DNA of 64,000 nucleotides. Origin: Radicibacter daui. GTDB lineage: Bacteria > Pseudomonadota > Alphaproteobacteria > Radicibacterales > Radicibacteraceae. Shown piece by piece: positions 1 through 64,000 of the stretch (its first letter is position 1; each line of letters begins with the position of its first letter). The stretch lies in the NCBI GenBank assembly GCA_030657355.1, contig CP131056.1, forward strand, positions 2,500,501 to 2,564,500. Direction: 5' to 3'. The notes under the pieces are model-generated. The model was not told where the DNA came from. It made no database searches and saw only the letters and a program-made list of their open reading frames with translations. The translations under genes and the position numbers were made by a program.

Positions 1-340
1 CGGTCAGCAGGCGCAGTTCGGAGGACGAGCCGCTGCCGATGCTGCTCGACCAGGCCTTCTTGAACGTGCCGCTGAGGGCAATGTTGCCATTGTCATGCGT
101 CAGCGAGCCGGCGGGCGTCGGCCAGTCAGCCACGTCCTTCAGCGCCGGCAGCTCCAGCGGCGTGTCCTTGAAGCTCGGATCAGGGCTGATCTCCGCCTGG
201 AGGTCGAGCACGGAAAGGCGCGTGCCGGGCAGCTTCGGCTTGTCGTCGGAGCCGAACATGTTGCCGCAGCCGGCAAGGCCAACGGCAAGCGCCAGCGCAC
301 AGCCCGCCTTGAGAAGAGCGCCACGCATCGGCAGCTTCAT
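1..340 (-). CDS. bamB: Outer-membrane assembly lipoprotein BamB, N-terminal part (cut by window edge)
   Basis: The reading frame starts with ATG at 340 and runs off the left edge. The first ~25 residues form a lipoprotein signal peptide ending in a lipobox (LAGC), so the mature protein would be lipid-anchored in the periplasm. A region rich in DWPTPAG and FKKAW-type motifs follows, as at the start of PQQ-like beta-propeller BamB proteins. BamB is the accessory lipoprotein of the BAM complex that inserts beta-barrel proteins into the outer membrane. The start overlaps the stop of the upstream yfgM-like gene (ATGA), as in many proteobacterial yfgM-bamB pairs. Only about 113 residues are visible, so the propeller itself is not seen; identity rests on the N-terminus plus the neighbour. 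Confidence 0.8.
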   Translation of the reverse strand, partial: MKLPMRGALLKAGCALALAVGLAGCGNMFGSDDKPKLPGTRLSVLDLQAEISPDPSFKDTPLELPALKDVADWPTPAGSLTHDNGNIALSGTFKKAWSSSIGSGSSSELRLLT

Positions 341-1008
341 TTCGCCGCCTCGCTGCCACCGAGGGCAGCCAGCGTTTCACGCACGCGCTGACGCAACGTC
401 TGCGGCGCGGCATCATCGTCCGCAAGGGCCGACAGCGTGGATTTGGCCCGGTCGGTGTCGCCGGCGCGCAGCGCCAGCACGGCATCCAGCTCGCGGGCGG
501 AATAACGCCAGGCACTGCCTTCAGCGGTCAGCGGAGCAAGCTTGGTGGCAAGCGCCGCCGGGTCGCCGCTATCGGCCTGCACCATCACCTCTTCCAGAAG
601 GGCGAGGCTGCGCAGCGGTGCCAGCTGGCTTTCGTCGGCAGCCAGCTTTTCATAGATGGCGACAGCCTGATCGACGTGGCCGGCCTTGGCCTCCTGCGCC
701 GCCTCGAAGAAACGCGCCAGCGTCGCCCCGCCATGATCGAGGCTGCTGGCAGCACCCTGCAGGACACGCAGCTTGTCATCCTCGCTGCTGGCTGCCTGCC
801 ATTCGTTGAGGGCGGATTCCAGCGCCGCGGTGCGGGCCTCTGCCTGTTTGGCCTGCCAGGTTTCCCAGGCGGTGTAACCGCCCACACCCAGAATCACGAG
901 AACCACGGCGATAATCGCCAATATGCCGTATTTGTCCCACAGGGCCTTCAGCTGCTCCTGACGCAGCTCTTCGTCAACTTCACGTATCAGGTGTTCAGCG
1001 TCGCTCAT
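337..1008 (-). CDS. YfgM-like membrane-anchored TPR protein
   Basis: This 223-residue protein has a short cytoplasmic N-terminus, one membrane segment at about residues 28-48 (GILAIIAVVLVILGVGGY), and a long helical, alanine-rich periplasmic part typical of the YfgM-type tetratricopeptide domain. In enterobacteria YfgM is an ancillary SecYEG-associated protein that links translocation to periplasmic chaperones. The position directly before bamB, with a 4-nt overlap, is the classic arrangement and supports the call. No catalytic residues are expected. Exact function in alphaproteobacteria is inferred from the family. Confidence 0.8.
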   Translation of the reverse strand: MSDAEHLIREVDEELRQEQLKALWDKYGILAIIAVVLVILGVGGYTAWETWQAKQAEARTAALESALNEWQAASSEDDKLRVLQGAASSLDHGGATLARFFEAAQEAKAGHVDQAVAIYEKLAADESQLAPLRSLALLEEVMVQADSGDPAALATKLAPLTAEGSAWRYSARELDAVLALRAGDTDRAKSTLSALADDDAAPQTLRQRVRETLAALGGSEAAK

Positions 1009-1293
1009 ACCGGCTCCTTGGGACCGCCTTTCATGAAGGCAAGGCGGCGGGTCATTTCTTGTCGGTTCCGGGCGATTATCAGCCCGTTAGCCCCTGGGTC
1101 AAGACGGGGAAACTCGCCCCCGTCCCGTCAATCAGAGGCGTCTTATACAGGGAATTGTGGACGATGGCAGCAGTTTGCGGAACACTCGGAGCTGTCATGG
1201 TATCGTCACGTGCCTGGGGTTGAAGCCCAGCCCCCGGTGCAAACCGTCGCTCGCGATACCAGCGGCCAACCAAGGGAGCCGGAAGCGCAGCCG

Positions 1294-1641
1294 ATGTCGG
1301 ACGCCATTTATCTGGACCTCGTCAAGAAACGCCGCGCCGGACAGCGCACCGTCTTTTTTGCCCGCGAAGAACTGATGCAGATGCTGGCGCTTTACAGCGA
1401 GCATGTCGCCCAGGGGCACTGGCGCGACTATGCCATCGACCATACGCCGGGCATCGCCATCTTCTCCTTCTTCCGCCACACCCACGAAGCCCCGCAGTTC
1501 AGCATCTTCAAGAACTCGGTCGGTGGCGGCGCCTTCGAATATTCGCTGGCAGGCGGCAGTGCGATACTCGGCCGCAGCGCCCGGCTTGGCGATATGGTGG
1601 CGCTGCTGCGCCGCAAGATGGGGGTCCAGGCGGTCAGCTGA
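1294..1641 (+). CDS. DUF2794 domain-containing protein
   Basis: A 115-residue soluble protein with the compact, aromatic-rich sequence of the alphaproteobacterial DUF2794 family (FFAREELMQMLALYS, then HWRDYAIDH and FRHTHEAPQFSIFK). The open frame extends far upstream, but ATG 1294 gives the usual family length and the upstream codons look non-coding. The family has no established function. It stands alone, divergent from the yfgM-bamB operon. The 285 bases before it (1009-1293) carry only the divergent promoters; I see no further gene there. Confidence 0.75.
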   Translation: MSDAIYLDLVKKRRAGQRTVFFAREELMQMLALYSEHVAQGHWRDYAIDHTPGIAIFSFFRHTHEAPQFSIFKNSVGGGAFEYSLAGGSAILGRSARLGDMVALLRRKMGVQAVS

Positions 1642-1708
1642 CCCCTCGCCGCCCGAGGCTACATCCCGCCCTTGCGCCCGGCTGGCAAGCACGCTTATTC
1701 TCCGCCGC

Positions 1709-1805
1709 GTCTCAACGGGGTGCGTTTCCGGTTCGGCCGGAAAGCTGAGAGGCCTTGGTGCCAACCCGTCGAACCTGACCCGGGTAATGCCGGCGGAGGG
1801 ATTTG
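1709..1805 (+). promoter_or_regulatory. TPP (THI-element) riboswitch
   Basis: The conserved THI-box blocks are present in order: GGGGTGC near 1717, GCTGAGA at 1744-1750, ACCC near 1764, GAACCTGA at 1771-1778, CGGGTAATGCC at 1781-1791 and GCGGAGGGA ending at 1801. This is the aptamer that binds thiamine pyrophosphate. It lies about 115 bases before the thiB start. A short hairpin (GGGCC 1818-1822 with GGCCC 1831-1835) follows but has no U-tract, so control may act on translation or through another fold. When TPP is abundant, thiBPQ expression should drop. Confidence 0.95.
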
Positions 1806-1918
1806 GGGCGGATCATCGGGCCTGCTGTCGGGCCCCTTAAATCCAGCAAAGTCCATTCCTTCACGTCGTCCCCGGACCTGTGTGCTGCAACCGCAACCGG
1901 TCTCGAGGAGGCTTCGTC

Positions 1919-2938
1919 TTGTCTATCACCACCCGCCGCGCGGCGCTGTTTGCCGGCGCCGGCCTGCTGGCCCTCACGGCTTTTGCCGGTGCGCCGGCCC
2001 GTGCCGCTGAAGAAACGCTGACCGTCTATACCTATGACGGCTTCAATGCCGACTGGGGTCCCGGCCCGCAGATCACCAAGGCCTTCGAGGCGACCTGTGG
2101 CTGCAAGATCAAATGGGTCGAGACCGAGGATGCCGTCTCCATCCTCACCCGCCTGCAGCTGGAAGGCCCGTCGAGCAAGGCCGATGTAGCACTTGGCCTT
2201 GACCTCAACCTCACGGCCGATGCTGCTTCCACCGGCCTGTTTGCCCCGCGCTCGGGCGAGCTGCCGCCGCTTACCCTGCCGGTGGTGTGGAAGGACCCGA
2301 TCTTCGTGCCGTTCGATTTCGGCTATTTCGCCTTCGTCTATGACAGCGAGAAGATCAAGAATCCGCCACAGAGCCTTGATGAGCTCATCAACGGCAAGGG
2401 TGACTACAAGGTGCTGCTGGAAGACCCGCGCACCTCGACGCCCGGCCTCGGCTTCATGCTGTGGATGAAGGCTCTTTACGGCGATCAGGCACCTGCCATG
2501 TGGCAGAAGCTGAATGCCCGCACCCTTACCACCTCCAAGAGCTGGTCGGAAGCTTACGGCCTCTTCACCAAGGGCGAGGCGCCAATGGTGCTGAGCTACA
2601 CCACCTCCCCGGCCTATCACATCACCGAGGAAGGCACCGACCGTTACAAGACCGTTGCCTTCAAGGAAGGCAACTACCTGCAGGTGGAAGTTGCCGGCCG
2701 CCTGAAGAACGCCCCGCACCCCGAGCTTGCTGACAAGTTCCTGGCCTTTGTCACCGCCAAGGACTTCCAGGCTGCCATTCCGGCCACCAACTGGATGTAT
2801 CCGGTACGGGACGTGCCGATGCCGGACAGCTTCAACACGCTGCCGACACCCAGGAAGGTGCTGCTGACCTCACCGGAAACGGTGCGGGACAACCGCAAGG
2901 CCTGGACGGCCGAATGGCTGGACGCGATCTCGCGCTGA
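1919..2938 (+). CDS. thiB: Thiamine ABC transporter substrate-binding protein
   Basis: Periplasmic thiamine/TPP-binding protein of 339 residues. I chose TTG 1919 because a strong GAGGAGG lies 7-8 bases ahead; the frame also has a GTG at 1880 without a good ribosome site. The N-terminus is an export signal with a twin-arginine-like TTRRAA and a hydrophobic stretch ending in APARAAEE. The mature part begins with LTVYTYDGFN, the hallmark of ThiB. A TPP riboswitch precedes it and thiP and thiQ follow, so the operon is confidently thiamine import. The 3' end overlaps thiP by 25 bases. Confidence 0.95.
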   Translation: MSITTRRAALFAGAGLLALTAFAGAPARAAEETLTVYTYDGFNADWGPGPQITKAFEATCGCKIKWVETEDAVSILTRLQLEGPSSKADVALGLDLNLTADAASTGLFAPRSGELPPLTLPVVWKDPIFVPFDFGYFAFVYDSEKIKNPPQSLDELINGKGDYKVLLEDPRTSTPGLGFMLWMKALYGDQAPAMWQKLNARTLTTSKSWSEAYGLFTKGEAPMVLSYTTSPAYHITEEGTDRYKTVAFKEGNYLQVEVAGRLKNAPHPELADKFLAFVTAKDFQAAIPATNWMYPVRDVPMPDSFNTLPTPRKVLLTSPETVRDNRKAWTAEWLDAISR

Positions 2939-4563
2939 CGCTGCCACACCCGCCGACCGCCCATCGCGGCTGGTGGGTGCCGGGCGCGCTTGTCCTTGCC
3001 GTCATCGCCCTGGTGCTGGGCGGTTCGGCAAGCGCGCTCCTCGGCGCAGCCTCCCATATTCAAAACCCGCTGGCGCTGCTGGGTGATGCCTATCTGCGGC
3101 GCATCATCCAGTTCACCCTGTGGCAGGCCGCGCTTTCCACGCTGCTGTCGCTTGCCCTCGCGGTGCCCATCGCCCGCGCACTTCATCGCCGCCCCGCTTT
3201 TCCCGGACGGCAGCTGCTGCTCTACTGTTTCAGCCTTGCTTTCATCCTGCCCGCCATCGTCGCCATCTTCGGCATCGTGGCCGTGCATGGCCGCTCCGGC
3301 TGGGTCAACCAGCTGCTGGAATGGGCCGGCCTGCCGGCGGCGTGGCCGCTCTACGGCCTGCCCGGCATTCTCATTGCCCATGTCTTCTTCAACATGCCGC
3401 TCGCCGCGCGCATCTTCCTGCAACGGCTGGAGTCCATACCGCCGGAGAGCTGGCAGCTGGCAAACCAGCTCGGTTTCACCTCCCGCGACTGCTTCCGGCT
3501 GATTGAATGGCCGGTCCTGCGGGCAAGCCTGACCACGACCGGCGCCATGATCTTTCTTCTCTGTGCTACCAGCTTTGCCGTGGTGCTGACGCTGGGTGGC
3601 GGCCCGCGCGCTACCACGCTGGAGGTCGCGATCTATCAGGCGCTGCGGCTCGATTTCGACATTCCGCGCGCCGTCGCCCTTGCCGTGTTGCAGATTGTGC
3701 TTACGGGTGGGCTCAGCCTTGTGGCACTACGTTTTCATCACCTGCCGGCGACATCCGCCGGTATTCGCCGCCTGGTTCGCAGGCCGGACGCGGGCAGCGG
3801 CACAGTGATCATGGACATGGCTGCACTGGCCGTCGCTGTTCTGCTGGTGGTCCTGCCGCTGGCCTCCGTCGTCATCAGCGGCCTGCAAGGCCCCATTCTC
3901 GTGTCCCTGATGGATCCGGCACTCTGGCGCGCGACAACGACCAGCCTTGCAGTAGCGGGCTCTGCGGGAGCCGGGGCAACGGCTGCCGGCTTCCTGCTGC
4001 TGCTCACCTCGCGTCATCTCGCGTTGCGGCTGAAACAGGGCCGGGCAGCACTGGCACTGGAATTTGCCGGCTCCGGCATCCTTGTTATCCCGCCCTTCAC
4101 GCTGGCCGCCGGGCTTTTTCTGCTGCTGCGCGCGCATGCCATTGCCTTCGACATTGCACTGCCGGCCGTTGCCCTCACCAATGCGCTCGCCGCCCTGCCT
4201 TTCGTGCTGCGCATTCTCTCCCAGCCGATGCGCGAGGTGGCCGAGCGGTATGACCGGCTCTCCGCGTCTCTCGGCCTTGCGGGCTGGAACCGGTTGCGGT
4301 TTCTGGAGCTCCCCCTGCTGCGCCGGCCGGTTGGCCTTGCGCTGGCGCTCAGCATCGCCCTTTCCTTCGGCGATCTGGGGGTGATCGCGCTATTCGGAAG
4401 CGGCGATAACCCCACCTTGCCGATGCTGCTTTACCAGCGCCTCGGCGCCTATCAGTTTCGCGGCGCGGCCGTAACCGCCCTCTTTCTCGCCCTGCTGAGC
4501 CTTGGCCTGTTTGCGGCAATCGAGCGTGGGATTGGCGGCCGTGGCCCGGAGAAAGACAGATGA
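2914..4563 (+). CDS. thiP: Thiamine ABC transporter permease
   Basis: A 549-residue inner-membrane protein with about twelve hydrophobic segments and two permease halves, each with the EAA-loop region that contacts the ATPase (around ANQLGFTSRDCF and SASLGLAGWNRL). This duplicated FbpB/CysW-type architecture is usual for ThiP. It starts inside the end of thiB and overlaps thiQ by four bases (ATGA), implying translational coupling. Role: the transmembrane channel for thiamine and its phosphates. Confidence 0.95.
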   Translation: MAGRDLALTLPHPPTAHRGWWVPGALVLAVIALVLGGSASALLGAASHIQNPLALLGDAYLRRIIQFTLWQAALSTLLSLALAVPIARALHRRPAFPGRQLLLYCFSLAFILPAIVAIFGIVAVHGRSGWVNQLLEWAGLPAAWPLYGLPGILIAHVFFNMPLAARIFLQRLESIPPESWQLANQLGFTSRDCFRLIEWPVLRASLTTTGAMIFLLCATSFAVVLTLGGGPRATTLEVAIYQALRLDFDIPRAVALAVLQIVLTGGLSLVALRFHHLPATSAGIRRLVRRPDAGSGTVIMDMAALAVAVLLVVLPLASVVISGLQGPILVSLMDPALWRATTTSLAVAGSAGAGATAAGFLLLLTSRHLALRLKQGRAALALEFAGSGILVIPPFTLAAGLFLLLRAHAIAFDIALPAVALTNALAALPFVLRILSQPMREVAERYDRLSASLGLAGWNRLRFLELPLLRRPVGLALALSIALSFGDLGVIALFGSGDNPTLPMLLYQRLGAYQFRGAAVTALFLALLSLGLFAAIERGIGGRGPEKDR

Positions 4564-5312
4564 CCTTGCCCGCTGCCGGCACCGCTGCGCTGATGCTTGA
4601 AGATGTCCGCTTTTCCTGGGGCGGCTGGCAGGTGAGCTTTGACCTCACGGTCGGGCCCGGCGGGATCACTGCCATCATCGGACCGAGCGGGGCAGGAAAA
4701 TCGACCCTGCTGGCACTGGTCGCCGGCTTCGAACAGCCGGCTTCCGGCAGCATCCGTCTCGGGACCCTCGATCTGCTACCGCTTTCCCCGGCCCGGCGGC
4801 CGGTGACGACGCTGTTTCAGGAACACAATCTTTTCCCGCACTTGACCGTCAGCGCCAATGTCGCCATTGGCCTCGCCCCGAACCTGAAGCTTTCGGCTGA
4901 CCAGAAACGCACTGTCAGCGAGGCCCTTGCGGCCGTCGGGCTTGCAGGCATGGAAAAGCGTCTGCCCTCGGCGCTTTCCGGCGGCCAGCGCCAGCGTGTT
5001 GCCCTGGCGCGCTGCCTCGTGCGCCGGCGCCCGCTGCTGCTGCTGGACGAACCGTTCAACGGGCTCGACCCGGCACTGAGGTTGCACATGCTTGACCTTG
5101 TGGCCGAGATCAGCCGCGAGCACGGATTGACCGTACTGATGGTGAGTCACGAGCCTCAGGATGCCCTGCGCATCGCCGTCAACACCTGTTTTGTGGCGGA
5201 AGGCAAAGTCCTGCTGCATGGCCCCACTGCTGCCCTGCTGGCCCGCCGCGATGTGCCGGCGCTAGGCGCCTATCTCGGCCACGAGCAAGGGCAGCACATG
5301 CCGGGCCAGTAA
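4560..5312 (+). CDS. thiQ: Thiamine ABC transporter ATP-binding protein
   Basis: A 250-residue ABC ATPase. Walker A is GPSGAGKST (about residues 41-49), the signature is LSGGQRQRVALARC, Walker B is LLLLDEPFNGLDP and the switch His is in VSHEP. It completes the thiBPQ importer under the riboswitch. The C-terminal 51 bases overlap, tail to tail, the Nudix gene on the other strand. Confidence 0.95.
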   Translation: MTLPAAGTAALMLEDVRFSWGGWQVSFDLTVGPGGITAIIGPSGAGKSTLLALVAGFEQPASGSIRLGTLDLLPLSPARRPVTTLFQEHNLFPHLTVSANVAIGLAPNLKLSADQKRTVSEALAAVGLAGMEKRLPSALSGGQRQRVALARCLVRRRPLLLLDEPFNGLDPALRLHMLDLVAEISREHGLTVLMVSHEPQDALRIAVNTCFVAEGKVLLHGPTAALLARRDVPALGAYLGHEQGQHMPGQ

Positions 5313-5666
5313 CGGCGCCAGCATTATCCCGCCAGGCCTTGCAGGATCGACCCAGCTTATTTCGGCAATTTCCGCCGCCGGCATCACCCTGCCCTGAAGC
5401 TCTACCCGGTAAAGCTCCGCAGCAACCTCAAAACCGGCCTCATTGGCTGCCGGGGCGGTGAAACTGCCCCAAAAGAGGCTCCGCCCTTCCACTGCCACGC
5501 CGAGCTCTTCGGCAAGCTCGCGCCTTAACGTCTCCAGCGGCGCTTCGCCTTGTTCCGGCTTGCCGCCGGGAAGCATGAAACGCTCCGTTCCCTGTTTGCG
5601 TACTGTCAGCAGATGCCCGCCCTGCAGACAGACAGCGGCGACAATACGGATCACGGATGCGCTCAC
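5262..5666 (-). CDS. Nudix hydrolase
   Basis: A 134-residue protein with a full Nudix box (GGKPEQGEAPLETLRRELAEELGV; written GX5EX7REXXEEXG). The box binds the metal that hydrolyses nucleoside-diphosphate-linked substrates; the substrate cannot be told from sequence. I chose GTG 5666 because GGAGG sits five bases ahead; ATG 5684 and TTG 5705 are in-frame alternatives. The end lies within thiQ, convergent. The beta-strand start (VIRIVAAVCLQGG) resembles MutT-type housecleaning enzymes. Confidence 0.8.
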   Translation of the reverse strand: MSASVIRIVAAVCLQGGHLLTVRKQGTERFMLPGGKPEQGEAPLETLRRELAEELGVAVEGRSLFWGSFTAPAANEAGFEVAAELYRVELQGRVMPAAEIAEISWVDPARPGGIMLAPLLARHVLPLLVAEIGA

Positions 5667-5725
5667 CCCGGCCTCCAGAAACATCTCATAAATATTTATT
5701 TTCAATGTTCTGTACGTGATTTCTA

Positions 5726-5747
5726 AAGTTCACTATCACATGAACTT
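5726..5747. promoter_or_regulatory. Inverted repeat in the Nudix/tex divergent promoter region
   Basis: AAGTTCA at 5726-5732 is matched perfectly by TGAACTT at 5741-5747 with eight bases between. It sits in an AT-rich stretch between the divergent Nudix and tex starts, where a dimeric regulator would act. No regulator is assigned. Confidence 0.4.
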
Positions 5748-5849
5748 CAAAAAGCTATCATCTGTCCGCCCTATCGGCTACATCCGCCATGGGGCAACTT
5801 CATGCCTCATTAACCGGCACTAAACGATCTTCCTTGCGGACCTCATCCA

Positions 5850-8261
5850 ATGTCTGAACTTCCCTTCGATCTTTCCGCCGCTGCTGCCGTCCGTATCGCC
5901 CGGCGCATTGCCGGGGAGATCGGCTGCCGGCCCGAACAGGTGCGCGCCGCCGTTCAGTTGCTGGACGAAAAGGCGACCGTTCCCTTCATCGCCCGTTACC
6001 GCAAGGAAGTGACCGGCGGGCTGGATGACACCCAGCTGCGCACGCTGGAAGAGCGCCTCTCCTACCTGCGCGAGCTGGATGATCGCCGTGCGGCGGTACT
6101 GGGATCCATCCGGGAGCAAGGCAAGCTGACGGACGAGCTGGCTGCGGCCATCGATTCCGCCGAAACCAAGGCCGCGCTGGAAGACCTTTACCTGCCCTAT
6201 CGCCAGAAGCGCCGCACCAAGGCCCAGATTGCCCGTGAAGCCGGGCTGGAGCCACTGGCAGATGCTCTGCTCGGCGATCCGAAGCTGACGCCGGAGCAGG
6301 CCGCGAGCGCCTATGTTGACGCGGAAAAGGGCGTTGCCGACACCAAGGCTGCACTGGATGGCGCGCGCCAGATCCTGATGGAACGCTGGTCAGAGGACGC
6401 CCCGCTGGTGGGCCGCCTGCGCGAGCTCATGACCCAGCGCGGCGTGGTGAGCGCCAGCGTCGTGGAGGGCAAGCAGGAAGAAGGCGCCAAGTTCTCCGAC
6501 TATTTCAGCCATTCGGAAAAATGGTCCGGCATCCCGAGCCATCGCGCCCTTGCCCTGCTGCGTGGCCGCAATGAGGGCGTGCTGACGCTGAACCTCGCTA
6601 TCGAAGAAGATGAGAGCGCACCGGTCAAGCTGGCGGAGGGCCAGATCGCCCGCGCCGCCGGTGTGGAAGACAAGGGCCGGCCGGCTGACAAGTGGCTGAT
6701 GGAGACGGTACGCTGGGCCTGGCGGGTCAAGATTGCCCTGCATCTGGAACTCGACCTGATGGGCACTCTGCGCGAAAAGGCCGAGGAAGAAGCGATCCGC
6801 GTCTTTGCCCGCAACCTCAAGGACCTGCTGCTGGCCGCCCCCGCCGGCTCCCGCCCGACGCTGGCGCTCGATCCCGGCATCCGCACCGGCGTGAAGGTTG
6901 CGGTGATCGACGCGACCGGCAAGCTCCTGGAAACCGACACGCTCTACCCCTTCCAGCCGCGCAATGACATGGCCGGCGCTTCGGCAAGGCTGGTCGCGCT
7001 GGCCGCCAAACATCAGGTCCAGCTCGTCGCCATTGGCAACGGCACCGCGAGCCGGGAGACCGAGCGGCTGGCCTCCGGTGCGCTTTCCGTCATCCCCCAG
7101 CAGCACCGCCCGACCATCGTGACGGTGAGCGAGGCCGGCGCCTCGGTCTATTCCGCCTCGGCCCTCGCCGCGGCTGAAATGCCGGATGTGGACGTCTCCC
7201 TGCGCGGCGCCGCCTCCATCGGCCGGCGTTTGCAGGACCCGCTCGCCGAACTCGTCAAGATCGAGCCGAAATCCATCGGCGTCGGCCAGTACCAGCATGA
7301 TGTCGATCAGGGCAAACTGGCAAAGGCGCTTGATGCCGTTGTCGAGGATGCGGTGAACGCGGTTGGCGTTGACCTCAACACTGCCTCGGCCGCCCTGCTC
7401 GCCCGCATTTCCGGCCTTAGCGAAAATCTGGCGCGCGGCGTCGTGGAGTATCGCAACAGCATCGGCAGCTTCAAGAACCGGCGCCAGCTGATGGAAGTGC
7501 CGCGCCTCGGCCCAAAAGCCTTCGAGCAGTGCGCCGGCTTCCTGCGCATCACCGGTGGCGACCAGCCGCTTGATGCCTCCAGCGTACATCCGGAAGCCTA
7601 TCCGGTGGCCGAAAAGATCGTGAAAGCCTGCGGTCGTGACATCCGCAGCCTGATGGGCGACAGCACGCGCCTGCGCTCCCTGACGCCGGAAGACTTCACC
7701 GATGCGCGCTTCGGCCTGCCGACGGTACGTGACATTCTCACTGAACTGGAAAAGCCCGGCCGCGACCCGCGCCCGGAGTTCCGCACTGCCACCTTCAAGG
7801 AAGGCGTTGAGGAGATTTCCGACCTCAAACCCGGCATGCTGCTGGAAGGCACGGTGACCAACGTCACCAACTTCGGCGCCTTCGTCGATATCGGCGTGCA
7901 CCAGGACGGGCTGGTGCATGTTTCGCAACTTGCGGATCGATTTGTGGCCGACGTGCATTCAGTGGTGAAGGCCGGCGACATTGTTTCGGTGCGGGTGCTG
8001 GAAGTGGACGTGAAGCGCAAGCGCATCGCCCTTTCCATGCGCAAGGAGAGCGCCGAGGCACCGCCGCGCCGCGACCCCCGTCCTGCCGGCCGCGAAGCGC
8101 CCCGCCCGGGCACCAGGCCGGCGGCAGCGCAGGCCGGATCCAGCGGTCGGCAGGCGCCCGCCAGCCAGCCAGCCGGAAAGGCGGCAGGCAATGCTGGCGG
8201 GGGGGCCATGGCCGCGGCTCTCGCCGCCGCGCTGCAACGTTCTGGAGACAAGAAACCGTGA
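5850..8261 (+). CDS. tex: Tex family RNA-binding transcription accessory protein
   Basis: An 803-residue cytoplasmic protein with the whole Tex layout: N-terminal helical region, a YqgF/RNase-H-like domain ([17 protein letters not shown] near residue 335), helix-hairpin-helix repeats (about 500-560), and an S1 RNA-binding domain ([20 protein letters not shown] near 655-725). A Pro/Arg/Ala-rich tail (about 730-803) is probably disordered. Tex proteins bind nucleic acid and influence transcription and stress tolerance; the precise role is unsettled. The next gene starts within the stop codon, so they are likely co-expressed. Confidence 0.95.
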
Positions 8262-9151
8262 AAAAACTGACTGTCACGCACCGGACGACCTATCGCTACG
8301 CCCAGCCGGTCAAGATCGGCGAGCACCGCGCCATGTTCCGGCCGCGTGACAGCCACGACATGCGGGTCCTCGATGCGCGCCTTGCCATCACGCCGGCAGG
8401 CGCGCCGATCCGCTGGATGCATGATGTGTTCGGCAACTCGGTTGCCTATATCGGCTTCGATACCGAGGCGAGCGAACTGAGCATCGAAAGCATCATCGAG
8501 CTCGAGCATTACGGCTTGCCGCAGCCCGATTACCAGATTGCCGATTTTGCCCGTGTGCTCCCCTTTGCCTATGGTGCCGACGAAGCGCAGGATCTGGGCC
8601 GCACCACAGACCGGCATTATCCCGACGAGGACCATCTGGTCGATGCCTGGGCACGGCGTTTCCTGAAACCGGAAGGCACGTCGGACACGCTTGAAGTGCT
8701 GCTGGCGATGAATGCCGCCATCAAGCAGGAGTTTGCCTATCAGGCGCGTGATGCCCATGGCACGCAAACGCCGCTGAAAACCCTGTCGCTGCGCTCGGGG
8801 TCGTGCCGGGATTTTGCACTTTTCCTCATGGAGGCCGCGCGCAGCCTTGGCCTCGCCGCCCGCTTCGTGAGCGGTTATCTCTACGACCCGGCGGCCGATC
8901 CCGGCGCGGAAGAAGGCAGCCCCGCCGTGGCCGGGGCCGGCGCGACCCATGCCTGGACGCAGGTCTATCTGCCCGGTGCCGGCTGGGTGGAGCTGGACCC
9001 GACCAATGGCATTGTCGGGGGCCCGCACCTTATCCGCATCGCCGTCAGCCGAACGCCGGAACAGGCGGTACCGCTCGCCGGAAAATGGTTCGGCACGGCA
9101 AACGACTTCCTTGGCATGGAGGTGAGCGTCGAGGTGCGTGCCAGCGTATGA
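8258..9151 (+). CDS. Transglutaminase-like cysteine protease family protein
   Basis: 297 residues: an N-terminal bacterial transglutaminase-like beta domain ([15 protein letters not shown]...[10 protein letters not shown]) and then the papain-like transglutaminase core. The catalytic triad is visible: Cys in [10 protein letters not shown] (near 183), His in [11 protein letters not shown] (near 231) and Asp in ELDPTNG (near 247). Such proteins are predicted proteases or transglutaminases and often sit near peptide-ligase genes, but here the partner is tex (GTG start overlaps its stop by four bases). Substrate unknown. Confidence 0.85.
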
Positions 9152-9220
9152 AAGCCGGACAGGATCCTAGCCCCGATTATGTTATCCTTGCCTTTTCAAG
9201 CCTCAGCCTGAAGGGCCGCC

Positions 9221-9496
9221 ATGACCCATTTTCTGATTTCCGAGGAAAATCCGAACGGCTTCAAGCTGGAAGACATCCTCACCACCATCCGCAACGATGT
9301 GCTCAAGCGGTCCTTGAAGATCACTGATGATGTCCGGCCGGAGGCCAAACACATCGTCAATAATAACATCCGTATCCTGACGCTCCTGACCGAGGCCATT
9401 CACATTGCCGAGGATTCCAGCAAGGTGCTGGACAAGGCCTTTGGCCCCTCTGTCAGCGCCACCGGCGGACCGCCCCGGATCGGGTCGATAGACTGA
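9221..9496 (+). CDS. Small conserved-looking hypothetical protein
   Basis: A 91-residue soluble protein I do not recognise. It begins MTHFLISEENPNGFKLEDIL and is helical and charged, with a lysine/isoleucine-rich middle (NNNIRILTLLTEAIHIAE) and a flexible GGPPRIGSID tail. It follows the transglutaminase-like gene by about 70 bases on the same strand with an A-rich, gene-like codon pattern. No membrane segment or catalytic motif is seen. Confidence 0.6.
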   Translation: MTHFLISEENPNGFKLEDILTTIRNDVLKRSLKITDDVRPEAKHIVNNNIRILTLLTEAIHIAEDSSKVLDKAFGPSVSATGGPPRIGSID

Positions 9497-9518
9497 GCAC
9501 GCAGGGTCGGCGGAGGCG

Positions 9519-9962
9519 CTAGCTTCCGAGGGCGACGAATTCGCCTTCCAGCCTGCCGCAGACACGATCCTCGAACTTGAGCTCCGCCCCGATGGAGACA
9601 CGGGCCCGCCCCTTGCGGCGGAGCTGTTCGAGGAAAGGTTCCCATGCCGCCTCGTCCTCGACGAAGGAGATGGCGTCTGCCGTTCCGGTTACCGGGGCCA
9701 GATAGGACATGGTGTTACGGCGGATCACCACGTTCGAGGCAAGGCCGCCAAGGCGCAGTCGCACGTGCAGGAGTGACCAGGCGCTGACGATGGCAAGCGC
9801 CGATGCGCTGCCCCCGAAGAAGGTTTCATGATGATTGATGTTGGGGGCAAGCGGGGCCCGCAACCAGACGGAGCCCTCACTGACGGCGACAGCCGAGATC
9901 GCCATCGCCGCGGTCAATGGAATGTGCTCGTGCAGGTAGGCTTCCAGTTCCTCGGGACGCAT
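9519..9962 (-). CDS. YiiD C-terminal-type (hotdog) thioesterase-like protein
   Basis: 147 residues from ATG 9962. The sequence runs LEAYLHEHIPLTAAMAISAV, then NINHHETFFGGSASALAIVSAW, the pattern of the putative thioesterase domain found at the C-terminus of YiiD: a hotdog fold with a glycine-rich helix after the HHETFFGG turn. Role is probably acyl-CoA or acyl-carrier thioester hydrolysis; substrate unknown. The frame extends 130 codons upstream without coding character, so the short form was kept. Confidence 0.7.
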   Translation of the reverse strand: MRPEELEAYLHEHIPLTAAMAISAVAVSEGSVWLRAPLAPNINHHETFFGGSASALAIVSAWSLLHVRLRLGGLASNVVIRRNTMSYLAPVTGTADAISFVEDEAAWEPFLEQLRRKGRARVSIGAELKFEDRVCGRLEGEFVALGS

Positions 9963-10082
9963 CAGAAGGGCTCCAGGACGACAGAATGGCAGCAGCAATA
10001 GCCGATCCCGGCTGAAGAGCCAAAGCCCGGTGTCGCCAGCCATCGGGAAGACAAAGCCAGTCCGCCTCTCCGGGAGGAAACG

Positions 10083-10511
10083 ATGACGGACCAGGACCCT
10101 TTCGATCTGAACCGCTTTATCGCCGCCCAGGCCGGTACGTATGAGACGGCGCTGCGTGAAATCACCGCCGGCCGCAAGACAAGCCACTGGATATGGTTCG
10201 TCTTTCCCCAGCTCTGCGGTCTTGGCCGCAGCACCATGGCCCAGCATTACGGTCTTGCCTCGCTTGAGGAGACGCGGGCCTATCTCGATCATCCGGTGCT
10301 GGGAGCGCGCCTGCGCCAGTGTATCGAGACGCTGATCCGCCTGGAGCATCTTTCCGCACACGATATCCTCGGGTCACCCGACGACATCAAGCTGCGCTCC
10401 AGCCTTACGCTTTTTGCGCTGGCGGCGCCGGAGGAACCTCTCTTCGACGCCGCCCTCACAAAGTATTTTCACGGCGAACGCGACCCGATCACCCTCGCCC
10501 GCCTGCGCTGA
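10083..10511 (+). CDS. DUF1810 family protein
   Basis: 142 residues with the typical DUF1810 signature: DPFDLNRFIAAQAGTYE at the start, then GRKTSHWIWFVFPQLCGLG, and a conserved helical end with KYFHGERDP. The family is small, soluble and of unknown function. Some annotations call it calpastatin, which is a mislabel. It ends convergently 26 bases from the alcohol dehydrogenase. Confidence 0.85.
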   Translation: MTDQDPFDLNRFIAAQAGTYETALREITAGRKTSHWIWFVFPQLCGLGRSTMAQHYGLASLEETRAYLDHPVLGARLRQCIETLIRLEHLSAHDILGSPDDIKLRSSLTLFALAAPEEPLFDAALTKYFHGERDPITLARLR

Positions 10512-10537
10512 CTTTCGTCACACCGCCCGCCCCCAGT

Positions 10538-11542
10538 TCAGGGCAGCAATACGGCGGCACCGCTAAAGCGACCGGCGCGCAGGTCAGCAAGGGCTTCGTT
10601 GGCGCGTTCGAGCGGATACGGCGTGGTGTGGGTTTTCACGGCGGCCTTGCGCGCCACGGGGAAGAACTCCTCGGCATCATGTCGGGTCAGGTTTGCAACG
10701 GACACGACCTCCCTCTCCTGCCAGAGCAGCGAATAGGGCATCGCCGGGATGTCGCTCATGTGAATGCCGCCGCACACCACCCGCCCGCCCCGACGAAGGG
10801 AGGCCAGTGCTGCCGGAACCAGTGCCCCCAGCGGGGCGAAGATGATGGCCGCATCCAGCATCCGCGGTGGTCGTTCATCCGATCCACCGGCCCAGCGGGC
10901 ACCCAGATCACGAGCAAAATGCTGCGCCTCAATATCGCCTGGCCGGGTAAAGGCATAAACCTCCCGCCCCTGCCATTTGCATATCTGCGAGATGATGTGG
11001 GCGGCGGCGCCAAAGCCATAAAGCCCGATGTGCTGCGCCTCTTCTCCAGCCTTTTGCAGAGCGCGCCATCCGATGAGCCCGGCACAAAGCAGGGGCGCCA
11101 ATCCGACAGGGTCAGCTTCGGGATCAAGCGTGAAGCTGTAGGCCGCATCTGCGACCACATGGGTGGCAAAACCGCCATCTCGGGTGTAGCCGGTAAAATG
11201 CGGTGTCTCGCAAAGGTTCTCGGCACCGCTGCGGCAGTACGGGCAATGTCCGCAGGTATGGCCAAGCCAGGGGATGCCGACACGCTGCCCCTGCCGGTGT
11301 GCGCCGATATTCCCGCTGCCGACCGCCTCTACGACGCCGACAATCTCATGGCCGGGGACGAGCGGCAGCTTTGGTTCGGTCAGATCCCCATCGACGACAT
11401 GCAGGTCGGTGCGACAGACGGCGCAAGCCTCGACCCGGACCAGCAACTCACCCGGACCCGGCACGGGGACAGGACGTTCCACCAGCCGGAGTGGCACTCC
11501 CGGCGCTTCAAACAACATTGCCCGCATCATCGGCTTTTTCAT
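10538..11542 (-). CDS. Zinc-dependent alcohol dehydrogenase (MDR superfamily)
   Basis: 334 residues. Catalytic zinc ligands are seen in ACAVCRTDLH and PGHE, and four structural-zinc cysteines in HTCGHCPYCRSGAENLC. The Rossmann segment (IGLYGFGAAAHIISQICKW) has an unusual GFGAAA in place of GxGxxG. Family role: NAD(P)-dependent oxidation of alcohols or reduction of aldehydes. A second in-frame Met at residue 6 could be the true start. A FixK-type box 113 bases upstream, with a TTATGG -10-like element suitably spaced on this strand, suggests induction at low oxygen, fitting a fermentative role. Confidence 0.88.
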   Translation of the reverse strand: MKKPMMRAMLFEAPGVPLRLVERPVPVPGPGELLVRVEACAVCRTDLHVVDGDLTEPKLPLVPGHEIVGVVEAVGSGNIGAHRQGQRVGIPWLGHTCGHCPYCRSGAENLCETPHFTGYTRDGGFATHVVADAAYSFTLDPEADPVGLAPLLCAGLIGWRALQKAGEEAQHIGLYGFGAAAHIISQICKWQGREVYAFTRPGDIEAQHFARDLGARWAGGSDERPPRMLDAAIIFAPLGALVPAALASLRRGGRVVCGGIHMSDIPAMPYSLLWQEREVVSVANLTRHDAEEFFPVARKAAVKTHTTPYPLERANEALADLRAGRFSGAAVLLP

Positions 11543-11654
11543 GGTCCCTCTCTGCCGAACTTCAGGAACCCCGTTGTGCGCCAGGCCGTTTCCAGAAAAC
11601 GGAGATGTCGGGCAATCCTGTCATGCCACCATAAGCACCGGCCCGCTTTAAGCC

Positions 11655-11668
11655 TTGATCCTCGTCAA
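11655..11668. promoter_or_regulatory. FixK/FNR-type box between divergent genes
   Basis: TTGATCCTCGTCAA fits the TTG(A/C)-N6-(T/G)CAA FixK consensus. It lies between the alcohol dehydrogenase (leftward) and the phosphotransferase/ATPase gene (rightward). A -41.5 position would put transcription starts near 11620 and 11703, upstream of both genes. fixK itself is in this window. Confidence 0.65.
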
Positions 11669-11743
11669 GGCACTGGTGATGCGATGAGCCCAGGTTCCAA
11701 TCCAGGTGCCGACACCAGACCGAACAATGGATCAGGCCAGACC

Positions 11744-13282
11744 ATGCCCGATGAGAACCAGTCCGCCGCCATCGAGTTCGTGAAAAAGCGCGCCGGCTTA
11801 CGCACGTCCGAAGCTGCTCCGGTGGAAGTTATCGAGACCCACATTTCCCTCATTGTTCTGGCCGGTGACTGCGCCTTCAAGATGAAGCGAGCCGTCAGGC
11901 TGCCCTACGTGGATTTCTCGACACCCGAGCGGCGGCTGGGTTTTTGCGAACGTGAAGTCGCCCTGAACGCTCCGGCGGCACCCGGACTTTATCTCGGTTG
12001 CCACCGCATAACCCGCGCGCCCGATGGCAGCCTTGAGCTGAATGGCGAGGGCGATCTGGTGGACGCCGTCATCGAGATGCGGCGCTTCGATCAATCAGCC
12101 CTCTTTGATCGCATGGCGGAACGCGGGGCGCTGACCGTTCCGCTGATGGAGAGAACCGCGATTGCCATCGCCCGTTTTCATGCGCAGGCCCCCGTCATCA
12201 CGGAAAGCGGCGCCGGCAATCTGCGCGGCGTGCTGGATATCAACCGGGCCGGCTTTGCCACCAGCCAGCTGTTCGATCCGGCAAAGGTCGCCGCTCTGGA
12301 TCAGCGCTTTCGCTCATGCGTCAACAAACACGCGGCCCGGCTCGACCTGCGCTCCGCACGCGGCAAGGTCCGGCGCTGCCATGGCGACCTGCATCTGCGC
12401 AACATCTGCCTGATCGACGGCAAGCCGGCACTTTTCGACTGCATCGAATTCAACGACCAGATTGCCAAGGTCGATACACTCTATGACCTCGCTTTCCTGC
12501 TGATGGATTTGTGGCACCGGGGTCTGCCGGGTTTCGCGAACCTTATCGCCAACCGTTATCTCGATATCACCGGCGATGATGAGGATGGTTTTGTCCTGCT
12601 GCCGCTGTTGATGGCGGTACGAGCCGCCGTGCGCGCGCATGTAACGGCGACACAGATCGAGAATATGACGGGCGACACCGCCGACCTTGCATCGCAGGCG
12701 CGGGCCTACTTCGCCCTCGCGGAGCAGTTGCTTGAGGAAGTGCCCGGGCGGCTCCTGGTACTGGGCGGGCTCAGCGGATCGGGCAAAAGCACCGTCGCCG
12801 CGGCACTGGCTCCCCGGTTGGCGCCACCACCGGGCGCCCGGCTGCTGGAAAGCGACCGGCTACGCAAGGCGCTTTATGGCGTTGTACCCGATACGAGGCT
12901 GCCGCCGGATGCCTACCGGCCAGAGGTCTCGGCCAGGGTCTATGAGGCACTCTACGAGCGGTCGGTAAGGCTGGCACGGGACGGCGCTCCGGTGATCGCC
13001 AATGCCGTCTTCGATCGCGAACAGGACCGCGCCGCCTTTGCCACCGCGGCGGGAGCTGCAAGCCTCAGGCTTGAGGGATTCTGGCTGGAGGCGGATGCCG
13101 CCCTGCTGGAAGAACGCGTTGCGGCGCGCAGCGGTGGAGCTTCGGATGCGACGGTCGATGTTCTCAAGCTTCAGCTTGCCCGCGATCGCCAGGCCAGCAA
13201 CTGGCTCAAGCTCGATGCCGCACGCCCTCCACAGGTTCTGGCCAGCGATATTCTAGCCGCCCGGCACCGCAGGTCTGGCTAG
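11744..13282 (+). CDS. Fused aminoglycoside-phosphotransferase-like / AAA P-loop kinase protein
   Basis: 512 residues. The N-terminal ~330 residues form a phosphotransferase-like kinase domain with the catalytic HGDLHLRNICLIDG and the metal-binding FDCIEFND. The C-terminal part is a zeta-toxin/gluconate-kinase-like P-loop domain (GGLSGSGKSTVAAALAPRL, near residues 347-365). This fusion is common in proteobacteria, is annotated as a bifunctional aminoglycoside phosphotransferase/ATP-binding protein, and has no proven substrate. ATG 11744 was chosen; ATG 11684 is an alternative. The FixK-type box upstream suggests low-oxygen expression. Resistance should not be assumed. Confidence 0.85.
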   Translation: MPDENQSAAIEFVKKRAGLRTSEAAPVEVIETHISLIVLAGDCAFKMKRAVRLPYVDFSTPERRLGFCEREVALNAPAAPGLYLGCHRITRAPDGSLELNGEGDLVDAVIEMRRFDQSALFDRMAERGALTVPLMERTAIAIARFHAQAPVITESGAGNLRGVLDINRAGFATSQLFDPAKVAALDQRFRSCVNKHAARLDLRSARGKVRRCHGDLHLRNICLIDGKPALFDCIEFNDQIAKVDTLYDLAFLLMDLWHRGLPGFANLIANRYLDITGDDEDGFVLLPLLMAVRAAVRAHVTATQIENMTGDTADLASQARAYFALAEQLLEEVPGRLLVLGGLSGSGKSTVAAALAPRLAPPPGARLLESDRLRKALYGVVPDTRLPPDAYRPEVSARVYEALYERSVRLARDGAPVIANAVFDREQDRAAFATAAGAASLRLEGFWLEADAALLEERVAARSGGASDATVDVLKLQLARDRQASNWLKLDAARPPQVLASDILAARHRRSG

Positions 13283-13411
13283 GGTGGTTAACTCATACGA
13301 GAACCCGGCCGACCTGCCAGCCCTTTCAGATCAGTCCTTCCATTCCCACATCAAGGCCGCCGGACCGCGCGCTTGCCGGCAGCCCCTCTCCGCCCCAAAA
13401 GGAAAGGCGTG

Positions 13412-13795
13412 ATGATCGAAAGACCCGTCCTTGAGCCCGGCCCCGACCATCCCATCACCATCGTACCCGCCGGCGTACGGGTTACCGTGACCAGCGGTGG
13501 CAAGATCATCGCTGACAGTGCGAGGGCGCTGGTGCTGGACGAGGCACATTACCCCTCCGTCTATTATATCCCGCGCGACGATGCCGACATGGCGCTGCTG
13601 GAAAGCAGCCCTCACCGGAGCTATTGCCCCTACAAGGGCGAGGCCAGCTATTTCAACCTGCCCGCCGGCGGTGAAAAGGCGAACAACGCGGTCTGGAGCT
13701 ACGAGGCTCCGCACGCAGCGGTAAAGGCCATAGCCGGTTATCTTGCGTTCTATACCGACCGTGTCGACAGCCTGGTCACCCGTCCGGTTCGCTGA
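13412..13795 (+). CDS. DUF427 family protein
   Basis: 127 residues from ATG 13412, with an AGGAAAGG ribosome site. The DUF427 fingerprint is clear: VTVTSGGKIIADSARALVL, then YYIPRDDADMALLE, and SPHRSYCPYKGEASYFNL. It is a small beta-rich fold of unknown biochemical role, with a conserved cysteine and tyrosine cluster. It follows the phosphotransferase/ATPase gene by about 130 bases and may share its transcript. Confidence 0.88.
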   Translation: MIERPVLEPGPDHPITIVPAGVRVTVTSGGKIIADSARALVLDEAHYPSVYYIPRDDADMALLESSPHRSYCPYKGEASYFNLPAGGEKANNAVWSYEAPHAAVKAIAGYLAFYTDRVDSLVTRPVR

Positions 13796-13915
13796 CGGCC
13801 CTTCTTTGGCAGGACAGTATCGCAGGGCTGGACGCTGACGGCGGCCGGCGCAATTATTCGCTGCCATATTTCAGACCCGGTGCTGCCGGGCCTGCGTTCA
13901 GCCAGGTTTGAGACG

Positions 13916-15472
13916 ATGCCGACAAGAGCCCTCCCTGCCGCCAGAGACCGGATCCTGCGGCTGTTTTCGGCCCGCCTGGAGGGCCCTGCCGGATATCTGC
14001 TCGCCATCGCCGCCGTGGCGGTCTGCCTTGCCGTGCGGTTGCTGCTGAGCAGCTTTCTGCACGACAATTCGACCTTCATCATCGTTATCCCCGCAGTTTT
14101 GCTGGCCGCCATTGCCGGCGGCACAGGGCCCGGGCTGCTCGCGGGCATTCTATCGGTCGGCGGGGCGCTGGCCGTAAACGGCGTCAACAACATCACCCCG
14201 ATGGATCAATGGCTGCAGCTGACGATCTTTTGCGTCGTTGCCCTTGCCATCATCTGGATGGGCGAAATGCTGCACCGGGAGCGCCGCACCATCGAGGAGG
14301 CCCAGGAGGCACTGGCTGCGCGTGAAGCCCATCTGCGCTCGCTGCTTGATACCATGCTCGATGCGACGGTGCTGATCCGGCAGGACGGCACCATTGCCTC
14401 CTTCAACGCCGCCGCAGTGCGCCAGTTCGGTTACAGCGAGGCAGAGGTTATCGGCCGCAACGTGCAGGTGCTGATGCCCGAGCCCTATCACCGCGAGCAT
14501 GACGACTATATCCGCCGATATCTCCAGACCGGTGAGCGCCGCATCATCGGCATCGACCGCGTGGTGGTCGGCCGGCGCAAGGACGGTTCCACCTTCCCGA
14601 TGAAACTTGCCGTCGGCGAGATGAAATCAGGCGGACAGACCTTCTTCACCGGCTTTATCCGCGATCTCACCGAACGGCAGGAATCAGAAGCCCGGCTGCA
14701 GGAAATCCAGAACGAGCTGGCCCGGCTCGCCCGGCTTAATGAAATGGGGGAAATGGCCTCCACCCTGGCGCACGAGCTCAACCAGCCGCTGGCGGCGATT
14801 GCCAATTACGCGCAGGGCTGCGTGCGCCTGTTGCAGAACATGGACGATGCCCTTGCCTCCCGCATGCGCGAGGCGCTGGCGGAAACCGCCCGCCAGTCCC
14901 TCAGGGCCGGCGGCATCATCCAGCACCTGCGCGAATTCGTGACCCGCGGCGAGACCGAACAGGTGCCGGAAGATATCTGCCGGCTGATCGAGGAGGCAGG
15001 CGCCCTTGCCCTTGTCGGCTCGCGCGAACGGGGCGTGCGCTCCCTCTTTGACTTCGCCCCCGATATCCGGCCGGTACTGGCCGACCGGGTTCAAATCCAG
15101 CAGGTGCTGATCAATCTCATGCGCAATGCCATCGAAGCCATGCGCGACAGCCCGAAACGCGAGCTGACGGTACGTGCCTTCGAGGACGGTACCGACATGG
15201 TTGCCGTCGAGGTGGCCGATACCGGCCCCGGAATCGCGCAGGAAGTTGCAGCACGGTTGTTCCAGCCCTTCGTTACCAGTAAACCAACCGGTATGGGGGT
15301 TGGCCTTTCCATCTGCCGGCGCATCGTCGAGGCGCATGGCGGCGAGATAACGGTCATCAGCAACGAGCATGGCGGCGCCACTTTCCGCTTCAGCCTGCCG
15401 GCACTGGAAGCTGCGCCAGGCGAAGGAATGGAAACGGCACAGGACGGGACCGGGAAAGCGGAAGTCAAATGA
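13916..15472 (+). CDS. fixL: Oxygen-sensing histidine kinase FixL
   Basis: 518 residues: four N-terminal membrane segments (about 27-120), a PAS domain (about 140-255), then dimerisation/phosphoacceptor helices with the histidine in [12 protein letters not shown] and a GHKL ATPase ([34 protein letters not shown]). The PAS domain is the heme type. The proximal ligand His of Bradyrhizobium FixL matches the His in YHREHDDYI, and exactly 20 residues later comes the Arg equivalent to Arg220 (GIDR) that signals oxygen release. Low oxygen should turn on autophosphorylation and transfer to FixJ. The start at 13916 was preferred over GTG 13880. It overlaps fixJ by four bases. Confidence 0.95.
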
Positions 15473-16089
15473 GCACGGATAACTACATCGTCCATGTCGT
15501 CGACGACGAGGAAGCCGTTCGCAAGTCGCTCGCCTTCCTGCTCACCATGTCCGGCCTTGCCGTAAAGATGCATGAAAGCGCCGCGGCCTTTTTGGCGGCG
15601 GCCCCCGGCATCCCGCCGGGCGTGCTCGTCACCGACCTGCGCATGCCCGACATGAATGGCGTCGAGCTCCTCTCTGCCTTGCGCGATGCCGGCGCCATGA
15701 TGCCGGCCATCGTCGTTACCGGTCATGCCGACGTTCCCATGGCGGTCGCCGCCATGAAGGCCGGCGCGCTCGACTTCATCGAGAAACCCTATTCCGACGA
15801 AGTGCTTATCGCCGCCATCCAGCGCGCGGCGGCAGAGATCGAAACCGCCTCGCCCGCGGGCGAGGATACGGCGGCGATCCTCGGCAAGATCGCCCAGCTG
15901 AGCGACCGCGAACGTCAGGTGCTTTCCGCCGTCGTCACCGGCCTTCCCAACAAGACCATCGCCTACAATCTCGATATCAGCCCCCGCACGGTTGAAGTGC
16001 ACCGGGCCAATGTCATGGCCAAGATGCAGGCCCGCAGCCTGCCGGAACTGGTGCGCATGGTGATGGCCGTTGAGGCTCCCGCAAAATAG
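15469..16089 (+). CDS. fixJ: Response regulator FixJ
   Basis: 206 residues: receiver domain with acidic pocket ([12 protein letters not shown]), phosphoacceptor Asp in [11 protein letters not shown], conserved Thr in VVTGHAD and Lys in IEKPYSD; then a LuxR-type helix-turn-helix ([20 protein letters not shown]...[13 protein letters not shown]). It is translationally coupled to fixL. Phosphorylated FixJ should activate fixK downstream, where a FixJ-like site is visible. Confidence 0.95.
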
Positions 16090-16111
16090 GCGCCGCCCGA
16101 TTGCGCGGGAT

Positions 16112-16125
16112 TTGATCTGCCGCAA
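16112..16125 (+). promoter_or_regulatory. FixK-type box before the receiver-like gene
   Basis: TTGATCTGCCGCAA matches TTG(A/C)-N6-(T/G)CAA. It lies 23 bases after fixJ and about 85 bases from the 16204 start, so a FixK-activated start near 16160 is feasible. Confidence 0.55.
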
Positions 16126-16203
16126 CGCCGGCCGGATGCAGCCGTGCTGTTCTCCTGTGACAAGCCCCCGACGCGCACAACAGGGGGCGAGGAGACTTCC
16201 CGC

Positions 16204-16551
16204 GTGGCTTATGCCCCTGTTCTCGTGATCGTTCCGCAAGGCGATCTTCAGCGTTCGCTCAGCTTCCTGATCGAGGCAGAGGGGTTTGCGGTCGCCCATT
16301 ACGGGACCCTGGCCGAAGCTTTCGGATCGTCCGCCGCCGCGAATGCGGCCTGCGCAATCGTCGACGACAAGGTGATTGGCAGCGGACAGGAAATCCGGAG
16401 CCACGCGGCGGCCTTCCCGCGCCCGATGATCCTGCTGGTCGAGCGCCCGGGCCTGCTGCCCGTCCTGCCACGCTGCGTCACCCTGACCAAACCCTTCCTC
16501 GGCCCGGCGCTGGTCGAGGCGGTCTGGACCGCCGCCTCGGCTCCTGCCTGA
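16204..16551 (+). CDS. Degenerate single-domain receiver, FixT-like candidate
   Basis: 115 residues from GTG 16204, with GAGGAG about nine bases ahead; ATG-less extension to 16144 is less likely. It follows the receiver fold order: PVLVIVPQGDLQRSLSFLIEAEGFAV, then CAIVDDKVIG, ILLVERPG, and VTLTKPFLGPAL. The Asp strand and the Lys of LTKPF remain, but the acidic pair is reduced to VPQGD and the Thr/Ser switch is replaced by LLVE. It has no output domain. Sinorhizobium FixT is a receiver-like inhibitor of FixL whose gene depends on FixK; position and the FixK-type box make this a good candidate. Sequence identity to FixT was not tested. Confidence 0.65.
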   Translation: MAYAPVLVIVPQGDLQRSLSFLIEAEGFAVAHYGTLAEAFGSSAAANAACAIVDDKVIGSGQEIRSHAAAFPRPMILLVERPGLLPVLPRCVTLTKPFLGPALVEAVWTAASAPA

Positions 16552-16585
16552 AGGGGAAGGCGCGGATGGCCAACCTTCCCTTTTC

Positions 16586-16599
16586 TTGACCCATATCAA
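16586..16599 (+). promoter_or_regulatory. FixK/FNR box before the 71-residue orphan
   Basis: TTGACCCATATCAA is a strong anaerobox (TTGAC-N4-ATCAA). A TATCAG at 16622-16627 is correctly placed as a -10 element, giving a start near 16634, about 44 bases before the gene. Confidence 0.75.
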
Positions 16600-16677
16600 C
16601 CCGCCCCTGTCAGGGAGCGGCTATCAGGAAGGCGAATGCTGCCACAGGCGCACGTGTAACGGCCGCACAGGACTTTC

Positions 16678-16893
16678 ATGACCAACATCGTCTCCCGCCT
16701 CGTCAACGACTGCAACCAGGCCCGCCGCTCCGGCGCCGATTTCCCGACGGTGTGGACTGCCGTGCTCAAGGAGCACACCTATATTGCCGGTTCACCCCGC
16801 CAGCAGATCTGCGGCACAACGCCTGTCCTGACCGTTCCCCTCATCACCGGGCAGGATCTGGTGTTTGACGGCGAGGTCTTTTCGCTCTCCTGA
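16678..16893 (+). CDS. Small orphan protein under a FixK-type promoter
   Basis: 71 residues, unrecognised. It begins MTNIVSRLVNDCNQARRSGA with a helical N-terminal half, then a beta-rich C-terminal half ending in FDGEVFSLS. It contains two cysteines (DCNQ, QICGTT) but no clear metal motif, membrane segment or signal peptide. The perfect FNR/FixK box upstream and the position between fixLJ and fixK indicate an oxygen-responsive small protein. Coding is supported by the box, the start position and composition, not by homology. Confidence 0.6.
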   Translation: MTNIVSRLVNDCNQARRSGADFPTVWTAVLKEHTYIAGSPRQQICGTTPVLTVPLITGQDLVFDGEVFSLS

Positions 16894-16909
16894 GTCCCTC
16901 GGGAGCCAC

Positions 16910-16921
16910 TAAGTAGATTCC
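16910..16921 (+). promoter_or_regulatory. Probable FixJ-binding site upstream of fixK
   Basis: TAAGTAGATTCC lies 80 bases before the fixK start and resembles the TAAGTAGTTTCC-like sequences bound by FixJ at rhizobial fixK promoters (from memory of the family, not aligned here). Confidence 0.5.
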
Positions 16922-17000
16922 ACTACGGACATAACTCAATTTCGCCGTCCGTCACTTAAGGCGAAGGTCTCCCCGTCAAATCGAGCGGGAGATCACCGAC

Positions 17001-17675
17001 ATGAACGCCATTGTCCAGCGCCCCCAGGCCTTCGCCCATCCGGCCATCGTCAACGCCATGGTTCTGGAACGCGGGCTGCCGGTGCTTCCTGTGGCCGGCG
17101 ATGTCGGCCTCTCCCAGCCGATCAGCAACTACAAGGCCGGCGAAGAAATCTATGCCCAGGGCGAAAAGGCCGACACGCTCTACCAGGTCGCCTTCGGCTG
17201 CGTGCGTGTCTACCGCCTGCTGGCCGACGGCCGGCGGCAGATTTCAGCCTTCCACCTTGCCGGCGACGTCTTCGGCTTCGAGAATGACGAGACCCACCAC
17301 TTCTTCGCCGAGGCGGTGAGTTCCGCCGGGCTGCGCAGCCTGCGCAAACCTTCCACCAGCGACGCTGCCACGCTGATGTTCCCCTTCACCCTGCGCAGCC
17401 TGGTGCGGGCGCAGGAACATCTGCTGGTGCTTGGCCGCCAGACGGCACTGGAGCGCATCGCCGCCTTCCTGCTCGACCTTGCGGAGCGCCAGGGCGGCCA
17501 TGACGAATTCGAGATGCCGATGCCGCGCAATGACATTGCCGACTATCTGGGCCTCACCATCGAAACCGTCTCGCGCAGTTTCTCCGAGCTGAAGCGCCAG
17601 GGTCTTATCCAGCTGAACGGGCTGCGTCAGGTGGAGCTGCTGTGCCCGCAGGACCTCAAGGACATGTGCTGCTGA
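17001..17675 (+). CDS. fixK: Crp/Fnr family regulator FixK
   Basis: 224 residues: a cyclic-nucleotide-like sensor domain (NYKAGEEIYAQGEKADTLYQVAFGCVRVYR is the barrel region; shown by key motifs only) and a C-terminal helix-turn-helix with recognition helix TIETVSRSFSEL. The E-SR pattern predicts TTGAT-type half sites. The N-terminus has no Fe-S cysteine cluster, which separates FixK from FNR. A FixJ-like site precedes it, and three FixK-type boxes occur within 5.5 kb, so it probably controls these neighbours as well as distant respiratory genes. Confidence 0.92.
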   Translation: MNAIVQRPQAFAHPAIVNAMVLERGLPVLPVAGDVGLSQPISNYKAGEEIYAQGEKADTLYQVAFGCVRVYRLLADGRRQISAFHLAGDVFGFENDETHHFFAEAVSSAGLRSLRKPSTSDAATLMFPFTLRSLVRAQEHLLVLGRQTALERIAAFLLDLAERQGGHDEFEMPMPRNDIADYLGLTIETVSRSFSELKRQGLIQLNGLRQVELLCPQDLKDMCC

Positions 17676-17698
17676 GCCAGACCGGCGGCAGCCTTACG

Positions 17699-18409
17699 TC
17701 AAAAACCCGTCGCCGGAATAGCCGCGCCGGTTACGGCACTCGCCCCCGGCGACACCAGAAAGGCCATAAGCCGCGCTAGCGACGCCGGCGCGAGCCAGCC
17801 GGAACGATCCGCCTCCGGCATGGCTGCCCGGTTTTGCGGTGTATCGAGCGTACCCGGCAGAATGCAGTTGGCGGTGATGCCATGGGCCCGGTTTTCAGCG
17901 GCCATCGCCTCCGTCAACCGAATGACGGCTGCCTTCGAAGCGGCGTAGGCCGCCTGTTTTGCTCCCGCCTTGAGACCCGGCGCCGCCGCCACATGCAGGA
18001 TGCGGCCATAACCCGCCTGCTGCATCACCGGCAGGACTGCCGCGCTGATCGTATAGGTGGTGCGGGCATTAAGGCCCAGCAGGCGGTCCCACTGGTCGAG
18101 CCCCTCCTCACCCACCGCCGCCATATCGAAGCCGCCCACGGTATTGACGAGCCCGCCAAGCCCGCCGAAATGCGACCGTACCGCCTCGACCGCTTGCCGG
18201 CAGACGGCCAAGTCACCCAGATCGAGGCCGGGCAGCTTCAGGCACTCGGTCCGGTCGGGCAGTGAAGCCACCAGCGCCTCAAGCTTTTTCGGGGTGCGTT
18301 CGGCAAGGGCCAGGCGAAAACCCTGGCTTGCAAGCTCGGCGGCAACTGCAGCGCCGAGATTTCCGGCAGCGCCGGTTATCAGCACGATATCTGCAGAACG
18401 GCCCGCCAT
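17699..18409 (-). CDS. SDR-fold protein lacking the catalytic serine
   Basis: 236 residues from ATG 18409. The Rossmann motif is TGAAGNLGAAVA and the YAASK pair of short-chain dehydrogenases is present. The usual NNAG is NTVGG, and where the catalytic serine should be (13 residues before the Tyr) the sequence reads HVAAAPG. So the cofactor site and Tyr-Lys pair remain but the classical Ser is missing. Function unknown; it may reduce a special substrate or be regulatory. It is convergent with fixK. Confidence 0.8.
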   Translation of the reverse strand: MAGRSADIVLITGAAGNLGAAVAAELASQGFRLALAERTPKKLEALVASLPDRTECLKLPGLDLGDLAVCRQAVEAVRSHFGGLGGLVNTVGGFDMAAVGEEGLDQWDRLLGLNARTTYTISAAVLPVMQQAGYGRILHVAAAPGLKAGAKQAAYAASKAAVIRLTEAMAAENRAHGITANCILPGTLDTPQNRAAMPEADRSGWLAPASLARLMAFLVSPGASAVTGAAIPATGF

Positions 18410-18469
18410 CTGCCTTCCCCCTTGCGCCACCGAGATGCTGAAAACGGATCAGGTGTCCCCGCCGGCCTG

Positions 18470-19141
18470 CTACCCCGGCTGACGTCCGAGATAAAAACTG
18501 TCCCCTGCCGCCGGTCTGAGCGCCACGGCGTGATAGTCCGGCACGGCGGGGTTGGGGGTCTTGAGCACATGCTGGTGGGTCGCGGTAATAACCAGCACGC
18601 CGGCACCCGCTGCTTCCCCGGACCGGATGCCGGCCTCCGCATCCTCGAAAACCAGACAGTCTTCAGGCTTCACCCCGAGGCGGCTCGCCGCCAGCAGATA
18701 GGGATCGGGATGGGGCTTGCCGGCACTGACATCCTCGGCCGCCACCAGCACTGCGGGCGGTACGAGGCCGATGGCACCCAGCCGGCGCAGTGCCAGCGCA
18801 CGCGGTGCGGAAGTCACGATGGCCCAGCGGTGCGCCGGCAGCGCGGCCAGAAACGCCTCGACGCCGCCGATCGGCTCGATGCCGCCGAGATCTTCCATTT
18901 CCATCAGGGTCAGCTTTTCGGCCTCGACCACCGGATCGACGCCCGGAATGGCAAGGCCCGCGATGGTGTCTATCGCCCGGACACCATGCATGGTGGGCAG
19001 AAAGCGTGAAGCCTCGACGCCATATTGGGCTGCCCACCGCGTCCAGACCCGCTCGGCCGAGGCAATGGAACTGAGAAGAGTGCCGTCCATATCGAACAGG
19101 AAGGCACGGAAGGAACGTCCATCAAACAGCAGATCGGTCAC
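18470..19141 (-). CDS. HAD superfamily (subfamily IA) phosphatase
   Basis: 223 residues. The nucleophile motif is FLFDMDGTLL, the second motif Ser/Thr is in AIVTSAPR, the Lys is in SAGKPHPDPY and the acidic loop is in VFEDAEAGI. The cap domain sits between motifs 1 and 2. This arrangement matches sugar-phosphate phosphatases of the GS1/YniC/BT4131-like groups. Substrate unproven. It lies downstream of DUF2177 on the opposite strand. Confidence 0.85.
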   Translation of the reverse strand: MTDLLFDGRSFRAFLFDMDGTLLSSIASAERVWTRWAAQYGVEASRFLPTMHGVRAIDTIAGLAIPGVDPVVEAEKLTLMEMEDLGGIEPIGGVEAFLAALPAHRWAIVTSAPRALALRRLGAIGLVPPAVLVAAEDVSAGKPHPDPYLLAASRLGVKPEDCLVFEDAEAGIRSGEAAGAGVLVITATHQHVLKTPNPAVPDYHAVALRPAAGDSFYLGRQPG

Positions 19142-19344
19142 GGGGGTTGCTCATCCTGGCTGCCAGCCCCGCACCGGGGCTGGACCTTGATCGATCTATA
19201 GCGCCCGGAAGGCGCCCCGGCCATGCCCTCGCTCAGGGAAAATTCCGTTCAGCCCGGCAGCCGCGTGCCGGTGATCTGCCGTGCGGCCCGCCACGTATCT
19301 TGAGCGAAAGCTGCGCCGAAAGACTGAACCGACCGGAGACAAGA

Positions 19345-19755
19345 ATGGCCCCCCTCATCGCCTGGTTTGCCACCGGCCTCGTGTTCCTGGCCATCGACAG
19401 CGTGTGGCTGACGGTGATGAGCCGGATGCTCTATCGCCCCCTGCTGGGGGACCTGCTGATGGCGGGCTTCCGGCCGGTTCCGGCGCTCGTGTTTTATGCC
19501 GTCTATGTAGGCGGCATGGTGTTTTTCGCCGTGCTGCCGGCACTGGCGGAAAATCGCTGGCAAAATGCCCTGCTCAATGGGGCCGTGCTCGGTTTTGTCG
19601 CCTATGCCACCTACGACCTGACGAACCAGGCCACGCTGCGCAGCTGGCCGCTTGCCATCACCCTTGCGGATCTCGCCTGGGGCACGGTGCTGACCGGCGT
19701 TGCCGCAACTGCGGGTTTCCTGCTGACCCGGCTCCTGCTGCGTTTGCTGCCCTGA
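19345..19755 (+). CDS. DUF2177 membrane protein
   Basis: 136 residues with four membrane segments, starting at ATG 19345 after GGAG. The pattern FLAIDSVWLTVMSRMLYRPLLG and the later YATYDLTNQATL identify DUF2177. This family repeatedly clusters with flavin-oxidoreductase, DUF1365 and CFA-synthase genes in light or singlet-oxygen regulons. Here it is convergent with the CFA-like gene and four bases from it. Role unknown, probably in the same membrane-lipid process. Confidence 0.85.
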   Translation: MAPLIAWFATGLVFLAIDSVWLTVMSRMLYRPLLGDLLMAGFRPVPALVFYAVYVGGMVFFAVLPALAENRWQNALLNGAVLGFVAYATYDLTNQATLRSWPLAITLADLAWGTVLTGVAATAGFLLTRLLLRLLP

Positions 19756-19758
19756 CCC

Positions 19759-20793
19759 TCAGGCTCCGGCGGAGGGTTTCAGCCGGTAATGGCTGATGCC
19801 CCAGGGGGCGCCGCCCTCGTTGCCAAAAAGGCCGGCTGTTGCCAGGAAGAACAGCCGCCAGCGCCGGCGCCAGAGCGCGGCATCAGGGCCATAGACATCC
19901 TTGAGAATGCGGTCGATCTCCTCCCGGCGGGCATCGAAGCGCTCCAGCCAGTGCTGCGCCGTCAGCGCATAGTGATGGCCGCTCCAGCGCCACTCTTCCT
20001 CGACGGTAAAAAGCGCCGGGAACTGCCGCACGAGGCCGTGGCTCGGCATGATGCCGCCGGTGAAGAAATGCTGGGCGATCCAGTCCGCCCGGTCACGATG
20101 ATCGAAACGATAGGGTGCGGAGCGGTGCGAAAACACATGCAGGAAAAGCCGTCCCTCAGGCCTTAGCCACCGGTGCACCCTGCCCAGCAATTCCTGCCAG
20201 TTGGCCATATGCTCGAACATTTCGACCGACACCACCCGGTCAAAGCCGCCAGGGGTATCGAAGCTGTTCATGTCGGCGGTGATGACCTGCAGGTTGGTGA
20301 GCCCTCGCCGCTCGCGCTCGCTCTCGATAAAGCGCCGCTGCGGAGCGGAGTTGGAGACGGCGACGATACGCGCCGTCGCAAAGCGCTCCGCCATGAACAG
20401 CGACAGCGATCCCCAGCCGCAGCCAAGCTCCAGTATCTGCTGCCCGTCGGCAAGGCCGGCATGGCGCACGGTTTCCTCCAGCGCCAGCACCTCTGCCTCG
20501 GCAAGGCTTTCGTTGCCGGACCGGTAAAGGCAGCAGGAATATTTGCGCCGTGGCCCGAGGCAGGCCGCGAAGAATTCCGGCGGCAGCTCATAATGCTGCT
20601 GATTGGCGGCGTCCGCATGTTCGGCAACCGGCAACCCGGCCATCTGCTGCACGAAGGCTGCGTCATCGACGGTTCCCGGCCCCTCCAGCTCCAGCGCCGT
20701 GCGACCAACCAGCCGGCTGATGCCGAAGCGCAGCAGCGCATCGGGCAGCGGCAGCTTTTCGGCAGCGCTGGTTACCAGTTCCACAAGGCTCAT
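19759..20793 (-). CDS. CFA-synthase-like SAM-dependent methyltransferase
   Basis: 344 residues. The SAM-binding motif is LELGCGWGSLSLFMAE. Residues that hold bicarbonate in E. coli CFA synthase are mostly kept: Cys in YSCCLY, Glu and His in MFEHM, His in FLHVFSH, Tyr in HHYALT; the final Cys site reads TAGLF. The short N-terminal domain is reduced relative to E. coli Cfa. Family role: methyl transfer to unsaturated membrane-lipid acyl chains, or related chemistry. It ends the rpoE-chrR-DUF1295 transcript, with 4-nt overlap to DUF1295. Confidence 0.88.
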   Translation of the reverse strand: MSLVELVTSAAEKLPLPDALLRFGISRLVGRTALELEGPGTVDDAAFVQQMAGLPVAEHADAANQQHYELPPEFFAACLGPRRKYSCCLYRSGNESLAEAEVLALEETVRHAGLADGQQILELGCGWGSLSLFMAERFATARIVAVSNSAPQRRFIESERERRGLTNLQVITADMNSFDTPGGFDRVVSVEMFEHMANWQELLGRVHRWLRPEGRLFLHVFSHRSAPYRFDHRDRADWIAQHFFTGGIMPSHGLVRQFPALFTVEEEWRWSGHHYALTAQHWLERFDARREEIDRILKDVYGPDAALWRRRWRLFFLATAGLFGNEGGAPWGISHYRLKPSAGA

Positions 20794-21617
20794 GCCGCCC
20801 CCTCCCCGTCGCCATTTCCAAACGGGCGCCTTGGCCAGGGCCAGAAGGCGCTTACGCTATCGCGATAGGCCGCGAACGCCGCCCCACGCGAACGGTGCAG
20901 ATGGGCTTCTAGCGGCGGAATGCCGGAGACATGGACCAGTAGCCAGTACATGAAGGCCGGACCGGCCAATGCCAGCCATCCGGCGAAATAGCCGCCGGTC
21001 GGATCGATCGCGATGGCGGCATAGCCCCACCAGCCGAGCCACTCGAAAAAATAATTGGGGTGGCGCGAGAATGCCCAGAGGCCGCTGTCGCAAATCCGCC
21101 CCGCATTGGCGGGATCGGCCTTGAAGCGCCGGAGCTGGTCATCGGCACGCCCCGCGCCGGCAACGGCCAACACCAGCAGGGCGATGCCCAGAACGTCACC
21201 GGCACCGATGGGTCCCGGCCGGTGGGCGGCAAGGCCCATACAGCCGGCGAGCAGAAAAGCGGCGACGGCCTGCACTTGCAGGAACCAGAAGAGCCGCGAC
21301 GGGGCGCGTGCCCCCCACTGCCCGCGCAACCAGGCATACCGCGCATCCTCGGGGCCTGCTGCGGTACGGCGGGCAATGTGCAGGCCCAGCCGCAACGACC
21401 ATGCGGCCGCAAGACAGGCAACCAGCAGCTGCCGCTCGGAGACTTCCCTGCCCGATACCGGCGCCAGCGCCGCCATCACCCCCAGCCCGCCGACGGCAAA
21501 ACTCCAGACCGTATCGGCCCAGCCGGACCTGCCGGTTCGCTCGCTCACTCCCCAGGCCGCTGCCATGGCAAGGCAGGCCCCGATCAGCAATCCCGCGGCC
21601 AGATAGAGAACGTTCAT
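20790..21617 (-). CDS. DUF1295 (steroid 5-alpha-reductase-like) membrane protein
   Basis: 275 residues, about six to seven membrane segments. The C-terminal signature GLWAFSRHPNYFFEWLGWWG is the hallmark of DUF1295, related to steroid 5-alpha reductases and isoprenylcysteine methyltransferases. It probably acts on lipid substrates. It sits between chrR and the CFA-like methyltransferase, overlapping the latter by four bases, so it belongs to the stress-induced lipid-modification set. Confidence 0.9.
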   Translation of the reverse strand: MNVLYLAAGLLIGACLAMAAAWGVSERTGRSGWADTVWSFAVGGLGVMAALAPVSGREVSERQLLVACLAAAWSLRLGLHIARRTAAGPEDARYAWLRGQWGARAPSRLFWFLQVQAVAAFLLAGCMGLAAHRPGPIGAGDVLGIALLVLAVAGAGRADDQLRRFKADPANAGRICDSGLWAFSRHPNYFFEWLGWWGYAAIAIDPTGGYFAGWLALAGPAFMYWLLVHVSGIPPLEAHLHRSRGAAFAAYRDSVSAFWPWPRRPFGNGDGEGAA

Positions 21618-21656
21618 CCCTGCTCTCCTGGAAGGGGTGCACTGCCGCCCGGCCGC

Positions 21657-22316
21657 TCAGAGCCCGGCGAAGGGGCTCAAAAGACGGCCGATGAGGCCAC
21701 GGAACTGGATGCGGCCTTCAATGGCGGCAAGGGAGATGCATTCCGCTTCGCCGCCCACCACCGGCTGATGGTCGATGCCTTCCTCCGCCGCCACGAAATC
21801 GCCCGGCCGATAGTGATTGCCGGTATCGGAGAAGGAACCGGTAAGCACCTGCGTGAACTCGATGCCGGTATGGCCGTGGCGCGGCATCTGTTTGTCGGCG
21901 GCGACGCGCAGCATGATGACCTTGGCTTTCGGATCGTTCGGCACCCGCACCCGGCTGACCCGCACGCCCGGCGCCACCCGGCGCCACGGCCCGACATCGC
22001 AGGCGGCAAGCGCCATCGGCAGGGCAAGGTCTTCAAGGCGTGGCTGCCGGCGCACCGGCAAGGGTACCACACGCGACGGCAGGGCTTGCGGCCGGTCGAG
22101 CCGTGCCATCACTGCCTCCAGCGCCCCGGTGGAGAGTTCGGCCGGTGCCATTTCCGTCAGCAGCAAGCCGCCCGCCGCTTCCAGACGGGCGACAGCCCTG
22201 CGGCATTCGGCGCACGCCTCAAGATGGGTGGCAATGATCAGCGCCGGGCCGGGCCGCAGGGCGCCGGCAGCGTAACTCAGGAGCGTTTCGTCGTCGGGGT
22301 GATGTCTGATGGTCAT
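21657..22316 (-). CDS. chrR: ChrR-type anti-sigma factor
   Basis: 219 residues. The N-terminal zinc anti-sigma domain has the early His (IRHHPDDE) and the HLEACAECRR cluster. The C-terminal half is a cupin (MPRHGHTGIEFTQVLTG, then GDFVAAEEGIDHQP) with His/Glu metal ligands, as in Rhodobacter ChrR. In that system ChrR holds RpoE inactive until singlet oxygen or organic peroxides act through the cupin domain. It overlaps rpoE by four bases. Confidence 0.93.
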   Translation of the reverse strand: MTIRHHPDDETLLSYAAGALRPGPALIIATHLEACAECRRAVARLEAAGGLLLTEMAPAELSTGALEAVMARLDRPQALPSRVVPLPVRRQPRLEDLALPMALAACDVGPWRRVAPGVRVSRVRVPNDPKAKVIMLRVAADKQMPRHGHTGIEFTQVLTGSFSDTGNHYRPGDFVAAEEGIDHQPVVGGEAECISLAAIEGRIQFRGLIGRLLSPFAGL

Positions 22317-22888
22317 GATGCGTCATCGAGAAGGCGGCGCAGCCGGCCAAGAGCAAGGCGAATGCGTGACTTCACTGTTCCCAGGGGAAGGCCGAGCTCG
22401 CGCGCGATTTCGGAGTGCGGCTGCTCGCTGAAGAATGAAAGGCGGACGATGGTTTGCTGCTCGGGCGGCAGGGCGGCAAGCGCGGTGCGCACCCGCTCCT
22501 CCTCCAGGCTGTCGATCAGCAGTTTTTCCGGTGTCGGCACCAGCTCGGGATCTTCCGCCTCGTCGCCCGCCAGCGGATCGGTCGGGCGTTGGCGGCGCTG
22601 ATGGTCGATGCGCAGGTTGCGGGCGATGGTGAAGATCCAGGTCGAGGCCGAGGCCCGCGAGGCGTCGAAATAACCGGCCTTGCGCCAGACGGTCAGCAGC
22701 GCTTCCTGCGCCACTTCCTCGGCGAATTCCGGCAGGCTGCCAAGGCTCATGAGATAGGCCTTGATGCGCGGCGCCATCAGCTGGAACAATTCGGCAAAAG
22801 CGGCGCGGTCCTGATGACAGGCAATCGCCGTCACCAGGCGGCCGAGCGTCTCGGAAGAGAGCCGGGCCTGACCGGAAGCGGATTTCAA
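22313..22888 (-). CDS. rpoE: ECF sigma factor RpoE (ChrR-controlled)
   Basis: 191 residues if translated from TTG 22888, which has GGGGGAGG five bases ahead and gives the usual family length. The in-frame ATG 22978 would add 30 residues but falls at the predicted transcription start. Region 2 (FAELFQLMAPRIKAYLMSLG, EEVAQEALLTVWRKA, ASTWIFTIARNLRID) and region 4 (LPPEQQTIVRLSFF, HSEIARELGLPLGTVKSRI) are complete. It should autoactivate its own operon and the divergent one. Confidence 0.92.
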   Translation of the reverse strand: MKSASGQARLSSETLGRLVTAIACHQDRAAFAELFQLMAPRIKAYLMSLGSLPEFAEEVAQEALLTVWRKAGYFDASRASASTWIFTIARNLRIDHQRRQRPTDPLAGDEAEDPELVPTPEKLLIDSLEEERVRTALAALPPEQQTIVRLSFFSEQPHSEIARELGLPLGTVKSRIRLALGRLRRLLDDAS

Positions 22889-22983
22889 GCGCGCCTCCCC
22901 CGGGGCGCCAAAAGGCTCCCGGCTGGAAAAAGAGGCAAGCCCGCTTGCCTTGCGGATATGTCCTGCGGCGACATTCATACTCC

Positions 22984-23013
22984 GTCATACGCACCGGCTT
23001 CGATGGCAGATCA
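22984..23013 (-). promoter_or_regulatory. RpoE-type promoter for rpoE-chrR
   Basis: On the minus strand TGATCT (23013-23008), an 18-base spacer and TATGAC (22989-22984) match the Rhodobacter RpoE consensus (TGATCC, N18, TA-rich). The start would be near 22978. Confidence 0.7.
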
Positions 23014-23026
23014 CGGGAGCAAGCAG

Positions 23027-23056
23027 TGATCCAGCACCGAAAGCACTTCGTAACAC
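23027..23056 (+). promoter_or_regulatory. RpoE-type promoter for the flavoprotein operon
   Basis: TGATCC at 23027-23032, an 18-base spacer and TAACAC at 23051-23056 match the Rhodobacter RpoE consensus very well. It faces the flavoprotein, DUF1365 and CFA-like genes. Confidence 0.8.
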
Positions 23057-23128
23057 CGGTTGAGGACAAAAGATAAGGTTGCCCGCCCCGGCGAGCGACC
23101 CGGCAGAAACCAGAGCGCAGGAACCGGC

Positions 23129-24472
23129 ATGTTCTCTCTTCCGCCCCGTGAGAAAAATATCGCCGTCATCGGCAGCGGCATTTCCGGCCTTGCTGCTGCG
23201 TGGCTGCTGGCCAAGGGCCATCGGGTCACCCTGTTCGAGGCAGAGCGCCGCCCGGGCGGCCACAGCAACACGGTGATGGCCGGCGCAACGCCGGTCGATA
23301 CCGGCTTCATCGTCTATAACGAGGCAACCTACCCCAACCTTGCCGCCCTGTTCCGGGTGCTGGGGGTGGCGACACGGCCAACGGAAATGTCCTTTGCCGT
23401 GTCGATGGATGGCGGACGGCTTGAATATGCCGGCGGCACGCTGGCCGGCCTTGTCGCGCAACCCTCCAATCTCCTGCGGCCGCGTTTCTGGTCGATGCTC
23501 GGCGATCTCCTGCGCTTTTACCGGGAGGCCCCGCGCGATCTGCCTGGCCTTGGGGAGATGACCCTTGAGGAGTATCTGCGCGCCGGCCGTTATGGCACCG
23601 CGTTCCGCGACGATCATCTCTACCCGATGGCCGCCGCCATCTGGTCTACCCCGGCGGCGGAAATCGGCGCTTATCCGGCAGCGGCCTTCATCCGCTTTTG
23701 CGACAATCACGGCCTGCTGAAAATCGCCCGCCGGCCGCAATGGCGCACGGTGTGCGGCGGCAGCCGGGATTATGTGAGCCGCATGATCGCCGGGATCGGC
23801 GCCGGTGTCCGGCTTGGCCAGCACATCACGGCCGTGCGGCGTTATCCCGGCCATGTCGAGCTGCGCGATGCGGACGGCGGCGACCATTTTTTCGACGATG
23901 TGGTGCTGGCAACCCATGCCGATCAGGCGCTGCAATTGCTGGGCCCAGATGCCAGCCCGGCCGAGCAGGAGTTGCTGGGGGCCTTCCGCTATATCCGCAA
24001 CGAAGCGGTGCTGCATGGCGACAGGGCACTGATGCCGCAGCGACGCGCTGCCTGGTCCAGCTGGAACTATCTGAGCGAAGGCCGGGGGGCGGAGCGCCGC
24101 CTTGCCGTCACTTACTGGATGAACCGGCTGCAAGGGCTGGACGACCGCAACGATCTCTTCGTCACACTGAACCCGACCAGCCAACCGCGCGACGAGACCG
24201 TGCACTGGCGCGGCACCTATCATCATCCGGCTTTCGATACTGCGGCGCTCGCCGCGCAAAAGCAGCTGTGGAGCCTGCAGGGCGAGCGGCGCAGCTGGTT
24301 TTGCGGCGCTTATTTCGGTGCCGGTTTTCACGAGGACGGCTTGCAGGCCGGCCTTGCCGTTGCCGAAGCGCTCGGCGGCGTGCGGCGGCCGTGGCGGGTG
24401 GAAAACCAATCCGGCCGCATCACCCTGCCCGGCCTCCCCCCGCCGGATATGGCCGCCAGCGAGGCCGCGTGA
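23129..24472 (+). CDS. NAD(P)/FAD-dependent amine-oxidase-like protein (UfaD-like candidate)
   Basis: 447 residues from ATG 23129 (AGGAA ahead). The FAD dinucleotide motif is IAVIGSGISGLAAAWLL followed by the acidic turn FEAERRPGGHSNT; the C-terminal flavin motif is near FCGAYFGAGFHEDGLQAG. This is the COG2907 predicted NAD/FAD-binding protein, which clusters with DUF1365 and CFA-like genes. In Rhodobacter a flavin desaturase (UfaD) of the furan-fatty-acid route is of this general type; equivalence is inferred. First gene of the RpoE-promoter operon. Confidence 0.88.
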   Translation: MFSLPPREKNIAVIGSGISGLAAAWLLAKGHRVTLFEAERRPGGHSNTVMAGATPVDTGFIVYNEATYPNLAALFRVLGVATRPTEMSFAVSMDGGRLEYAGGTLAGLVAQPSNLLRPRFWSMLGDLLRFYREAPRDLPGLGEMTLEEYLRAGRYGTAFRDDHLYPMAAAIWSTPAAEIGAYPAAAFIRFCDNHGLLKIARRPQWRTVCGGSRDYVSRMIAGIGAGVRLGQHITAVRRYPGHVELRDADGGDHFFDDVVLATHADQALQLLGPDASPAEQELLGAFRYIRNEAVLHGDRALMPQRRAAWSSWNYLSEGRGAERRLAVTYWMNRLQGLDDRNDLFVTLNPTSQPRDETVHWRGTYHHPAFDTAALAAQKQLWSLQGERRSWFCGAYFGAGFHEDGLQAGLAVAEALGGVRRPWRVENQSGRITLPGLPPPDMAASEAA

Positions 24473-25296
24473 TGGCAGGTGCACTGTCCAAGTCGGCGCT
24501 CTATATCGGCGAGGTCACCCACCGGCGGCTGCGGCCACGCCGGCATGATCTCAGATACCGCTGTTACTGGTTGCTGCTGGATCTGGATGAACTTGAACAG
24601 GGTGCCGCCCGCCCAAAGCTCTTCAGCCTCGAGCGCCTCAACCTCTTCAGCTTTTACCGGCGCGACCATGGCGACGGGTCGCAGACGTCGCTGCGTGATC
24701 AGGCGGAAGCGAAACTGGCAGCGGCCGGCATCGGGCTAGAGGGCGGACGGATCACCCTTTTCGCCATGCCGCGGCTGCTTGGCTATGCCTTCAATCCGTT
24801 GAGCCTCTATTTTTGCCACAGCCGGGATGGCAGCCTGCGGGCCATCCTCTATGAGGTGCACAACACCTTCGGCGAGCGCCACACCTACGTACTGCCGGTG
24901 GAAGGTACCGGGGAAAACCCGGTCGCGCAGGCCTGCGACAAGCGCTTCCACGTCTCCCCCTTCATGGCCATGGAGATGTCCTATCGCTTCCGCGTGCGCC
25001 CGCCGCAGGAAAAGGTGAGCGTCGCCATCGCCGGCCACGACCAGGACGGGCTGATGATCACCGCCGCACTGTCGGCACAGCGTCAGGCGCTGACGGACGC
25101 TGCCTTGCTCAAGGTGTTTTTTGCCATCCCGCTGGTGACCTTCAAGGTCATTGTCGCCATCCATTTTGAGGCGCTGCGGCTGTGGCTGAAGCGCATCCCC
25201 TTCTATCGCCATCCCGGCCATGCCCCGGCCGCCCCAGCGGTCAGCCCCATGGCCGAAACCGCCTTTGCCGAGCCGCCTCGCAGGAGTTCCCGATGA
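24472..25296 (+). CDS. DUF1365 family protein
   Basis: 274 residues starting at the stop of the flavoprotein gene. The signatures are ALYIGEVTHRRLRPRRHDL, RLLGYAFNPLSLYFC and EVHNTFGERHTYVL. The family is cytoplasmic or membrane-associated, of unknown biochemistry, and nearly always paired with the COG2907 flavoprotein. It has a hydrophobic helix near residues 205-225. Its stop overlaps the start of the next methyltransferase. Confidence 0.92.
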   Translation: MAGALSKSALYIGEVTHRRLRPRRHDLRYRCYWLLLDLDELEQGAARPKLFSLERLNLFSFYRRDHGDGSQTSLRDQAEAKLAAAGIGLEGGRITLFAMPRLLGYAFNPLSLYFCHSRDGSLRAILYEVHNTFGERHTYVLPVEGTGENPVAQACDKRFHVSPFMAMEMSYRFRVRPPQEKVSVAIAGHDQDGLMITAALSAQRQALTDAALLKVFFAIPLVTFKVIVAIHFEALRLWLKRIPFYRHPGHAPAAPAVSPMAETAFAEPPRRSSR

Positions 25297-26564
25297 CGTT
25301 GCAATCCTCTCCTGCCCCGCTGGCAACCAGCGCCGACAGCAGCACCGGGATGGCCGGCATGGCACTGGACGTTATGGCCGGCGAAGCCCGGCAGCCCGGC
25401 TGGTTTACCCGGCGCGCCCTGCATGCCCTGCTGGCGACGCTGCAGGCCGGCCGCCTGACGGTGCATTTGCCCGATGGCAGCCGGCTGGACCATGCCGGCC
25501 GTGACGCCGGGCCGGAGGCCATGCTCATCCTCCACAACTGGCGACCGCTGCGCCGGCTGCTGATTGGCGGCGATACAGGCTTTGCCGAAGCCTATATGGA
25601 GGGTGACTGGACGAGCCCGGATCTGATGGCGCTGCTGGAGCTGGCAGCCCGCAACATCGGCGCGCTGAATGACCGACTGGGCGGCCTCTGGCCACTGCGC
25701 CTTGCCCGGCGCCTTGCCCATCTCGCACGGCCCAACAGCCGGAGCGGCAGCCGCCGCAACATTGCCGCCCATTATGACCTCGGCAACGCCTTCTACGCCG
25801 AATGGCTGGATGAGCGCATGCTCTATTCCGCAGCGCTTTACAGCGATAGCGGGCAGACGCTGGAGGCCGCCCAGGCCGCAAAACTCGCCCGCATCCGCGA
25901 GTTGCTGGCAGTGCCCGCCGGTGCCCGTGTGCTGGAGATCGGCTGCGGCTGGGGGGCGCTGGCCGCGGATATCGGTGCCGAGGGCGCCCATGTCACCGGC
26001 CTTACCCTGTCGCGGGAGCAGCATGCCCATGCCCGGGCGGTGATGGAAAAGGCCGGCCTTCAGGAGCGGGTGGATATCCGGCTTCAGGATTACCGCGATG
26101 TTTCCGGCCGCTTCGAGCGCATCGTTTCCATCGAGATGATCGAGGCGGTGGGCGAAGCCTACTGGCCGACCTATTTCGCTAGGCTGCGTGAATGCCTTGC
26201 CCCCGGCGGACGGGTGGTGCTGCAGGCGATTACCATCGCGCCGGAGCGTTTCGAGGGTTATCGGCGCAGCGCCGACTTCATCCAGAGTTACGTCTTTCCC
26301 GGCGGCATGCTGCTGACGGAAGGCGCCATCGCCGAACAGGGGCTGGAGGCGGGCCTGAAACTGGTGGCGAAAGAAAATTTCGGCATCGGTTATGCCCTCA
26401 CCCTTGCCGACTGGCGCCGCCGTTTCCACGCCGCCTGGCCGCGCATCGCACGGCTCGGCTTCGATGAGCGTTTCCGCCGGCTGTGGGACTATTACCTCTG
26501 TTATTGCGAGGCGGGTTTTCGCGCCGGCACCATCGATGTCGGGTTTTACGTGCTGGAAGGCTGA
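25293..26564 (+). CDS. CFA-synthase-family lipid methyltransferase with altered bicarbonate site (UfaM-like candidate)
   Basis: 423 residues with an N-terminal lipid-binding domain and a SAM fold (VLEIGCGWGALAADIG). By alignment to E. coli Cfa, Cys139 becomes Ala (LYSAALY), the HVG motif after Glu239 reads EAVG, and His266 becomes Gln (LQAITI). Tyr317 (GYALT) and Cys354 (CYCEAGF) are kept. The bicarbonate base that completes cyclopropane formation is therefore damaged, so methylation without ring closure is more likely. That is the chemistry expected of UfaM in furan fatty-acid synthesis. A strong terminator follows. Confidence 0.88.
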   Translation: MTLQSSPAPLATSADSSTGMAGMALDVMAGEARQPGWFTRRALHALLATLQAGRLTVHLPDGSRLDHAGRDAGPEAMLILHNWRPLRRLLIGGDTGFAEAYMEGDWTSPDLMALLELAARNIGALNDRLGGLWPLRLARRLAHLARPNSRSGSRRNIAAHYDLGNAFYAEWLDERMLYSAALYSDSGQTLEAAQAAKLARIRELLAVPAGARVLEIGCGWGALAADIGAEGAHVTGLTLSREQHAHARAVMEKAGLQERVDIRLQDYRDVSGRFERIVSIEMIEAVGEAYWPTYFARLRECLAPGGRVVLQAITIAPERFEGYRRSADFIQSYVFPGGMLLTEGAIAEQGLEAGLKLVAKENFGIGYALTLADWRRRFHAAWPRIARLGFDERFRRLWDYYLCYCEAGFRAGTIDVGFYVLEG

Positions 26565-26587
26565 AGCGTCGCCCGGGCCCAAAAACA

Positions 26588-26623
26588 AACCGGCGGGCCA
26601 ATCGGCCCGCCGGTTTTCTTTTC
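26588..26623. terminator. Bidirectional rho-independent terminator
   Basis: A 12-bp perfect GC stem (AACCGGCGGGCC, loop AATC) followed by TTCTTTT on the plus strand and a T-rich run on the minus strand. It ends both the CFA-like operon and the converging TRAP operon. Confidence 0.9.
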
Positions 26624-26639
26624 AGGGGTTCCCTGCCCC

Positions 26640-27923
26640 TCAGCCACCAAAAGCGAGGTTAGGTAGCCACAGCACCAGACCGGGCAGGAACAGCAGTGCC
26701 ACGATGAGCGCGATGACAGCGCCGACGAAGGGAATTGCCTCACGGGTATATTCCTCGATCTTCACATCCATGAGCGAGCAGACGGCAAACATGGCCACCC
26801 CCACCGGCGGTGTCATGCCGCCAAGGGTCACGATGCTCATCATCAGGATGCCGAAATGCACCGGGTCGATGCCCGCCGCCTTGATAACCGGCACGAAGAT
26901 CGGGGTAAGCAACAGCACCAGCACCGTGCTTTCGATGAAGCAACCGGCAATCAGCAGGAAGACGAGAATGACCAGCACGATCAAGGCCGGGCTGCTGATG
27001 CCTGCCAGCATCCAGTGCGAGATGTTCTGCGGCACCTGCAGGAAGATGATGGCAAAGCCCACCATGCCCGACATCAGGATGATGATCATGATGAGGCCGA
27101 TATCGGAGATGGTGTGGGCAAAAGCCCGCTTTATCTTCTGAAAATCAAGCTCACGGTGCGCGAAGAAGCCCACCAGCACCGCATAGACCACGGCGAAGGA
27201 ACCGACCTCCGATGGTGTGAACACACCGCCGCGGATGGTGACCACCAGCGCAATAGGGAACAGCAGCGCCCACTTCGCGCCCCAGATGGAGGACATGAGC
27301 GCCTTGAAGCTCGGCGGTTCGGTATTCGCCACCACATAACCGCGCTTCTTCGCAATGAGATAGGTGGTGCACATCAGCACCGCCATCATCAGGAAACCCG
27401 GGATGATACCGGCCAGGAACAGCCGGCCGATGGAAACATTGCCGACATAACCATAGAGGATGAGGCCGATGCTCGGCGGAATGGTTGCGGTGATGAGCGA
27501 GCCCACGGCGATGGCGGCCGCCGAAAAACCCTTGCCATAACCGGCTTTGAGCATCGAGGGGCCGAGGATGCGCGCTTCCATCGCCGCATCTGCCACGGCC
27601 GAGCCGGAAACACCGCCCATGACGGTGGAAAGCACGATGGCGACCTGCGCGAGGCCACCGGACATCCAGCCTACAGCGACGTTGGAGAAGCGGAAGAGCC
27701 GCGAGGTGATGCCGCTTTCATTCATGAGATGACCGGCCATGACGAAGAAGGGCACCGCCAGCAGCGGGAAGCTTTGGCTCATGGTGGCGATCTTCTGCAC
27801 GCCGATGGACATCGGCATGGCCGAGCCGGTCATGAAGAAAACGAAACCGGAAATACCGATGGCAAAGGCGACGGGCGCGCCCAAGAACATCAGCACGAAG
27901 AAGACAAGGGTCAGCAGCAGCAC
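26640..27923 (-). CDS. dctM: TRAP transporter large permease (DctM)
   Basis: 427 residues, about 12 hydrophobic segments, with family motifs GAPVAFAIG, VPFFVMAGHLM and IIPPSIGLI-type segments (SLITATIPPSIGLILYG). DctM is the ion-driven channel of tripartite ATP-independent periplasmic transporters. Its gene follows dctQ and dctP on the same strand. The substrate is set by DctP, not by this subunit. Confidence 0.93.
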   Translation of the reverse strand: MLLLTLVFFVLMFLGAPVAFAIGISGFVFFMTGSAMPMSIGVQKIATMSQSFPLLAVPFFVMAGHLMNESGITSRLFRFSNVAVGWMSGGLAQVAIVLSTVMGGVSGSAVADAAMEARILGPSMLKAGYGKGFSAAAIAVGSLITATIPPSIGLILYGYVGNVSIGRLFLAGIIPGFLMMAVLMCTTYLIAKKRGYVVANTEPPSFKALMSSIWGAKWALLFPIALVVTIRGGVFTPSEVGSFAVVYAVLVGFFAHRELDFQKIKRAFAHTISDIGLIMIIILMSGMVGFAIIFLQVPQNISHWMLAGISSPALIVLVILVFLLIAGCFIESTVLVLLLTPIFVPVIKAAGIDPVHFGILMMSIVTLGGMTPPVGVAMFAVCSLMDVKIEEYTREAIPFVGAVIALIVALLFLPGLVLWLPNLAFGG

Positions 27924-27927
27924 TTGA

Positions 27928-28452
27928 TCAAAGCTCCGAAGCCGGGGCGAGATCGCCCGAGGTGCGCGAATAGACGAGCATGCCCTGGCGGCGCCGCTTC
28001 CAGGCCAGCACCATGTTGCGCAGGAGGGCGATGGCCAGCATCAGGCAGCCAGCGGGAACCGCCGCGGTAACCCAGGCATAGGAAAGGCCGCTGTCGCCGA
28101 ACTGGCGCTGCCAGTTGAGCGTGGTCAGCCCGTACCCCTCCACCATCAGGATGGCGAGGAAGGTGAGAATGACGACGGAAAGCACCATCTCCAGCCCGAA
28201 GCGGGTTTTCTCCGGCAGGAAACGCACCAGCAGGTCGATGCCGATATGCCCCTTCTCGCGCATGGCCCGCGCGGCGCCGAAAAAACACAGCCAGATGAAG
28301 AGCAGCTGCGCGACATCGACCGACCAGATCAGCGGATGATCGAAAAACCGCATGATGGAGGCCGCGAAGACCAGCAGCACGATGACTGCCAGCAGAAGGC
28401 AGCCAATCGCAAACTCCAGCTGGGCCAGCAGTTTGAAGGGTCGATGGAACAT
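27928..28452 (-). CDS. dctQ: TRAP transporter small permease (DctQ)
   Basis: 174 residues with four membrane segments and the DctQ core (FFDHPLIWSVDVAQLLFIWLCFFG with GHIGIDLLVRFLP). It is the small membrane subunit coupling DctP to DctM. It lies four bases before dctM and about 110 bases after dctP, with a stem-loop in between. Confidence 0.93.
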   Translation of the reverse strand: MFHRPFKLLAQLEFAIGCLLLAVIVLLVFAASIMRFFDHPLIWSVDVAQLLFIWLCFFGAARAMREKGHIGIDLLVRFLPEKTRFGLEMVLSVVILTFLAILMVEGYGLTTLNWQRQFGDSGLSYAWVTAAVPAGCLMLAIALLRNMVLAWKRRRQGMLVYSRTSGDLAPASEL

Positions 28453-28473
28453 CGGCGCTTTCCCTTGTGAGGA

Positions 28474-28499
28474 GGCCCACCCCGTTTGGAAGGTGGGCC
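28474..28499 (-). repeat. Intercistronic stem-loop between dctP and dctQ
   Basis: GGCCCACC at 28474-28481 pairs with GGTGGGCC at 28492-28499 around a 10-base loop. There is no U-tract. It probably protects the dctP mRNA and keeps the binding protein in excess over permeases. Confidence 0.6.
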
Positions 28500-28562
28500 C
28501 CCGGCACTGTTACTGTTCTTGATGAATGGGGAGAAGCCGGCTACCCGGTTCCTCCGGCCGCC

Positions 28563-29540
28563 TTACTGGCCGGCCACGATCTTCTTGAGCTCGGCGTGCA
28601 GGTCGCCATAACCCAGCTCGTCATAAACGCCGGCGGTTGCCTGCTCGAAGGGAGTGGTGTCGATCTCGTTGATCGTCATGCCTTCCTTCTTGAGCTGGTC
28701 TTCCAGCGAAGCGAGGCTGTTGCCGGTGCCGTGCGAGGCAACGTCACCCGCCTTCAGCGCTTCTTCACGCAGCATCTTCTGCAGGTCAGCCGGCAAGCCG
28801 TCGAACCACGGGCCGCTGGTCACGAGGCCGGTGATCAGGTTGATGTGGTGGGTCTTGGTGATGACCTTGGTGACTTCATAGAGCTTGGAGCCCTGCCCGG
28901 CCGGAAGCTGGGCTTCCACCGCGTCGATCACATTCTGCTGCAGGGCGGAATAGACATCGGCATAGGGCATCGGCGTTGCCGTGGCGCCCATGGCGCCGAT
29001 GGTCTTCAGCCACACCGGCGAGCCGATGGTGCGCATGCGCACGCCCTTCAGGTCATCCGGGGTCTTTACCGGCTTCTGGGTCCAGAGCTGGCGCTCGCCC
29101 TGCCACCAGTTGAAGGAAAGCACCTGCAGGCCCGAACCGTCATGCAGCTTCTTGGCCCAGCCTTCGAACAGCGGCGAGGTCACCACCTTGCGGATGCCGT
29201 CATAACCGGAAGCAAGGTACGGCGCGCCGAGCACGCCGAATTCTTTCTGGAAGTTGGCAAGGCGGCCGCCATCGACCACCACGGCGACCGGGGCGCCGGT
29301 GCGGGCCTGTTCCAGTACGTCCTCATCCGGACCGAGCTGGGAATTCGGGAACAGGCGCACTTCCATCTTGCCGCCCGACGCCTTGGCGACGTTCTCCACA
29401 AAGCTTTCCAGCCCTTTGTAGAGCGGATCGCTGGTGGTAAGAGCGGTATTCACATTCAGGGTGTAATCGGCAGCGAATGCCGGCACCGCCACGGTAACCA
29501 GCGCAGCGGAAACAAGGCTCTTGAGCCAGAATGACTTCAT
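28563..29540 (-). CDS. dctP: TRAP transporter substrate-binding protein (DctP)
   Basis: 325 residues from ATG 29540, with GGAGG upstream; the ATG at 29543 is too close. A signal peptide ends in AVPAFAADY. The DctP core includes FPNSQLGPDEDVLEQAR and the conserved Arg region LKGVRMRTIGSPVW that grips an organic-acid carboxylate. It binds a carboxylic acid or sugar acid in the periplasm; the exact substrate is unknown. A divergent GntR-type regulator suggests substrate-induced expression. Confidence 0.92.
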   Translation of the reverse strand: MKSFWLKSLVSAALVTVAVPAFAADYTLNVNTALTTSDPLYKGLESFVENVAKASGGKMEVRLFPNSQLGPDEDVLEQARTGAPVAVVVDGGRLANFQKEFGVLGAPYLASGYDGIRKVVTSPLFEGWAKKLHDGSGLQVLSFNWWQGERQLWTQKPVKTPDDLKGVRMRTIGSPVWLKTIGAMGATATPMPYADVYSALQQNVIDAVEAQLPAGQGSKLYEVTKVITKTHHINLITGLVTSGPWFDGLPADLQKMLREEALKAGDVASHGTGNSLASLEDQLKKEGMTINEIDTTPFEQATAGVYDELGYGDLHAELKKIVAGQ

Positions 29541-29617
29541 CATTTCCTCCCGTATGAAACGGCCGTTTGATGGGCTCTCTCGGGGCTGCCCGTTATGGCA
29601 ACCTCTTCCCAGTACGC

Positions 29618-29633
29618 TAGTATGGTAGTATAG
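29618..29633. repeat. Tandem 8-bp repeat in the dctP/GntR promoter region
   Basis: TAGTATGG and TAGTATAG are head to tail, 10 bases before the regulator gene. This is a plausible regulator-binding or promoter element, but no perfect dyad was found. Confidence 0.35.
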
Positions 29634-29643
29634 AGCTGTCAAC

Positions 29644-30354
29644 ATGACCCTCGATTTTGAGCTCAAGGCGTTGGCCCCGGATGATCGTCGCAGGCGCCAG
29701 GCGACCATCGGCGGGCGGGTGTTCGAGAACATCCGCGCCGCCATCATCCAGCTGCAGCTGAAGCCGGGTAATCCGCTTTCAGAAGCCGAAATCGCGCGCC
29801 AGCTGGGCGTCTCGCGCCAGCCGGTGCGGGAGGCTTTCATCAAGCTCGGCGAAAGCGGGCTGGTTGAAATCCGCCCGCAGCGCGGCACCTTCGTGCGCCT
29901 CATCTCCATCCGCGAGGTGGCGAATGCCCGCTTCATCCGCGAGGCAATCGAGGTTGCCATTGCCCGCAAGGCCGCCCAGGAGGCCGGGCCGGAGCATATT
30001 GCCTTGCTGGAGGAGCTGATCGCCCGCCAGAAGGTGACGGCCGAGACTCACGACAATGTCGCGTTCCTGCGGCTTGACGAACTCTTCCACCAGGCCCTTG
30101 CGCGCAGCGCGGACTGCGAGGATGCCTGGCGTGTGCTGGAAGGCCTCAAGGCGCAGATGGACCGGGTGCGTTACCTCTCCCTGCCCCAGGCCACCCCCCT
30201 CGACACCATCATCGCCCAGCACATCGAGATCGTGGACGCCATCAAGGCGCGCAACGAAGCCGGCGCCGAAGCCGCCATCCGTCGGCACCTGTCAGAAATC
30301 CTGATCTCCCTGCCCAAGCTGGCAAAGGAGCATGCGGGGATTTTTACCGAATAG
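29644..30354 (+). CDS. GntR family regulator (FCD subfamily)
   Basis: 236 residues: winged-helix DNA-binding domain (IIQLQLKPGNPLSEAEIARQLGVSRQ with recognition helix PVREAFIKLGE) and an all-helical FCD ligand domain with metal ligands (DELFHQALARSA Asp/His, AQHIEIVDAI His, RHLSE His). FCD domains bind organic acids via a metal. It diverges from dctPQM, which it probably represses until its ligand appears. Confidence 0.9.
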   Translation: MTLDFELKALAPDDRRRRQATIGGRVFENIRAAIIQLQLKPGNPLSEAEIARQLGVSRQPVREAFIKLGESGLVEIRPQRGTFVRLISIREVANARFIREAIEVAIARKAAQEAGPEHIALLEELIARQKVTAETHDNVAFLRLDELFHQALARSADCEDAWRVLEGLKAQMDRVRYLSLPQATPLDTIIAQHIEIVDAIKARNEAGAEAAIRRHLSEILISLPKLAKEHAGIFTE

Positions 30355-30406
30355 AAACAGTATCTCGCTACCATCAACGCCCGGTTGCATTTAACTTGGC
30401 GAAAGA

Positions 30407-30979
30407 ATGATCATGGCGAATTTTTCATGGATTAAGAGCGACGAGCGGACAATAGAGGCAAATCTCTGGAAACACTGGCTTCAGCAAGTTCCAAAAATTC
30501 GATCCCAATTCATACAGGCAATGCAAGGCGACCCATTCGTTTACAATGAGACAGCCAGTGTTGGGCTGCTCGCGAGCGCGGCCAGCCGTTCAGGCCTGTT
30601 GGCGATGAGCGAATATGTTTCGATTAAAAGAGGAACAGGCCGAGGTCGCCCTTATCGTAATGGCAGATGCGATCTTTGGGTTGGTGCCCCGGAAACCGGC
30701 CGCTCATGGGCCTTCGAAATGAAGCAGCTAATTCGCAAGAAAGCATTAAACGAAGGCACGATAGAAGTTTCATTGGAAGCTGCATGCTCCGATGCACGTA
30801 AGGTGCACCTTCAGGAGGCAACCTTCAGGTATGGCTGCCTCATCATAGCCTCCAGTAACGAAAATGGATTGTCCGGCAAAAGCGTTGAACGAATTCATGT
30901 AGCCGCCCAAGCTACCGACTTTGCCTGCCAACTCGACATCAAGACCAATCCAGTTTGGCTTCTCTTTAAAAAGGTATAA
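30407..30979 (+). CDS. AT-rich orphan with possible PD-(D/E)XK nuclease motif
   Basis: 190 residues, not recognised. Its DNA is visibly AT-richer than its surroundings and its codons include many A/T-ending ones. A motif resembling a PD-(D/E)XK core is seen: CDLWVG, then WAFEMKQ (Asp, Leu-Trp, about 13 residues, Glu-X-Lys, with a Glu in SEYVSIKRG earlier). The start at 30407 is uncertain; ATG 30413 is equally possible. No partner methyltransferase is nearby. It may be a transferred defence or repair protein. Function is not established. Confidence 0.65.
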   Translation: MIMANFSWIKSDERTIEANLWKHWLQQVPKIRSQFIQAMQGDPFVYNETASVGLLASAASRSGLLAMSEYVSIKRGTGRGRPYRNGRCDLWVGAPETGRSWAFEMKQLIRKKALNEGTIEVSLEAACSDARKVHLQEATFRYGCLIIASSNENGLSGKSVERIHVAAQATDFACQLDIKTNPVWLLFKKV

Positions 30980-31041
30980 AAATCAATAATTTGATCAAGT
31001 TACGGCCAAATAAACACCCCCCCCTATAGCGTCACAGCCAC

Positions 31042-31767
31042 TTAGCAGGCCAGAAACCCGCCATCGACCGGCACAACCGCGCCGGTCATCATCGCCGCGC
31101 CGTTGCCGAGCAGCATGAGGATGGCCTCGGCCACGTCGCGCACTTCGCAGAAGCGGCCGACGGGCGTGCGGGCCATCATCGGGGCGGATTTAGCGGGGTC
31201 GCTCCAGGCGCGGGCGGCAAGTTCGGTGAGGGTAATGGCGGGCGCGATGGCGTTGACGCGGATGCCGTGGGGCCCGAGTTCGCGCGCCATCACCCGCGTC
31301 GCCCCTTCAAGCCCGGCCTTGGAGGCGGCATAGGCGGTGTGGTCGGGAAATCCGCGATGGGCGGCAACGCTGGTGACGTTGACGATGGCCCCGCCGCCAC
31401 CGGCAGCAATACGCGCACGGGCAAATTCCTGCGCCACGACAAGGGCGGCGCGCAGGTTGGTGCCCAGCACCGCGTCATAGCCCGCATCGCTCATATCAAG
31501 GAAACTCTCCAGCACATTGATGCCGGCACAGTTGATGAGAAAGTCGCAAGGCCCCACCTTCCTGACGGCGGCACGGGCAGCGGCTATATCCGCAAGATCG
31601 ACCGCGAAAGTGCGGCAGCCCGTCTCCTTCGCCAGCGACACCAGATCGGACGGCGTGCGGGAGAGAGCGATAACACTTGCGCCCCGCTCCGCCAGCAGCC
31701 GCACAGTCTCGCGGCCAATGCCCTTGCCGGCGCCGGTCACAAGCGCGGTTTTGCCCTGAAGTTCCAA
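31042..31767 (-). CDS. SDR dehydrogenase, DCXR/L-xylulose-reductase-like
   Basis: 241 residues from TTG 31767, which has GGGGAGG seven bases ahead; no ATG fits. Motifs: TGAGKGIGRET, INCAGIN, Ser in NVTSVAAH and YAASK. Length and sequence order match the carbonyl/L-xylulose reductase branch (about 244 residues). As the last gene of the ribitol operon it probably interconverts another pentitol and ketopentose, but this is inference. Confidence 0.82.
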   Translation of the reverse strand: MELQGKTALVTGAGKGIGRETVRLLAERGASVIALSRTPSDLVSLAKETGCRTFAVDLADIAAARAAVRKVGPCDFLINCAGINVLESFLDMSDAGYDAVLGTNLRAALVVAQEFARARIAAGGGGAIVNVTSVAAHRGFPDHTAYAASKAGLEGATRVMARELGPHGIRVNAIAPAITLTELAARAWSDPAKSAPMMARTPVGRFCEVRDVAEAILMLLGNGAAMMTGAVVPVDGGFLAC

Positions 31768-31870
31768 AATGATGCCTCCCCGAATGGCCGGCCGGCTTGA
31801 CGACCGGGTCTTTCGGGAGAGGGTACAAGACAATCTACCCGCCGTCCGCCCAAACTCCGGCCCGGCGGGC

Positions 31871-33523
31871 TTACTGACTGTCCCTCACCTTCCGGGCAGC
31901 CTGCTGCAACGAGGAAAAGGCCCCATAACGCCGAAGATGCAACTGCCCGATCTCGCCGCGCGAAGGTTCATGCAACCGGGCAGAGCCGGAGAGTTCCCGC
32001 ATCGCAGTCGCCAGATCAGGCTGCTGGCCGCTGGCGACGGCCCCGAGCATGGCCGCCCCCAGCAGCACCGGCTCCGATGTATCGGCAACAGCGACGGTGG
32101 TGCCGGTGGCATCGGCCAGAACCTGACACACCAGGCGGCTACGCGCTGCCCCGCCGCTTGCCATGATCGTACTGATGGAAATGCCGCTTTCCCGCAGCCT
32201 GTCGAGCAGCTGGCGCAGCCCGTAACCGATACCGGCAAGGCCGGCGATATAGAGGCCGATCAGGCTTTCCAGATCATCCTCAAGCCCGAGGCCCGCGATG
32301 ATGGCCCGCGCTTCGGGATCGGCAAAAGGCGACCGGTTGCCGAGAAATTCAGGCACCACATGCACGCCGCCTGCAAGGCGAATGGCCTCCTGAGATGAAG
32401 CAATCCGGCTTTCGGCCTGCCTGCCCAGCCATTCAACAAGGGACAGATTTTCCTCCGCCGCCTTTGTCTTTGCTCCGGTCGCTGCCGGATGCAGCAAAAC
32501 CAGATGGTCGAGCGCCGCACCGGCGGCGGACTGCCCGCCTTCCGTCAGCCACAGGCCGGGAACCATTGCGGAGAAGTACGGCCCCCAGACGCCGGGGACA
32601 AAAATGCGGCCGTCGGCCGATGCCATAGAGCAGGCGGAAGTTCCGAAGATATAGGCAAGGCGGCTGCCAAAGCCCGCCCCCTCGCCCGTCCCGCCGATGT
32701 CGGCGCCCAGCGTGCCCACACCGCCGGCATGCGCATCGATGAGCGCTGCGGCAACAGCCGTTCCGGGCGACAGCCCGAGTTCCCCGGCTGCGCTGGCGGT
32801 CAGGCCCTGACCCAGCGCCGTGCCCGGCGCAACGACCCGGGTGCCGATGCGGGCAAAGCCGTCTTCGGCAAGTTCACCAAGGCCAATGGCGCGAAAATAC
32901 TCCCCGTCCCAGCGTTGCTCATGGGCGAGATAGGTCCATTTGCACGTCACTGTGCAGGTGGAACGCTCCAGCGAGCCGGTCGCCCGCCAGGTAAGGAAAT
33001 CGGAAAGGTCCATGAAATGGGCGGCCGCGGCGAAAGCCTGCGGCAGATGGCGCTTCAGCCAGAGCAGCTTTGGCGTTTCCATCTCCGGCGAGATGCGCCC
33101 GCCGACATAGTCTAGCACGGCGTGATTGCCGCGATTGATCTCCTCCGCCTCCGCGACCGCCCGGTGATCCATCCAGACGATGATGTTTCGCTCGGCAACT
33201 CCTGACGGGCTGACGGTTGCCGGTTGCCCGTCCGCATCCAGCGCAACCAGCGAACAGGTGGCGTCAAAGCCGATGCCGGAAATGTCTGCCGGCAGCAGCC
33301 CGGCGGCCGCGACTGCTTCACGCACGCTGGCGGTCACCGCCTGCCAAATCTGGTCTGCCGATTGCTCAACGATATCGCCGGCCTCACGCCAGATCGTGAT
33401 CGGACGTCTGGCCGTCGCCAGCAAACGCCCGTCGGCAGTGAAGATTCCGGCGCGGGCGCTGGTGGTGCCGACATCGACGCCCACCAGGGCGCCGGCAGCT
33501 TTATGGGCCGTCAGGTTGCTCAT
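31871..33523 (-). CDS. FGGY-family D-ribulokinase
   Basis: 550 residues from ATG 33523. The FGGY kinase layout is complete: VGVDVGTTSARAGIF, ISGIGFDATCSLVAL, WMDHRAVAEAEEINR, DAHAGGVGTLGAD and SGGAARSRLVCQVLAD. The sequence fits the YDR109C/FGGY pentulose-kinase group, which phosphorylates D-ribulose. It lies six bases after a ribitol dehydrogenase, so it probably converts D-ribulose to D-ribulose 5-phosphate for the pentose phosphate pathway. Confidence 0.9.
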   Translation of the reverse strand: MSNLTAHKAAGALVGVDVGTTSARAGIFTADGRLLATARRPITIWREAGDIVEQSADQIWQAVTASVREAVAAAGLLPADISGIGFDATCSLVALDADGQPATVSPSGVAERNIIVWMDHRAVAEAEEINRGNHAVLDYVGGRISPEMETPKLLWLKRHLPQAFAAAAHFMDLSDFLTWRATGSLERSTCTVTCKWTYLAHEQRWDGEYFRAIGLGELAEDGFARIGTRVVAPGTALGQGLTASAAGELGLSPGTAVAAALIDAHAGGVGTLGADIGGTGEGAGFGSRLAYIFGTSACSMASADGRIFVPGVWGPYFSAMVPGLWLTEGGQSAAGAALDHLVLLHPAATGAKTKAAEENLSLVEWLGRQAESRIASSQEAIRLAGGVHVVPEFLGNRSPFADPEARAIIAGLGLEDDLESLIGLYIAGLAGIGYGLRQLLDRLRESGISISTIMASGGAARSRLVCQVLADATGTTVAVADTSEPVLLGAAMLGAVASGQQPDLATAMRELSGSARLHEPSRGEIGQLHLRRYGAFSSLQQAARKVRDSQ

Positions 33524-33528
33524 GGTTT

Positions 33529-34257
33529 TTAGAGGTCGACGCTTTGCGGGAGGATGACGAGATCGCGAATGGTGACCGTGCGCGGCCGGGTCAGCATGAA
33601 GAGCACGGAATCGGCCACCGCCTTCGGCTGCATGAGGCTGCCATTGGCAAGTGCCTCTTCCATCTTGGCCTTCGGCCAGTCGTCCAGCAGGGCGGTGACC
33701 ACCGGCCCGGGAAGCACGGCGCCCACACGAAGCCCGTGCGGGGCAACCTGCCGCCGCACCGTATGGACGAAGGCCTGAACGGCATGTTTTGAAGCAGTAT
33801 AGATCGGCTCCCACACCACCGGCACGACGCCCGCTATCGAGCTGGTGACGATGATGTCTCCCGTCTTGCGCTCCACCATGTGCGGCAGCACGGCGCGGAT
33901 GGAGCGAAAGGCCGCATTGATGTTGAGGTTGAGCATGCGGTCCCAGGCGTCGGGATCGCCGGTGACCACATCGCCGCCGACATAGGCACCGGCATTGGCG
34001 TGAAAGATATCGAGCTGGCCGGCCCGCTCCAGAATTTGCGGCAGCATGGCATCGATGCTGGCGGGCACGGCCAGATCGACCACCAGCGGCACGGCAGCCG
34101 GCCCCAGCTCATCGGCAAGGGCGCCGAGCTTGTCCCCCGCCCGGTCTACCAGAAACACGGTGGCACCTGCCGCCAGCATGGCGCGGGCACATTCCAGCCC
34201 GATCCCGGAGGCCGCGCCGGTAACCGCCGCGACCTTTCCTTCCAATGATGCTTGCAC
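33529..34257 (-). CDS. rbtD: Ribitol 2-dehydrogenase
   Basis: 242 residues. It follows the Klebsiella ribitol dehydrogenase sequence closely by eye: LSGKVAA-type start, [20 protein letters not shown] (in place of NNAG), [14 protein letters not shown], and [17 protein letters not shown]. It oxidises ribitol to D-ribulose with NAD. The ribulokinase follows directly. Together with the ABC importer this defines a ribitol catabolic operon. Confidence 0.92.
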
Positions 34258-34282
34258 TTTTGTTCTCCAGAATTGGCTGGCT

Positions 34283-35539
34283 TCAGGCGCGGCCGTGCGA
34301 GATGCGAGAGCGGCGCGCGAGGGAATCCACGATCACGGCCAGAGCGAGAACACCGCCGGTGATCATGTATCGAAGCGAAGAGCTGAGATTGAGCAGGGTC
34401 AGGCCGTTTGAAATCGCTTGGATGACGATGATGCCCAAGAGCGCCGAATAGGCACTTCCCCGCCCGCCGAAGAGGCTGGTGCCGCCAATGACGGCCGCCG
34501 CGATGGCGTTGAGATTGACGTCGCCGGTACCGGCCTGCTGGCTGGAGGAGGCAAGGCGCGCCGCCGACAGGATGCCACCCAGCGCTGCCAGCGTGCTGCA
34601 GAGCACGAAGGCGCTGGTATAGATGCGCTTGACCTTGATACCGGCCCGGCGCGCGGCCTCGCGGTTGCCGCCGACGGCAAAGAGCGAACGGCCCCATTTG
34701 GTGCGGGTCAGTAGATAGTCGAGCACCATGACGAGCGCGACGAACAGCGCGAACATCCATGGTACGCCGCGGCCGAGATTGAGGTAATAGACCGCAAACT
34801 CCAGCACCGCCGTCAGCACGGATGCCTTCAGCACAAGGCGGCCGAAAGACTGGGCCGAAAGATTGGCGCGATGGCGCTGGCGGATAACCCGCACGCCCGA
34901 TGCAAGCGCAACCAGCCCCGGCAGGATGGCAAGGCTGTGCGAGAGCCAGTGCGGCATCACCAGTATCTGCCCGAAGCGCACCAGCGCGCTTTCATAAGGC
35001 AGATTGATGGAGCCAGTGGCCCCCAGCACATAGAGCTGCATGCCAAGGATGGCGAGAAGGCCCGCAAGCGTGGAAATGAAGCTCGGCATGCCAAGGCGCG
35101 TATAGAGCAGCGCGTAGAGACCGCCGATCACCGCCCCCACAGCCATTGCCGCCGGGATCGCCTCATAAACCGCCCAGCCGTGATTGATCCACAGCGTGCC
35201 CACCATGGCCGAGGCAAAGCCGCTGATGGAGCCCACGGAGAGGTCGATTTCCCCCACCATCAGCACGCAGACGATGCCGAGGGAGATGACGCCAACCGTC
35301 GCGCAATCGAACAGCAGGTTCACCAGATTGTTGGGCGCGAGGAAGATGGGGTTGAGGCTGGAAAAGACGATGGAGATGACGACCAGCCCGACGGCGACCG
35401 GCAGCATGCCGAGATCGCCGGAACGGATCTGGTCAAGGAAGGCCCGCAGGCTGCCGCCAACACCATCGTCATGGCGCACACGCACATCGGCGCGGTCGAG
35501 GGCCGGGGCAGGTTTGGGCGTGGTGTTCTCAAGGCTCAT
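34283..35539 (-). CDS. Sugar (ribitol?) ABC transporter permease
   Basis: 418 residues with about ten membrane segments. The RbsC/XylH hallmarks are present: [17 protein letters not shown] and [18 protein letters not shown]. The length, longer than RbsC, and the cytoplasmic insertion ([17 protein letters not shown]) are XylH-like. Start overlaps the ATPase stop (ATGA). Substrate is inferred to be ribitol from the operon. Confidence 0.9.
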
Positions 35540-36375
35540 GGTGCGATCTCCCTGCCCTCGCCGGCTTCCGCGGCTTTGAAGGCACCGGCTTCCTTGCGCC
35601 CGATACGGCGCGAGACGGCGTTTTCGCTGGCGCCGGTAATGGCGGCCACCAGCTCCTGCTGTGAGGCATCGCGGGTAAAGACACCGTTGTTGCGCCCAAG
35701 GCGCAGTACAACGATACGATCCGCCACCGCCTTCACGTCTTCCATGTTGTGGCTGATCATCACCACACCCAGACCCCGGTCACGCACCCGTTCGATGAGG
35801 TTCAGCACCTCTGCCGTCTGGGCGACACCAAGGGCGGCTGTCGGCTCGTCCAACATGATGATTTTGGGGTCGAGCAGCAGCGAGCGGGCGATGGCCACGG
35901 TCTGGCGCTGCCCGCCGGAAAGCGAGGCCACCGGCTCCCGGACGGAGGGAATGCGGGCCGCCAGCTCATTGAGCAGGGTCCAGGCCCGCACCTCCATCGA
36001 CACCTCGTCAAGGCGCCAGGGTTTCATCTCGTGGCCAAGGAAAAGATTGGCGACGACATTGAGGTTCTCGCACAGCGCGAGGTCCTGATAGACCGTAGCG
36101 ATGCCAAGGCTCATGGCCGTGCCGGGATCATCGAGCAAGACTTCCCGCCCGCAAAAGCTGATCGTGCCGGATGTTGGCCTGTGAACGCCGGCCAGCACCT
36201 TGACGAGGGTGGATTTGCCGGCGCCGTTATCGCCCACCAGCGCCACCACCTCGCCGGCATGAACATCAAGCTCGATATCCGAGAGTGCAGATACCGCACC
36301 GAAACTTTTGCTGATGCCGCGCAGGCTGAGAATGGGCTCGCCGCGCGGAAGGGTGCCAATTGTCTTGCCTGTCAT
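35536..36375 (-). CDS. Sugar (ribitol?) ABC transporter ATP-binding protein
   Basis: 279 residues with a single ATPase domain: Walker A GDNGAGKSTLV, signature LSGGQRQTV, Walker B IIMLDEPTAALG, and H-loop ISHNM. Single-domain ATPases are the rhizobial FrcA-like form, rather than the doubled RbsA/XylG form. It lies between the binding-protein gene and the permease. Confidence 0.9.
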   Translation of the reverse strand: MTGKTIGTLPRGEPILSLRGISKSFGAVSALSDIELDVHAGEVVALVGDNGAGKSTLVKVLAGVHRPTSGTISFCGREVLLDDPGTAMSLGIATVYQDLALCENLNVVANLFLGHEMKPWRLDEVSMEVRAWTLLNELAARIPSVREPVASLSGGQRQTVAIARSLLLDPKIIMLDEPTAALGVAQTAEVLNLIERVRDRGLGVVMISHNMEDVKAVADRIVVLRLGRNNGVFTRDASQQELVAAITGASENAVSRRIGRKEAGAFKAAEAGEGREIAP

Positions 36376-36449
36376 GGCGAGCGCCCCTGCTCTTTATTTG
36401 AGTGTGCAATGCGGCCCTGCCGGCGGCCTTGAGACGGCCGACAGGGCCT

Positions 36450-36469
36450 GGCGGGGCGTTTGCCCCGCC
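36450..36469 (-). repeat. Intercistronic stem-loop after the ribitol-operon binding protein
   Basis: GGCGGGGC, a GTTT loop and GCCCCGCC form a perfect hairpin between the binding-protein and ATPase genes. With no minus-strand U-tract it likely stabilises the upstream mRNA rather than ending it. Confidence 0.6.
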
Positions 36470-36491
36470 GCTTTGCCTTTTCGCCTGTCGC

Positions 36492-37562
36492 CTAGTTGGT
36501 GATGCCCAGCTTGCGGCAACCCTCGGCATATTCACCCGTGCAGATTTCCGCCGGGGTCTGGATGCCCTTGTCGAAAATCTCGGCCTTGATGTTCTCGGCC
36601 GTCACCACAGCCGGGGTGAAGAGCTGCGAGGGTGTGTTGTAGAGGGTGTGGGTCGCCTTCGGCGCCTCGCCGGAAAGCAGCTTCACCGCCACATTGGCCG
36701 CTGCGGCCGCCACGATCTCCGACGGTTTGGAGATGGTGTTGTACTGGTCGCCCGAGATGATGAGCTGCAGCGCCGCGATAGTCGCGTCATTACCGGTTAC
36801 CGGTGGCACGGGATTGACGCCCGCCGCCTTGAAGGCCGCGATGGCGCCGCCGGCAGTACCGTCATTGGCTGCAGCCACGCCAATGATCTTGTCGCCAAAA
36901 CGGGTGATCTGGCCCGAGGCCCAGCGCTGCGCTTCCGGCGGGGCCCAGTTGGGGGTGTCGAACTCGGCGAGCGTGACATAACCGGATTTGCCGAGCGCGG
37001 CATGCACACCGTCACGGATGAGGCCGGCGGCCGCATCGGTCGGCGAGCCGTTGATCTCGATAACACCGGAGCCGGCCGGCACACCCATCTTCTTCAGATG
37101 GTCGACCAGCGACTGGGCAATGGCCTCGCCGATACCCTTGTTATCGAAGGAGACATAATAGTCCGCCGCCTTGTCCGGGATCGGCCGGTCATAGGCGATG
37201 ACCTTGACGCCCTGCGACTGGGCGAGCGAGACCAGCGACGCGGCAGCGGTGGAATCCACCGGATCGAGAACGATCACCCTAGCGCCCTGGGCAAGCACCG
37301 AGTTGAACTGCTGCTGCTGCATGGCCGCATCGGCATTAGCGTTTTGATAGATGAGCTTGCAGCCGGCGCAGAGCTTTTCCATCTCGGCCTTGAAGCCGGG
37401 GTAATCGTGCTGCTCATACCGGGTCGAGGCCTGGTCGGGCATCAGGAAGGCCACGGTGGCATCCTTGGCGTCCGCCAGGGCAGAGCCGGCCAGCAGGCTG
37501 GCGGCAAGGAGTGCGGCGCCGGCAATACCGGTGCGGGCATGGACGAAATTCTTGTCAGACAT
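36492..37562 (-). CDS. Sugar (ribitol?) ABC transporter substrate-binding protein
   Basis: 356 residues. A signal peptide ends in GSALADAKD; the periplasmic-binding-protein class 1 fold is shown by VAFLMPDQASTRYEQHDYPG and VIVLDPVDSTAAASLV. This XylF-like sequence (Ala-rich, NDGTAGGAIAAFKAAG hinge) would bind a sugar or polyol. As first gene of the operon with ribitol dehydrogenase and ribulokinase it is inferred to bind ribitol. Four cysteines are present, which is unusual for this family. Confidence 0.9.
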   Translation of the reverse strand: MSDKNFVHARTGIAGAALLAASLLAGSALADAKDATVAFLMPDQASTRYEQHDYPGFKAEMEKLCAGCKLIYQNANADAAMQQQQFNSVLAQGARVIVLDPVDSTAAASLVSLAQSQGVKVIAYDRPIPDKAADYYVSFDNKGIGEAIAQSLVDHLKKMGVPAGSGVIEINGSPTDAAAGLIRDGVHAALGKSGYVTLAEFDTPNWAPPEAQRWASGQITRFGDKIIGVAAANDGTAGGAIAAFKAAGVNPVPPVTGNDATIAALQLIISGDQYNTISKPSEIVAAAAANVAVKLLSGEAPKATHTLYNTPSQLFTPAVVTAENIKAEIFDKGIQTPAEICTGEYAEGCRKLGITN

Positions 37563-37875
37563 TTCCTGCGTTTCTCCCTATGACAGGGCGCAAAAGGCCC
37601 CTCTCCGGCGCGTGGCGACGTGCCGGCAGCTGTTGTTGTTGATTGGGTTTGAGCAATTTCAGGTTCGCCGCGTTTTCCCTTTGCGGGACGGTGCGGCGGC
37701 CGGCACGGGCCGGGCTTTTTCTGGCCGGCAGCGTCGCCCTGATCAGGGGCGCCGTGCGAGCCGGGCTGGTCATCCTGCCGGTTTGCGGCATTGCCGCCAG
37801 GCCGGCCTGTTCTGTCAGGGTATCGGGGGTGGTCCTCCTTCAGTCAGCGGGTGAACAGGGTCGTTTCGGCCGAAA
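37563..37875 (-). other. Promoter/leader gap of the ribitol operon
   Basis: These 313 bases separate the AraC-type regulator gene from the binding-protein gene on the same strand. No open reading frame has coding character. The operon promoter should lie here. A small palindrome (TTTCGGCCGAAA, around 37861-37874) directly after the regulator stop could be an operator or weak terminator. No repeat resembling a paired AraC site was certain. Confidence 0.4.
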
Positions 37876-38751
37876 TCAGGCAGCCGCCACGTTCTCTCCA
37901 AGCAGCAGGCGAAACCGCGTCGGCGGAATGCCTTTCTGCTTCAGGAACTGGCGATTGAAATTGGACAGGTTGTTGAAGCCCGCCGCGTAACAGATTTCCG
38001 TCACGCTCATGTCCGGGGCATTCATCAGCAGCTGGCACGCAAGATTGATGCGCAGCCGGTTGACGTACTGCACCACGCCCATGCCAGTGTGGCGGCGAAA
38101 ACTGCGCGAGAAGGTGCCGGCGGAAAGACCCGCGCTTTCGGCAAGATCACTCTCGGAAAATGGCTCGGTCAGGTTGGCGTTGATGAAAGAGAGCGCCTGG
38201 TTGACGCCGGTCGACATGAAACCGGAGGGGTCGGGGTGATATTCAGCGCTGGTGAGCGGCTGCACCTGCCGGTCAGCGGCAAGAGCGGCCAGCAGCCCGA
38301 AAAAAAGCTCCACCCGCCGGATACCACGCGCCTTGACCAGCTCCTCCAGCAGCGGTGCCGCCCGGTTGGCGGTTTCAGCGCTGAACAGCGCGCCGCGCCG
38401 GCTGATTTCCAGCACCGGCTGAAAACAGGAAAGTTCGCCGAACACACCCGCGATATCGGAGAGGAAGATTTCCGGAAACTGGACGACGCGGCTGCGCAGT
38501 GGCACGGGCGTTTCCGGCGCGACATGGCTTACCCAGTTGTGCGGCAGGTTGGGCCCGGTCATCACCAGATTTCCCGGCGCGAACTCCCCGATGAAATCCC
38601 CGATGAAATAGCGTCCGGAGGTCGCCACGACATAGTGGATCTCGCACTCCGGATGAAAGTGCCAGCGAACGGTGTGATACGGATACCCGTGTTCCCAGGC
38701 GGTGAACGACTGGCCACGGCCGATCTGCACGACCTCAAGATCAGGCTTCAC
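37876..38751 (-). CDS. AraC family transcriptional regulator
   Basis: 291 residues from GTG 38751, with GGGAGG ahead; the upstream frame is not coding-like. The N-terminal half is a cupin sensor (FHPECEIHYVVATSGRYFIGD) and the C-terminus a double helix-turn-helix (LAESAGLSAGTFSRSFRRHTG, then MSVTEICYAAGFNNLSNFNRQFLKQKG). It is upstream of the ribitol operon in the same direction, so it is the likely activator of that operon, though it is also downstream of dgoD. Confidence 0.88.
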   Translation of the reverse strand: MKPDLEVVQIGRGQSFTAWEHGYPYHTVRWHFHPECEIHYVVATSGRYFIGDFIGEFAPGNLVMTGPNLPHNWVSHVAPETPVPLRSRVVQFPEIFLSDIAGVFGELSCFQPVLEISRRGALFSAETANRAAPLLEELVKARGIRRVELFFGLLAALAADRQVQPLTSAEYHPDPSGFMSTGVNQALSFINANLTEPFSESDLAESAGLSAGTFSRSFRRHTGMGVVQYVNRLRINLACQLLMNAPDMSVTEICYAAGFNNLSNFNRQFLKQKGIPPTRFRLLLGENVAAA

Positions 38752-38981
38752 GCTTTTTCCTCCCGACGGGAGCCTTCCTTGCCGGCCATGGCCGGGGAGG
38801 CTCTCTCCCGCAGGTCCGGCAGCCAAGCCGTCCTGCAGGATCAAAAATGCCTGAGGACAACAGCCACCGCCACCACGATAGGCATGAACAACTGATACTT
38901 TTTTGTCGTTTTCTTCAGATTATTGTGCCGCAGTGCACCATTAGAGGGCCAGAAGGCCGACAAAGATCCGCCTTGCCCGCT

Positions 38982-40130
38982 TTACCACTCCGCGAAGGAA
39001 CCATCCTCATGGCGCCAGACGGGGTTGCGCCAGCGGTGGCCTTCCTTCGCCTTTTCAATCACATAGTCTTCATCGATATCCACGCCGAGGCCGGGGCCGT
39101 CCGGGATGGCGACAAAACCATCCTCGTAGCGGAAGACATCCTTGTTGCGGGCATAGTCGATCAGATCGTTGCTCTTGTTGTAGTGGATGCCGAGGCTCTG
39201 TTCCTGGATGAAGGCGTTGTAGCTGACGGCATCCACCTGCAGGCAGGCCGCCAGCGCAATCGGCCCCAGCGGGCAATGCGGGGCAATTGCCACATCATAG
39301 GCCTCCGCCATCGCCGCGATCTTGCGGCATTCGGTGATGCCGCCGGCATGGGAAACGTCGGGCTGGAGAATATCCACCACCGCTTCCTGCAGCACGCTCT
39401 TGAAATCCCAGCGGCTGTAAAGCCGCTCCCCGAGCGCGATGGGTGCAGAGGAAAGGCCGGCGATTTCCTTCAGCGCCTCGCGGTTTTCGCTCAGCACCGG
39501 CTCCTCGATGAACATCAGCCGGTAAGGCTCCAGCTCCTTGACCAGTACCCGCGCCATCGGCCGATGAACGCGGCCATGGAAATCGACGGCGATGCCGACA
39601 TGCGGGCCCACCGCCTCCCGCACCAGCGCCACCCGCTCCACCGCGGCATCGATCTTGGCGTGGCTATCGACGATCTGCAGCTCTTCGGCACCATTCATCT
39701 TGAGCGCCGTGAAGCCACGCGCCACTACGTCCTTCGCCCCGGCCACAACCTCTGCCGGCCGGTCGCCACCGATCCAGGAATAAATCTTGATGCGGTCGCG
39801 GCAGCGGCCACCCAGCAGCTCATGCACCGGCACGCCGAGGGCTCGGCCCTTGATATCCCACAGCGCCTGGTCGATGCCGGCAAGCGCGCTCATGAGGATG
39901 GCGCCGCCGCGGTAAAAACCGCCGCGATAAAGCACGTTCCAGTGATCCTCAATATGGCGGGGATCCTTGCCGACCAGATAGTCCGCCAGCTCGTGCACGG
40001 CGGCCTGGACGGTGAGCGCCCGCCCCTCCACCACCGGCTCGCCCCAGCCGCTCACGCCCTCATCCGTCTCGATCTTCAAAAAGAGCCATCGGGGAGGAAC
40101 GATAAAGGTCTTGAGGGCCGTGATCTTCAT
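38982..40130 (-). CDS. dgoD: D-galactonate dehydratase
   Basis: 382 residues, the same length as E. coli DgoD. Enolase-superfamily residues are in place: DFHG with the Asp-X-His pair, FIEEPV Glu, [10 protein letters not shown] Glu and APHCPLGP His. It removes water from D-galactonate to give 2-keto-3-deoxygalactonate. It follows a FadR-type regulator gene by about 50 bases on the same strand, divergent from the import and downstream genes of the same pathway. Confidence 0.95.
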
Positions 40131-40179
40131 GGGTCGGAAACTCTCAGGGTAAAAGCAAAAGGGGCGGCCTGGTTACGGC

Positions 40180-40965
40180 TCAGCTGCGCCTCTCTGGCGC
40201 CGGCTTCTTCCGGCTCTGGGCGCGCTCAAGATCCTGCGCTGCCCGGTCAAGAATGGCGGAAACAGCCGTCCGGGCCGCCGTGCCGTCCCGCAGCCGCAGC
40301 GCTTCAACGAGGCCTGCGTGCAGCCGCACCGCCTCGTCGCGGCGATCAACGGAAGCGGCGCTTACTTCCAGCGCGAAATTGAGCGCCGTTTCGATAAGCC
40401 CGCCGATCTGGCGAAAAATGGGATTATGGCAGGCGCCATAGAGCACCTGATGGAAGACAGCGTCATAACGGGCAAAGGCCGCCACATCCGGGCCGGCGGC
40501 GGCCATGCCGCCGAGCGCGGCTTCCAGATCGGCAATCTCGCGCAGGGAAGCGCGGCTGGCGGCGAGTTCGGCCACCAGCGGCTCGATGGCCCGGCGCGTT
40601 TCCAGAATGGAATCGAAAAGTTTGGGATCGAGCTGCCCGGGGCCGTACCACTCCAGCACCTGCGGATCGATGATGTTCCAGTTGTCGCGCTCGCACACCA
40701 CGGTGCCGATACGCGGGCGGCTCAGCACCAGCCCCTTGGCCGCCAGGATCTTCAGCGCCTCGCGGATGACGGTGCGGCTGACGCCGTGGGCCGTGCACAG
40801 GTCGGCCTCGCTCGGCAACGTGTCGCCGGGGGCGTAAGTGCCGGAGAGAATGCCGGCACCCAGCGTACGCACGATATCGGACATGACACGGGGCCGGCGC
40901 GCCTTGTCCGGGCTGCCCATCGCCTTCTCCGTCTCCGGCGCCTGTTCTGGCCGCGATATGGCCAT
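40180..40965 (-). CDS. FadR/GntR-type regulator, probable DgoR analogue
   Basis: 261 residues from ATG 40965. Winged helix with GILSGTYAPGDTLPSEADLC and recognition helix VSRTVIREALKIL, then an FCD ligand domain (DAVFHQVLYGACHN; LHAGLVEAL). Family members such as E. coli DgoR respond to galactonate. It is co-directional with dgoD and sits beside a long inverted-repeat operator facing the galactose operon. Confidence 0.9.
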   Translation of the reverse strand: MAISRPEQAPETEKAMGSPDKARRPRVMSDIVRTLGAGILSGTYAPGDTLPSEADLCTAHGVSRTVIREALKILAAKGLVLSRPRIGTVVCERDNWNIIDPQVLEWYGPGQLDPKLFDSILETRRAIEPLVAELAASRASLREIADLEAALGGMAAAGPDVAAFARYDAVFHQVLYGACHNPIFRQIGGLIETALNFALEVSAASVDRRDEAVRLHAGLVEALRLRDGTAARTAVSAILDRAAQDLERAQSRKKPAPERRS

Positions 40966-41065
40966 CCTTCCCCCCAAAACTTCCGGCAGTCCGGCACAGG
41001 CCCAGCCTTGCCGCCCGCTCTTTCTGACTTGGCGCATATGCCCGTGTCAAAAAAGCTTCTACATC

Positions 41066-41102
41066 TTTTATCAGACCAGAGCAATTGACTGGTATGATAA
41101 AA
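41066..41102. promoter_or_regulatory. Large inverted-repeat operator between regulator and araF
   Basis: TTTTATCAGACCAG (41066-41079) and CTGGTATGATAAAA (41089-41102) form 14-base arms with one mismatch and a nine-base spacer. The site lies between divergent genes, about 60 bases before araF and 100 before the regulator, as expected for a FadR-type dimer operator. Confidence 0.75.
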
Positions 41103-41161
41103 CGGAATAGCGTCCCTTCTGACCGGGCCATGCACCCGGCATCCGTATTCGGGAGGAAATC

Positions 41162-42166
41162 ATGCGGTTGATGAAAAAGGCGCTGCTCGCAGGCGCCCTT
41201 GCGGTGCTGTCTGTAACTACCCTTTCCGCCACGCTCACCCCGGCTCACGCCGCCGATGTGAAGATCGGCTTCGTCGTGAAGCAGCCGGAAGAGCCGTGGT
41301 TCCAGGACGAATGGAAATTCGCCGACCAGGCTGCCAGGGAAAAGGGCTTCACCCTCGTCAAGATCGGTGCCGAGGATGGCGAGAAGCTGATGTCGGCCAT
41401 CGACAATCTGGGCGCCCAGGGCGCGCAGGGCTTCATCGTCTGCACGCCGGACGTGAAGCTCGGGCCGGGCATCGTCGCCAAGGCCGCCGCCAATGACCTG
41501 AAGGTGATGACGGTGGACGACCGCCTCGTCGGCGCCGATGGCAAGCCCCTCGCAGACGTGCCGCACATGGGCATCTCCGCCACCAAGATCGGCGAGACCG
41601 TGGGCAAGGCGATTGTCGACGAGATGAAGGCCCGGGGCTGGAAGCCGGAAGAAGTGGGCGCCATCCGCGTTTCTTACGACCAGCTGCCGACCGCCGTGGA
41701 TCGTGTCGAAGGTGCCATCTCGGTGCTTAAGGCCAATGGTTTTGCCGCCTCCAACATCTTCGACGCCCCGCAGGCCAAGACCGATACCGAAGCGGCGCTG
41801 AATGCCGCGACGGTGGTGCTCAACAAGCATGCCGACATCAAGAAGTGGGTCGCCTTCGGCCTGAATGACGAAGCCGTTCTGGGCGCCGTGCGCGCTTCCG
41901 AAAGCGTCGGCATTCCGGCGGCCAACATGATCGGCGTCGGCATCGGCGGCGCTGACTCGGCGATCAACGAGTTCAAGAAGCCGGCCGCAACCGGTTTTGT
42001 CGGCTCGGTCATCATCTCGCCGAAGCGGCACGGTTATGAAACGGCGCTCAACATGTACAGCTGGATCGCCGACGGCAAGGAACCGGAAAAGCTCATCCTG
42101 ACCTCCGGTGCCCTCGCCAAGCGGGACGATTACCAGCAGGTTCGCAAGGATCTGGGCATCGAATAA
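41162..42166 (+). CDS. araF: L-arabinose/D-galactose ABC transporter substrate-binding protein (AraF)
   Basis: 334 residues with a signal peptide ending in TPAHAADV. The mature part matches E. coli AraF very closely by eye: IGFVVKQPEEPWFQDEWKFAD, then FIVCTPDVKLGPGIVAKA and GFVGSVIISPKRHGYE. AraF binds L-arabinose and also D-galactose and D-fucose. The downstream genes are all for oxidative galactose breakdown, so galactose is probably a main natural ligand. Confidence 0.93.
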   Translation: MRLMKKALLAGALAVLSVTTLSATLTPAHAADVKIGFVVKQPEEPWFQDEWKFADQAAREKGFTLVKIGAEDGEKLMSAIDNLGAQGAQGFIVCTPDVKLGPGIVAKAAANDLKVMTVDDRLVGADGKPLADVPHMGISATKIGETVGKAIVDEMKARGWKPEEVGAIRVSYDQLPTAVDRVEGAISVLKANGFAASNIFDAPQAKTDTEAALNAATVVLNKHADIKKWVAFGLNDEAVLGAVRASESVGIPAANMIGVGIGGADSAINEFKKPAATGFVGSVIISPKRHGYETALNMYSWIADGKEPEKLILTSGALAKRDDYQQVRKDLGIE

Positions 42167-42196
42167 GCCCGCTTCCGGGCCCATCCTGATCCAGAC

Positions 42197-42234
42197 TTCT
42201 GCCGGCGGCCCGAAACCGGATGCCGCCGGCAGAA
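42197..42234 (+). repeat. Perfect 13-bp stem-loop between araF and araG
   Basis: TTCTGCCGGCGGC (42197-42209) pairs fully with GCCGCCGGCAGAA (42222-42234) around a 12-base loop and has no T-run. It probably protects the araF message. Confidence 0.65.
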
Positions 42235-42371
42235 TGCGCCTTGCGCCTGCCCTCGGGGCACGCCAAGGCTGATATACCCCGCCCCGCCGCTCCCCTGCCC
42301 TTCGCCGCCAGGCATGCAAGGCCAGGAGGCCGGGGCAGCACCCGGACAGTCCACTCCTGGGAAATGCGCCG

Positions 42372-43886
42372 ATGCCCTATCTCGAATTTCTCCACATCTC
42401 CAAATCCTATCCCGGCGTGCATGCGCTGAGGGATGTGTCCTTCGGTGTCGAAAAAGGCGCCGTGCACGGGCTGATGGGGGAAAACGGCGCCGGCAAGTCG
42501 ACGCTGATCCGCCTGCTCTCCGGTGACCATCGCCCGGATACGGGCAGCGAAATCAGGATCGATGGCGAGGCGCAGAAATATGCCTCCACGCGCGATGCCT
42601 TTGCCGCCGGCGTCATCGTCATCCATCAGGAACTGCAGCTCGTCCCCGAATTGACGGTGGCGGAAAATCTTAGCCTCGGGCGGTTTCCCGCCAATGGCGG
42701 CGTGATAGCCGCGCGGCGGATGTTTGCCGAGGTTGGCCGGAAGCTGAAGGAAGCCGGCATCGACATCGACCCGCGCCGCAAGGTCAAGTCGCTCTCCATC
42801 GGCGAACGCCAGATGGTGGAGATTGCCAAGGCGGTGATGCTGGAAGCGCGCATCATCGCGCTGGATGAGCCGACCTCCTCCCTCTCCTCCCGCGAAAGCG
42901 AAATTCTCTTTGCCCTCATCGGCCGCCTGCGCGCCGAGGGCAAGATCATCCTCTATATCTCCCACCGGCTGGATGAGGTCTTCCGCCTGTGCGACAGCCT
43001 GACAGTGCTGCGCGATGGCCAGCTGGCCGCCCACCACCCCACGCTGGAGGGGGTGACGCGCGATCAGGTGGTGGCCGAAATGGTGGGCCGGGAGATCAGC
43101 AACATCTGGGGCTGGCGCCCGCGCACGTTAGGCGACGTCCGCCTGAAGGTGGAGAACCTCAGCGGCGACAAGCTGCCCGAACCCGCCAGTTTTTCGGTAC
43201 GGACCGGCGAGATCCTCGGTTTCTTCGGCCTCATCGGGGCCGGCCGCTCGGAGCTGACCCGGCTGGTCTATGCCGCCGACAAGCGGCTGGGCGGCACGCT
43301 GGAGATCGACGGCGCTCCGGTGCAGGTCACCACGCCGCATGACGCCATCCGCGCCGGCATCGCGCTCTGCTCGGAAGACCGCAAGCATGACGGCATCATC
43401 CAGGGCCGCTCGATCGAGGAGAACATCAACATCTCCTCGCGCCGCCACCATACCCGCCTCGGGGTGCTGTCGCCGCGCCGTGAGGTGGCGGTGGCGGAGG
43501 AATTCATCGCCAAGCTCAAGGTCCGCACCCCGTCGCGCAAGCAGGACATCATCAACCTTTCCGGCGGCAACCAGCAGAAGGTCATCCTCGGCCGCTGGCT
43601 TTCCGAACAGGGCATCAAGGTGCTGATCGTCGACGAGCCGACGCGCGGCATCGATGTTGGCGCCAAGGCCGAAATCTACGAACTGCTCTACCAGCTCGCC
43701 GAAGCCGGCATGGCGATTGTCGTCGTCTCCAGCGAGCTGCCGGAAGTCATGGGCATCTGCGACCGGCTCCTGGTGATGTGCGACGGGCGCATTTCCGCCG
43801 AGCTGGAGCGTGCCCAGTTCAACGAGCACGCCATCCTCGCCGCGGCCCTGCCCGATACCAGAACACCCGACAAGATCGCATCCTGA
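42372..43886 (+). CDS. araG: L-arabinose/D-galactose ABC transporter ATP-binding protein (AraG)
   Basis: 504 residues, the same length as E. coli AraG. Two ATPase domains: the first has Walker A GENGAGKSTLIRLL and Walker B IIALDEPTSSLSS; the second has signature LSGGNQQKVILGRWL and Walker B VLIVDEPTRGIDVG. The second Walker A is degenerate (GLIGAGRSELTRL), as usual for this group. It energises import through AraH. Confidence 0.93.
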   Translation: MPYLEFLHISKSYPGVHALRDVSFGVEKGAVHGLMGENGAGKSTLIRLLSGDHRPDTGSEIRIDGEAQKYASTRDAFAAGVIVIHQELQLVPELTVAENLSLGRFPANGGVIAARRMFAEVGRKLKEAGIDIDPRRKVKSLSIGERQMVEIAKAVMLEARIIALDEPTSSLSSRESEILFALIGRLRAEGKIILYISHRLDEVFRLCDSLTVLRDGQLAAHHPTLEGVTRDQVVAEMVGREISNIWGWRPRTLGDVRLKVENLSGDKLPEPASFSVRTGEILGFFGLIGAGRSELTRLVYAADKRLGGTLEIDGAPVQVTTPHDAIRAGIALCSEDRKHDGIIQGRSIEENINISSRRHHTRLGVLSPRREVAVAEEFIAKLKVRTPSRKQDIINLSGGNQQKVILGRWLSEQGIKVLIVDEPTRGIDVGAKAEIYELLYQLAEAGMAIVVVSSELPEVMGICDRLLVMCDGRISAELERAQFNEHAILAAALPDTRTPDKIAS

Positions 43887-43898
43887 AGGAACGGACTT

Positions 43899-44849
43899 AT
43901 GGCCAACGTTTTCAAGAAGGTAATGCTTGGCGACCAGGGGTTGGTCGTCATCTTCGTGCTTGCCTTCGCCCTTGTGTCGCTTTTTGTCCCGAACTTCCTG
44001 ACCGAACGCAACATGCTCGGCCTGCTGCAATCGGTCGTTACTGTCGGCATCGTTGCCTGCACCATGATGTTCTGCCTTGCCGCGCGGGATTTTGACCTGT
44101 CGGTCGGCTCGACCGTGGCTTTTGCCGGCATGGTCGCCGTGATGGCCTCCAACGCCACCGGCTCCATTATTCTGGGTCTGCTGACGGCGCTGGTGTGCGG
44201 CGGTGTGGTGGGTTTCATCAACGGCTTTGTCATCGCCAAGTTCCGCATCAACGCGCTCATCACCACGCTCGCTACCATGCAGATCGTGCGCGGCCTTGCC
44301 CTGATCGCCTCCGACGGGCGCGCCGTGGGCATCAACGATCCCGGCTTCTACCAGCTCGCGCTTTCCAAGCTGGTGGGCGTGCCGACGCCGGTCTGGGTGC
44401 TGCTGGTGCTGTTCGTGATCTTCGGCTTCGTGCTCAACCGCACCGTCTTCGGCAAGAACACGCTGGCAGTGGGCGGCAATCCGGAAGCCTCGCGCCTTGC
44501 CGGCGTCAATGTGGACCGCACCCGCATCTGGATTTTCACCCTGCAGGGCATCGTCTGCGCCATTGCCGGCATCCTGCTTGCCTCGCGCATCACCTCCGGC
44601 CAGCCCAATGCGGCCATCGGGCTTGAGTTGTCGGTCATCTCGGCCTGCGTGCTCGGCGGCGTCTCGCTCGCCGGCGGGCGGGCGGCGATGGCGGGCGTCA
44701 TTGTCGGCGTCATGATCATGGGCATCGCCGAGAATGTGATGAACCTGCTGAATATCCCGGCCTTCTACCAGTACATCGTGCGCGGCCTCATCCTGCTGCT
44801 GGCAGTGCTGCTGGATAACCTGCGCTCCAGCGCCCTCGGCCGTCGCTGA
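43899..44849 (+). CDS. araH: L-arabinose/D-galactose ABC transporter permease (AraH)
   Basis: 316 residues with eight to ten membrane segments. RbsC-family motifs are AARDFDLSVGSTVAFAGMVAV and ACVLGGVSLAGGRAAM; the AraH-specific VGINDPGFYQLA loop is also present. It forms the channel with AraG. The mutarotase follows six bases later. Confidence 0.93.
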   Translation: MANVFKKVMLGDQGLVVIFVLAFALVSLFVPNFLTERNMLGLLQSVVTVGIVACTMMFCLAARDFDLSVGSTVAFAGMVAVMASNATGSIILGLLTALVCGGVVGFINGFVIAKFRINALITTLATMQIVRGLALIASDGRAVGINDPGFYQLALSKLVGVPTPVWVLLVLFVIFGFVLNRTVFGKNTLAVGGNPEASRLAGVNVDRTRIWIFTLQGIVCAIAGILLASRITSGQPNAAIGLELSVISACVLGGVSLAGGRAAMAGVIVGVMIMGIAENVMNLLNIPAFYQYIVRGLILLLAVLLDNLRSSALGRR

Positions 44850-44854
44850 CCCTC

Positions 44855-45724
44855 ATGGGGCAATCCCTGCGGATAACCAGCGACAAGCTGGTGGTCGAGG
44901 CCGGCACCGAGGGCGGTGTGCTGCTCGGCGGCTGGACCCGGCAGGGATTGCCCTTTCTGCGCCCCTTTGTGGACGGGGAGGGGCCGGAGGTTCTGCGGGC
45001 ATCCTGTTTCCCGCTGGTGCCTGTCGGCAACCGCGTGCAGCACAATGGCTTCGAGCTTCAGGGCCGGCACTGGTCGTTCACGCCCAACACGGACGGGCCC
45101 TGGTACCTGCATGGCGATGGCTGGCTCGGTTCCTGGCAGGTGGAGGAGCATCGGGCGGACTTGCTGCGCCTGTCGTTCCGGCAGTCAGAGGCCGCGCACT
45201 CTCCGCATCTCTACCGGGCTGAACAATGTTTCAGCCTTGAAGGTCCGGTCCTGCGGATGGCGATGGAAGTTACCAATCTCGGGCAGGACACCCTGCCCTT
45301 CGGCATCGGTTTCCACCCCTATTTTCCCCGCACTGCCGGCACCCGGCTGCTGGCACCCGCGCAAGGCTGGTGGCCGGAAGGGCCGGACTTTCTGCCCGAA
45401 GCAGAATGCCCGCCGCCGCCCGAAGTCGATTTCAGCCAGCTCAAACCCCTGCCGGCCCGGCGGCTCAATAACGGCTATCGCGGCTGGAGCGGCAGGGCGC
45501 GTATCGAATGGTCGGAGAATGGCCTTGCGGTCGATATCGCTGGCGATGCGGTTTTTTCCACCTGCATGATCTATGCGCCGGTTGAGGATCAGCAGTTCTT
45601 CTGTTTTGAGCCAATGAGCCATGCCCCCAACGCCCTTGCCAGCGAAGGCCCGCGGGGTCTCCACCTGCTGGCACCGGGCGAAACGCTTGCCGGCAGCATT
45701 ACCCTGACGATTTCGGAGCCTTGA
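44855..45724 (+). CDS. Aldose 1-epimerase (galactose mutarotase-like)
   Basis: 289 residues. Mutarotase landmarks: FPLVPVGNRVQHNGF (active-site loop), HGDGW, FGIGFHPYFPR with the catalytic His, and a late Glu in CFEPMSHAPNA. Converts alpha and beta sugar forms so that the dehydrogenase gets the right anomer. It lies between araH and the SDR dehydrogenase in one transcript. Confidence 0.9.
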   Translation: MGQSLRITSDKLVVEAGTEGGVLLGGWTRQGLPFLRPFVDGEGPEVLRASCFPLVPVGNRVQHNGFELQGRHWSFTPNTDGPWYLHGDGWLGSWQVEEHRADLLRLSFRQSEAAHSPHLYRAEQCFSLEGPVLRMAMEVTNLGQDTLPFGIGFHPYFPRTAGTRLLAPAQGWWPEGPDFLPEAECPPPPEVDFSQLKPLPARRLNNGYRGWSGRARIEWSENGLAVDIAGDAVFSTCMIYAPVEDQQFFCFEPMSHAPNALASEGPRGLHLLAPGETLAGSITLTISEP

Positions 45725-45732
45725 GGAGAGCC

Positions 45733-46512
45733 ATGAGCACGCGGCTTGCCGGAAAAAATATTTTCCTCACCGGGGCGGCGCAGGGCATCGGCCTTGCGAT
45801 TGCCGAAGACTGCCTCAGGGAAGGGGCAAGCCTGTTTCTGGTGGATCGTGACGGAGCGCTCCTTGCCGAAACCGTGGCACGCCTCGACGCGCCGCCGGAA
45901 CGGCTCGGCTGGGCTGCCGCCGACATTAGCGACAGCGCGGCCATCGCCTCCGCCATGGCTGACGCGGCACAGCGCATCGGCCCCGTCAACGCGCTCATCA
46001 ACAATGCCGGCATCAATGTCTTCAACACCCCGCTGGAGACCAGCGAGGAAGAATGGCAGCGCTGCTTCGATATCAACCTCAAGGGCGCCTGGAACTGCTG
46101 CAAGGCGGCCTTGCCGGGCATGATCGCGGCCGGCGGCGGGGCGATCCTCAACATCGCCTCCACGCACGCCTTCACCATCATCCCGCACACCTTCCCCTAC
46201 CCGCTCGCCAAACACGCGCTGCTGGGGCTTACCAAATCGCTGGCGCTCGAATATGCGGCTGCCGGCGTGCGGGTAAACGCCCTCGCCCCGGGTTATGTCG
46301 AAACGCAGAAGGTGATCGATTACTGGAACGGCTTTGCCGACCCCGAGGCTGCGCGGGCGCAAACCATGGCGCTGCACCCCGGCCGCCGCATCGCCAAACC
46401 GGCGGAGATCGCCCGCGCCGCCGTGTTCATGATATCGGATGAATGCCCGTTCATGAATGCCGCCTGTCTGGTGGTGGATGGCGGGCTCAGCATGCTCCAG
46501 CACGCCGTCTGA
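45733..46512 (+). CDS. SDR dehydrogenase, probable D-galactose (L-arabinose) 1-dehydrogenase
   Basis: 259 residues from ATG 45733, with GAGGAGAG ahead. Motifs: TGAAQGIGLAIAE, INNAGIN, Ser in NIASTHAF and YPLAK as Tyr-X3-Lys. The location between mutarotase and dgoK makes it the likely first oxidation step (galactose to galactonolactone). That assignment rests on context; several SDRs perform this role. L-Arabinose may also be used because the importer is AraF-like. Confidence 0.85.
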   Translation: MSTRLAGKNIFLTGAAQGIGLAIAEDCLREGASLFLVDRDGALLAETVARLDAPPERLGWAAADISDSAAIASAMADAAQRIGPVNALINNAGINVFNTPLETSEEEWQRCFDINLKGAWNCCKAALPGMIAAGGGAILNIASTHAFTIIPHTFPYPLAKHALLGLTKSLALEYAAAGVRVNALAPGYVETQKVIDYWNGFADPEAARAQTMALHPGRRIAKPAEIARAAVFMISDECPFMNAACLVVDGGLSMLQHAV

Positions 46513-46562
46513 CGTTCCCCCACCGCCTCCTTTCCCGTTGCCGTCTTTTCTGGAGTTCCACC

Positions 46563-47489
46563 ATGCCCGCACCAGCCCTGATAGCCATCGACTGGGGCAC
46601 AACGCGCCTGCGCGCCTGGCTGATGGCCGGCGACGGCAGCGTGCTGGCGGAGCATCGCAGCGATGACGGGCTGATCGAGGCGCAGAAGAAGCGTTTTTCC
46701 ACCGTTTACGCGACGACACTGGAAAAGCTGCAGGCCCCCGCCGGCCTGCCCGCCATCATCTGCGGCATGGCCGGCTCGCGCCGGGGCTGGATCGAGGCAC
46801 CCTATGTGCCGGTGCCTGCCCCGCTGAGCGCGGTTTTGAAGGAAGCCGCCCGCGTACCGCAGCCGGGCGCCGATATCCGCATCGTGCCCGGCCTTGCCCA
46901 GACCACGCCGGATGCCCCCGACGTGATGCGCGGCGAAGAAACCCAGCTTGCCGGCGCCGGCCTGCCGGTTGAGGGAACCCATCTGGTCTGCATGCCCGGC
47001 ACCCATTGTAAGTGGGTGACGGTGGAGAATGGCCGCGTCAAGACCTTCGGCACCTGGCCGACGGGCGAGCTTTATGCCCTGATCGCCGGCCAGTCGATCC
47101 TGCGTCATTCCCTTGGTGAGCCGCCGGCTGCGGTCGCTGCCTCCAGCCCGGCTTTTGCCGAAGCCTGCCGCACGGCGCTTGCCGAAGGGGGCGATTTTTC
47201 CGCCCGGCTGTTTTCCATCCGGGCCGGCACCTTGCTCAACGGCCTTTCCCCAGCCGATGCGGCCGCCCGGCTCTCCGGCCTTTTGATCGGCGCCGAAATC
47301 GCCTCTGCCCTCCTGCACCTGCCGCCGCTTCCGGCCCGCCGGGTGGTGCTGATCGCCTCCGGCCCTCTGGCGGGGCTTTATGCCGCCGCCTTTACCCTTG
47401 CCGGTTTTGAGGTGCGCAGCGTGGATGCCGAGGCCGCCGTGCGCTCCGGCCTTTATGAAGCCGCGCGCCAGAACGGCATGGTCGCCTGA
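46563..47489 (+). CDS. dgoK: 2-dehydro-3-deoxygalactonokinase
   Basis: 308 residues. The ATP-phosphate loop AIDWGTTRLRAWLM and family blocks GMAGSRRGWIEAPYV and MPGTHCKWVTVENG identify DgoK. It phosphorylates 2-keto-3-deoxygalactonate at O6. It precedes the aldolase by 46 bases, as in other dgoKA pairs. Confidence 0.94.
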   Translation: MPAPALIAIDWGTTRLRAWLMAGDGSVLAEHRSDDGLIEAQKKRFSTVYATTLEKLQAPAGLPAIICGMAGSRRGWIEAPYVPVPAPLSAVLKEAARVPQPGADIRIVPGLAQTTPDAPDVMRGEETQLAGAGLPVEGTHLVCMPGTHCKWVTVENGRVKTFGTWPTGELYALIAGQSILRHSLGEPPAAVAASSPAFAEACRTALAEGGDFSARLFSIRAGTLLNGLSPADAAARLSGLLIGAEIASALLHLPPLPARRVVLIASGPLAGLYAAAFTLAGFEVRSVDAEAAVRSGLYEAARQNGMVA

Positions 47490-47535
47490 CCCGCCCTGCC
47501 CTGTTTCCCAAGTCTCCCGCCCGAAAGCGCCCGCC

Positions 47536-48186
47536 ATGACCGATATCCAGAAAACCACAGCCGCCTTCCCCCCGCTCCGGCGCGGGCTCGTTGCCATCCT
47601 GCGCGGGCTGCAGCCGGACGAGGCGGTTGCCATGGCGCAGGTGATTCTCGAAGCCGGCATCGAGGCGATCGAGGTGCCGCTCAATTCGCCCGATCCCTTC
47701 ACCTCCATCCGCCGCATCGCTGCCGCCATGCCCCCCCAGGTGCTGGTCGGCGCCGGCACGGTGCTGACGGCAGAGAATGTCGACAGGCTGGCCGAGGCCG
47801 GCGGCAAATTGCTGGTGAGCCCCAATATCGACCAGGCGGTGATGGAGCGCGCCGCCGCCCATGGCATGGTCACCATGCCGGGCGTGATGACCCCGACGGA
47901 GGCGTTTCTCGCCATCCGCCTCGGCGCCTCGGCGCTCAAGTTCTTCCCGGCCAATGTCCTCGGCCCGGCGGGCATCGCCGCCATGAAGGCGGTGCTGCCG
48001 ACGACAACTCCCGTCGGTGCGGTGGGCGGCGTGTCGGAGGGGGACTTTGCCGCCTATTCCAAAGCCGGGGTCAGCCTGTTCGGGCTTGGATCGAGCCTGT
48101 TCAAACCCGGCATGACGGTGGCAGAAGTAGCCAAACGCGCCCGTGCTGCGGCCGAGGGCTGGGACCGGACCTTTGGGGAGGGATAA
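47536..48186 (+). CDS. dgoA: 2-dehydro-3-deoxy-6-phosphogalactonate aldolase
   Basis: 216 residues in a class I KDPG-type barrel. The key Glu lies in IEAIEVPLNSPDPF and the Schiff-base Lys in ALKFFPANVLG. The IEVPLNSP sequence is typical of DgoA rather than Eda. It splits KDPGal to pyruvate and glyceraldehyde 3-phosphate, the last step of the De Ley-Doudoroff route. Confidence 0.93.
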   Translation: MTDIQKTTAAFPPLRRGLVAILRGLQPDEAVAMAQVILEAGIEAIEVPLNSPDPFTSIRRIAAAMPPQVLVGAGTVLTAENVDRLAEAGGKLLVSPNIDQAVMERAAAHGMVTMPGVMTPTEAFLAIRLGASALKFFPANVLGPAGIAAMKAVLPTTTPVGAVGGVSEGDFAAYSKAGVSLFGLGSSLFKPGMTVAEVAKRARAAAEGWDRTFGEG

Positions 48187-48189
48187 AAG

Positions 48190-49068
48190 ATGAAGACGCA
48201 AACCGTCAGCGTCATTTCCGATCACCGCTGCCAGCTTGGCGAGGGGCCGAGTTTCGACCATACCGCCGGCGCGCTTTACTGGTTCGACATCGTCGCCGGA
48301 CATTTGCTGGAGAAAAAAACCGGCAGCGGGCCGACGCGGGTACATGATCTGGGCGAGATGGCGAGTGCGATGGCCGAGATTGATGGCGAGCGCCAGCTCA
48401 TCTTCACTGAAACCGGCCTTCATGTGCGCGAGCGCGCCACTGGCCGCCTGTCGCTGCTGAAGGCCGTGGAGGCGGAAAACCGCGTGACGCGCAGCAACGA
48501 TGCCCGGGTGCATCCCTGCGGCGCGCTGTGGTTCGGCACCATGGGCAAGAAGCTGGAGAAAGGCGCCGGCGCCATCTACTGGTTCTTCAAGGGCGAGCTG
48601 CGCACCCTCTACAGCCAGATCACCATCCCCAACGCCATCGCCTTCTCGCCCGACGGCACGGTTGCCTATTACGCCGATACCGATGCCGGCATGTTGATGC
48701 GGGTGGCCTGCGATCCGGAAACCGGCCTGCCGCAAGGCGAGCCCACCCTGTTCCTCAGGAACTCGGGCACGGGCGGCTTTGACGGCTCGGTGGTCGATCT
48801 GGACGGTCTCATCTGGAATGCGCGCTGGGGCGACAGCCGGCTGGTGGCCTATGGCCCGGCCGACGGCAAGATCGTGCATTCCGTGCCCCTGCCCGTCAGC
48901 CAGCCCTCCTGCCCCGCCTTTTTCGGCGCCGCGGCGGACCGTATTGCCGTGACCTCCGCGCTCGAAGGGTTTGACGAAGCAAAACAGAAAGCGGAGCCGA
49001 TGGCGGGCATGACGCTGCTGGTGGATATGCCGGTACGCGGCCGGCCAGAGCCGAAAGTCAAAATCTGA
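48190..49068 (+). CDS. SMP-30/gluconolactonase family lactonase (probable galactonolactonase)
   Basis: 292 residues of six-bladed propeller. Metal-site residues: Glu in QLGEGPSFD, Asn in SNDARVHPCG, Asn in IPNAIAFSPDG and Asp in GFDGSVVD. It opens the sugar lactone made by the SDR dehydrogenase. Its position three bases after dgoA completes the pathway. A terminator follows. Confidence 0.9.
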   Translation: MKTQTVSVISDHRCQLGEGPSFDHTAGALYWFDIVAGHLLEKKTGSGPTRVHDLGEMASAMAEIDGERQLIFTETGLHVRERATGRLSLLKAVEAENRVTRSNDARVHPCGALWFGTMGKKLEKGAGAIYWFFKGELRTLYSQITIPNAIAFSPDGTVAYYADTDAGMLMRVACDPETGLPQGEPTLFLRNSGTGGFDGSVVDLDGLIWNARWGDSRLVAYGPADGKIVHSVPLPVSQPSCPAFFGAAADRIAVTSALEGFDEAKQKAEPMAGMTLLVDMPVRGRPEPKVKI

Positions 49069-49090
49069 TCCGCTGAAAAGACCAGCAAAC

Positions 49091-49125
49091 AAAGGGCGGA
49101 GCCGGCTGGCTCCGCCCTTTGGCTT
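49091..49125 (+). terminator. Terminator of the galactose operon
   Basis: A 13-bp perfect stem (AAAGGGCGGAGCC, GGCT loop) followed by GGCTTTC. It also lies at the end of the convergent MFS gene. Confidence 0.8.
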
Positions 49126-49151
49126 TCGGGTCCCGCCGCCCGCAAAGCCCC

Positions 49152-50405
49152 TTACCGGCTGGCAAGGGCCCGCAGTTGCAGGAGTGTCGCCGCAGCGGCA
49201 AGGGCAACACCCAGTCCGGAGACCCCGGCCCAGCCGCCGAATTGCCAGGCAAGGGCGGCGGCAGCCGAACCGAGCGCCCCGCCGAGGAACATGCCGCCCA
49301 TGAAGAGCGTGTTGATGCGCGAACGGGCGCTGGGGCGCAGGGCATAGATGATGTGCTGGTTGGAGACGAGCACGCTCTGCACGGCAAAATCCAGCAGCAC
49401 CACGCCCACCACCATGCCGGCCAGCGACGCCCAGAGGCCAAAGAGCGCCCAGGAGGCAAGCGCCAGCACCGCGCCCAGCATGATCATGCGGTGCGGGCCG
49501 CTTTTGTCGGCGATGCGGCCGGCTATCGGCGCGGCAAGAATGCCAACCGCCCCGACGACACCGAAGAGACCGGCAATCTCGGAGCCAAGGCCGAATTGCG
49601 GCTGCTGCAGGCGCAGGGCAAGGATGCTCCAGAAGGCCATGAAAGCGGCAAACAACAGCGCCTGCGTATAGGTAGCAAGGCGCAGCTCGGCAAACTCTCG
49701 CCACAGATGGGCGAGCGAGTGCATGGCCTTGCCATAGCTGAGGCCGCTGCCTTCCGGCAGGCTTTTGGGCAGGCGCCAGGCTATCAACGCGGCAGAGCCG
49801 AGTGCCAGCGGCACGCCAAGCCAGAACATCTCGCGCCAGCCGGCATGGGCGGACACGAAGCCGGAAAGCGTGCGGCTTAAAAGAATGCCCGTCAGCACAC
49901 CCGACATCACCGTGCCCACCACCGCGCCGCGTTTGGCTGGCGAGGCAAGATGCGCGGCAAAGGGCACGATCTGCTGGGTGACCGAGGCGGCGATGCCCAG
50001 CACCAGCGCCGCCACCAGCGCAAGACTGGCGGCCGGTGCCAGTGCGGCCCCGGCAAGCGCGGCGGCGAGCACCAGAAACTGGGTGACGATCAGGCGCCGG
50101 CGCTCCACCAGATCGCCGAGCGGCACCAGCAGGAACAGGCCGGCGGCGTAACCGAACTGGGTGGCGGTGGGAATGAAGCTGGTGGCGCCGCCCGGCAGGT
50201 CCGCTTCCATCAATCCCAGCATCGGCTGGCTGTAATAGATGTTGGCGACGGCAAGGCCGGAAGCGGCCGCCATGGTGAAGGTCAGCGCCCGGCTCAGCGC
50301 CGGCTGATGGGAGGCGCCGTGGATATGCGTGTTTTCGGCCTCACCGGCAGTGGAGGTACTCGCCGGCGCGGCGTTGCCGGCGGGCGGGGTGGCAACATGG
50401 CTCAT
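49152..50405 (-). CDS. MFS drug/metabolite efflux transporter
   Basis: 417 residues, twelve membrane segments after a 40-residue hydrophilic N-terminus. Motif A is in LVPLGDLVERRRLI and the second half has AGRIADKSGPHRM. It resembles YgaY/YnfM-type exporters (VANIYYSQPMLGLM). Divergent LysR regulator and shared palindrome suggest substrate-controlled efflux. Substrate unknown. Confidence 0.88.
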   Translation of the reverse strand: MSHVATPPAGNAAPASTSTAGEAENTHIHGASHQPALSRALTFTMAAASGLAVANIYYSQPMLGLMEADLPGGATSFIPTATQFGYAAGLFLLVPLGDLVERRRLIVTQFLVLAAALAGAALAPAASLALVAALVLGIAASVTQQIVPFAAHLASPAKRGAVVGTVMSGVLTGILLSRTLSGFVSAHAGWREMFWLGVPLALGSAALIAWRLPKSLPEGSGLSYGKAMHSLAHLWREFAELRLATYTQALLFAAFMAFWSILALRLQQPQFGLGSEIAGLFGVVGAVGILAAPIAGRIADKSGPHRMIMLGAVLALASWALFGLWASLAGMVVGVVLLDFAVQSVLVSNQHIIYALRPSARSRINTLFMGGMFLGGALGSAAAALAWQFGGWAGVSGLGVALAAAATLLQLRALASR

Positions 50406-50572
50406 GACAAACTCCCGGGCGGCTGGGCCGCCCCTGATGACGGGCTGACCGGCGGCTTGCGGGCCACTGGCGGTCAGGCACCGGAAGGCCGGAGATGGTC
50501 GGGCCTTTCGTCGCCAACAGAGTTACCCTTCCATCAATATCCGCTGTAGTCGGCAGCATCGTTATGCCAGAC

Positions 50573-50587
50573 TAACGATATTCGTTA
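50573..50587. promoter_or_regulatory. Palindromic LysR operator candidate
   Basis: TAACGA-TAT-TCGTTA is a perfect dyad, 30 bases before the LysR start, between the two divergent genes. Confidence 0.65.
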
Positions 50588-50616
50588 TAATTCACGCAAA
50601 CGCGGGGGACTGGCCG

Positions 50617-51489
50617 GTGGATCTCGACAATGTCGCCGTTCTGGTGGAGGCCGTGCAGGCCGGCAGCCTTGCCGCCGCCGCCCGGCGGCTTTCCATCACA
50701 CCCATGGCCGCCTCCCGCCGCCTGACCGCGCTGGAAGATGAGCTGGGCAGCCGGCTGGTGCATCGCACGACGCGGGCCCTATCGCTGACGCCGGAAGGCG
50801 AAGCCTTTCTGCCTCACGCGCAAGCGATGCTGGAACACGAGGCCGACGCGCGGGATGCGCTGCGCCCCTCTTCCGCCGGTGCCTCCGGCCTGCTGCGCAT
50901 CACCGCCTCCGCCCCGTTCGGGCGCAAGGTGGTGGCGCCGATGATACCGGCTTTTCTGGAGGCGAACCCGGCGCTGCGGGTGGATTTGCTGATGACGGAC
51001 AGCATCGTCGACATCGTGGCCGAGGGTATCGATGTCGCCATCCGCATCGCCCAGCTGCGTGACAATACGCTGATCGCCCGGCGCCTTGGCGACAATCCAC
51101 GATGGCTTTATGCCACGCCGGACTATGTGGCCCGGCATGGCGCCCCGAAACGCATGGCCGAGCTGGCGGCGCATGAGTGCCTCTCCGTTACCGGCACCAG
51201 CCATTGGCCCTTCATCGACAAGGCCGGCAAGCTGGTGCACCAGCGGGTTACGGGGCGGTTCAGCGCCAATTCGCTGGAGGCGGTGCACGAAGCCTGCCTT
51301 GGCGGTTTCGGCATCACCAAACTCTCGGGCTGGAATGCCGACCCGGATGTAGATGCCGGCCGGCTGATCCGCCTGCCGCTGGAAGATGCCGATATCGAAC
51401 CGATGGGCATCTGGGCCGTCTACCCCTCCGCCCGGCTGGTCCCGGCCAAGGTCCGGGCCTTCATCGCCGCCTTGTCGGAGAGGGTATAA
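50617..51489 (+). CDS. LysR family regulator
   Basis: 290 residues from GTG 50617. Winged helix at residues 1-60 (NVAVLVEAVQAGSLAAAARRL, recognition helix MAASRRLTALEDELG); a periplasmic-binding-like effector domain follows. The ligand is unknown. It probably controls the divergent MFS exporter and itself. Confidence 0.9.
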   Translation: MDLDNVAVLVEAVQAGSLAAAARRLSITPMAASRRLTALEDELGSRLVHRTTRALSLTPEGEAFLPHAQAMLEHEADARDALRPSSAGASGLLRITASAPFGRKVVAPMIPAFLEANPALRVDLLMTDSIVDIVAEGIDVAIRIAQLRDNTLIARRLGDNPRWLYATPDYVARHGAPKRMAELAAHECLSVTGTSHWPFIDKAGKLVHQRVTGRFSANSLEAVHEACLGGFGITKLSGWNADPDVDAGRLIRLPLEDADIEPMGIWAVYPSARLVPAKVRAFIAALSERV

Positions 51490-51507
51490 TAAAATCAAAA
51501 CAAAATA

Positions 51508-51972
51508 TTACGGCAGTATCTTGCGATAAACTATGAAGCCGGACTTTTCGGCAAGCCGGTCATAGAGCGCCATCGCCGTCCGGTTCGTCTCGTGCGTCTG
51601 CCAGTAAACCCGCCCGCAGCCCTCGGCGTCCGCCCGGGCATAAACCGCCTCGATCAGTGCCCGCCCAACACCACGTCCGCGCGCCTCTTCGGCAGTAAAG
51701 AGGTCCTGCAGATAACAGCTCGGCGCGATTGCTGTGGTCGAGCGGTGGTAGAGGAAATGGGCAAGGCCGAGCAACTGCCCTTCCGCCTCCGCCACCAGGC
51801 AAAACATTGGCTCATAGGCATCAAAGAACCGCGACCAGGTGACGGCGGTGATCTCCCCCGCCAGCGCCGTCGGCCCGGAGCGGCCGTAAAAGGCGTTGTA
51901 CCCGTGCCAGAGCGGTCGCCAGGCGTCGTAATCTCCCGGCTGGACGGGGCGAATGCCAGTTTGAGGGTTCAA
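51508..51972 (-). CDS. GNAT family N-acetyltransferase
   Basis: 154 residues from TTG 51972, with AAGGGAAG five bases before it. The acetyl-CoA loop is EEARGRGVGRALIEAVYARA and the C-terminal part reads YWQTHETNRTAMALYDRLAEKSGF, as in small-molecule GNAT enzymes. Acceptor unknown. It is convergent with LysR. Confidence 0.88.
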   Translation of the reverse strand: MNPQTGIRPVQPGDYDAWRPLWHGYNAFYGRSGPTALAGEITAVTWSRFFDAYEPMFCLVAEAEGQLLGLAHFLYHRSTTAIAPSCYLQDLFTAEEARGRGVGRALIEAVYARADAEGCGRVYWQTHETNRTAMALYDRLAEKSGFIVYRKILP

Positions 51973-52029
51973 CGTCACTTCCCTTGCAAAGAATGGCGGG
52001 CAAAAGCGGCGGCCGGGACAAGGCGGCAC

Positions 52030-52662
52030 TCAATGCCGCCGGTCGACGGCCGTCCTGATGAAACTCGGGCGCCGGGCATGACGCTCAAAATAAGCGGCCA
52101 CGACGGGCGAGGCCGCAAGAGCCCGCGCCCCTTCCGGGAAGGCGCTTATGCCGGCAAGCATCGGCATCAGATTGATGTCCGCGAAGCTGAACCGATCGCC
52201 CGCCAGAAACTCCTTGCCCTCAAGGGCAGCTTCCAGCACGGCCAGTTGCTGCTCCATCACCGGCACCACAGCCGCGATGGCAGCACGATCGGGCCCGCCA
52301 TCGGCGCCGCGCGGAACCACATAACCGAGCACGTACTCCCGGATAAAGGGCCGGTCCATCGTGGTGTTGACCAGCGATATCCATTGCTCGACTTCTGCGG
52401 CGGCCAGCGGTTCTTTGGGCAGCAGCGGCATCTCGGGAAAAATCGTGTCGAGATAACCGGCAATGGCCCGGGACTCACAAAGGGTTACCGGGCCATGGCG
52501 CATGACGGGAATTTTCCCGACCGGGCTGATGAGCCGCACCTCTTCCGATTGCGGCATGGCCGGGGTCAGCCGATAGGCGACACCCTTTTCCTCGCAGGCC
52601 ATGCGCACCGCGCGGACATAGTTGCTGACCGGAATGCCGATGATTTCTATCTGCGTCATCAC
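52030..52662 (-). CDS. Glutathione S-transferase family protein
   Basis: 210 residues: thioredoxin-like N-domain (IEIIGIPVSNYVRAVRMACEEKG, Pro in GKIPVMRHG, ESRAI for glutathione binding) and helical C-domain (FSFADINLMPML). The gene overlaps the SRPBCC gene by four bases, forming an ArsR-SRPBCC-GST operon. Substrate unknown. Confidence 0.9.
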   Translation of the reverse strand: MMTQIEIIGIPVSNYVRAVRMACEEKGVAYRLTPAMPQSEEVRLISPVGKIPVMRHGPVTLCESRAIAGYLDTIFPEMPLLPKEPLAAAEVEQWISLVNTTMDRPFIREYVLGYVVPRGADGGPDRAAIAAVVPVMEQQLAVLEAALEGKEFLAGDRFSFADINLMPMLAGISAFPEGARALAASPVVAAYFERHARRPSFIRTAVDRRH

Positions 52663-53210
52663 ACTGCTCCCTGCGGCTTGTTTTCACCCGTGAGCAGCCA
52701 GCTATCGAGACGGCCCAGACACAGGGTCCAGCCTCCGGCATGGTCGTCACGGGCCTTGCGGTCGGCGAACCCTTCCTGGCGAAACTCCAGGCGCGTGTCG
52801 CCGCCATGGTCAAAAAACTCCAGCGTCACCAGCGTTTCGGGGCTGGTGGTGCCATCCTCAAGTTCCCATGCATGGGTAAAAACCAGCCGCTCAGGCGGGG
52901 CAATTTCCTGGTAGCTGCCAAAGAGCCTGTGCTCGGTGCCGTCCGGCTCGATCATGGTGGAGCGAAACCCGCCACCCGGCCGCGGGTCGAAATGCTGGTG
53001 GACGACGATGAAGCCCGGCAGCCCCAGCCACCGGGCGATACGCTCGGCTTCCACCCAGGCGCTGAAGACAAGCGGCCGGGGCGCCCTGAAGATACGGCTG
53101 ATGGTGAGCGTGCGGGCATCGCCTCCCACTCGTTGCTCTTCGCCCGTCCGCCGTTCGCCCGCCGGCGCCGCGGGTTTTACATCAGTCGGGATTCTGGTCG
53201 TCGTCGCCAC
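52659..53210 (-). CDS. SRPBCC (AHSA1-like) domain protein
   Basis: 183 residues from GTG 53210 (GAGGGGA ahead), with the first ~30 residues polar. The START/AHSA1 core is LTISRIFRAPRPLVFSAW, FDPRPGGGFRSTMIEPDG and TLVTLEFFDHGGDTRLEF, ending near WLLTGENKPQG. Such proteins bind small hydrophobic ligands and are commonly paired with an ArsR regulator. It overlaps arsR by 29 bases. Confidence 0.9.
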   Translation of the reverse strand: MATTTRIPTDVKPAAPAGERRTGEEQRVGGDARTLTISRIFRAPRPLVFSAWVEAERIARWLGLPGFIVVHQHFDPRPGGGFRSTMIEPDGTEHRLFGSYQEIAPPERLVFTHAWELEDGTTSPETLVTLEFFDHGGDTRLEFRQEGFADRKARDDHAGGWTLCLGRLDSWLLTGENKPQGAV

Positions 53211-53541
53211 TGTTCCCCTCCCCGGCCTGCACGGCCTCAAGATAATCGTCGAGACGCTCGAAACTCCCGGCCCAGAACCGCCGGTATTGATCCATCCAGC
53301 CATCGATCTCCCGCAGGGCCGCAACTTCCAGCCGGCAGGGCCGCCACTGGGCATTGCGGGTCTGCGAAACCAGACGGGCGTGCTGCAGCACCTTCAGATG
53401 TTTGGAGACGGTCGCGAGGCTGAGATCAAAAGGTTCAGCCAGCTCTCCCACTGTCGCCTCACCCGACGACAGGCGCTGGAGAATGGCCCGGCGCGTCGGG
53501 TCGGCAAGAGCGGCAAAGGTCTGGCTGAGGGCATCGAGCAT
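53182..53541 (-). CDS. ArsR/SmtB-family regulator
   Basis: 119 residues. Helix-turn-helix in LSSGEATVGELAEPFDLSLATVSKHLKVLQHARLV (key part: SLATVSKHLKVL). No metal-cysteine motif of the CxC type is present, so it is probably not a classical metal sensor but the SRPBCC-associated kind. A 16-bp palindrome overlaps its start region, suggesting autorepression. Confidence 0.9.
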   Translation of the reverse strand: MLDALSQTFAALADPTRRAILQRLSSGEATVGELAEPFDLSLATVSKHLKVLQHARLVSQTRNAQWRPCRLEVAALREIDGWMDQYRRFWAGSFERLDDYLEAVQAGEGNSGDDDQNPD

Positions 53542-53552
53542 GTTTAATTCCT

Positions 53553-53568
53553 CTATTTAGCTAAATAG
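53553..53568. promoter_or_regulatory. ArsR operator candidate
   Basis: CTATTTAGCTAAATAG is a perfect 16-bp palindrome ending 12 bases before the arsR start and touching its ribosome site. Repressor bound here would block transcription of the whole operon. Confidence 0.8.
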
Positions 53569-53638
53569 TAAAATATGAAGCCAGAAAAGATCAAGCGGCC
53601 TCTTTGTGAGCCGATCCGTCAATGAGTGCCGAAATCCG

Positions 53639-54049
53639 TCAGCGTGACTTTTGTTTGAGCGCCCGTGCCGCAAACTGGGTGGGCACGGTCAGCTTTGCCG
53701 GCAGATCGGCCAACGCAAACCAGCCAAGACCACCATGTTTGTGCGGCTCAAGGATTGTGGGCGTGCCGGTAAAATTCCGGATCAGATAGACCGGCGACAC
53801 CCAGTGGATGCCGGCAACCCGGTCGATCTGGTCGACGAAACAGAGCAGTTCCTGCGCCACGATGGTGATGCCCAGCTCCTCGGCAATCTCCCGCGCGGTC
53901 GCTTCGGCGGCGACTTCAAAAAGATCGACCTTGCCGCCCGGCAGGCCCCAGCAGCCGGCTTCCGGTTCGGTCAGGCGCTGGATCAGCAACAGGCGCCCGT
54001 CGCCATCCACAATTGCCGCCCCGCAGCCCACTCTCGGTTCCGTCTGCAT
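53639..54049 (-). CDS. Nudix hydrolase
   Basis: 136 residues. Nudix box: GGKVDLFEVAAEATAREIAEELGI (GX5EX7REXXEEXG; Glu and Arg intact). N-terminal VGCGAAIVDGDGRLLLIQR is a MutT-type strand. Probably clears nucleotide or nucleotide-sugar pyrophosphates; substrate unknown. Stands alone. Confidence 0.88.
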   Translation of the reverse strand: MQTEPRVGCGAAIVDGDGRLLLIQRLTEPEAGCWGLPGGKVDLFEVAAEATAREIAEELGITIVAQELLCFVDQIDRVAGIHWVSPVYLIRNFTGTPTILEPHKHGGLGWFALADLPAKLTVPTQFAARALKQKSR

Positions 54050-54256
54050 ACCGCCCTCTCCCTTTCACACCGGCAGCATGGCTGCATGAGCACTCCGGCG
54101 GCGTCAATCCGTAGCCACCTTTCAGGATAAATCATTCCTCACGGGAATATTTAATATCGCATCGAGCTCTCATCCATTCCCGATCAGCAGGGCGTAACTC
54201 TCCTTTCAGCCGCAACTGGCGCCGCCAAATCCGGCGCCGTTCCCAAGGAGAGCAAG

Positions 54257-54829
54257 ATGATCAACGGCTTTACCCTGCATGACACCGCCACCGCCCCTGC
54301 CGGTTCGGCAGAAATCCTCACCGGCGTGCAGAATGCCTGGGGCTTTGTGCCCAACCTGCACCGTGTGCTGGCCGAAAGCCCGGCGGCGCTGGAGGCCTAT
54401 TCCACCCTCTGGGGCATTGCCGAGAAGACGGGCTTCAGCGCCGTGGAGCGCAACGTCGCCTATCTCGCCATCATCTATGAGAACGAATGCACCTACTGCA
54501 TGGCCGGGCACACCAACCTGTCGCGCATGGCCAAGGTGGACGATGCGACCATCAATGCCGTTCGTGATGGCCAGCCGGTGGGCGATGCAAAGCTCGAAGC
54601 CCTGCGCCAGTTCGCGGCCATCGTCACCCGGCAGCGCGGCGCGGTGAGCGAGGCGGATGTCGCCGCCTTCAAGGCTGCGGGTTACGACAACCGCGCCGTG
54701 CTGGATGTGCTGGTGCTGGCCGCCACCAAGCTGATTTCCAACCACACCAACCATCTGGCCAAAACGCCGAACGACAGCTTCATGAAGGGCGCGGAATGGA
54801 CAGCGCCGGGCAAGCTGAAGGCTGCCTGA
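54257..54829 (+). CDS. AhpD-like carboxymuconolactone decarboxylase family protein
   Basis: 190 residues with the AhpD active site ENECTYCMAGH (E-X2-C-X2-C-X3-H). This CxxC works as a disulfide peroxidase relay in AhpD-type proteins. The rest is helical. It may protect against peroxides with the neighbouring GST; the natural partner is unknown. Confidence 0.9.
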   Translation: MINGFTLHDTATAPAGSAEILTGVQNAWGFVPNLHRVLAESPAALEAYSTLWGIAEKTGFSAVERNVAYLAIIYENECTYCMAGHTNLSRMAKVDDATINAVRDGQPVGDAKLEALRQFAAIVTRQRGAVSEADVAAFKAAGYDNRAVLDVLVLAATKLISNHTNHLAKTPNDSFMKGAEWTAPGKLKAA

Positions 54830-54838
54830 GCAGCCGCA

Positions 54839-54866
54839 AGGCCCCGCCCGAAATCGGGCGGGGCCT
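54839..54866 (+). terminator. Terminator-like hairpin after the AhpD-like gene
   Basis: A perfect 12-bp stem (AGGCCCCGCCCG, AAAT loop). The tail CCCTTCCCC is poor in T, so ending may be weak or partial before the GST gene. Confidence 0.6.
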
Positions 54867-54896
54867 CCCTTCCCCACAAAAGACAAGGCCCGCCAG

Positions 54897-55529
54897 ATGC
54901 TGGAGCTTTACGCCTTTGCCACTCCCAACAGCCTGAAGCCGGCCCTGGTGCTGGAAGAACTCGGGCTCGACTACCGGCTCATCGGCGTAAATGTGCGCGC
55001 CGGGGAGCAGAAGAGCCCGGGTTTTGCCGCGCTCAACCCCAACCAGAAGGTGCCGGTTCTGGTTGATGCCGATGCCGAAGGTGGCCCGCTTGCGCTCAGC
55101 GAGAGTGCCGCCATTCTGGTCTATCTGGCTGAAAAGACAGGCCGGCTTCTGCCCGCTGCCGGCGCTGGCCGGGCACGCGTGTTCGAGCAGCTTTTCTTTC
55201 ACGCCTCCGGCCTCAGCCCGGCTTTCGGCAATGCCGGCTGGTTCCGCAAATCCGCCCCCTCGCCCCAACCGATTGCTATCGAGCGTTTTGGCACCGAGGC
55301 GCTGCGCCTCATCGGCCTGCTCGATGCCCGGCTGGCGGCCCAGCCCTATATGGCGGGGGATGAGCTGACGATTGCCGATCTCGCCCATTTCGGCTGGTTC
55401 TGGCGCCGCCAGTTTGCCGAAGTGTCGCTGGAAGAGACGCCCAATCTGCAGCGCTGGTACCAGAAGCTGGAAGAGCGCCCGGCGGTGCAGCGCGCGATCA
55501 GCCGCCTTTCAGCGCTGGCGACAGGCTGA
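54897..55529 (+). CDS. Glutathione S-transferase
   Basis: 210 residues. N-domain: ELYAFATPNSLKPALVLEELG, then NPNQKVPVLVDAD with cis-Pro, and LSESAAILVYLAEKTG for the glutathione gamma-glutamyl site. C-domain: ELTIADLAHFGWF (N-capping box). YfcG/YghU-type enzymes look similar. Probable disulfide or electrophile detoxification. Confidence 0.9.
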   Translation: MLELYAFATPNSLKPALVLEELGLDYRLIGVNVRAGEQKSPGFAALNPNQKVPVLVDADAEGGPLALSESAAILVYLAEKTGRLLPAAGAGRARVFEQLFFHASGLSPAFGNAGWFRKSAPSPQPIAIERFGTEALRLIGLLDARLAAQPYMAGDELTIADLAHFGWFWRRQFAEVSLEETPNLQRWYQKLEERPAVQRAISRLSALATG

Positions 55530-55546
55530 AGAGGCCATGAAAAAAA

Positions 55547-55579
55547 GCCGGCGATGGAGCGCATCGCCGGCCTTCTTTT
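55547..55579 (+). terminator. Rho-independent terminator after GST
   Basis: A 10-bp stem (GCCGGCGATG with CATCGCCGGC, GAGCG loop), preceded by an A-run and followed by CTTCTTTT. It also suits the convergent frcA end. Confidence 0.85.
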
Positions 55580-55601
55580 GCGTTCCGTGCCTGTGCTGCG
55601 C

Positions 55602-56393
55602 TCAGGCCGCCATCACCTCCGGCGGGTCCTTGGCGCCGGTCATGAAGGCCACGGCGTCGGACATGGTGTAGTCCTTGGGGTTGATGACGCAGTGGCGTTT
55701 GCCGAGGCGGTGGACATGGATACGGTCCGCCACCTCGAACACATGCGGCATGTTGTGGGAGATGAGCACGATGGGCAGGCCGCGGGCCCGCACATCGAGG
55801 ATCAGCTCCAGCACCCGGCGGGATTCCTTGACGCCGAGGGCTGCCGTAGGTTCGTCCATGATCACCACCTTGGAGCCGAAGGCCGCAGCCCGCGCCACCG
55901 CCACACCCTGGCGCTGGCCGCCGGAGAGGGTTTCCACCGCCTGGCCGATGTTCTGGATGGTCATGAGCCCAAGCTCGGAGAGCTTGTCACGGGCAATCTG
56001 CTGCATGCGTGGCCGGTCCAGCATCCTGAGCCAGCTGCCGAGAAATCCGGGGCGCCGGATCTCGCGGCCAAGGAACATGTTGTCGGCGATGGAAAGCGCC
56101 GGCGACAAAGCCAGGTTCTGGTAGACGGTCTCGATGCCGGCATCGCGCGCTTCCATCGGCGAGCGGAAATTGACCGGCTTGCCGTCCAGTTCGATCTCGC
56201 CCTCATCGAGCCAGATCGCCCCGGAAAGCGCCTTGATGAGCGAGCTTTTGCCGGCGCCGTTATCGCCGATGACGGCCAGGATTTCGCCGGGATAAAGATC
56301 GAAATCCGCACTGTCGAGCGCGGTCACGCGGCCATAACGCTTCACGAGACCACGTGCCTTGAGGATGGGTTCGGGTTTGCCGCTCTGGGTCAT
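55602..56393 (-). CDS. frcA: FrcA-type sugar ABC transporter ATP-binding protein
   Basis: 263 residues from ATG 56393. Walker A GDNGAGKSSLIKAL, signature LSGGQRQGVAVARA, Walker B VVIMDEPTAALG and ISHNMPHVFEVADRI. It is the single-domain ATPase of the rhizobial fructose (FrcBCA) importer. It overlaps the permease by four bases. Confidence 0.9.
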   Translation of the reverse strand: MTQSGKPEPILKARGLVKRYGRVTALDSADFDLYPGEILAVIGDNGAGKSSLIKALSGAIWLDEGEIELDGKPVNFRSPMEARDAGIETVYQNLALSPALSIADNMFLGREIRRPGFLGSWLRMLDRPRMQQIARDKLSELGLMTIQNIGQAVETLSGGQRQGVAVARAAAFGSKVVIMDEPTAALGVKESRRVLELILDVRARGLPIVLISHNMPHVFEVADRIHVHRLGKRHCVINPKDYTMSDAVAFMTGAKDPPEVMAA

Positions 56394-57448
56394 GACGCCA
56401 CCTTCCGGATCCACTGGTCCACGGCCACGGCGGAGATGATGAGACCGCCGGTGAGGAACACTTTCCACTGCGGGTCGGCCCCCAGCATGTTGAGGCCCAT
56501 GGAAACGACGCCGACGATCATGGCGCCGATGAGCGTGCCGACGATGGAGCCGCGCCCGCCGAAGAGCGAGATACCGCCGATGACCGCCGCGGTGATGGAT
56601 TGCAGGTTATATTCGGTGACCGCCGCCGAGGGAGAGATCGAGCCGTTGCGGCCAATGGCAACCCAGGCGGCCAGCGCCGCGATGATGCCCGCCAGCATAT
56701 AGGCGGAGATGAGCACACGTTTGACGCGGATGCCCGAGAGTTCGGCTGCCGCCGGGTCATCGCCCACCGCATAGAGATGGCGCCCCCAGGCCGTGTGATT
56801 GAGCACGTACCAGAGGCCGCCCACCAGCACGATCATCAGCACCACGCCGAGGGTGAAGACCGCCCCGCCGATCTTGAAACTCACGCCGAAGAAATGCAGG
56901 AAATTGGCCTTCTCCGTGATGTCGGCATCCCGGATGGTCTCGTTGGCGGAATAGATGAAATTGGTCGCCATCACGATGTACCAGGTACCGAGCGTGACGA
57001 TGAAGGGCGGCAATCGCATGATGGCGACAAGAAAGCCGTTGAGCAGGCCCGCCGCCGCGCCGGCAAGAACGCCGATGCCGATGGAGAGCACCACCGGCAG
57101 CCCGTAGGTGATGGCGCAGTTGCCCATGATCACGGTGGAAATCACCATGATGACGCCGATGGACAGATCGATGCCGGCCACCAGGATAACGAGCGTCTGC
57201 CCGACGCCGAGAATGCCGACGATGGCGATCTGCTGCAAAATCAGCGTCAGCGTATAGGCGGAGAAGAAGCGTTCCCCCTTCAGCACGCCAAAGATGATAA
57301 TGGCGGCGATGAGAACGATGGCCGGCACCGCGGCCGGCGTTGAATGCAGGAAATGCTGCACCTTCTGAAGCGGCGTGTGCTTCCTGAAGGTCGCGACGTT
57401 TTTGTCGCTCTTGTCGAGAACCTTCTCGAACTCCTGAAGGGCTGCCAC
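56390..57448 (-). CDS. frcC: FrcC-type sugar ABC transporter permease
   Basis: 352 residues from GTG 57448 (GGGAGGAAGG ahead). About nine membrane segments, AGIDLSIGVIMVISTVIMG and [16 protein letters not shown]. The cytoplasmic N-terminus (FEKVLDKSDKNVATF) is as in rhizobial FrcC. Fructose, and probably ribose or mannose, import. Confidence 0.9.
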   Translation of the reverse strand: MAALQEFEKVLDKSDKNVATFRKHTPLQKVQHFLHSTPAAVPAIVLIAAIIIFGVLKGERFFSAYTLTLILQQIAIVGILGVGQTLVILVAGIDLSIGVIMVISTVIMGNCAITYGLPVVLSIGIGVLAGAAAGLLNGFLVAIMRLPPFIVTLGTWYIVMATNFIYSANETIRDADITEKANFLHFFGVSFKIGGAVFTLGVVLMIVLVGGLWYVLNHTAWGRHLYAVGDDPAAAELSGIRVKRVLISAYMLAGIIAALAAWVAIGRNGSISPSAAVTEYNLQSITAAVIGGISLFGGRGSIVGTLIGAMIVGVVSMGLNMLGADPQWKVFLTGGLIISAVAVDQWIRKVAS

Positions 57449-57502
57449 GGCGAACCTTCCTCCCGAATTTTTTAAGGAGTTCTGCTGGCTGATAAAACGA
57501 GA

Positions 57503-57530
57503 GGAAGGAGCGGCTCCCACCGCCCCTTCC
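57503..57530 (-). repeat. Intercistronic stem-loop between frcB and frcC
   Basis: GGAAGGAGCGG and CCGCCCCTTCC pair nearly perfectly (one mismatch). Likely stabilises the frcB message, giving more binding protein than permease. Confidence 0.55.
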
Positions 57531-57564
57531 CGTTCGTCTCAAGAGGCGTCAGACGCGAAGGGCA

Positions 57565-58593
57565 TCAGCCCCAGCACTTGTCGAGGCCTTCCTTCACGCT
57601 GATGGAGGGCACACCCTTGGCCGGCTTGTCCGTCACCAGCGAAACGCCGGTATCGAAGAAGCTCTTGCCCTCGGTGGGCTTGGGCTTGGTGCCATCCTTG
57701 GCGAAAGCGGCAATCGCCTCGATACCCTTGGAGGCCATCAGCAGCGGATATTGCTGCGAGGTGGCGCCGATCTGGCCATCGGCCACGGCCTTGACGCCCG
57801 GGCAGCCGCCATCGACGGAGACGATCAGCACGTCCTTCTCCTTGCCCACCGCCTTCAGCGCCTGATAGCCACCGACGGCCGCCGGCTCGTTGATGGTGTG
57901 GATGACGTTGATATCCGGGTCCTTCTGCAGCAGATTTTCCATGGCGGTGCGCCCGCCTTCCTCGTTGCCGTTGGTCACATCATGGCCAACGATACGCGGA
58001 TCGGTCTCGTCGCCGATCTTGTTCGGGTCCTTCGGATCGATGCCGAAGCCCATCATGAAGCCCTGATCACGCAGCACGTCGACCGTCGGCTGCGACGGGG
58101 TGAGATCGAGGAAACCGACCTTGGCGTCCTTGGCCTTGTCGCCCATCGTCGCCTTGGCCCACTCGCCGATCAGCTTGCCGGCCAGAAGATTGTCGGTGGC
58201 GAAGGTGGCATCGGCGGCATCCGCCGGATCGAGCGGCGTGTCGAGGGCGATCACCAGAATGCCGGCGTCGCGCGCCTTCTTGACCGAGGGGATGATGCCC
58301 TTGGTGTCGGACGCCGTCAGCAGGATGCCCTTGGCATGGTCGGCGATGCAGCTTTCAATCGCCGCTACCTGGCTTTCACTGTCGCCATCCACCTTGCCGG
58401 CATAGGTCTTGAGGTCGATGCCCAATTCCTTGGACTTGGCAAGCGCGCCTTCCTTCATCTTCACGAAGAACGGGTTGGTATCCGTCTTGGTGATGAGGCA
58501 GGCGGAAACGCCGGCAGCGCTGGCCGGGGCCGCGCCCAGAGAGGCACAGACGGCAAGCGCACTTATGGCGGAAAGAATGAGGGTCTTCTTCAT
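57565..58593 (-). CDS. frcB: FrcB-type fructose ABC transporter substrate-binding protein
   Basis: 342 residues, signal peptide ending in APASAAGV. The mature part matches Sinorhizobium FrcB closely by eye: [40 protein letters not shown], and [12 protein letters not shown]. FrcB binds fructose, with ribose and mannose as weaker ligands. Last residues KCWG match too. A fructokinase gene (frcK), usual after frcA, is missing here. Confidence 0.93.
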
Positions 58594-58772
58594 CAAGCGT
58601 TCCTCCCGAGAACGATATCTGGCCGTTTTCCGGCCTGTTACGGCGCCTGCTGCCGGAACCTTTCCGGTTCCCTTTTTCGGCTGTCCGACGAAGGGGCCGG
58701 TCTCATGCCGGTTCCGTTTGGCGAAGGCGTCCCGTGCAAGAAGCAACCATCAAGCCTGCCGTCCGTCAATAG

Positions 58773-58791
58773 ATAAATCAGATTGATTTAT
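58773..58791. promoter_or_regulatory. Operator of the frc region
   Basis: ATAAATCA-GAT-TGATTTAT is a perfect 19-base dyad between the divergent frcB and ROK regulator genes. It is AT-rich, as are NagC-type operators of ROK repressors. Confidence 0.8.
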
Positions 58792-58883
58792 TAATTGGAA
58801 TGCGCTTGCCTGACGGGGCCCCATAAAATTCGGCACCGCATCGGCCCGAGCCGCTATGGTGCCGGCGGACAAGAACATCCGGG

Positions 58884-60152
58884 ATGGAAATGAGCGCTCT
58901 GGCTGGCTCAACTGACGAAGCGACAGCGCCCGTCGGCAACAAGGTTATCGACCCCAGCGGCGGCGCCAACCACATCCGCGTGCGCGCCTACAACGAGCGG
59001 CTCGTGCTCTCGCTGGTGCGCCGGCATGGCGAGCTCTCCAAGGCGGAGATCGCGCGGCGTTCCGGCCTTTCGGCGCAGACCGTCTCCGTCATCATGCGTG
59101 CGCTGGAGGCAGACGGGCTGCTGCAGCGTGGCGACCCGGTGCGCGGCAAGGTGGGCCAGCCGTCGATTCCCATGCGGCTCGACCCCGACGGAGTGTTTTC
59201 CCTTGGGCTCAAGATCGGCCGCCGCTCGACCGAACTGGTGCTGATGGATTTTGTCGGCACCATCCGCCTGCGCCGCCACCATGCCTATCCCTACCCCAGC
59301 CTTGCCGCGATTCTGGCCTTCGTGAAGGACGGCATAGCCGCACTTTCAGGCACCCTGCCGCCCGAGCAGATGGCCCGAATCTGCGGCCTTGGCGTTGCCA
59401 TGCCGGGGGAAATCTGGAACTGGGCGGAAGCCGTGGGCGCCCCGGCAGAGGAGCGCGAGGCCTGGCGCCAGGCCAATGTGCCGCAACTGCTTTATGACGC
59501 GAGCGGTTTTCCGGTTTTTCTGGAGAATGACGCCACCGCCGCCTGCGCCGCAGAGCTTATTTTCGGCATCGGGCCGCAATTTTCCGACTTCGCCTATTTC
59601 TTCATCGGCATCTTTGCCGGTGGCGGCGTGGTGCTGAACCACGAGCTTTATCCCGGCAAGACCGGCAATGCCGGCGCCTTCGGCTCCATGCCCATCCCGG
59701 CCGCCGATCCGACCGGCCCCACCTCCCGCCCCCGCCAGCTCATCGACGGCGCCTCGGTTCTGGTGCTGGAGCGCATGGTGCAGGAGGCCGGGCGCGACGC
59801 CAGCTCCATCTGGCGCCTGCCGGAAGAGTGGGACGATTTTGGCCCCATCATGGATGAGTGGATTTCGTTCACCGCCCGCAGCCTTGCGGTGGCGGCGCTC
59901 ACCGTGTGCAGCGTCATCGATTTCGAGGCGGTGGTGATCGATGGCGGCTTCACGCCCACCATCCGCAAACGGCTGGCCGAAGCCACCCGCACCGCCCTCG
60001 CCGCCCTCGACCATCAGGGCATCACCCGCCCGCGCATCGAGGAAGGTCAGATCGGCAGCGGCGCCCGCGCCACCGGCGCCGCCAGCCTGCCGCTCTTCTC
60101 GCGCTACCTCACCGACCAGACGGTGCTGTTCAAGGACATGCAGACTGGTTGA
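58884..60152 (+). CDS. ROK family transcriptional regulator
   Basis: 422 residues: a winged helix (ELSKAEIARRSGLSAQTVSVIM) and a ROK sugar-binding fold (CGLGVAMPGEIWN, LENDATAACAAELIFG, GGGVVLNHELYPG). The ROK zinc motif (CxCGxxGCxE) and the kinase His-Gly region are absent, so it is a pure regulator. It sits opposite frcBCA with a shared perfect operator; it probably represses the transporter until sugar binds. Confidence 0.9.
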   Translation: MEMSALAGSTDEATAPVGNKVIDPSGGANHIRVRAYNERLVLSLVRRHGELSKAEIARRSGLSAQTVSVIMRALEADGLLQRGDPVRGKVGQPSIPMRLDPDGVFSLGLKIGRRSTELVLMDFVGTIRLRRHHAYPYPSLAAILAFVKDGIAALSGTLPPEQMARICGLGVAMPGEIWNWAEAVGAPAEEREAWRQANVPQLLYDASGFPVFLENDATAACAAELIFGIGPQFSDFAYFFIGIFAGGGVVLNHELYPGKTGNAGAFGSMPIPAADPTGPTSRPRQLIDGASVLVLERMVQEAGRDASSIWRLPEEWDDFGPIMDEWISFTARSLAVAALTVCSVIDFEAVVIDGGFTPTIRKRLAEATRTALAALDHQGITRPRIEEGQIGSGARATGAASLPLFSRYLTDQTVLFKDMQTG

Positions 60153-60275
60153 GGCGAGCTATAAAAAATAGCAATTCCCGAAAACAGGCTCTCACGAGAA
60201 CGCTTATCGTCATTTATTTACTTTGGTAGTATGGACCTTTCAGGCGACCACGCAACATATCGCTAGAGAAGGTCA

Positions 60276-60920
60276 ATGATATCCGAATGGATGGGAAATG
60301 GCTGGGCATTGGCTGGGTTTACAGCAATCTCTTTCGTGCTAACTCACCTTATGTCGTATCTGTTTTGCAACGAAACTGGCAGAGCGCGGCTCGCGTATAT
60401 CGCTTTATTTTTAGGCGGCGCCGCATTACTGACGAGTTTTCATTCAGCATTAAGCACAGTTAATTTGGCTAAAGCTGAGCTTCTAACTGACAGATTGGAG
60501 AGAGCTGGAGAAGACATTGCCTCCGAGGTTTCGTCGTCGGAGAAATTCCTTTGCGAGTTCAATCCCATAAGAACCGACTTTTCTCCTTCGAATTTTGATC
60601 AAATTGAAGAACAGCGCCTAGTTGCCTGCGGTATATTCAAGAAAATCAACATCTATATGAAAAGCTCTTGGGACAAAAGCCGGATGGCGTTCGCTCCACC
60701 TGACATCGATTTTAAAACTGTTAAGGACCCCATTTGGAAACATTCTGTTGATCGCCTGGAGCGAGCCACAAAAGAGCATCTCCTCATTCTTGATCAAATC
60801 TCAGCTACACAACCCCAGCCTTGGCTACTTTGGTCAGCCTTGGAGCCTTTCATAATATCAATTTCATGGTGTTTAGGGCTGGCAGCAATTCCCCCCTTCC
60901 GCGTACGTAACAAAATTTGA
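60276..60920 (+). CDS. AT-rich orphan membrane protein
   Basis: 214 residues, unrecognised. Two N-terminal membrane segments (about 10-31 and 39-58) and one near the C-terminus (about 187-204) enclose a hydrophilic, charged domain with two cysteines (EKFLCEFNP and LVACGIFK). Its DNA is much richer in A/T than the flanking sugar genes, as are the ~200 bases on its right, suggesting acquisition from elsewhere. No function can be assigned. Confidence 0.6.
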   Translation: MISEWMGNGWALAGFTAISFVLTHLMSYLFCNETGRARLAYIALFLGGAALLTSFHSALSTVNLAKAELLTDRLERAGEDIASEVSSSEKFLCEFNPIRTDFSPSNFDQIEEQRLVACGIFKKINIYMKSSWDKSRMAFAPPDIDFKTVKDPIWKHSVDRLERATKEHLLILDQISATQPQPWLLWSALEPFIISISWCLGLAAIPPFRVRNKI

Positions 60921-61122
60921 ATATGTTATTTAAAAACATGAAAAACAAACCCAATCAATGAATTCAATTCTTTGACGCCCGGCTCAAACGGAGACTCCAG
61001 CCAACTTCCTGCCAACCAAAACGGTCCTTGATTTATACAAAAAATATAGGATATTTCGCGTTTTAAAATTTTATTTCAAGATCTTTAAATGGCAGGAACT
61101 TCCTGAAGACAAGGCGCATCGC
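60921..61122. other. AT-rich non-coding gap
   Basis: Strikingly AT-rich for this genome. I see no coding frame and no clear repeat. It ends in the promoter of the fused VOC/esterase gene and probably belongs to the same foreign patch as the orphan before it. Confidence 0.4.
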
Positions 61123-62679
61123 ATGACCTCGGGCATTCACCACATCACGCTCGTTACCCGCAAGGTGCAGGCGAATGTCGATTTTTATGTTGGTTTCCTG
61201 GGCCTGCGCCTCGTCAAGCGCACGGGCGGTTTTGAGGATGCCGAACAGCTGCATCTCTTTTATGGCGACAGCATCGGCTCGCCGGGATCGCTCATCACCT
61301 TCCTGGTCTGGGAGGATGGGGCACCCGGCCGGGTTGGGCTCGGGCAGGTGGCGGAGATCGCCTTTGCCGTGGAGCCGGACAGCATCGGTTTCTGGCTGAC
61401 CCGCGCGCTCAGCTTCGGCCTCAAGGTTAGCGGCCCGGCGCAGGAATTTGGGGAACCTGTACTACGCCTCAGCGATCCGGACGGCGTTATCGTCAAGCTT
61501 GTCGGTAGCCCGCTTGAAGCCGGCGCGCCGCTGCCGCAGGCGCGGGGCGTTGAGCCGCGCGATGCCATCCGCCGCATCCGGGGCGCCAGCCTGCTGTCGG
61601 CGGTGCCGGAGCAGACCTCCGCCTTTTTGCAGCGTTATTTCGGGTATCGCCCCCTCATCCGCGCCGGCACCACGGAGCGGCTGGTCTCGGACAGCGGCGA
61701 TGTGATCGATGTGCGTGAGGCAACAGGTTTCTGGCCGGGTATTCCCGGCACCGGCATTGCCGACCATGTCGCGCTGCGGGCCAAAGATGAGGACGAGCTC
61801 AAGGCAGTGGAAGCCCGGCTCCAGCAGCTCAACAGCGGGCCGGTTACTGTGCATGACCGCAAATATTTCGCCTCGCTCTATGTGCGCGAACCGGGCGAGA
61901 CGCTTATCGAAATGGCCACTGACGGACCGGGCATGCTGGTGGATGAACCGCTGGAGAGCCTTGGCTCGGCGCTGCTGGTGCCGTCAGCCGATGCAGCCTA
62001 CGCTGAGGATGTTCGCCTGCGGCTGCCGCAATTCTCCCTGCCGGATGAAGACCGGGTGCGGTATCTCGACCTGCCCTTCGTGCACCGTTTCCACACCCCA
62101 GTCGAGCCGGATGGCAACGTGATCATCCTGCTGCATGGCAGCGGCGGCAATGAAGCCGACCTGATGCCCTTTGCCGCCCGGCTGGCGCCTCACGCCACGC
62201 TGCTGGGGGTGCGCGGGCGCAGCACGGAGGAAGGCAATCTGCGCTGGTTCCGCCGCCTTGCCGGTGGTGGCTTCGATCAGCAGGATATCCGCTCCGAAGC
62301 CGCCGCTTTTGCAGCCTTTATCGAGGAGCTTGTTGCCGGGTACCGGCTGGCGCCGGAAAAGCTGAGTTTTATCGGCTATTCCAACGGCGCCAATTTCCTC
62401 GCTGCCGCCATGATGCTGCACCCACCGCTAGCAAGCCGGTGCCTGCTGCTGCGCCCGGTTTCGGTGCTGGAGAACCCACCGCAGGCAGACCTTACCGGCA
62501 GCCGGATCGTCATCCTCGACGGACGCGATGATCCCTACCGGCAACAGCACCCTTCTCCGGCAGACGCACTGCGCGCCCGCTGTGCGGACGTCACCAGCCA
62601 TATGGTGCACGCCGGCCATGAACTCAGCCCGGACGATAGTGCAGTCGCCCGCAACCTTACGACGGGCTGGTTCGCTTAA
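61123..62679 (+). CDS. Fused MhqO-like dioxygenase and MhqD-like esterase
   Basis: 518 residues. Residues 1-300 are a ring-cleaving extradiol (glyoxalase/VOC) pair: metal ligands His in GIHHITLVTR, His in IADHVALRAK and Glu in LIEMATDG. Residues ~310-518 are an alpha/beta hydrolase: nucleophile Ser in IGYSNGAN, Asp in VILDGRDD and His in VHAGHEL, with HGSGGNEADLMPFA as the oxyanion loop. In Bacillus subtilis these are separate neighbouring genes (mhqO, mhqD) for hydroquinone and quinone detoxification. Here they are one chain. Confidence 0.88.
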   Translation: MTSGIHHITLVTRKVQANVDFYVGFLGLRLVKRTGGFEDAEQLHLFYGDSIGSPGSLITFLVWEDGAPGRVGLGQVAEIAFAVEPDSIGFWLTRALSFGLKVSGPAQEFGEPVLRLSDPDGVIVKLVGSPLEAGAPLPQARGVEPRDAIRRIRGASLLSAVPEQTSAFLQRYFGYRPLIRAGTTERLVSDSGDVIDVREATGFWPGIPGTGIADHVALRAKDEDELKAVEARLQQLNSGPVTVHDRKYFASLYVREPGETLIEMATDGPGMLVDEPLESLGSALLVPSADAAYAEDVRLRLPQFSLPDEDRVRYLDLPFVHRFHTPVEPDGNVIILLHGSGGNEADLMPFAARLAPHATLLGVRGRSTEEGNLRWFRRLAGGGFDQQDIRSEAAAFAAFIEELVAGYRLAPEKLSFIGYSNGANFLAAAMMLHPPLASRCLLLRPVSVLENPPQADLTGSRIVILDGRDDPYRQQHPSPADALRARCADVTSHMVHAGHELSPDDSAVARNLTTGWFA

Positions 62680-62697
62680 AGCGCGGCGGCGCCGGTC

Positions 62698-63207
62698 TCA
62701 GATCAGCTTTGCCCGATAGATTTCGGTGGCGGGCAGCGGCAGCAGGCGCTCCGCCATTTCGCGCTTCAGCTCTTCATGGCGCGCTGTTTCGGCCGGGCTT
62801 TTGTCCTTTTTGGCGCCGAGGGTCACGAACTCCTCGCGCACATGGCCGGGCGTGATGGTGGCTTCCGCCGTCTTGCCGCGATAGCTGAAACGGAAAAGAT
62901 AGGGGCCCGGCAGATCCGTGATCACATCCTTGCCGCCAAGGCTGCGGTCAACGATGAGGCGCCCTTCCGTCAGGGCGCGCGTTACCATCTCCAGCGCATC
63001 GCGCCCGCCGGGGCCGGTGAAGGCGGTGACGATGGAGATTTCGCGCCGCTCCGGCGGCGTATCGGAAAGCAGCGGAAACGCCGCCTGCATGGCCTTCAGC
63101 CCATGCACCACGCCGCCGGGGAAACCACCGCCGTGATACTCCATGATCGACGCGAAGGTGAAAGTGAGATGGGTGCCGTTTTCGGCAACGGTGATGGCGT
63201 CAGACAT
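62698..63207 (-). CDS. Unrecognised protein, faint FmdE-like pattern
   Basis: 169 residues. I do not recognise the family with confidence. The segment EYHGGGFPGGVVHGLKAMQAA and the later GGRDALEMVTRALTEGRLIV faintly recall the FHGH.CPG and Cys-rich catalytic segment of FmdE-type proteins, but the metal cysteines are absent. There is no membrane segment or signal. It overlaps the next gene by eight bases, so they are co-expressed. Confidence 0.65.
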   Translation of the reverse strand: MSDAITVAENGTHLTFTFASIMEYHGGGFPGGVVHGLKAMQAAFPLLSDTPPERREISIVTAFTGPGGRDALEMVTRALTEGRLIVDRSLGGKDVITDLPGPYLFRFSYRGKTAEATITPGHVREEFVTLGAKKDKSPAETARHEELKREMAERLLPLPATEIYRAKLI

Positions 63208-64000
63208 TCAGCCAGGCTTTCAGATTGGGGATGAACCGGTCGAGAAACAGCGTCGTCGCCGGCATGAAATGCGAGCCGTGGTGAAACATCGGATCGAGCG
63301 AGGTGACGATCAGCCGGCCGGGGGTGGAGGCCCCATCCACATAGAGCACCGCCTTCCCTTCCCCATCACGCACCAGCACCTCGGCGCCGGCGGGGGGAGC
63401 GAACCAGCCATGCAGATGCCAGGTGACATCCGCCTTGCCCATACCGGCCATCAACGGGTGCCCGGGCGCGGTGATCTCCACGCCAAGATCGGCCCCCGGC
63501 TCCAGCCACCACCACCAGTTGGTCGGTGTGGGGATGAAGCTTATGGACGGCAGCCACAGTTCGCTGTTGCTCTCGCCGGTGGCCACCACTGTGCCGCCAG
63601 CTGCCAGATGCCGCGCGATCACTGCCTTCTGCGCCATGAGGCGCCCGGCGGGCGAGCGGCAGGGTACCCACAGGATATCATCCGGGCGCAGGGTGTCGCC
63701 CAGTTCCTCCGGCCGGCACACAACATCAAACGCCTCGCTATAACGGGCGCCGAGCAAGCTGTGGGTGTGATAATAACTGCCGCAGGAAGGGGCCACCATC
63801 CGGCGGCGCCCGGCCTTCGCCCGGCGTGACGCCGGATAGGGTTCGGCTGGCATCAGGGGCAAGACGGCTTCCGACCGGGTCACCCCCGCAAGATCAGGGG
63901 CGAGGCACGGGCCGCCCGCGGCCCAGCGGATAATGCGGTCCGTCAGTTCGCCCGGCAGGCCCCATTCCACGCCCAGAGCGCCGAGATCATTGCCGGAATG
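63200..64000 (-). CDS. Unrecognised protein (cut by window edge)
   Basis: The frame is open to the right edge; an internal GTG at 63970 is not a good start because coding-like sequence (HSGNDLGALGVEWGLPG) continues beyond it. About 267 residues are seen. A glutamine-amidotransferase-like beta/alpha pattern is suggested by GGTVVATGESNSELWLPS and GRLIVTSLDPMFHHGS, plus an unusual tryptophan run (NWWWWLEPG). No catalytic Cys-His-Glu was found. Role unknown; it pairs with the preceding gene. Confidence 0.6.
   Translation of the reverse strand, partial: HSGNDLGALGVEWGLPGELTDRIIRWAAGGPCLAPDLAGVTRSEAVLPLMPAEPYPASRRAKAGRRRMVAPSCGSYYHTHSLLGARYSEAFDVVCRPEELGDTLRPDDILWVPCRSPAGRLMAQKAVIARHLAAGGTVVATGESNSELWLPSISFIPTPTNWWWWLEPGADLGVEITAPGHPLMAGMGKADVTWHLHGWFAPPAGAEVLVRDGEGKAVLYVDGASTPGRLIVTSLDPMFHHGSHFMPATTLFLDRFIPNLKAWLNV

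Follow-up and report, generated by a model that had tools for sequence, protein, structure and literature searches.

What is the small gene that follows fixL and fixJ in Radicibacter daui, and could its product act back on the sensor kinase encoded just before it? We analyzed a window of 64,000 nucleotides of contig CP131056.1, where the plus strand between positions 13880 and 17675 encodes a FixL-type kinase, FixJ, an ORF of 115 residues, an ORF of 71 residues (ORF71), and a FixK-type Crp/Fnr regulator, all on the same strand. The initial annotation, made from the sequence alone, had taken the 115-residue ORF for a receiver-like protein of the FixT kind, lacking an output domain and closing a feedback loop on FixL. 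We find that the gene is very probably fixT, whose product would be a worn-down receiver of a known kind that turns its own sensor down.

The fixL gene (13880..15472, plus strand) encodes a sensor kinase with a DUF4118-type N-terminus and PAS, HisKA, and HATPase domains (Pfam), and an in-frame ATG 12 codons downstream may be its true start. Its top NCBIfam match is FixL, with 520.8 bits (under the cut-off of 850). It is 60% identical to FixL of Sinorhizobium meliloti, with which it shares a histidine that we take to be the heme ligand. The response regulator gene fixJ (15469..16089, plus strand) scores 295.6 bits with the NCBIfam FixJ model, over the cut-off of 255. The fixK gene (17001..17675, plus strand) encodes a Crp/Fnr-type protein with the Pfam domains cNMP_binding and HTH_Crp_2, whose top NCBIfam match is the FixK model of Caulobacter (202.8 bits, under the cut-off of 300). 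The ORF directly after fixJ, fixT (16204..16551, plus strand), starts at a GTG at 16204, nine bases downstream of a Shine-Dalgarno-like AGGAG (16190..16194, plus strand), and stops at 16549-16551. It encodes 115 residues, has no output domain, and shows a coding-like GC content by codon position (0.73/0.51/0.79). The order fixL-fixJ-fixT-fixK is the one found in S. meliloti: in the pSymA record of strain ml47, fixL, fixJ, and fixT succeed each other in the same way, FixT also has 115 residues, and the next gene, annotated just as helix-turn-helix, matches the window FixK at 6e-59.

We compared the window with the 80 fixL loci closest to its FixL, out of 115 confirmed relatives; judging by their titles they belong to Hyphomicrobiales. 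Since these loci were picked for their closeness to the window FixL and share ancestry, the counts given below are not independent. A FixT-like ORF lies directly 3' of fixJ in 73 of the 80 loci. Among the seven others, two (L047 and L061) stop at the edge of a contig, and five (L041, L045, L074, L075, and L077) are fixLJ-fixK loci that appear to have no FixT-like ORF; in L077, fixJ and the fixK frame are still about 475 bases apart. The protein set used below also amounts to 73 sequences, namely those of 71 relatives, S. meliloti, and the window, the truncated ORFs of L051 (68 residues) and L063 (80 residues) having been dropped from the protein counts. The family alignment (A3) comprises the window protein and 56 of the 71 relatives, without near-duplicates and without the S. 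meliloti copy, which comes from a plasmid. The FixT starts of the relatives were chosen by rule (a length near 115), so the lengths of the fixJ-fixT gaps are approximate.

Over 104 residues, the window FixT and that of S. meliloti share 33% identity (E 3e-12), whereas pairwise comparison with the window's own FixJ receiver gave no alignment. As its score against the full FixT profile is high by construction, we used a profile of the 56 relatives from which the window protein was left out. This profile gave 82.9 bits for the window FixT, 26.0 bits for the window FixJ ORF, and no more than 40.5 bits for any of 73 FixJ receivers. The homology of FixT to FixJ becomes visible by profile comparison (hhalign, with 12 of the 73 sequences on the FixJ side) and by fold, and the best match of the family profile among PDB sequences is FixJ (E 7e-9). 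A phmmer search of PDB sequences with the window protein alone returned nothing significant, the best hit being DctD (E 0.053) and FixJ following at 0.79.

Pfam found no family in the window FixT up to E 1, and at E 0.01 it recognizes one of the 57 members of the family alignment and misses 56, i.e., automatic annotation loses FixT. The best family match of the window protein is the NCBIfam FixT model (NF051882), with 23.5 bits for a cut-off of 150. Yet S. meliloti FixT itself obtains 28.8 bits, and the cut-off is therefore no criterion for FixT in the broad sense; five other relatives score between 15 and 40.9 bits, all under 150, and among 14 control genomes that of Caulobacter vibrioides alone passes. 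Pairwise identities within the set of 73 FixT have a median of 30.6%, and a family this divergent is therefore missed by databases and by single-sequence searches. The initial annotation had announced a divergent form that ordinary annotation would miss. The second part of this statement holds for Pfam, but "divergent" was an overstatement, since the window copy is 20-39% identical to the other FixT, which is ordinary within the family.

The NCBIfam FixT model had matches in 8 of 190 genomes of the class, none over the cut-off, and the window's genome was absent at E 1e-5. Three of the weak matches (loci L004-L006, at G041:C11, G168:C12, and G139:C9) lie in frames of 152-157 residues, at around 1.1 kb or less from the best FixL match in G041 and G139 and at around 216 kb in G168; they are possible Caulobacter-type FixT. 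The full FixT profile matched in 132 of 385 class genomes at 1e-9, where no more than 11 candidates were scored in each genome, with a best non-window score of 50.7 bits among the matches listed. Most of those listed sit in frames of more than 230 residues, which suggests that they are for the most part ordinary response regulators. In searches of the genus, family, and order, the window's own genome gave a second, weak match at C2:768109-768462 (E 2.4e-4), inside a frame of 275 residues. A tblastn search of plasmids returned three S. meliloti records only (30% identity, E 5e-3), and the fixT of pSymA was not returned. The three matches are in accessory plasmids (CP140952.1:41867-42190, CP140940.1:175750-176073, and CP140961.1:175761-176084), where they are annotated as transcriptional regulator; they are possibly further copies of fixT.

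The structure of the window FixT was predicted by AlphaFold2 with a pLDDT of 90.4 and a pTM of 0.86. Comparison with receiver folds, the check put forward in the initial annotation, returned a receiver fold: the first Foldseek match is FixJ of Bradyrhizobium (5xt2, E 2e-5), and the best 50 rows of VIA-align have Z-scores of 13.7-15.6 over 103-114 residues, nearly all of them receivers and many tied. In the joint alignment of FixT and FixJ, the acidic pair D-D present in 73 of 73 FixJ corresponds to V10-P11 in the window FixT; across FixT, column 10 is acidic in 2/73 sequences and column 11 in none of the 73. The switch threonine (71/73 FixJ) corresponds to V79, a column with Thr or Ser in 25/73 FixT. 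On the other hand, D54, which hhalign aligns with the acceptor Asp of FixJ, is kept in all 73 FixT and K96 in 71. The pattern of losses and retentions read from the single sequence, with the acidic pair and the Thr switch gone and the Asp and Lys in place, is thus borne out. The available text of PMC9430884 already describes FixT as lacking the two acidic receiver residues.

Five residues are invariant in the 73 FixT (F21, D54, L78, P97, and G100). Further FixJ-like residues are kept in or after helix alpha1: besides F21, these are S18 (70/73), L23 (71/73, with Ile in the window and Leu in most), and G27 (71/73). The face of this helix is the surface by which receivers dock on kinases. The spacing between L78 and P97 is 17-20 residues in FixT versus about 23 in FixJ (counted from the alignment), and the missing residues fall in helix alpha4. 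No helix of at least four residues is present in this stretch in the model of the window protein or in that of S. saheli FixT (L049, pLDDT 87.7), and confidence is low there in both. We found no mention of a missing alpha4 in the literature searched, mostly without subscription papers, and a word search of PMC7078487 gave zero occurrences of "helix" and "alpha 4", which is no proof of novelty.

If the protein is FixT, what controls its gene? A FixK-type box had been proposed about 85 bases ahead of it, and TTGATCTGCCGCAA (16112..16125, plus strand) indeed has its center about 85 bases, and its start 92 bases, before the GTG at 16204. The exact 14-mer occurs once in the genome of 5.06 Mb. The looser TTGAT-N6-CAA is found at 68 places (reversed control: 13), so the box alone proves little and it is its conservation that carries weight. 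The motif TTG[AC]N6[GT]CAA is present in 43 of 73 fixJ-fixT gaps (taken from 30 bases before the end of fixJ; reversed control: 0), in 40 of 73 when only the bases strictly after the fixJ stop are considered (shuffle mean 0.73, maximum 3 in 500 rounds), and in 20 of 31 clusters of FixT at 60% identity. The motif TTGAYN5RCAA, chosen after inspecting the misses of the previous one, reaches 68 of 73 gaps, as against none in the reversed control and a mean of 0.12 over 200 shuffles (at most 2). Its five misses are L025 and L066, which carry TTGA-N6-TCAA, and L029, L070, and L082, whose gaps measure at most 27 bases from the chosen starts. Although the loci share ancestry, the FixT proteins beside these conserved boxes have diverged to around 30% identity. 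Homology, gene order, receiver fold, and conserved box all agree with the original reading of the protein as FixT-like.

The FixK operator is given as TTGA-N6-TCAA in the available part of PMC13327599 and in a longer form in that of PMC4999443. The right half of the window box, CGCAA, is off this consensus. Across the 73 gaps the right half is GCAA in 41, ACAA in 27, and the canonical TCAA in 2, and the departure from the FixK consensus is therefore itself conserved.

Upstream of fixK lies a FixJ-type site, TAAGTAGATTCCACTA (16910..16925, plus strand), which agrees at 12 of 16 positions with the S. meliloti site quoted in the part of PMC4999443 available. Nowhere else in the window, on either strand, are 12 positions matched, and the best match in the window's fixJ-fixT gap is 8. 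Such a site, at 11/16 or better, precedes fixK in 51 of 69 loci (shuffled: 1/69) and fixT in 1 of 73, the stretches being shorter in the latter case. This supports two tiers of control, from FixJ to fixK and from FixK to fixT. On the opposing side, fixT may be cotranscribed with fixLJ across the 114-base gap. Scanning positions 13700-17750, we found no promoters or terminators. A GC-rich hairpin after the fixT stop was considered as a terminator and is not called one, because 25 of 200 shuffled sequences gave an equally good or better fold.

We consider it highly likely that the gene is fixT within a loop FixL -> FixJ -> fixK -> fixT -| FixL, where the binding and inhibition of FixL and the dependence on FixK are inferred from other species. 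At low oxygen, active FixL would phosphorylate FixJ, and FixJ~P would switch fixK on via the site at 16910. FixK would then switch fixT on via the asymmetric box at 16112, and FixT would dock on unphosphorylated FixL, block its autophosphorylation, and damp the response. Docking is probable since the FixJ-like alpha1 residues S18 and F21, the acceptor-Asp position, and the K-P loop are kept. In the absence of the acidic pair and of a regular helix alpha4, FixT would be neither phosphorylated nor able to pass a signal on. In S. meliloti and Caulobacter, FixT inhibits the autophosphorylation of FixL, and its own phosphorylation was not observed, according to the available text of PMC7078487, which cites S. 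meliloti papers of 1997 and 1999.

These observations bear on three other accounts of the gene. A single-domain receiver could drain phosphate from FixL or FixJ, and the conservation of the acceptor D54 and of K96, described above, speaks for such a sink. However, the acidic pair is gone both in the window and family-wide, and the lack of observed phosphorylation in S. meliloti and Caulobacter is found in the accessible text of PMC9430884 as well as of PMC7078487, making this account very unlikely. We give even less credence, close to none, to a pseudogene in decay that arose by copying of the fixJ receiver. Low identity, the loss of catalytic residues, and the truncated copies of L051 and L063 might point that way, but the frame is open with a coding-like composition, five residues are invariant in 73 proteins, and the upstream box is conserved.

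The third account accepts FixT and adds an input through cysteine, of redox or metal type, on the model of Caulobacter FixT, whose stability is controlled by an Fe-S cluster. All but one of the 73 FixT have Cys50, which lies four residues N-terminal of D54, and C64 of the Caulobacter protein, to which window C50 may correspond, is called broadly conserved in FixT in the available text of PMC7078487. Still, the window protein has Cys50 and Cys91 only, the 4-Cys motif is absent, 33 of 73 FixT have a single Cys, and Fe-S binding appears restricted to Caulobacter in the same text; we regard such an input as unlikely. It is conceivable, if rather doubtful, that selection keeps the box asymmetric so that the FixK site is weak by design, in which case FixT would be a delayed brake, acting late and only once FixK has built up, and that in this same family, with alpha4 lost and a near-invariant Cys kept, a thiol input is ancestral to FixT rather than an invention of Caulobacter.

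Between fixT and fixK, the window has a perfect FNR/FixK box, TTGACCCATATCAA (16586..16599, plus strand), ahead of ORF71 (16678..16893, plus strand; GC by codon position 0.59/0.46/0.83). Among the loci with a fixK frame, the window alone has a perfect box at this place. The 71-residue product, so far undescribed, has no Pfam or NCBIfam match. Its relatives were found in two Mesorhizobium, namely Mesorhizobium sp. B2-1-8 (L115:4995-5207, 52% identity) and M. sangaii (L116:1498-1713, minus strand, 45% identity), and all three members have a perfect FNR/FixK box ahead of them (L115:4919-4932 and L116:1749-1762 in the relatives). Searches for ORF71 covered 289 class genomes, where the window's own was the one to match, and 42 genomes carrying fixL loci, where one matched; one plasmid record was a hit as well. 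In L115:3166-10204 the homologue is near NnrS, a helix-turn-helix regulator, an MFS transporter, and nitrate reductase alpha, neighbors that hint at anaerobic nitrogen-oxide metabolism.

The perfect form TTGAYNNNNRTCAA occurs at 12 places in the genome (reversed control: 3). Five of these were searched for families, and the genes behind them encode cytochrome bd oxidase subunit I, 5-aminolevulinate synthase, two Usp-domain proteins, and an APH/AAA_33 protein. In the window, a perfect box, TTGATCCTCGTCAA, is located at 11655-11668, upstream of a gene whose product has APH and AAA_33 domains. In Caulobacter, heme synthesis is under FixLJ and damped by FixT (PMC7078487, available text).

In our searches of its genus, family, and order, the window's own genome was the sole representative, and the gene set FixL-FixJ-FixK-FixT is complete in this lineage. 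Yet identity of the window FixL is 65-67% with FixL of Mesorhizobium, against 48-54% with its best matches in the three other genomes of the class that we searched, and the fixLJTK cluster may have moved by lateral transfer. The finding of fixT is real but mostly ordinary. Less ordinary are the asymmetric box, the absence of alpha4 in the models, Cys50, and ORF71. The conserved box, the missing helix, and the near-invariant cysteine provide testable handles on the inhibition of FixL by FixT and on its timing.

How does this locus compare with known systems? S. meliloti FixT (pSymA, ml47) resembles the window protein in gene order, in its 115 residues, in 33% identity, in the loss of the acidic pair, and in the motifs C-A-I-V-D-D and T-L-T-K-P-F, and it also has a box ahead, TTGATCTCGCGCAA. 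What sets the window apart from S. meliloti is the extra ORF71 that separates fixT from fixK, preceded by an FNR/FixK box of its own. The FixT of Caulobacter crescentus, which binds an Fe-S cluster, is likewise a single-domain receiver in a FixL/FixJ circuit, whereas the window protein lacks the 4-Cys motif and scores far under the NCBIfam FixT cut-off. Finally, Osp of Rhodobacter sphaeroides is, according to the part of PMC9430884 available, like FixT a receiver-like inhibitor of a histidine kinase that lacks the two acidic residues and provides negative feedback, but it acts on CckA, whereas FixT acts on FixL.
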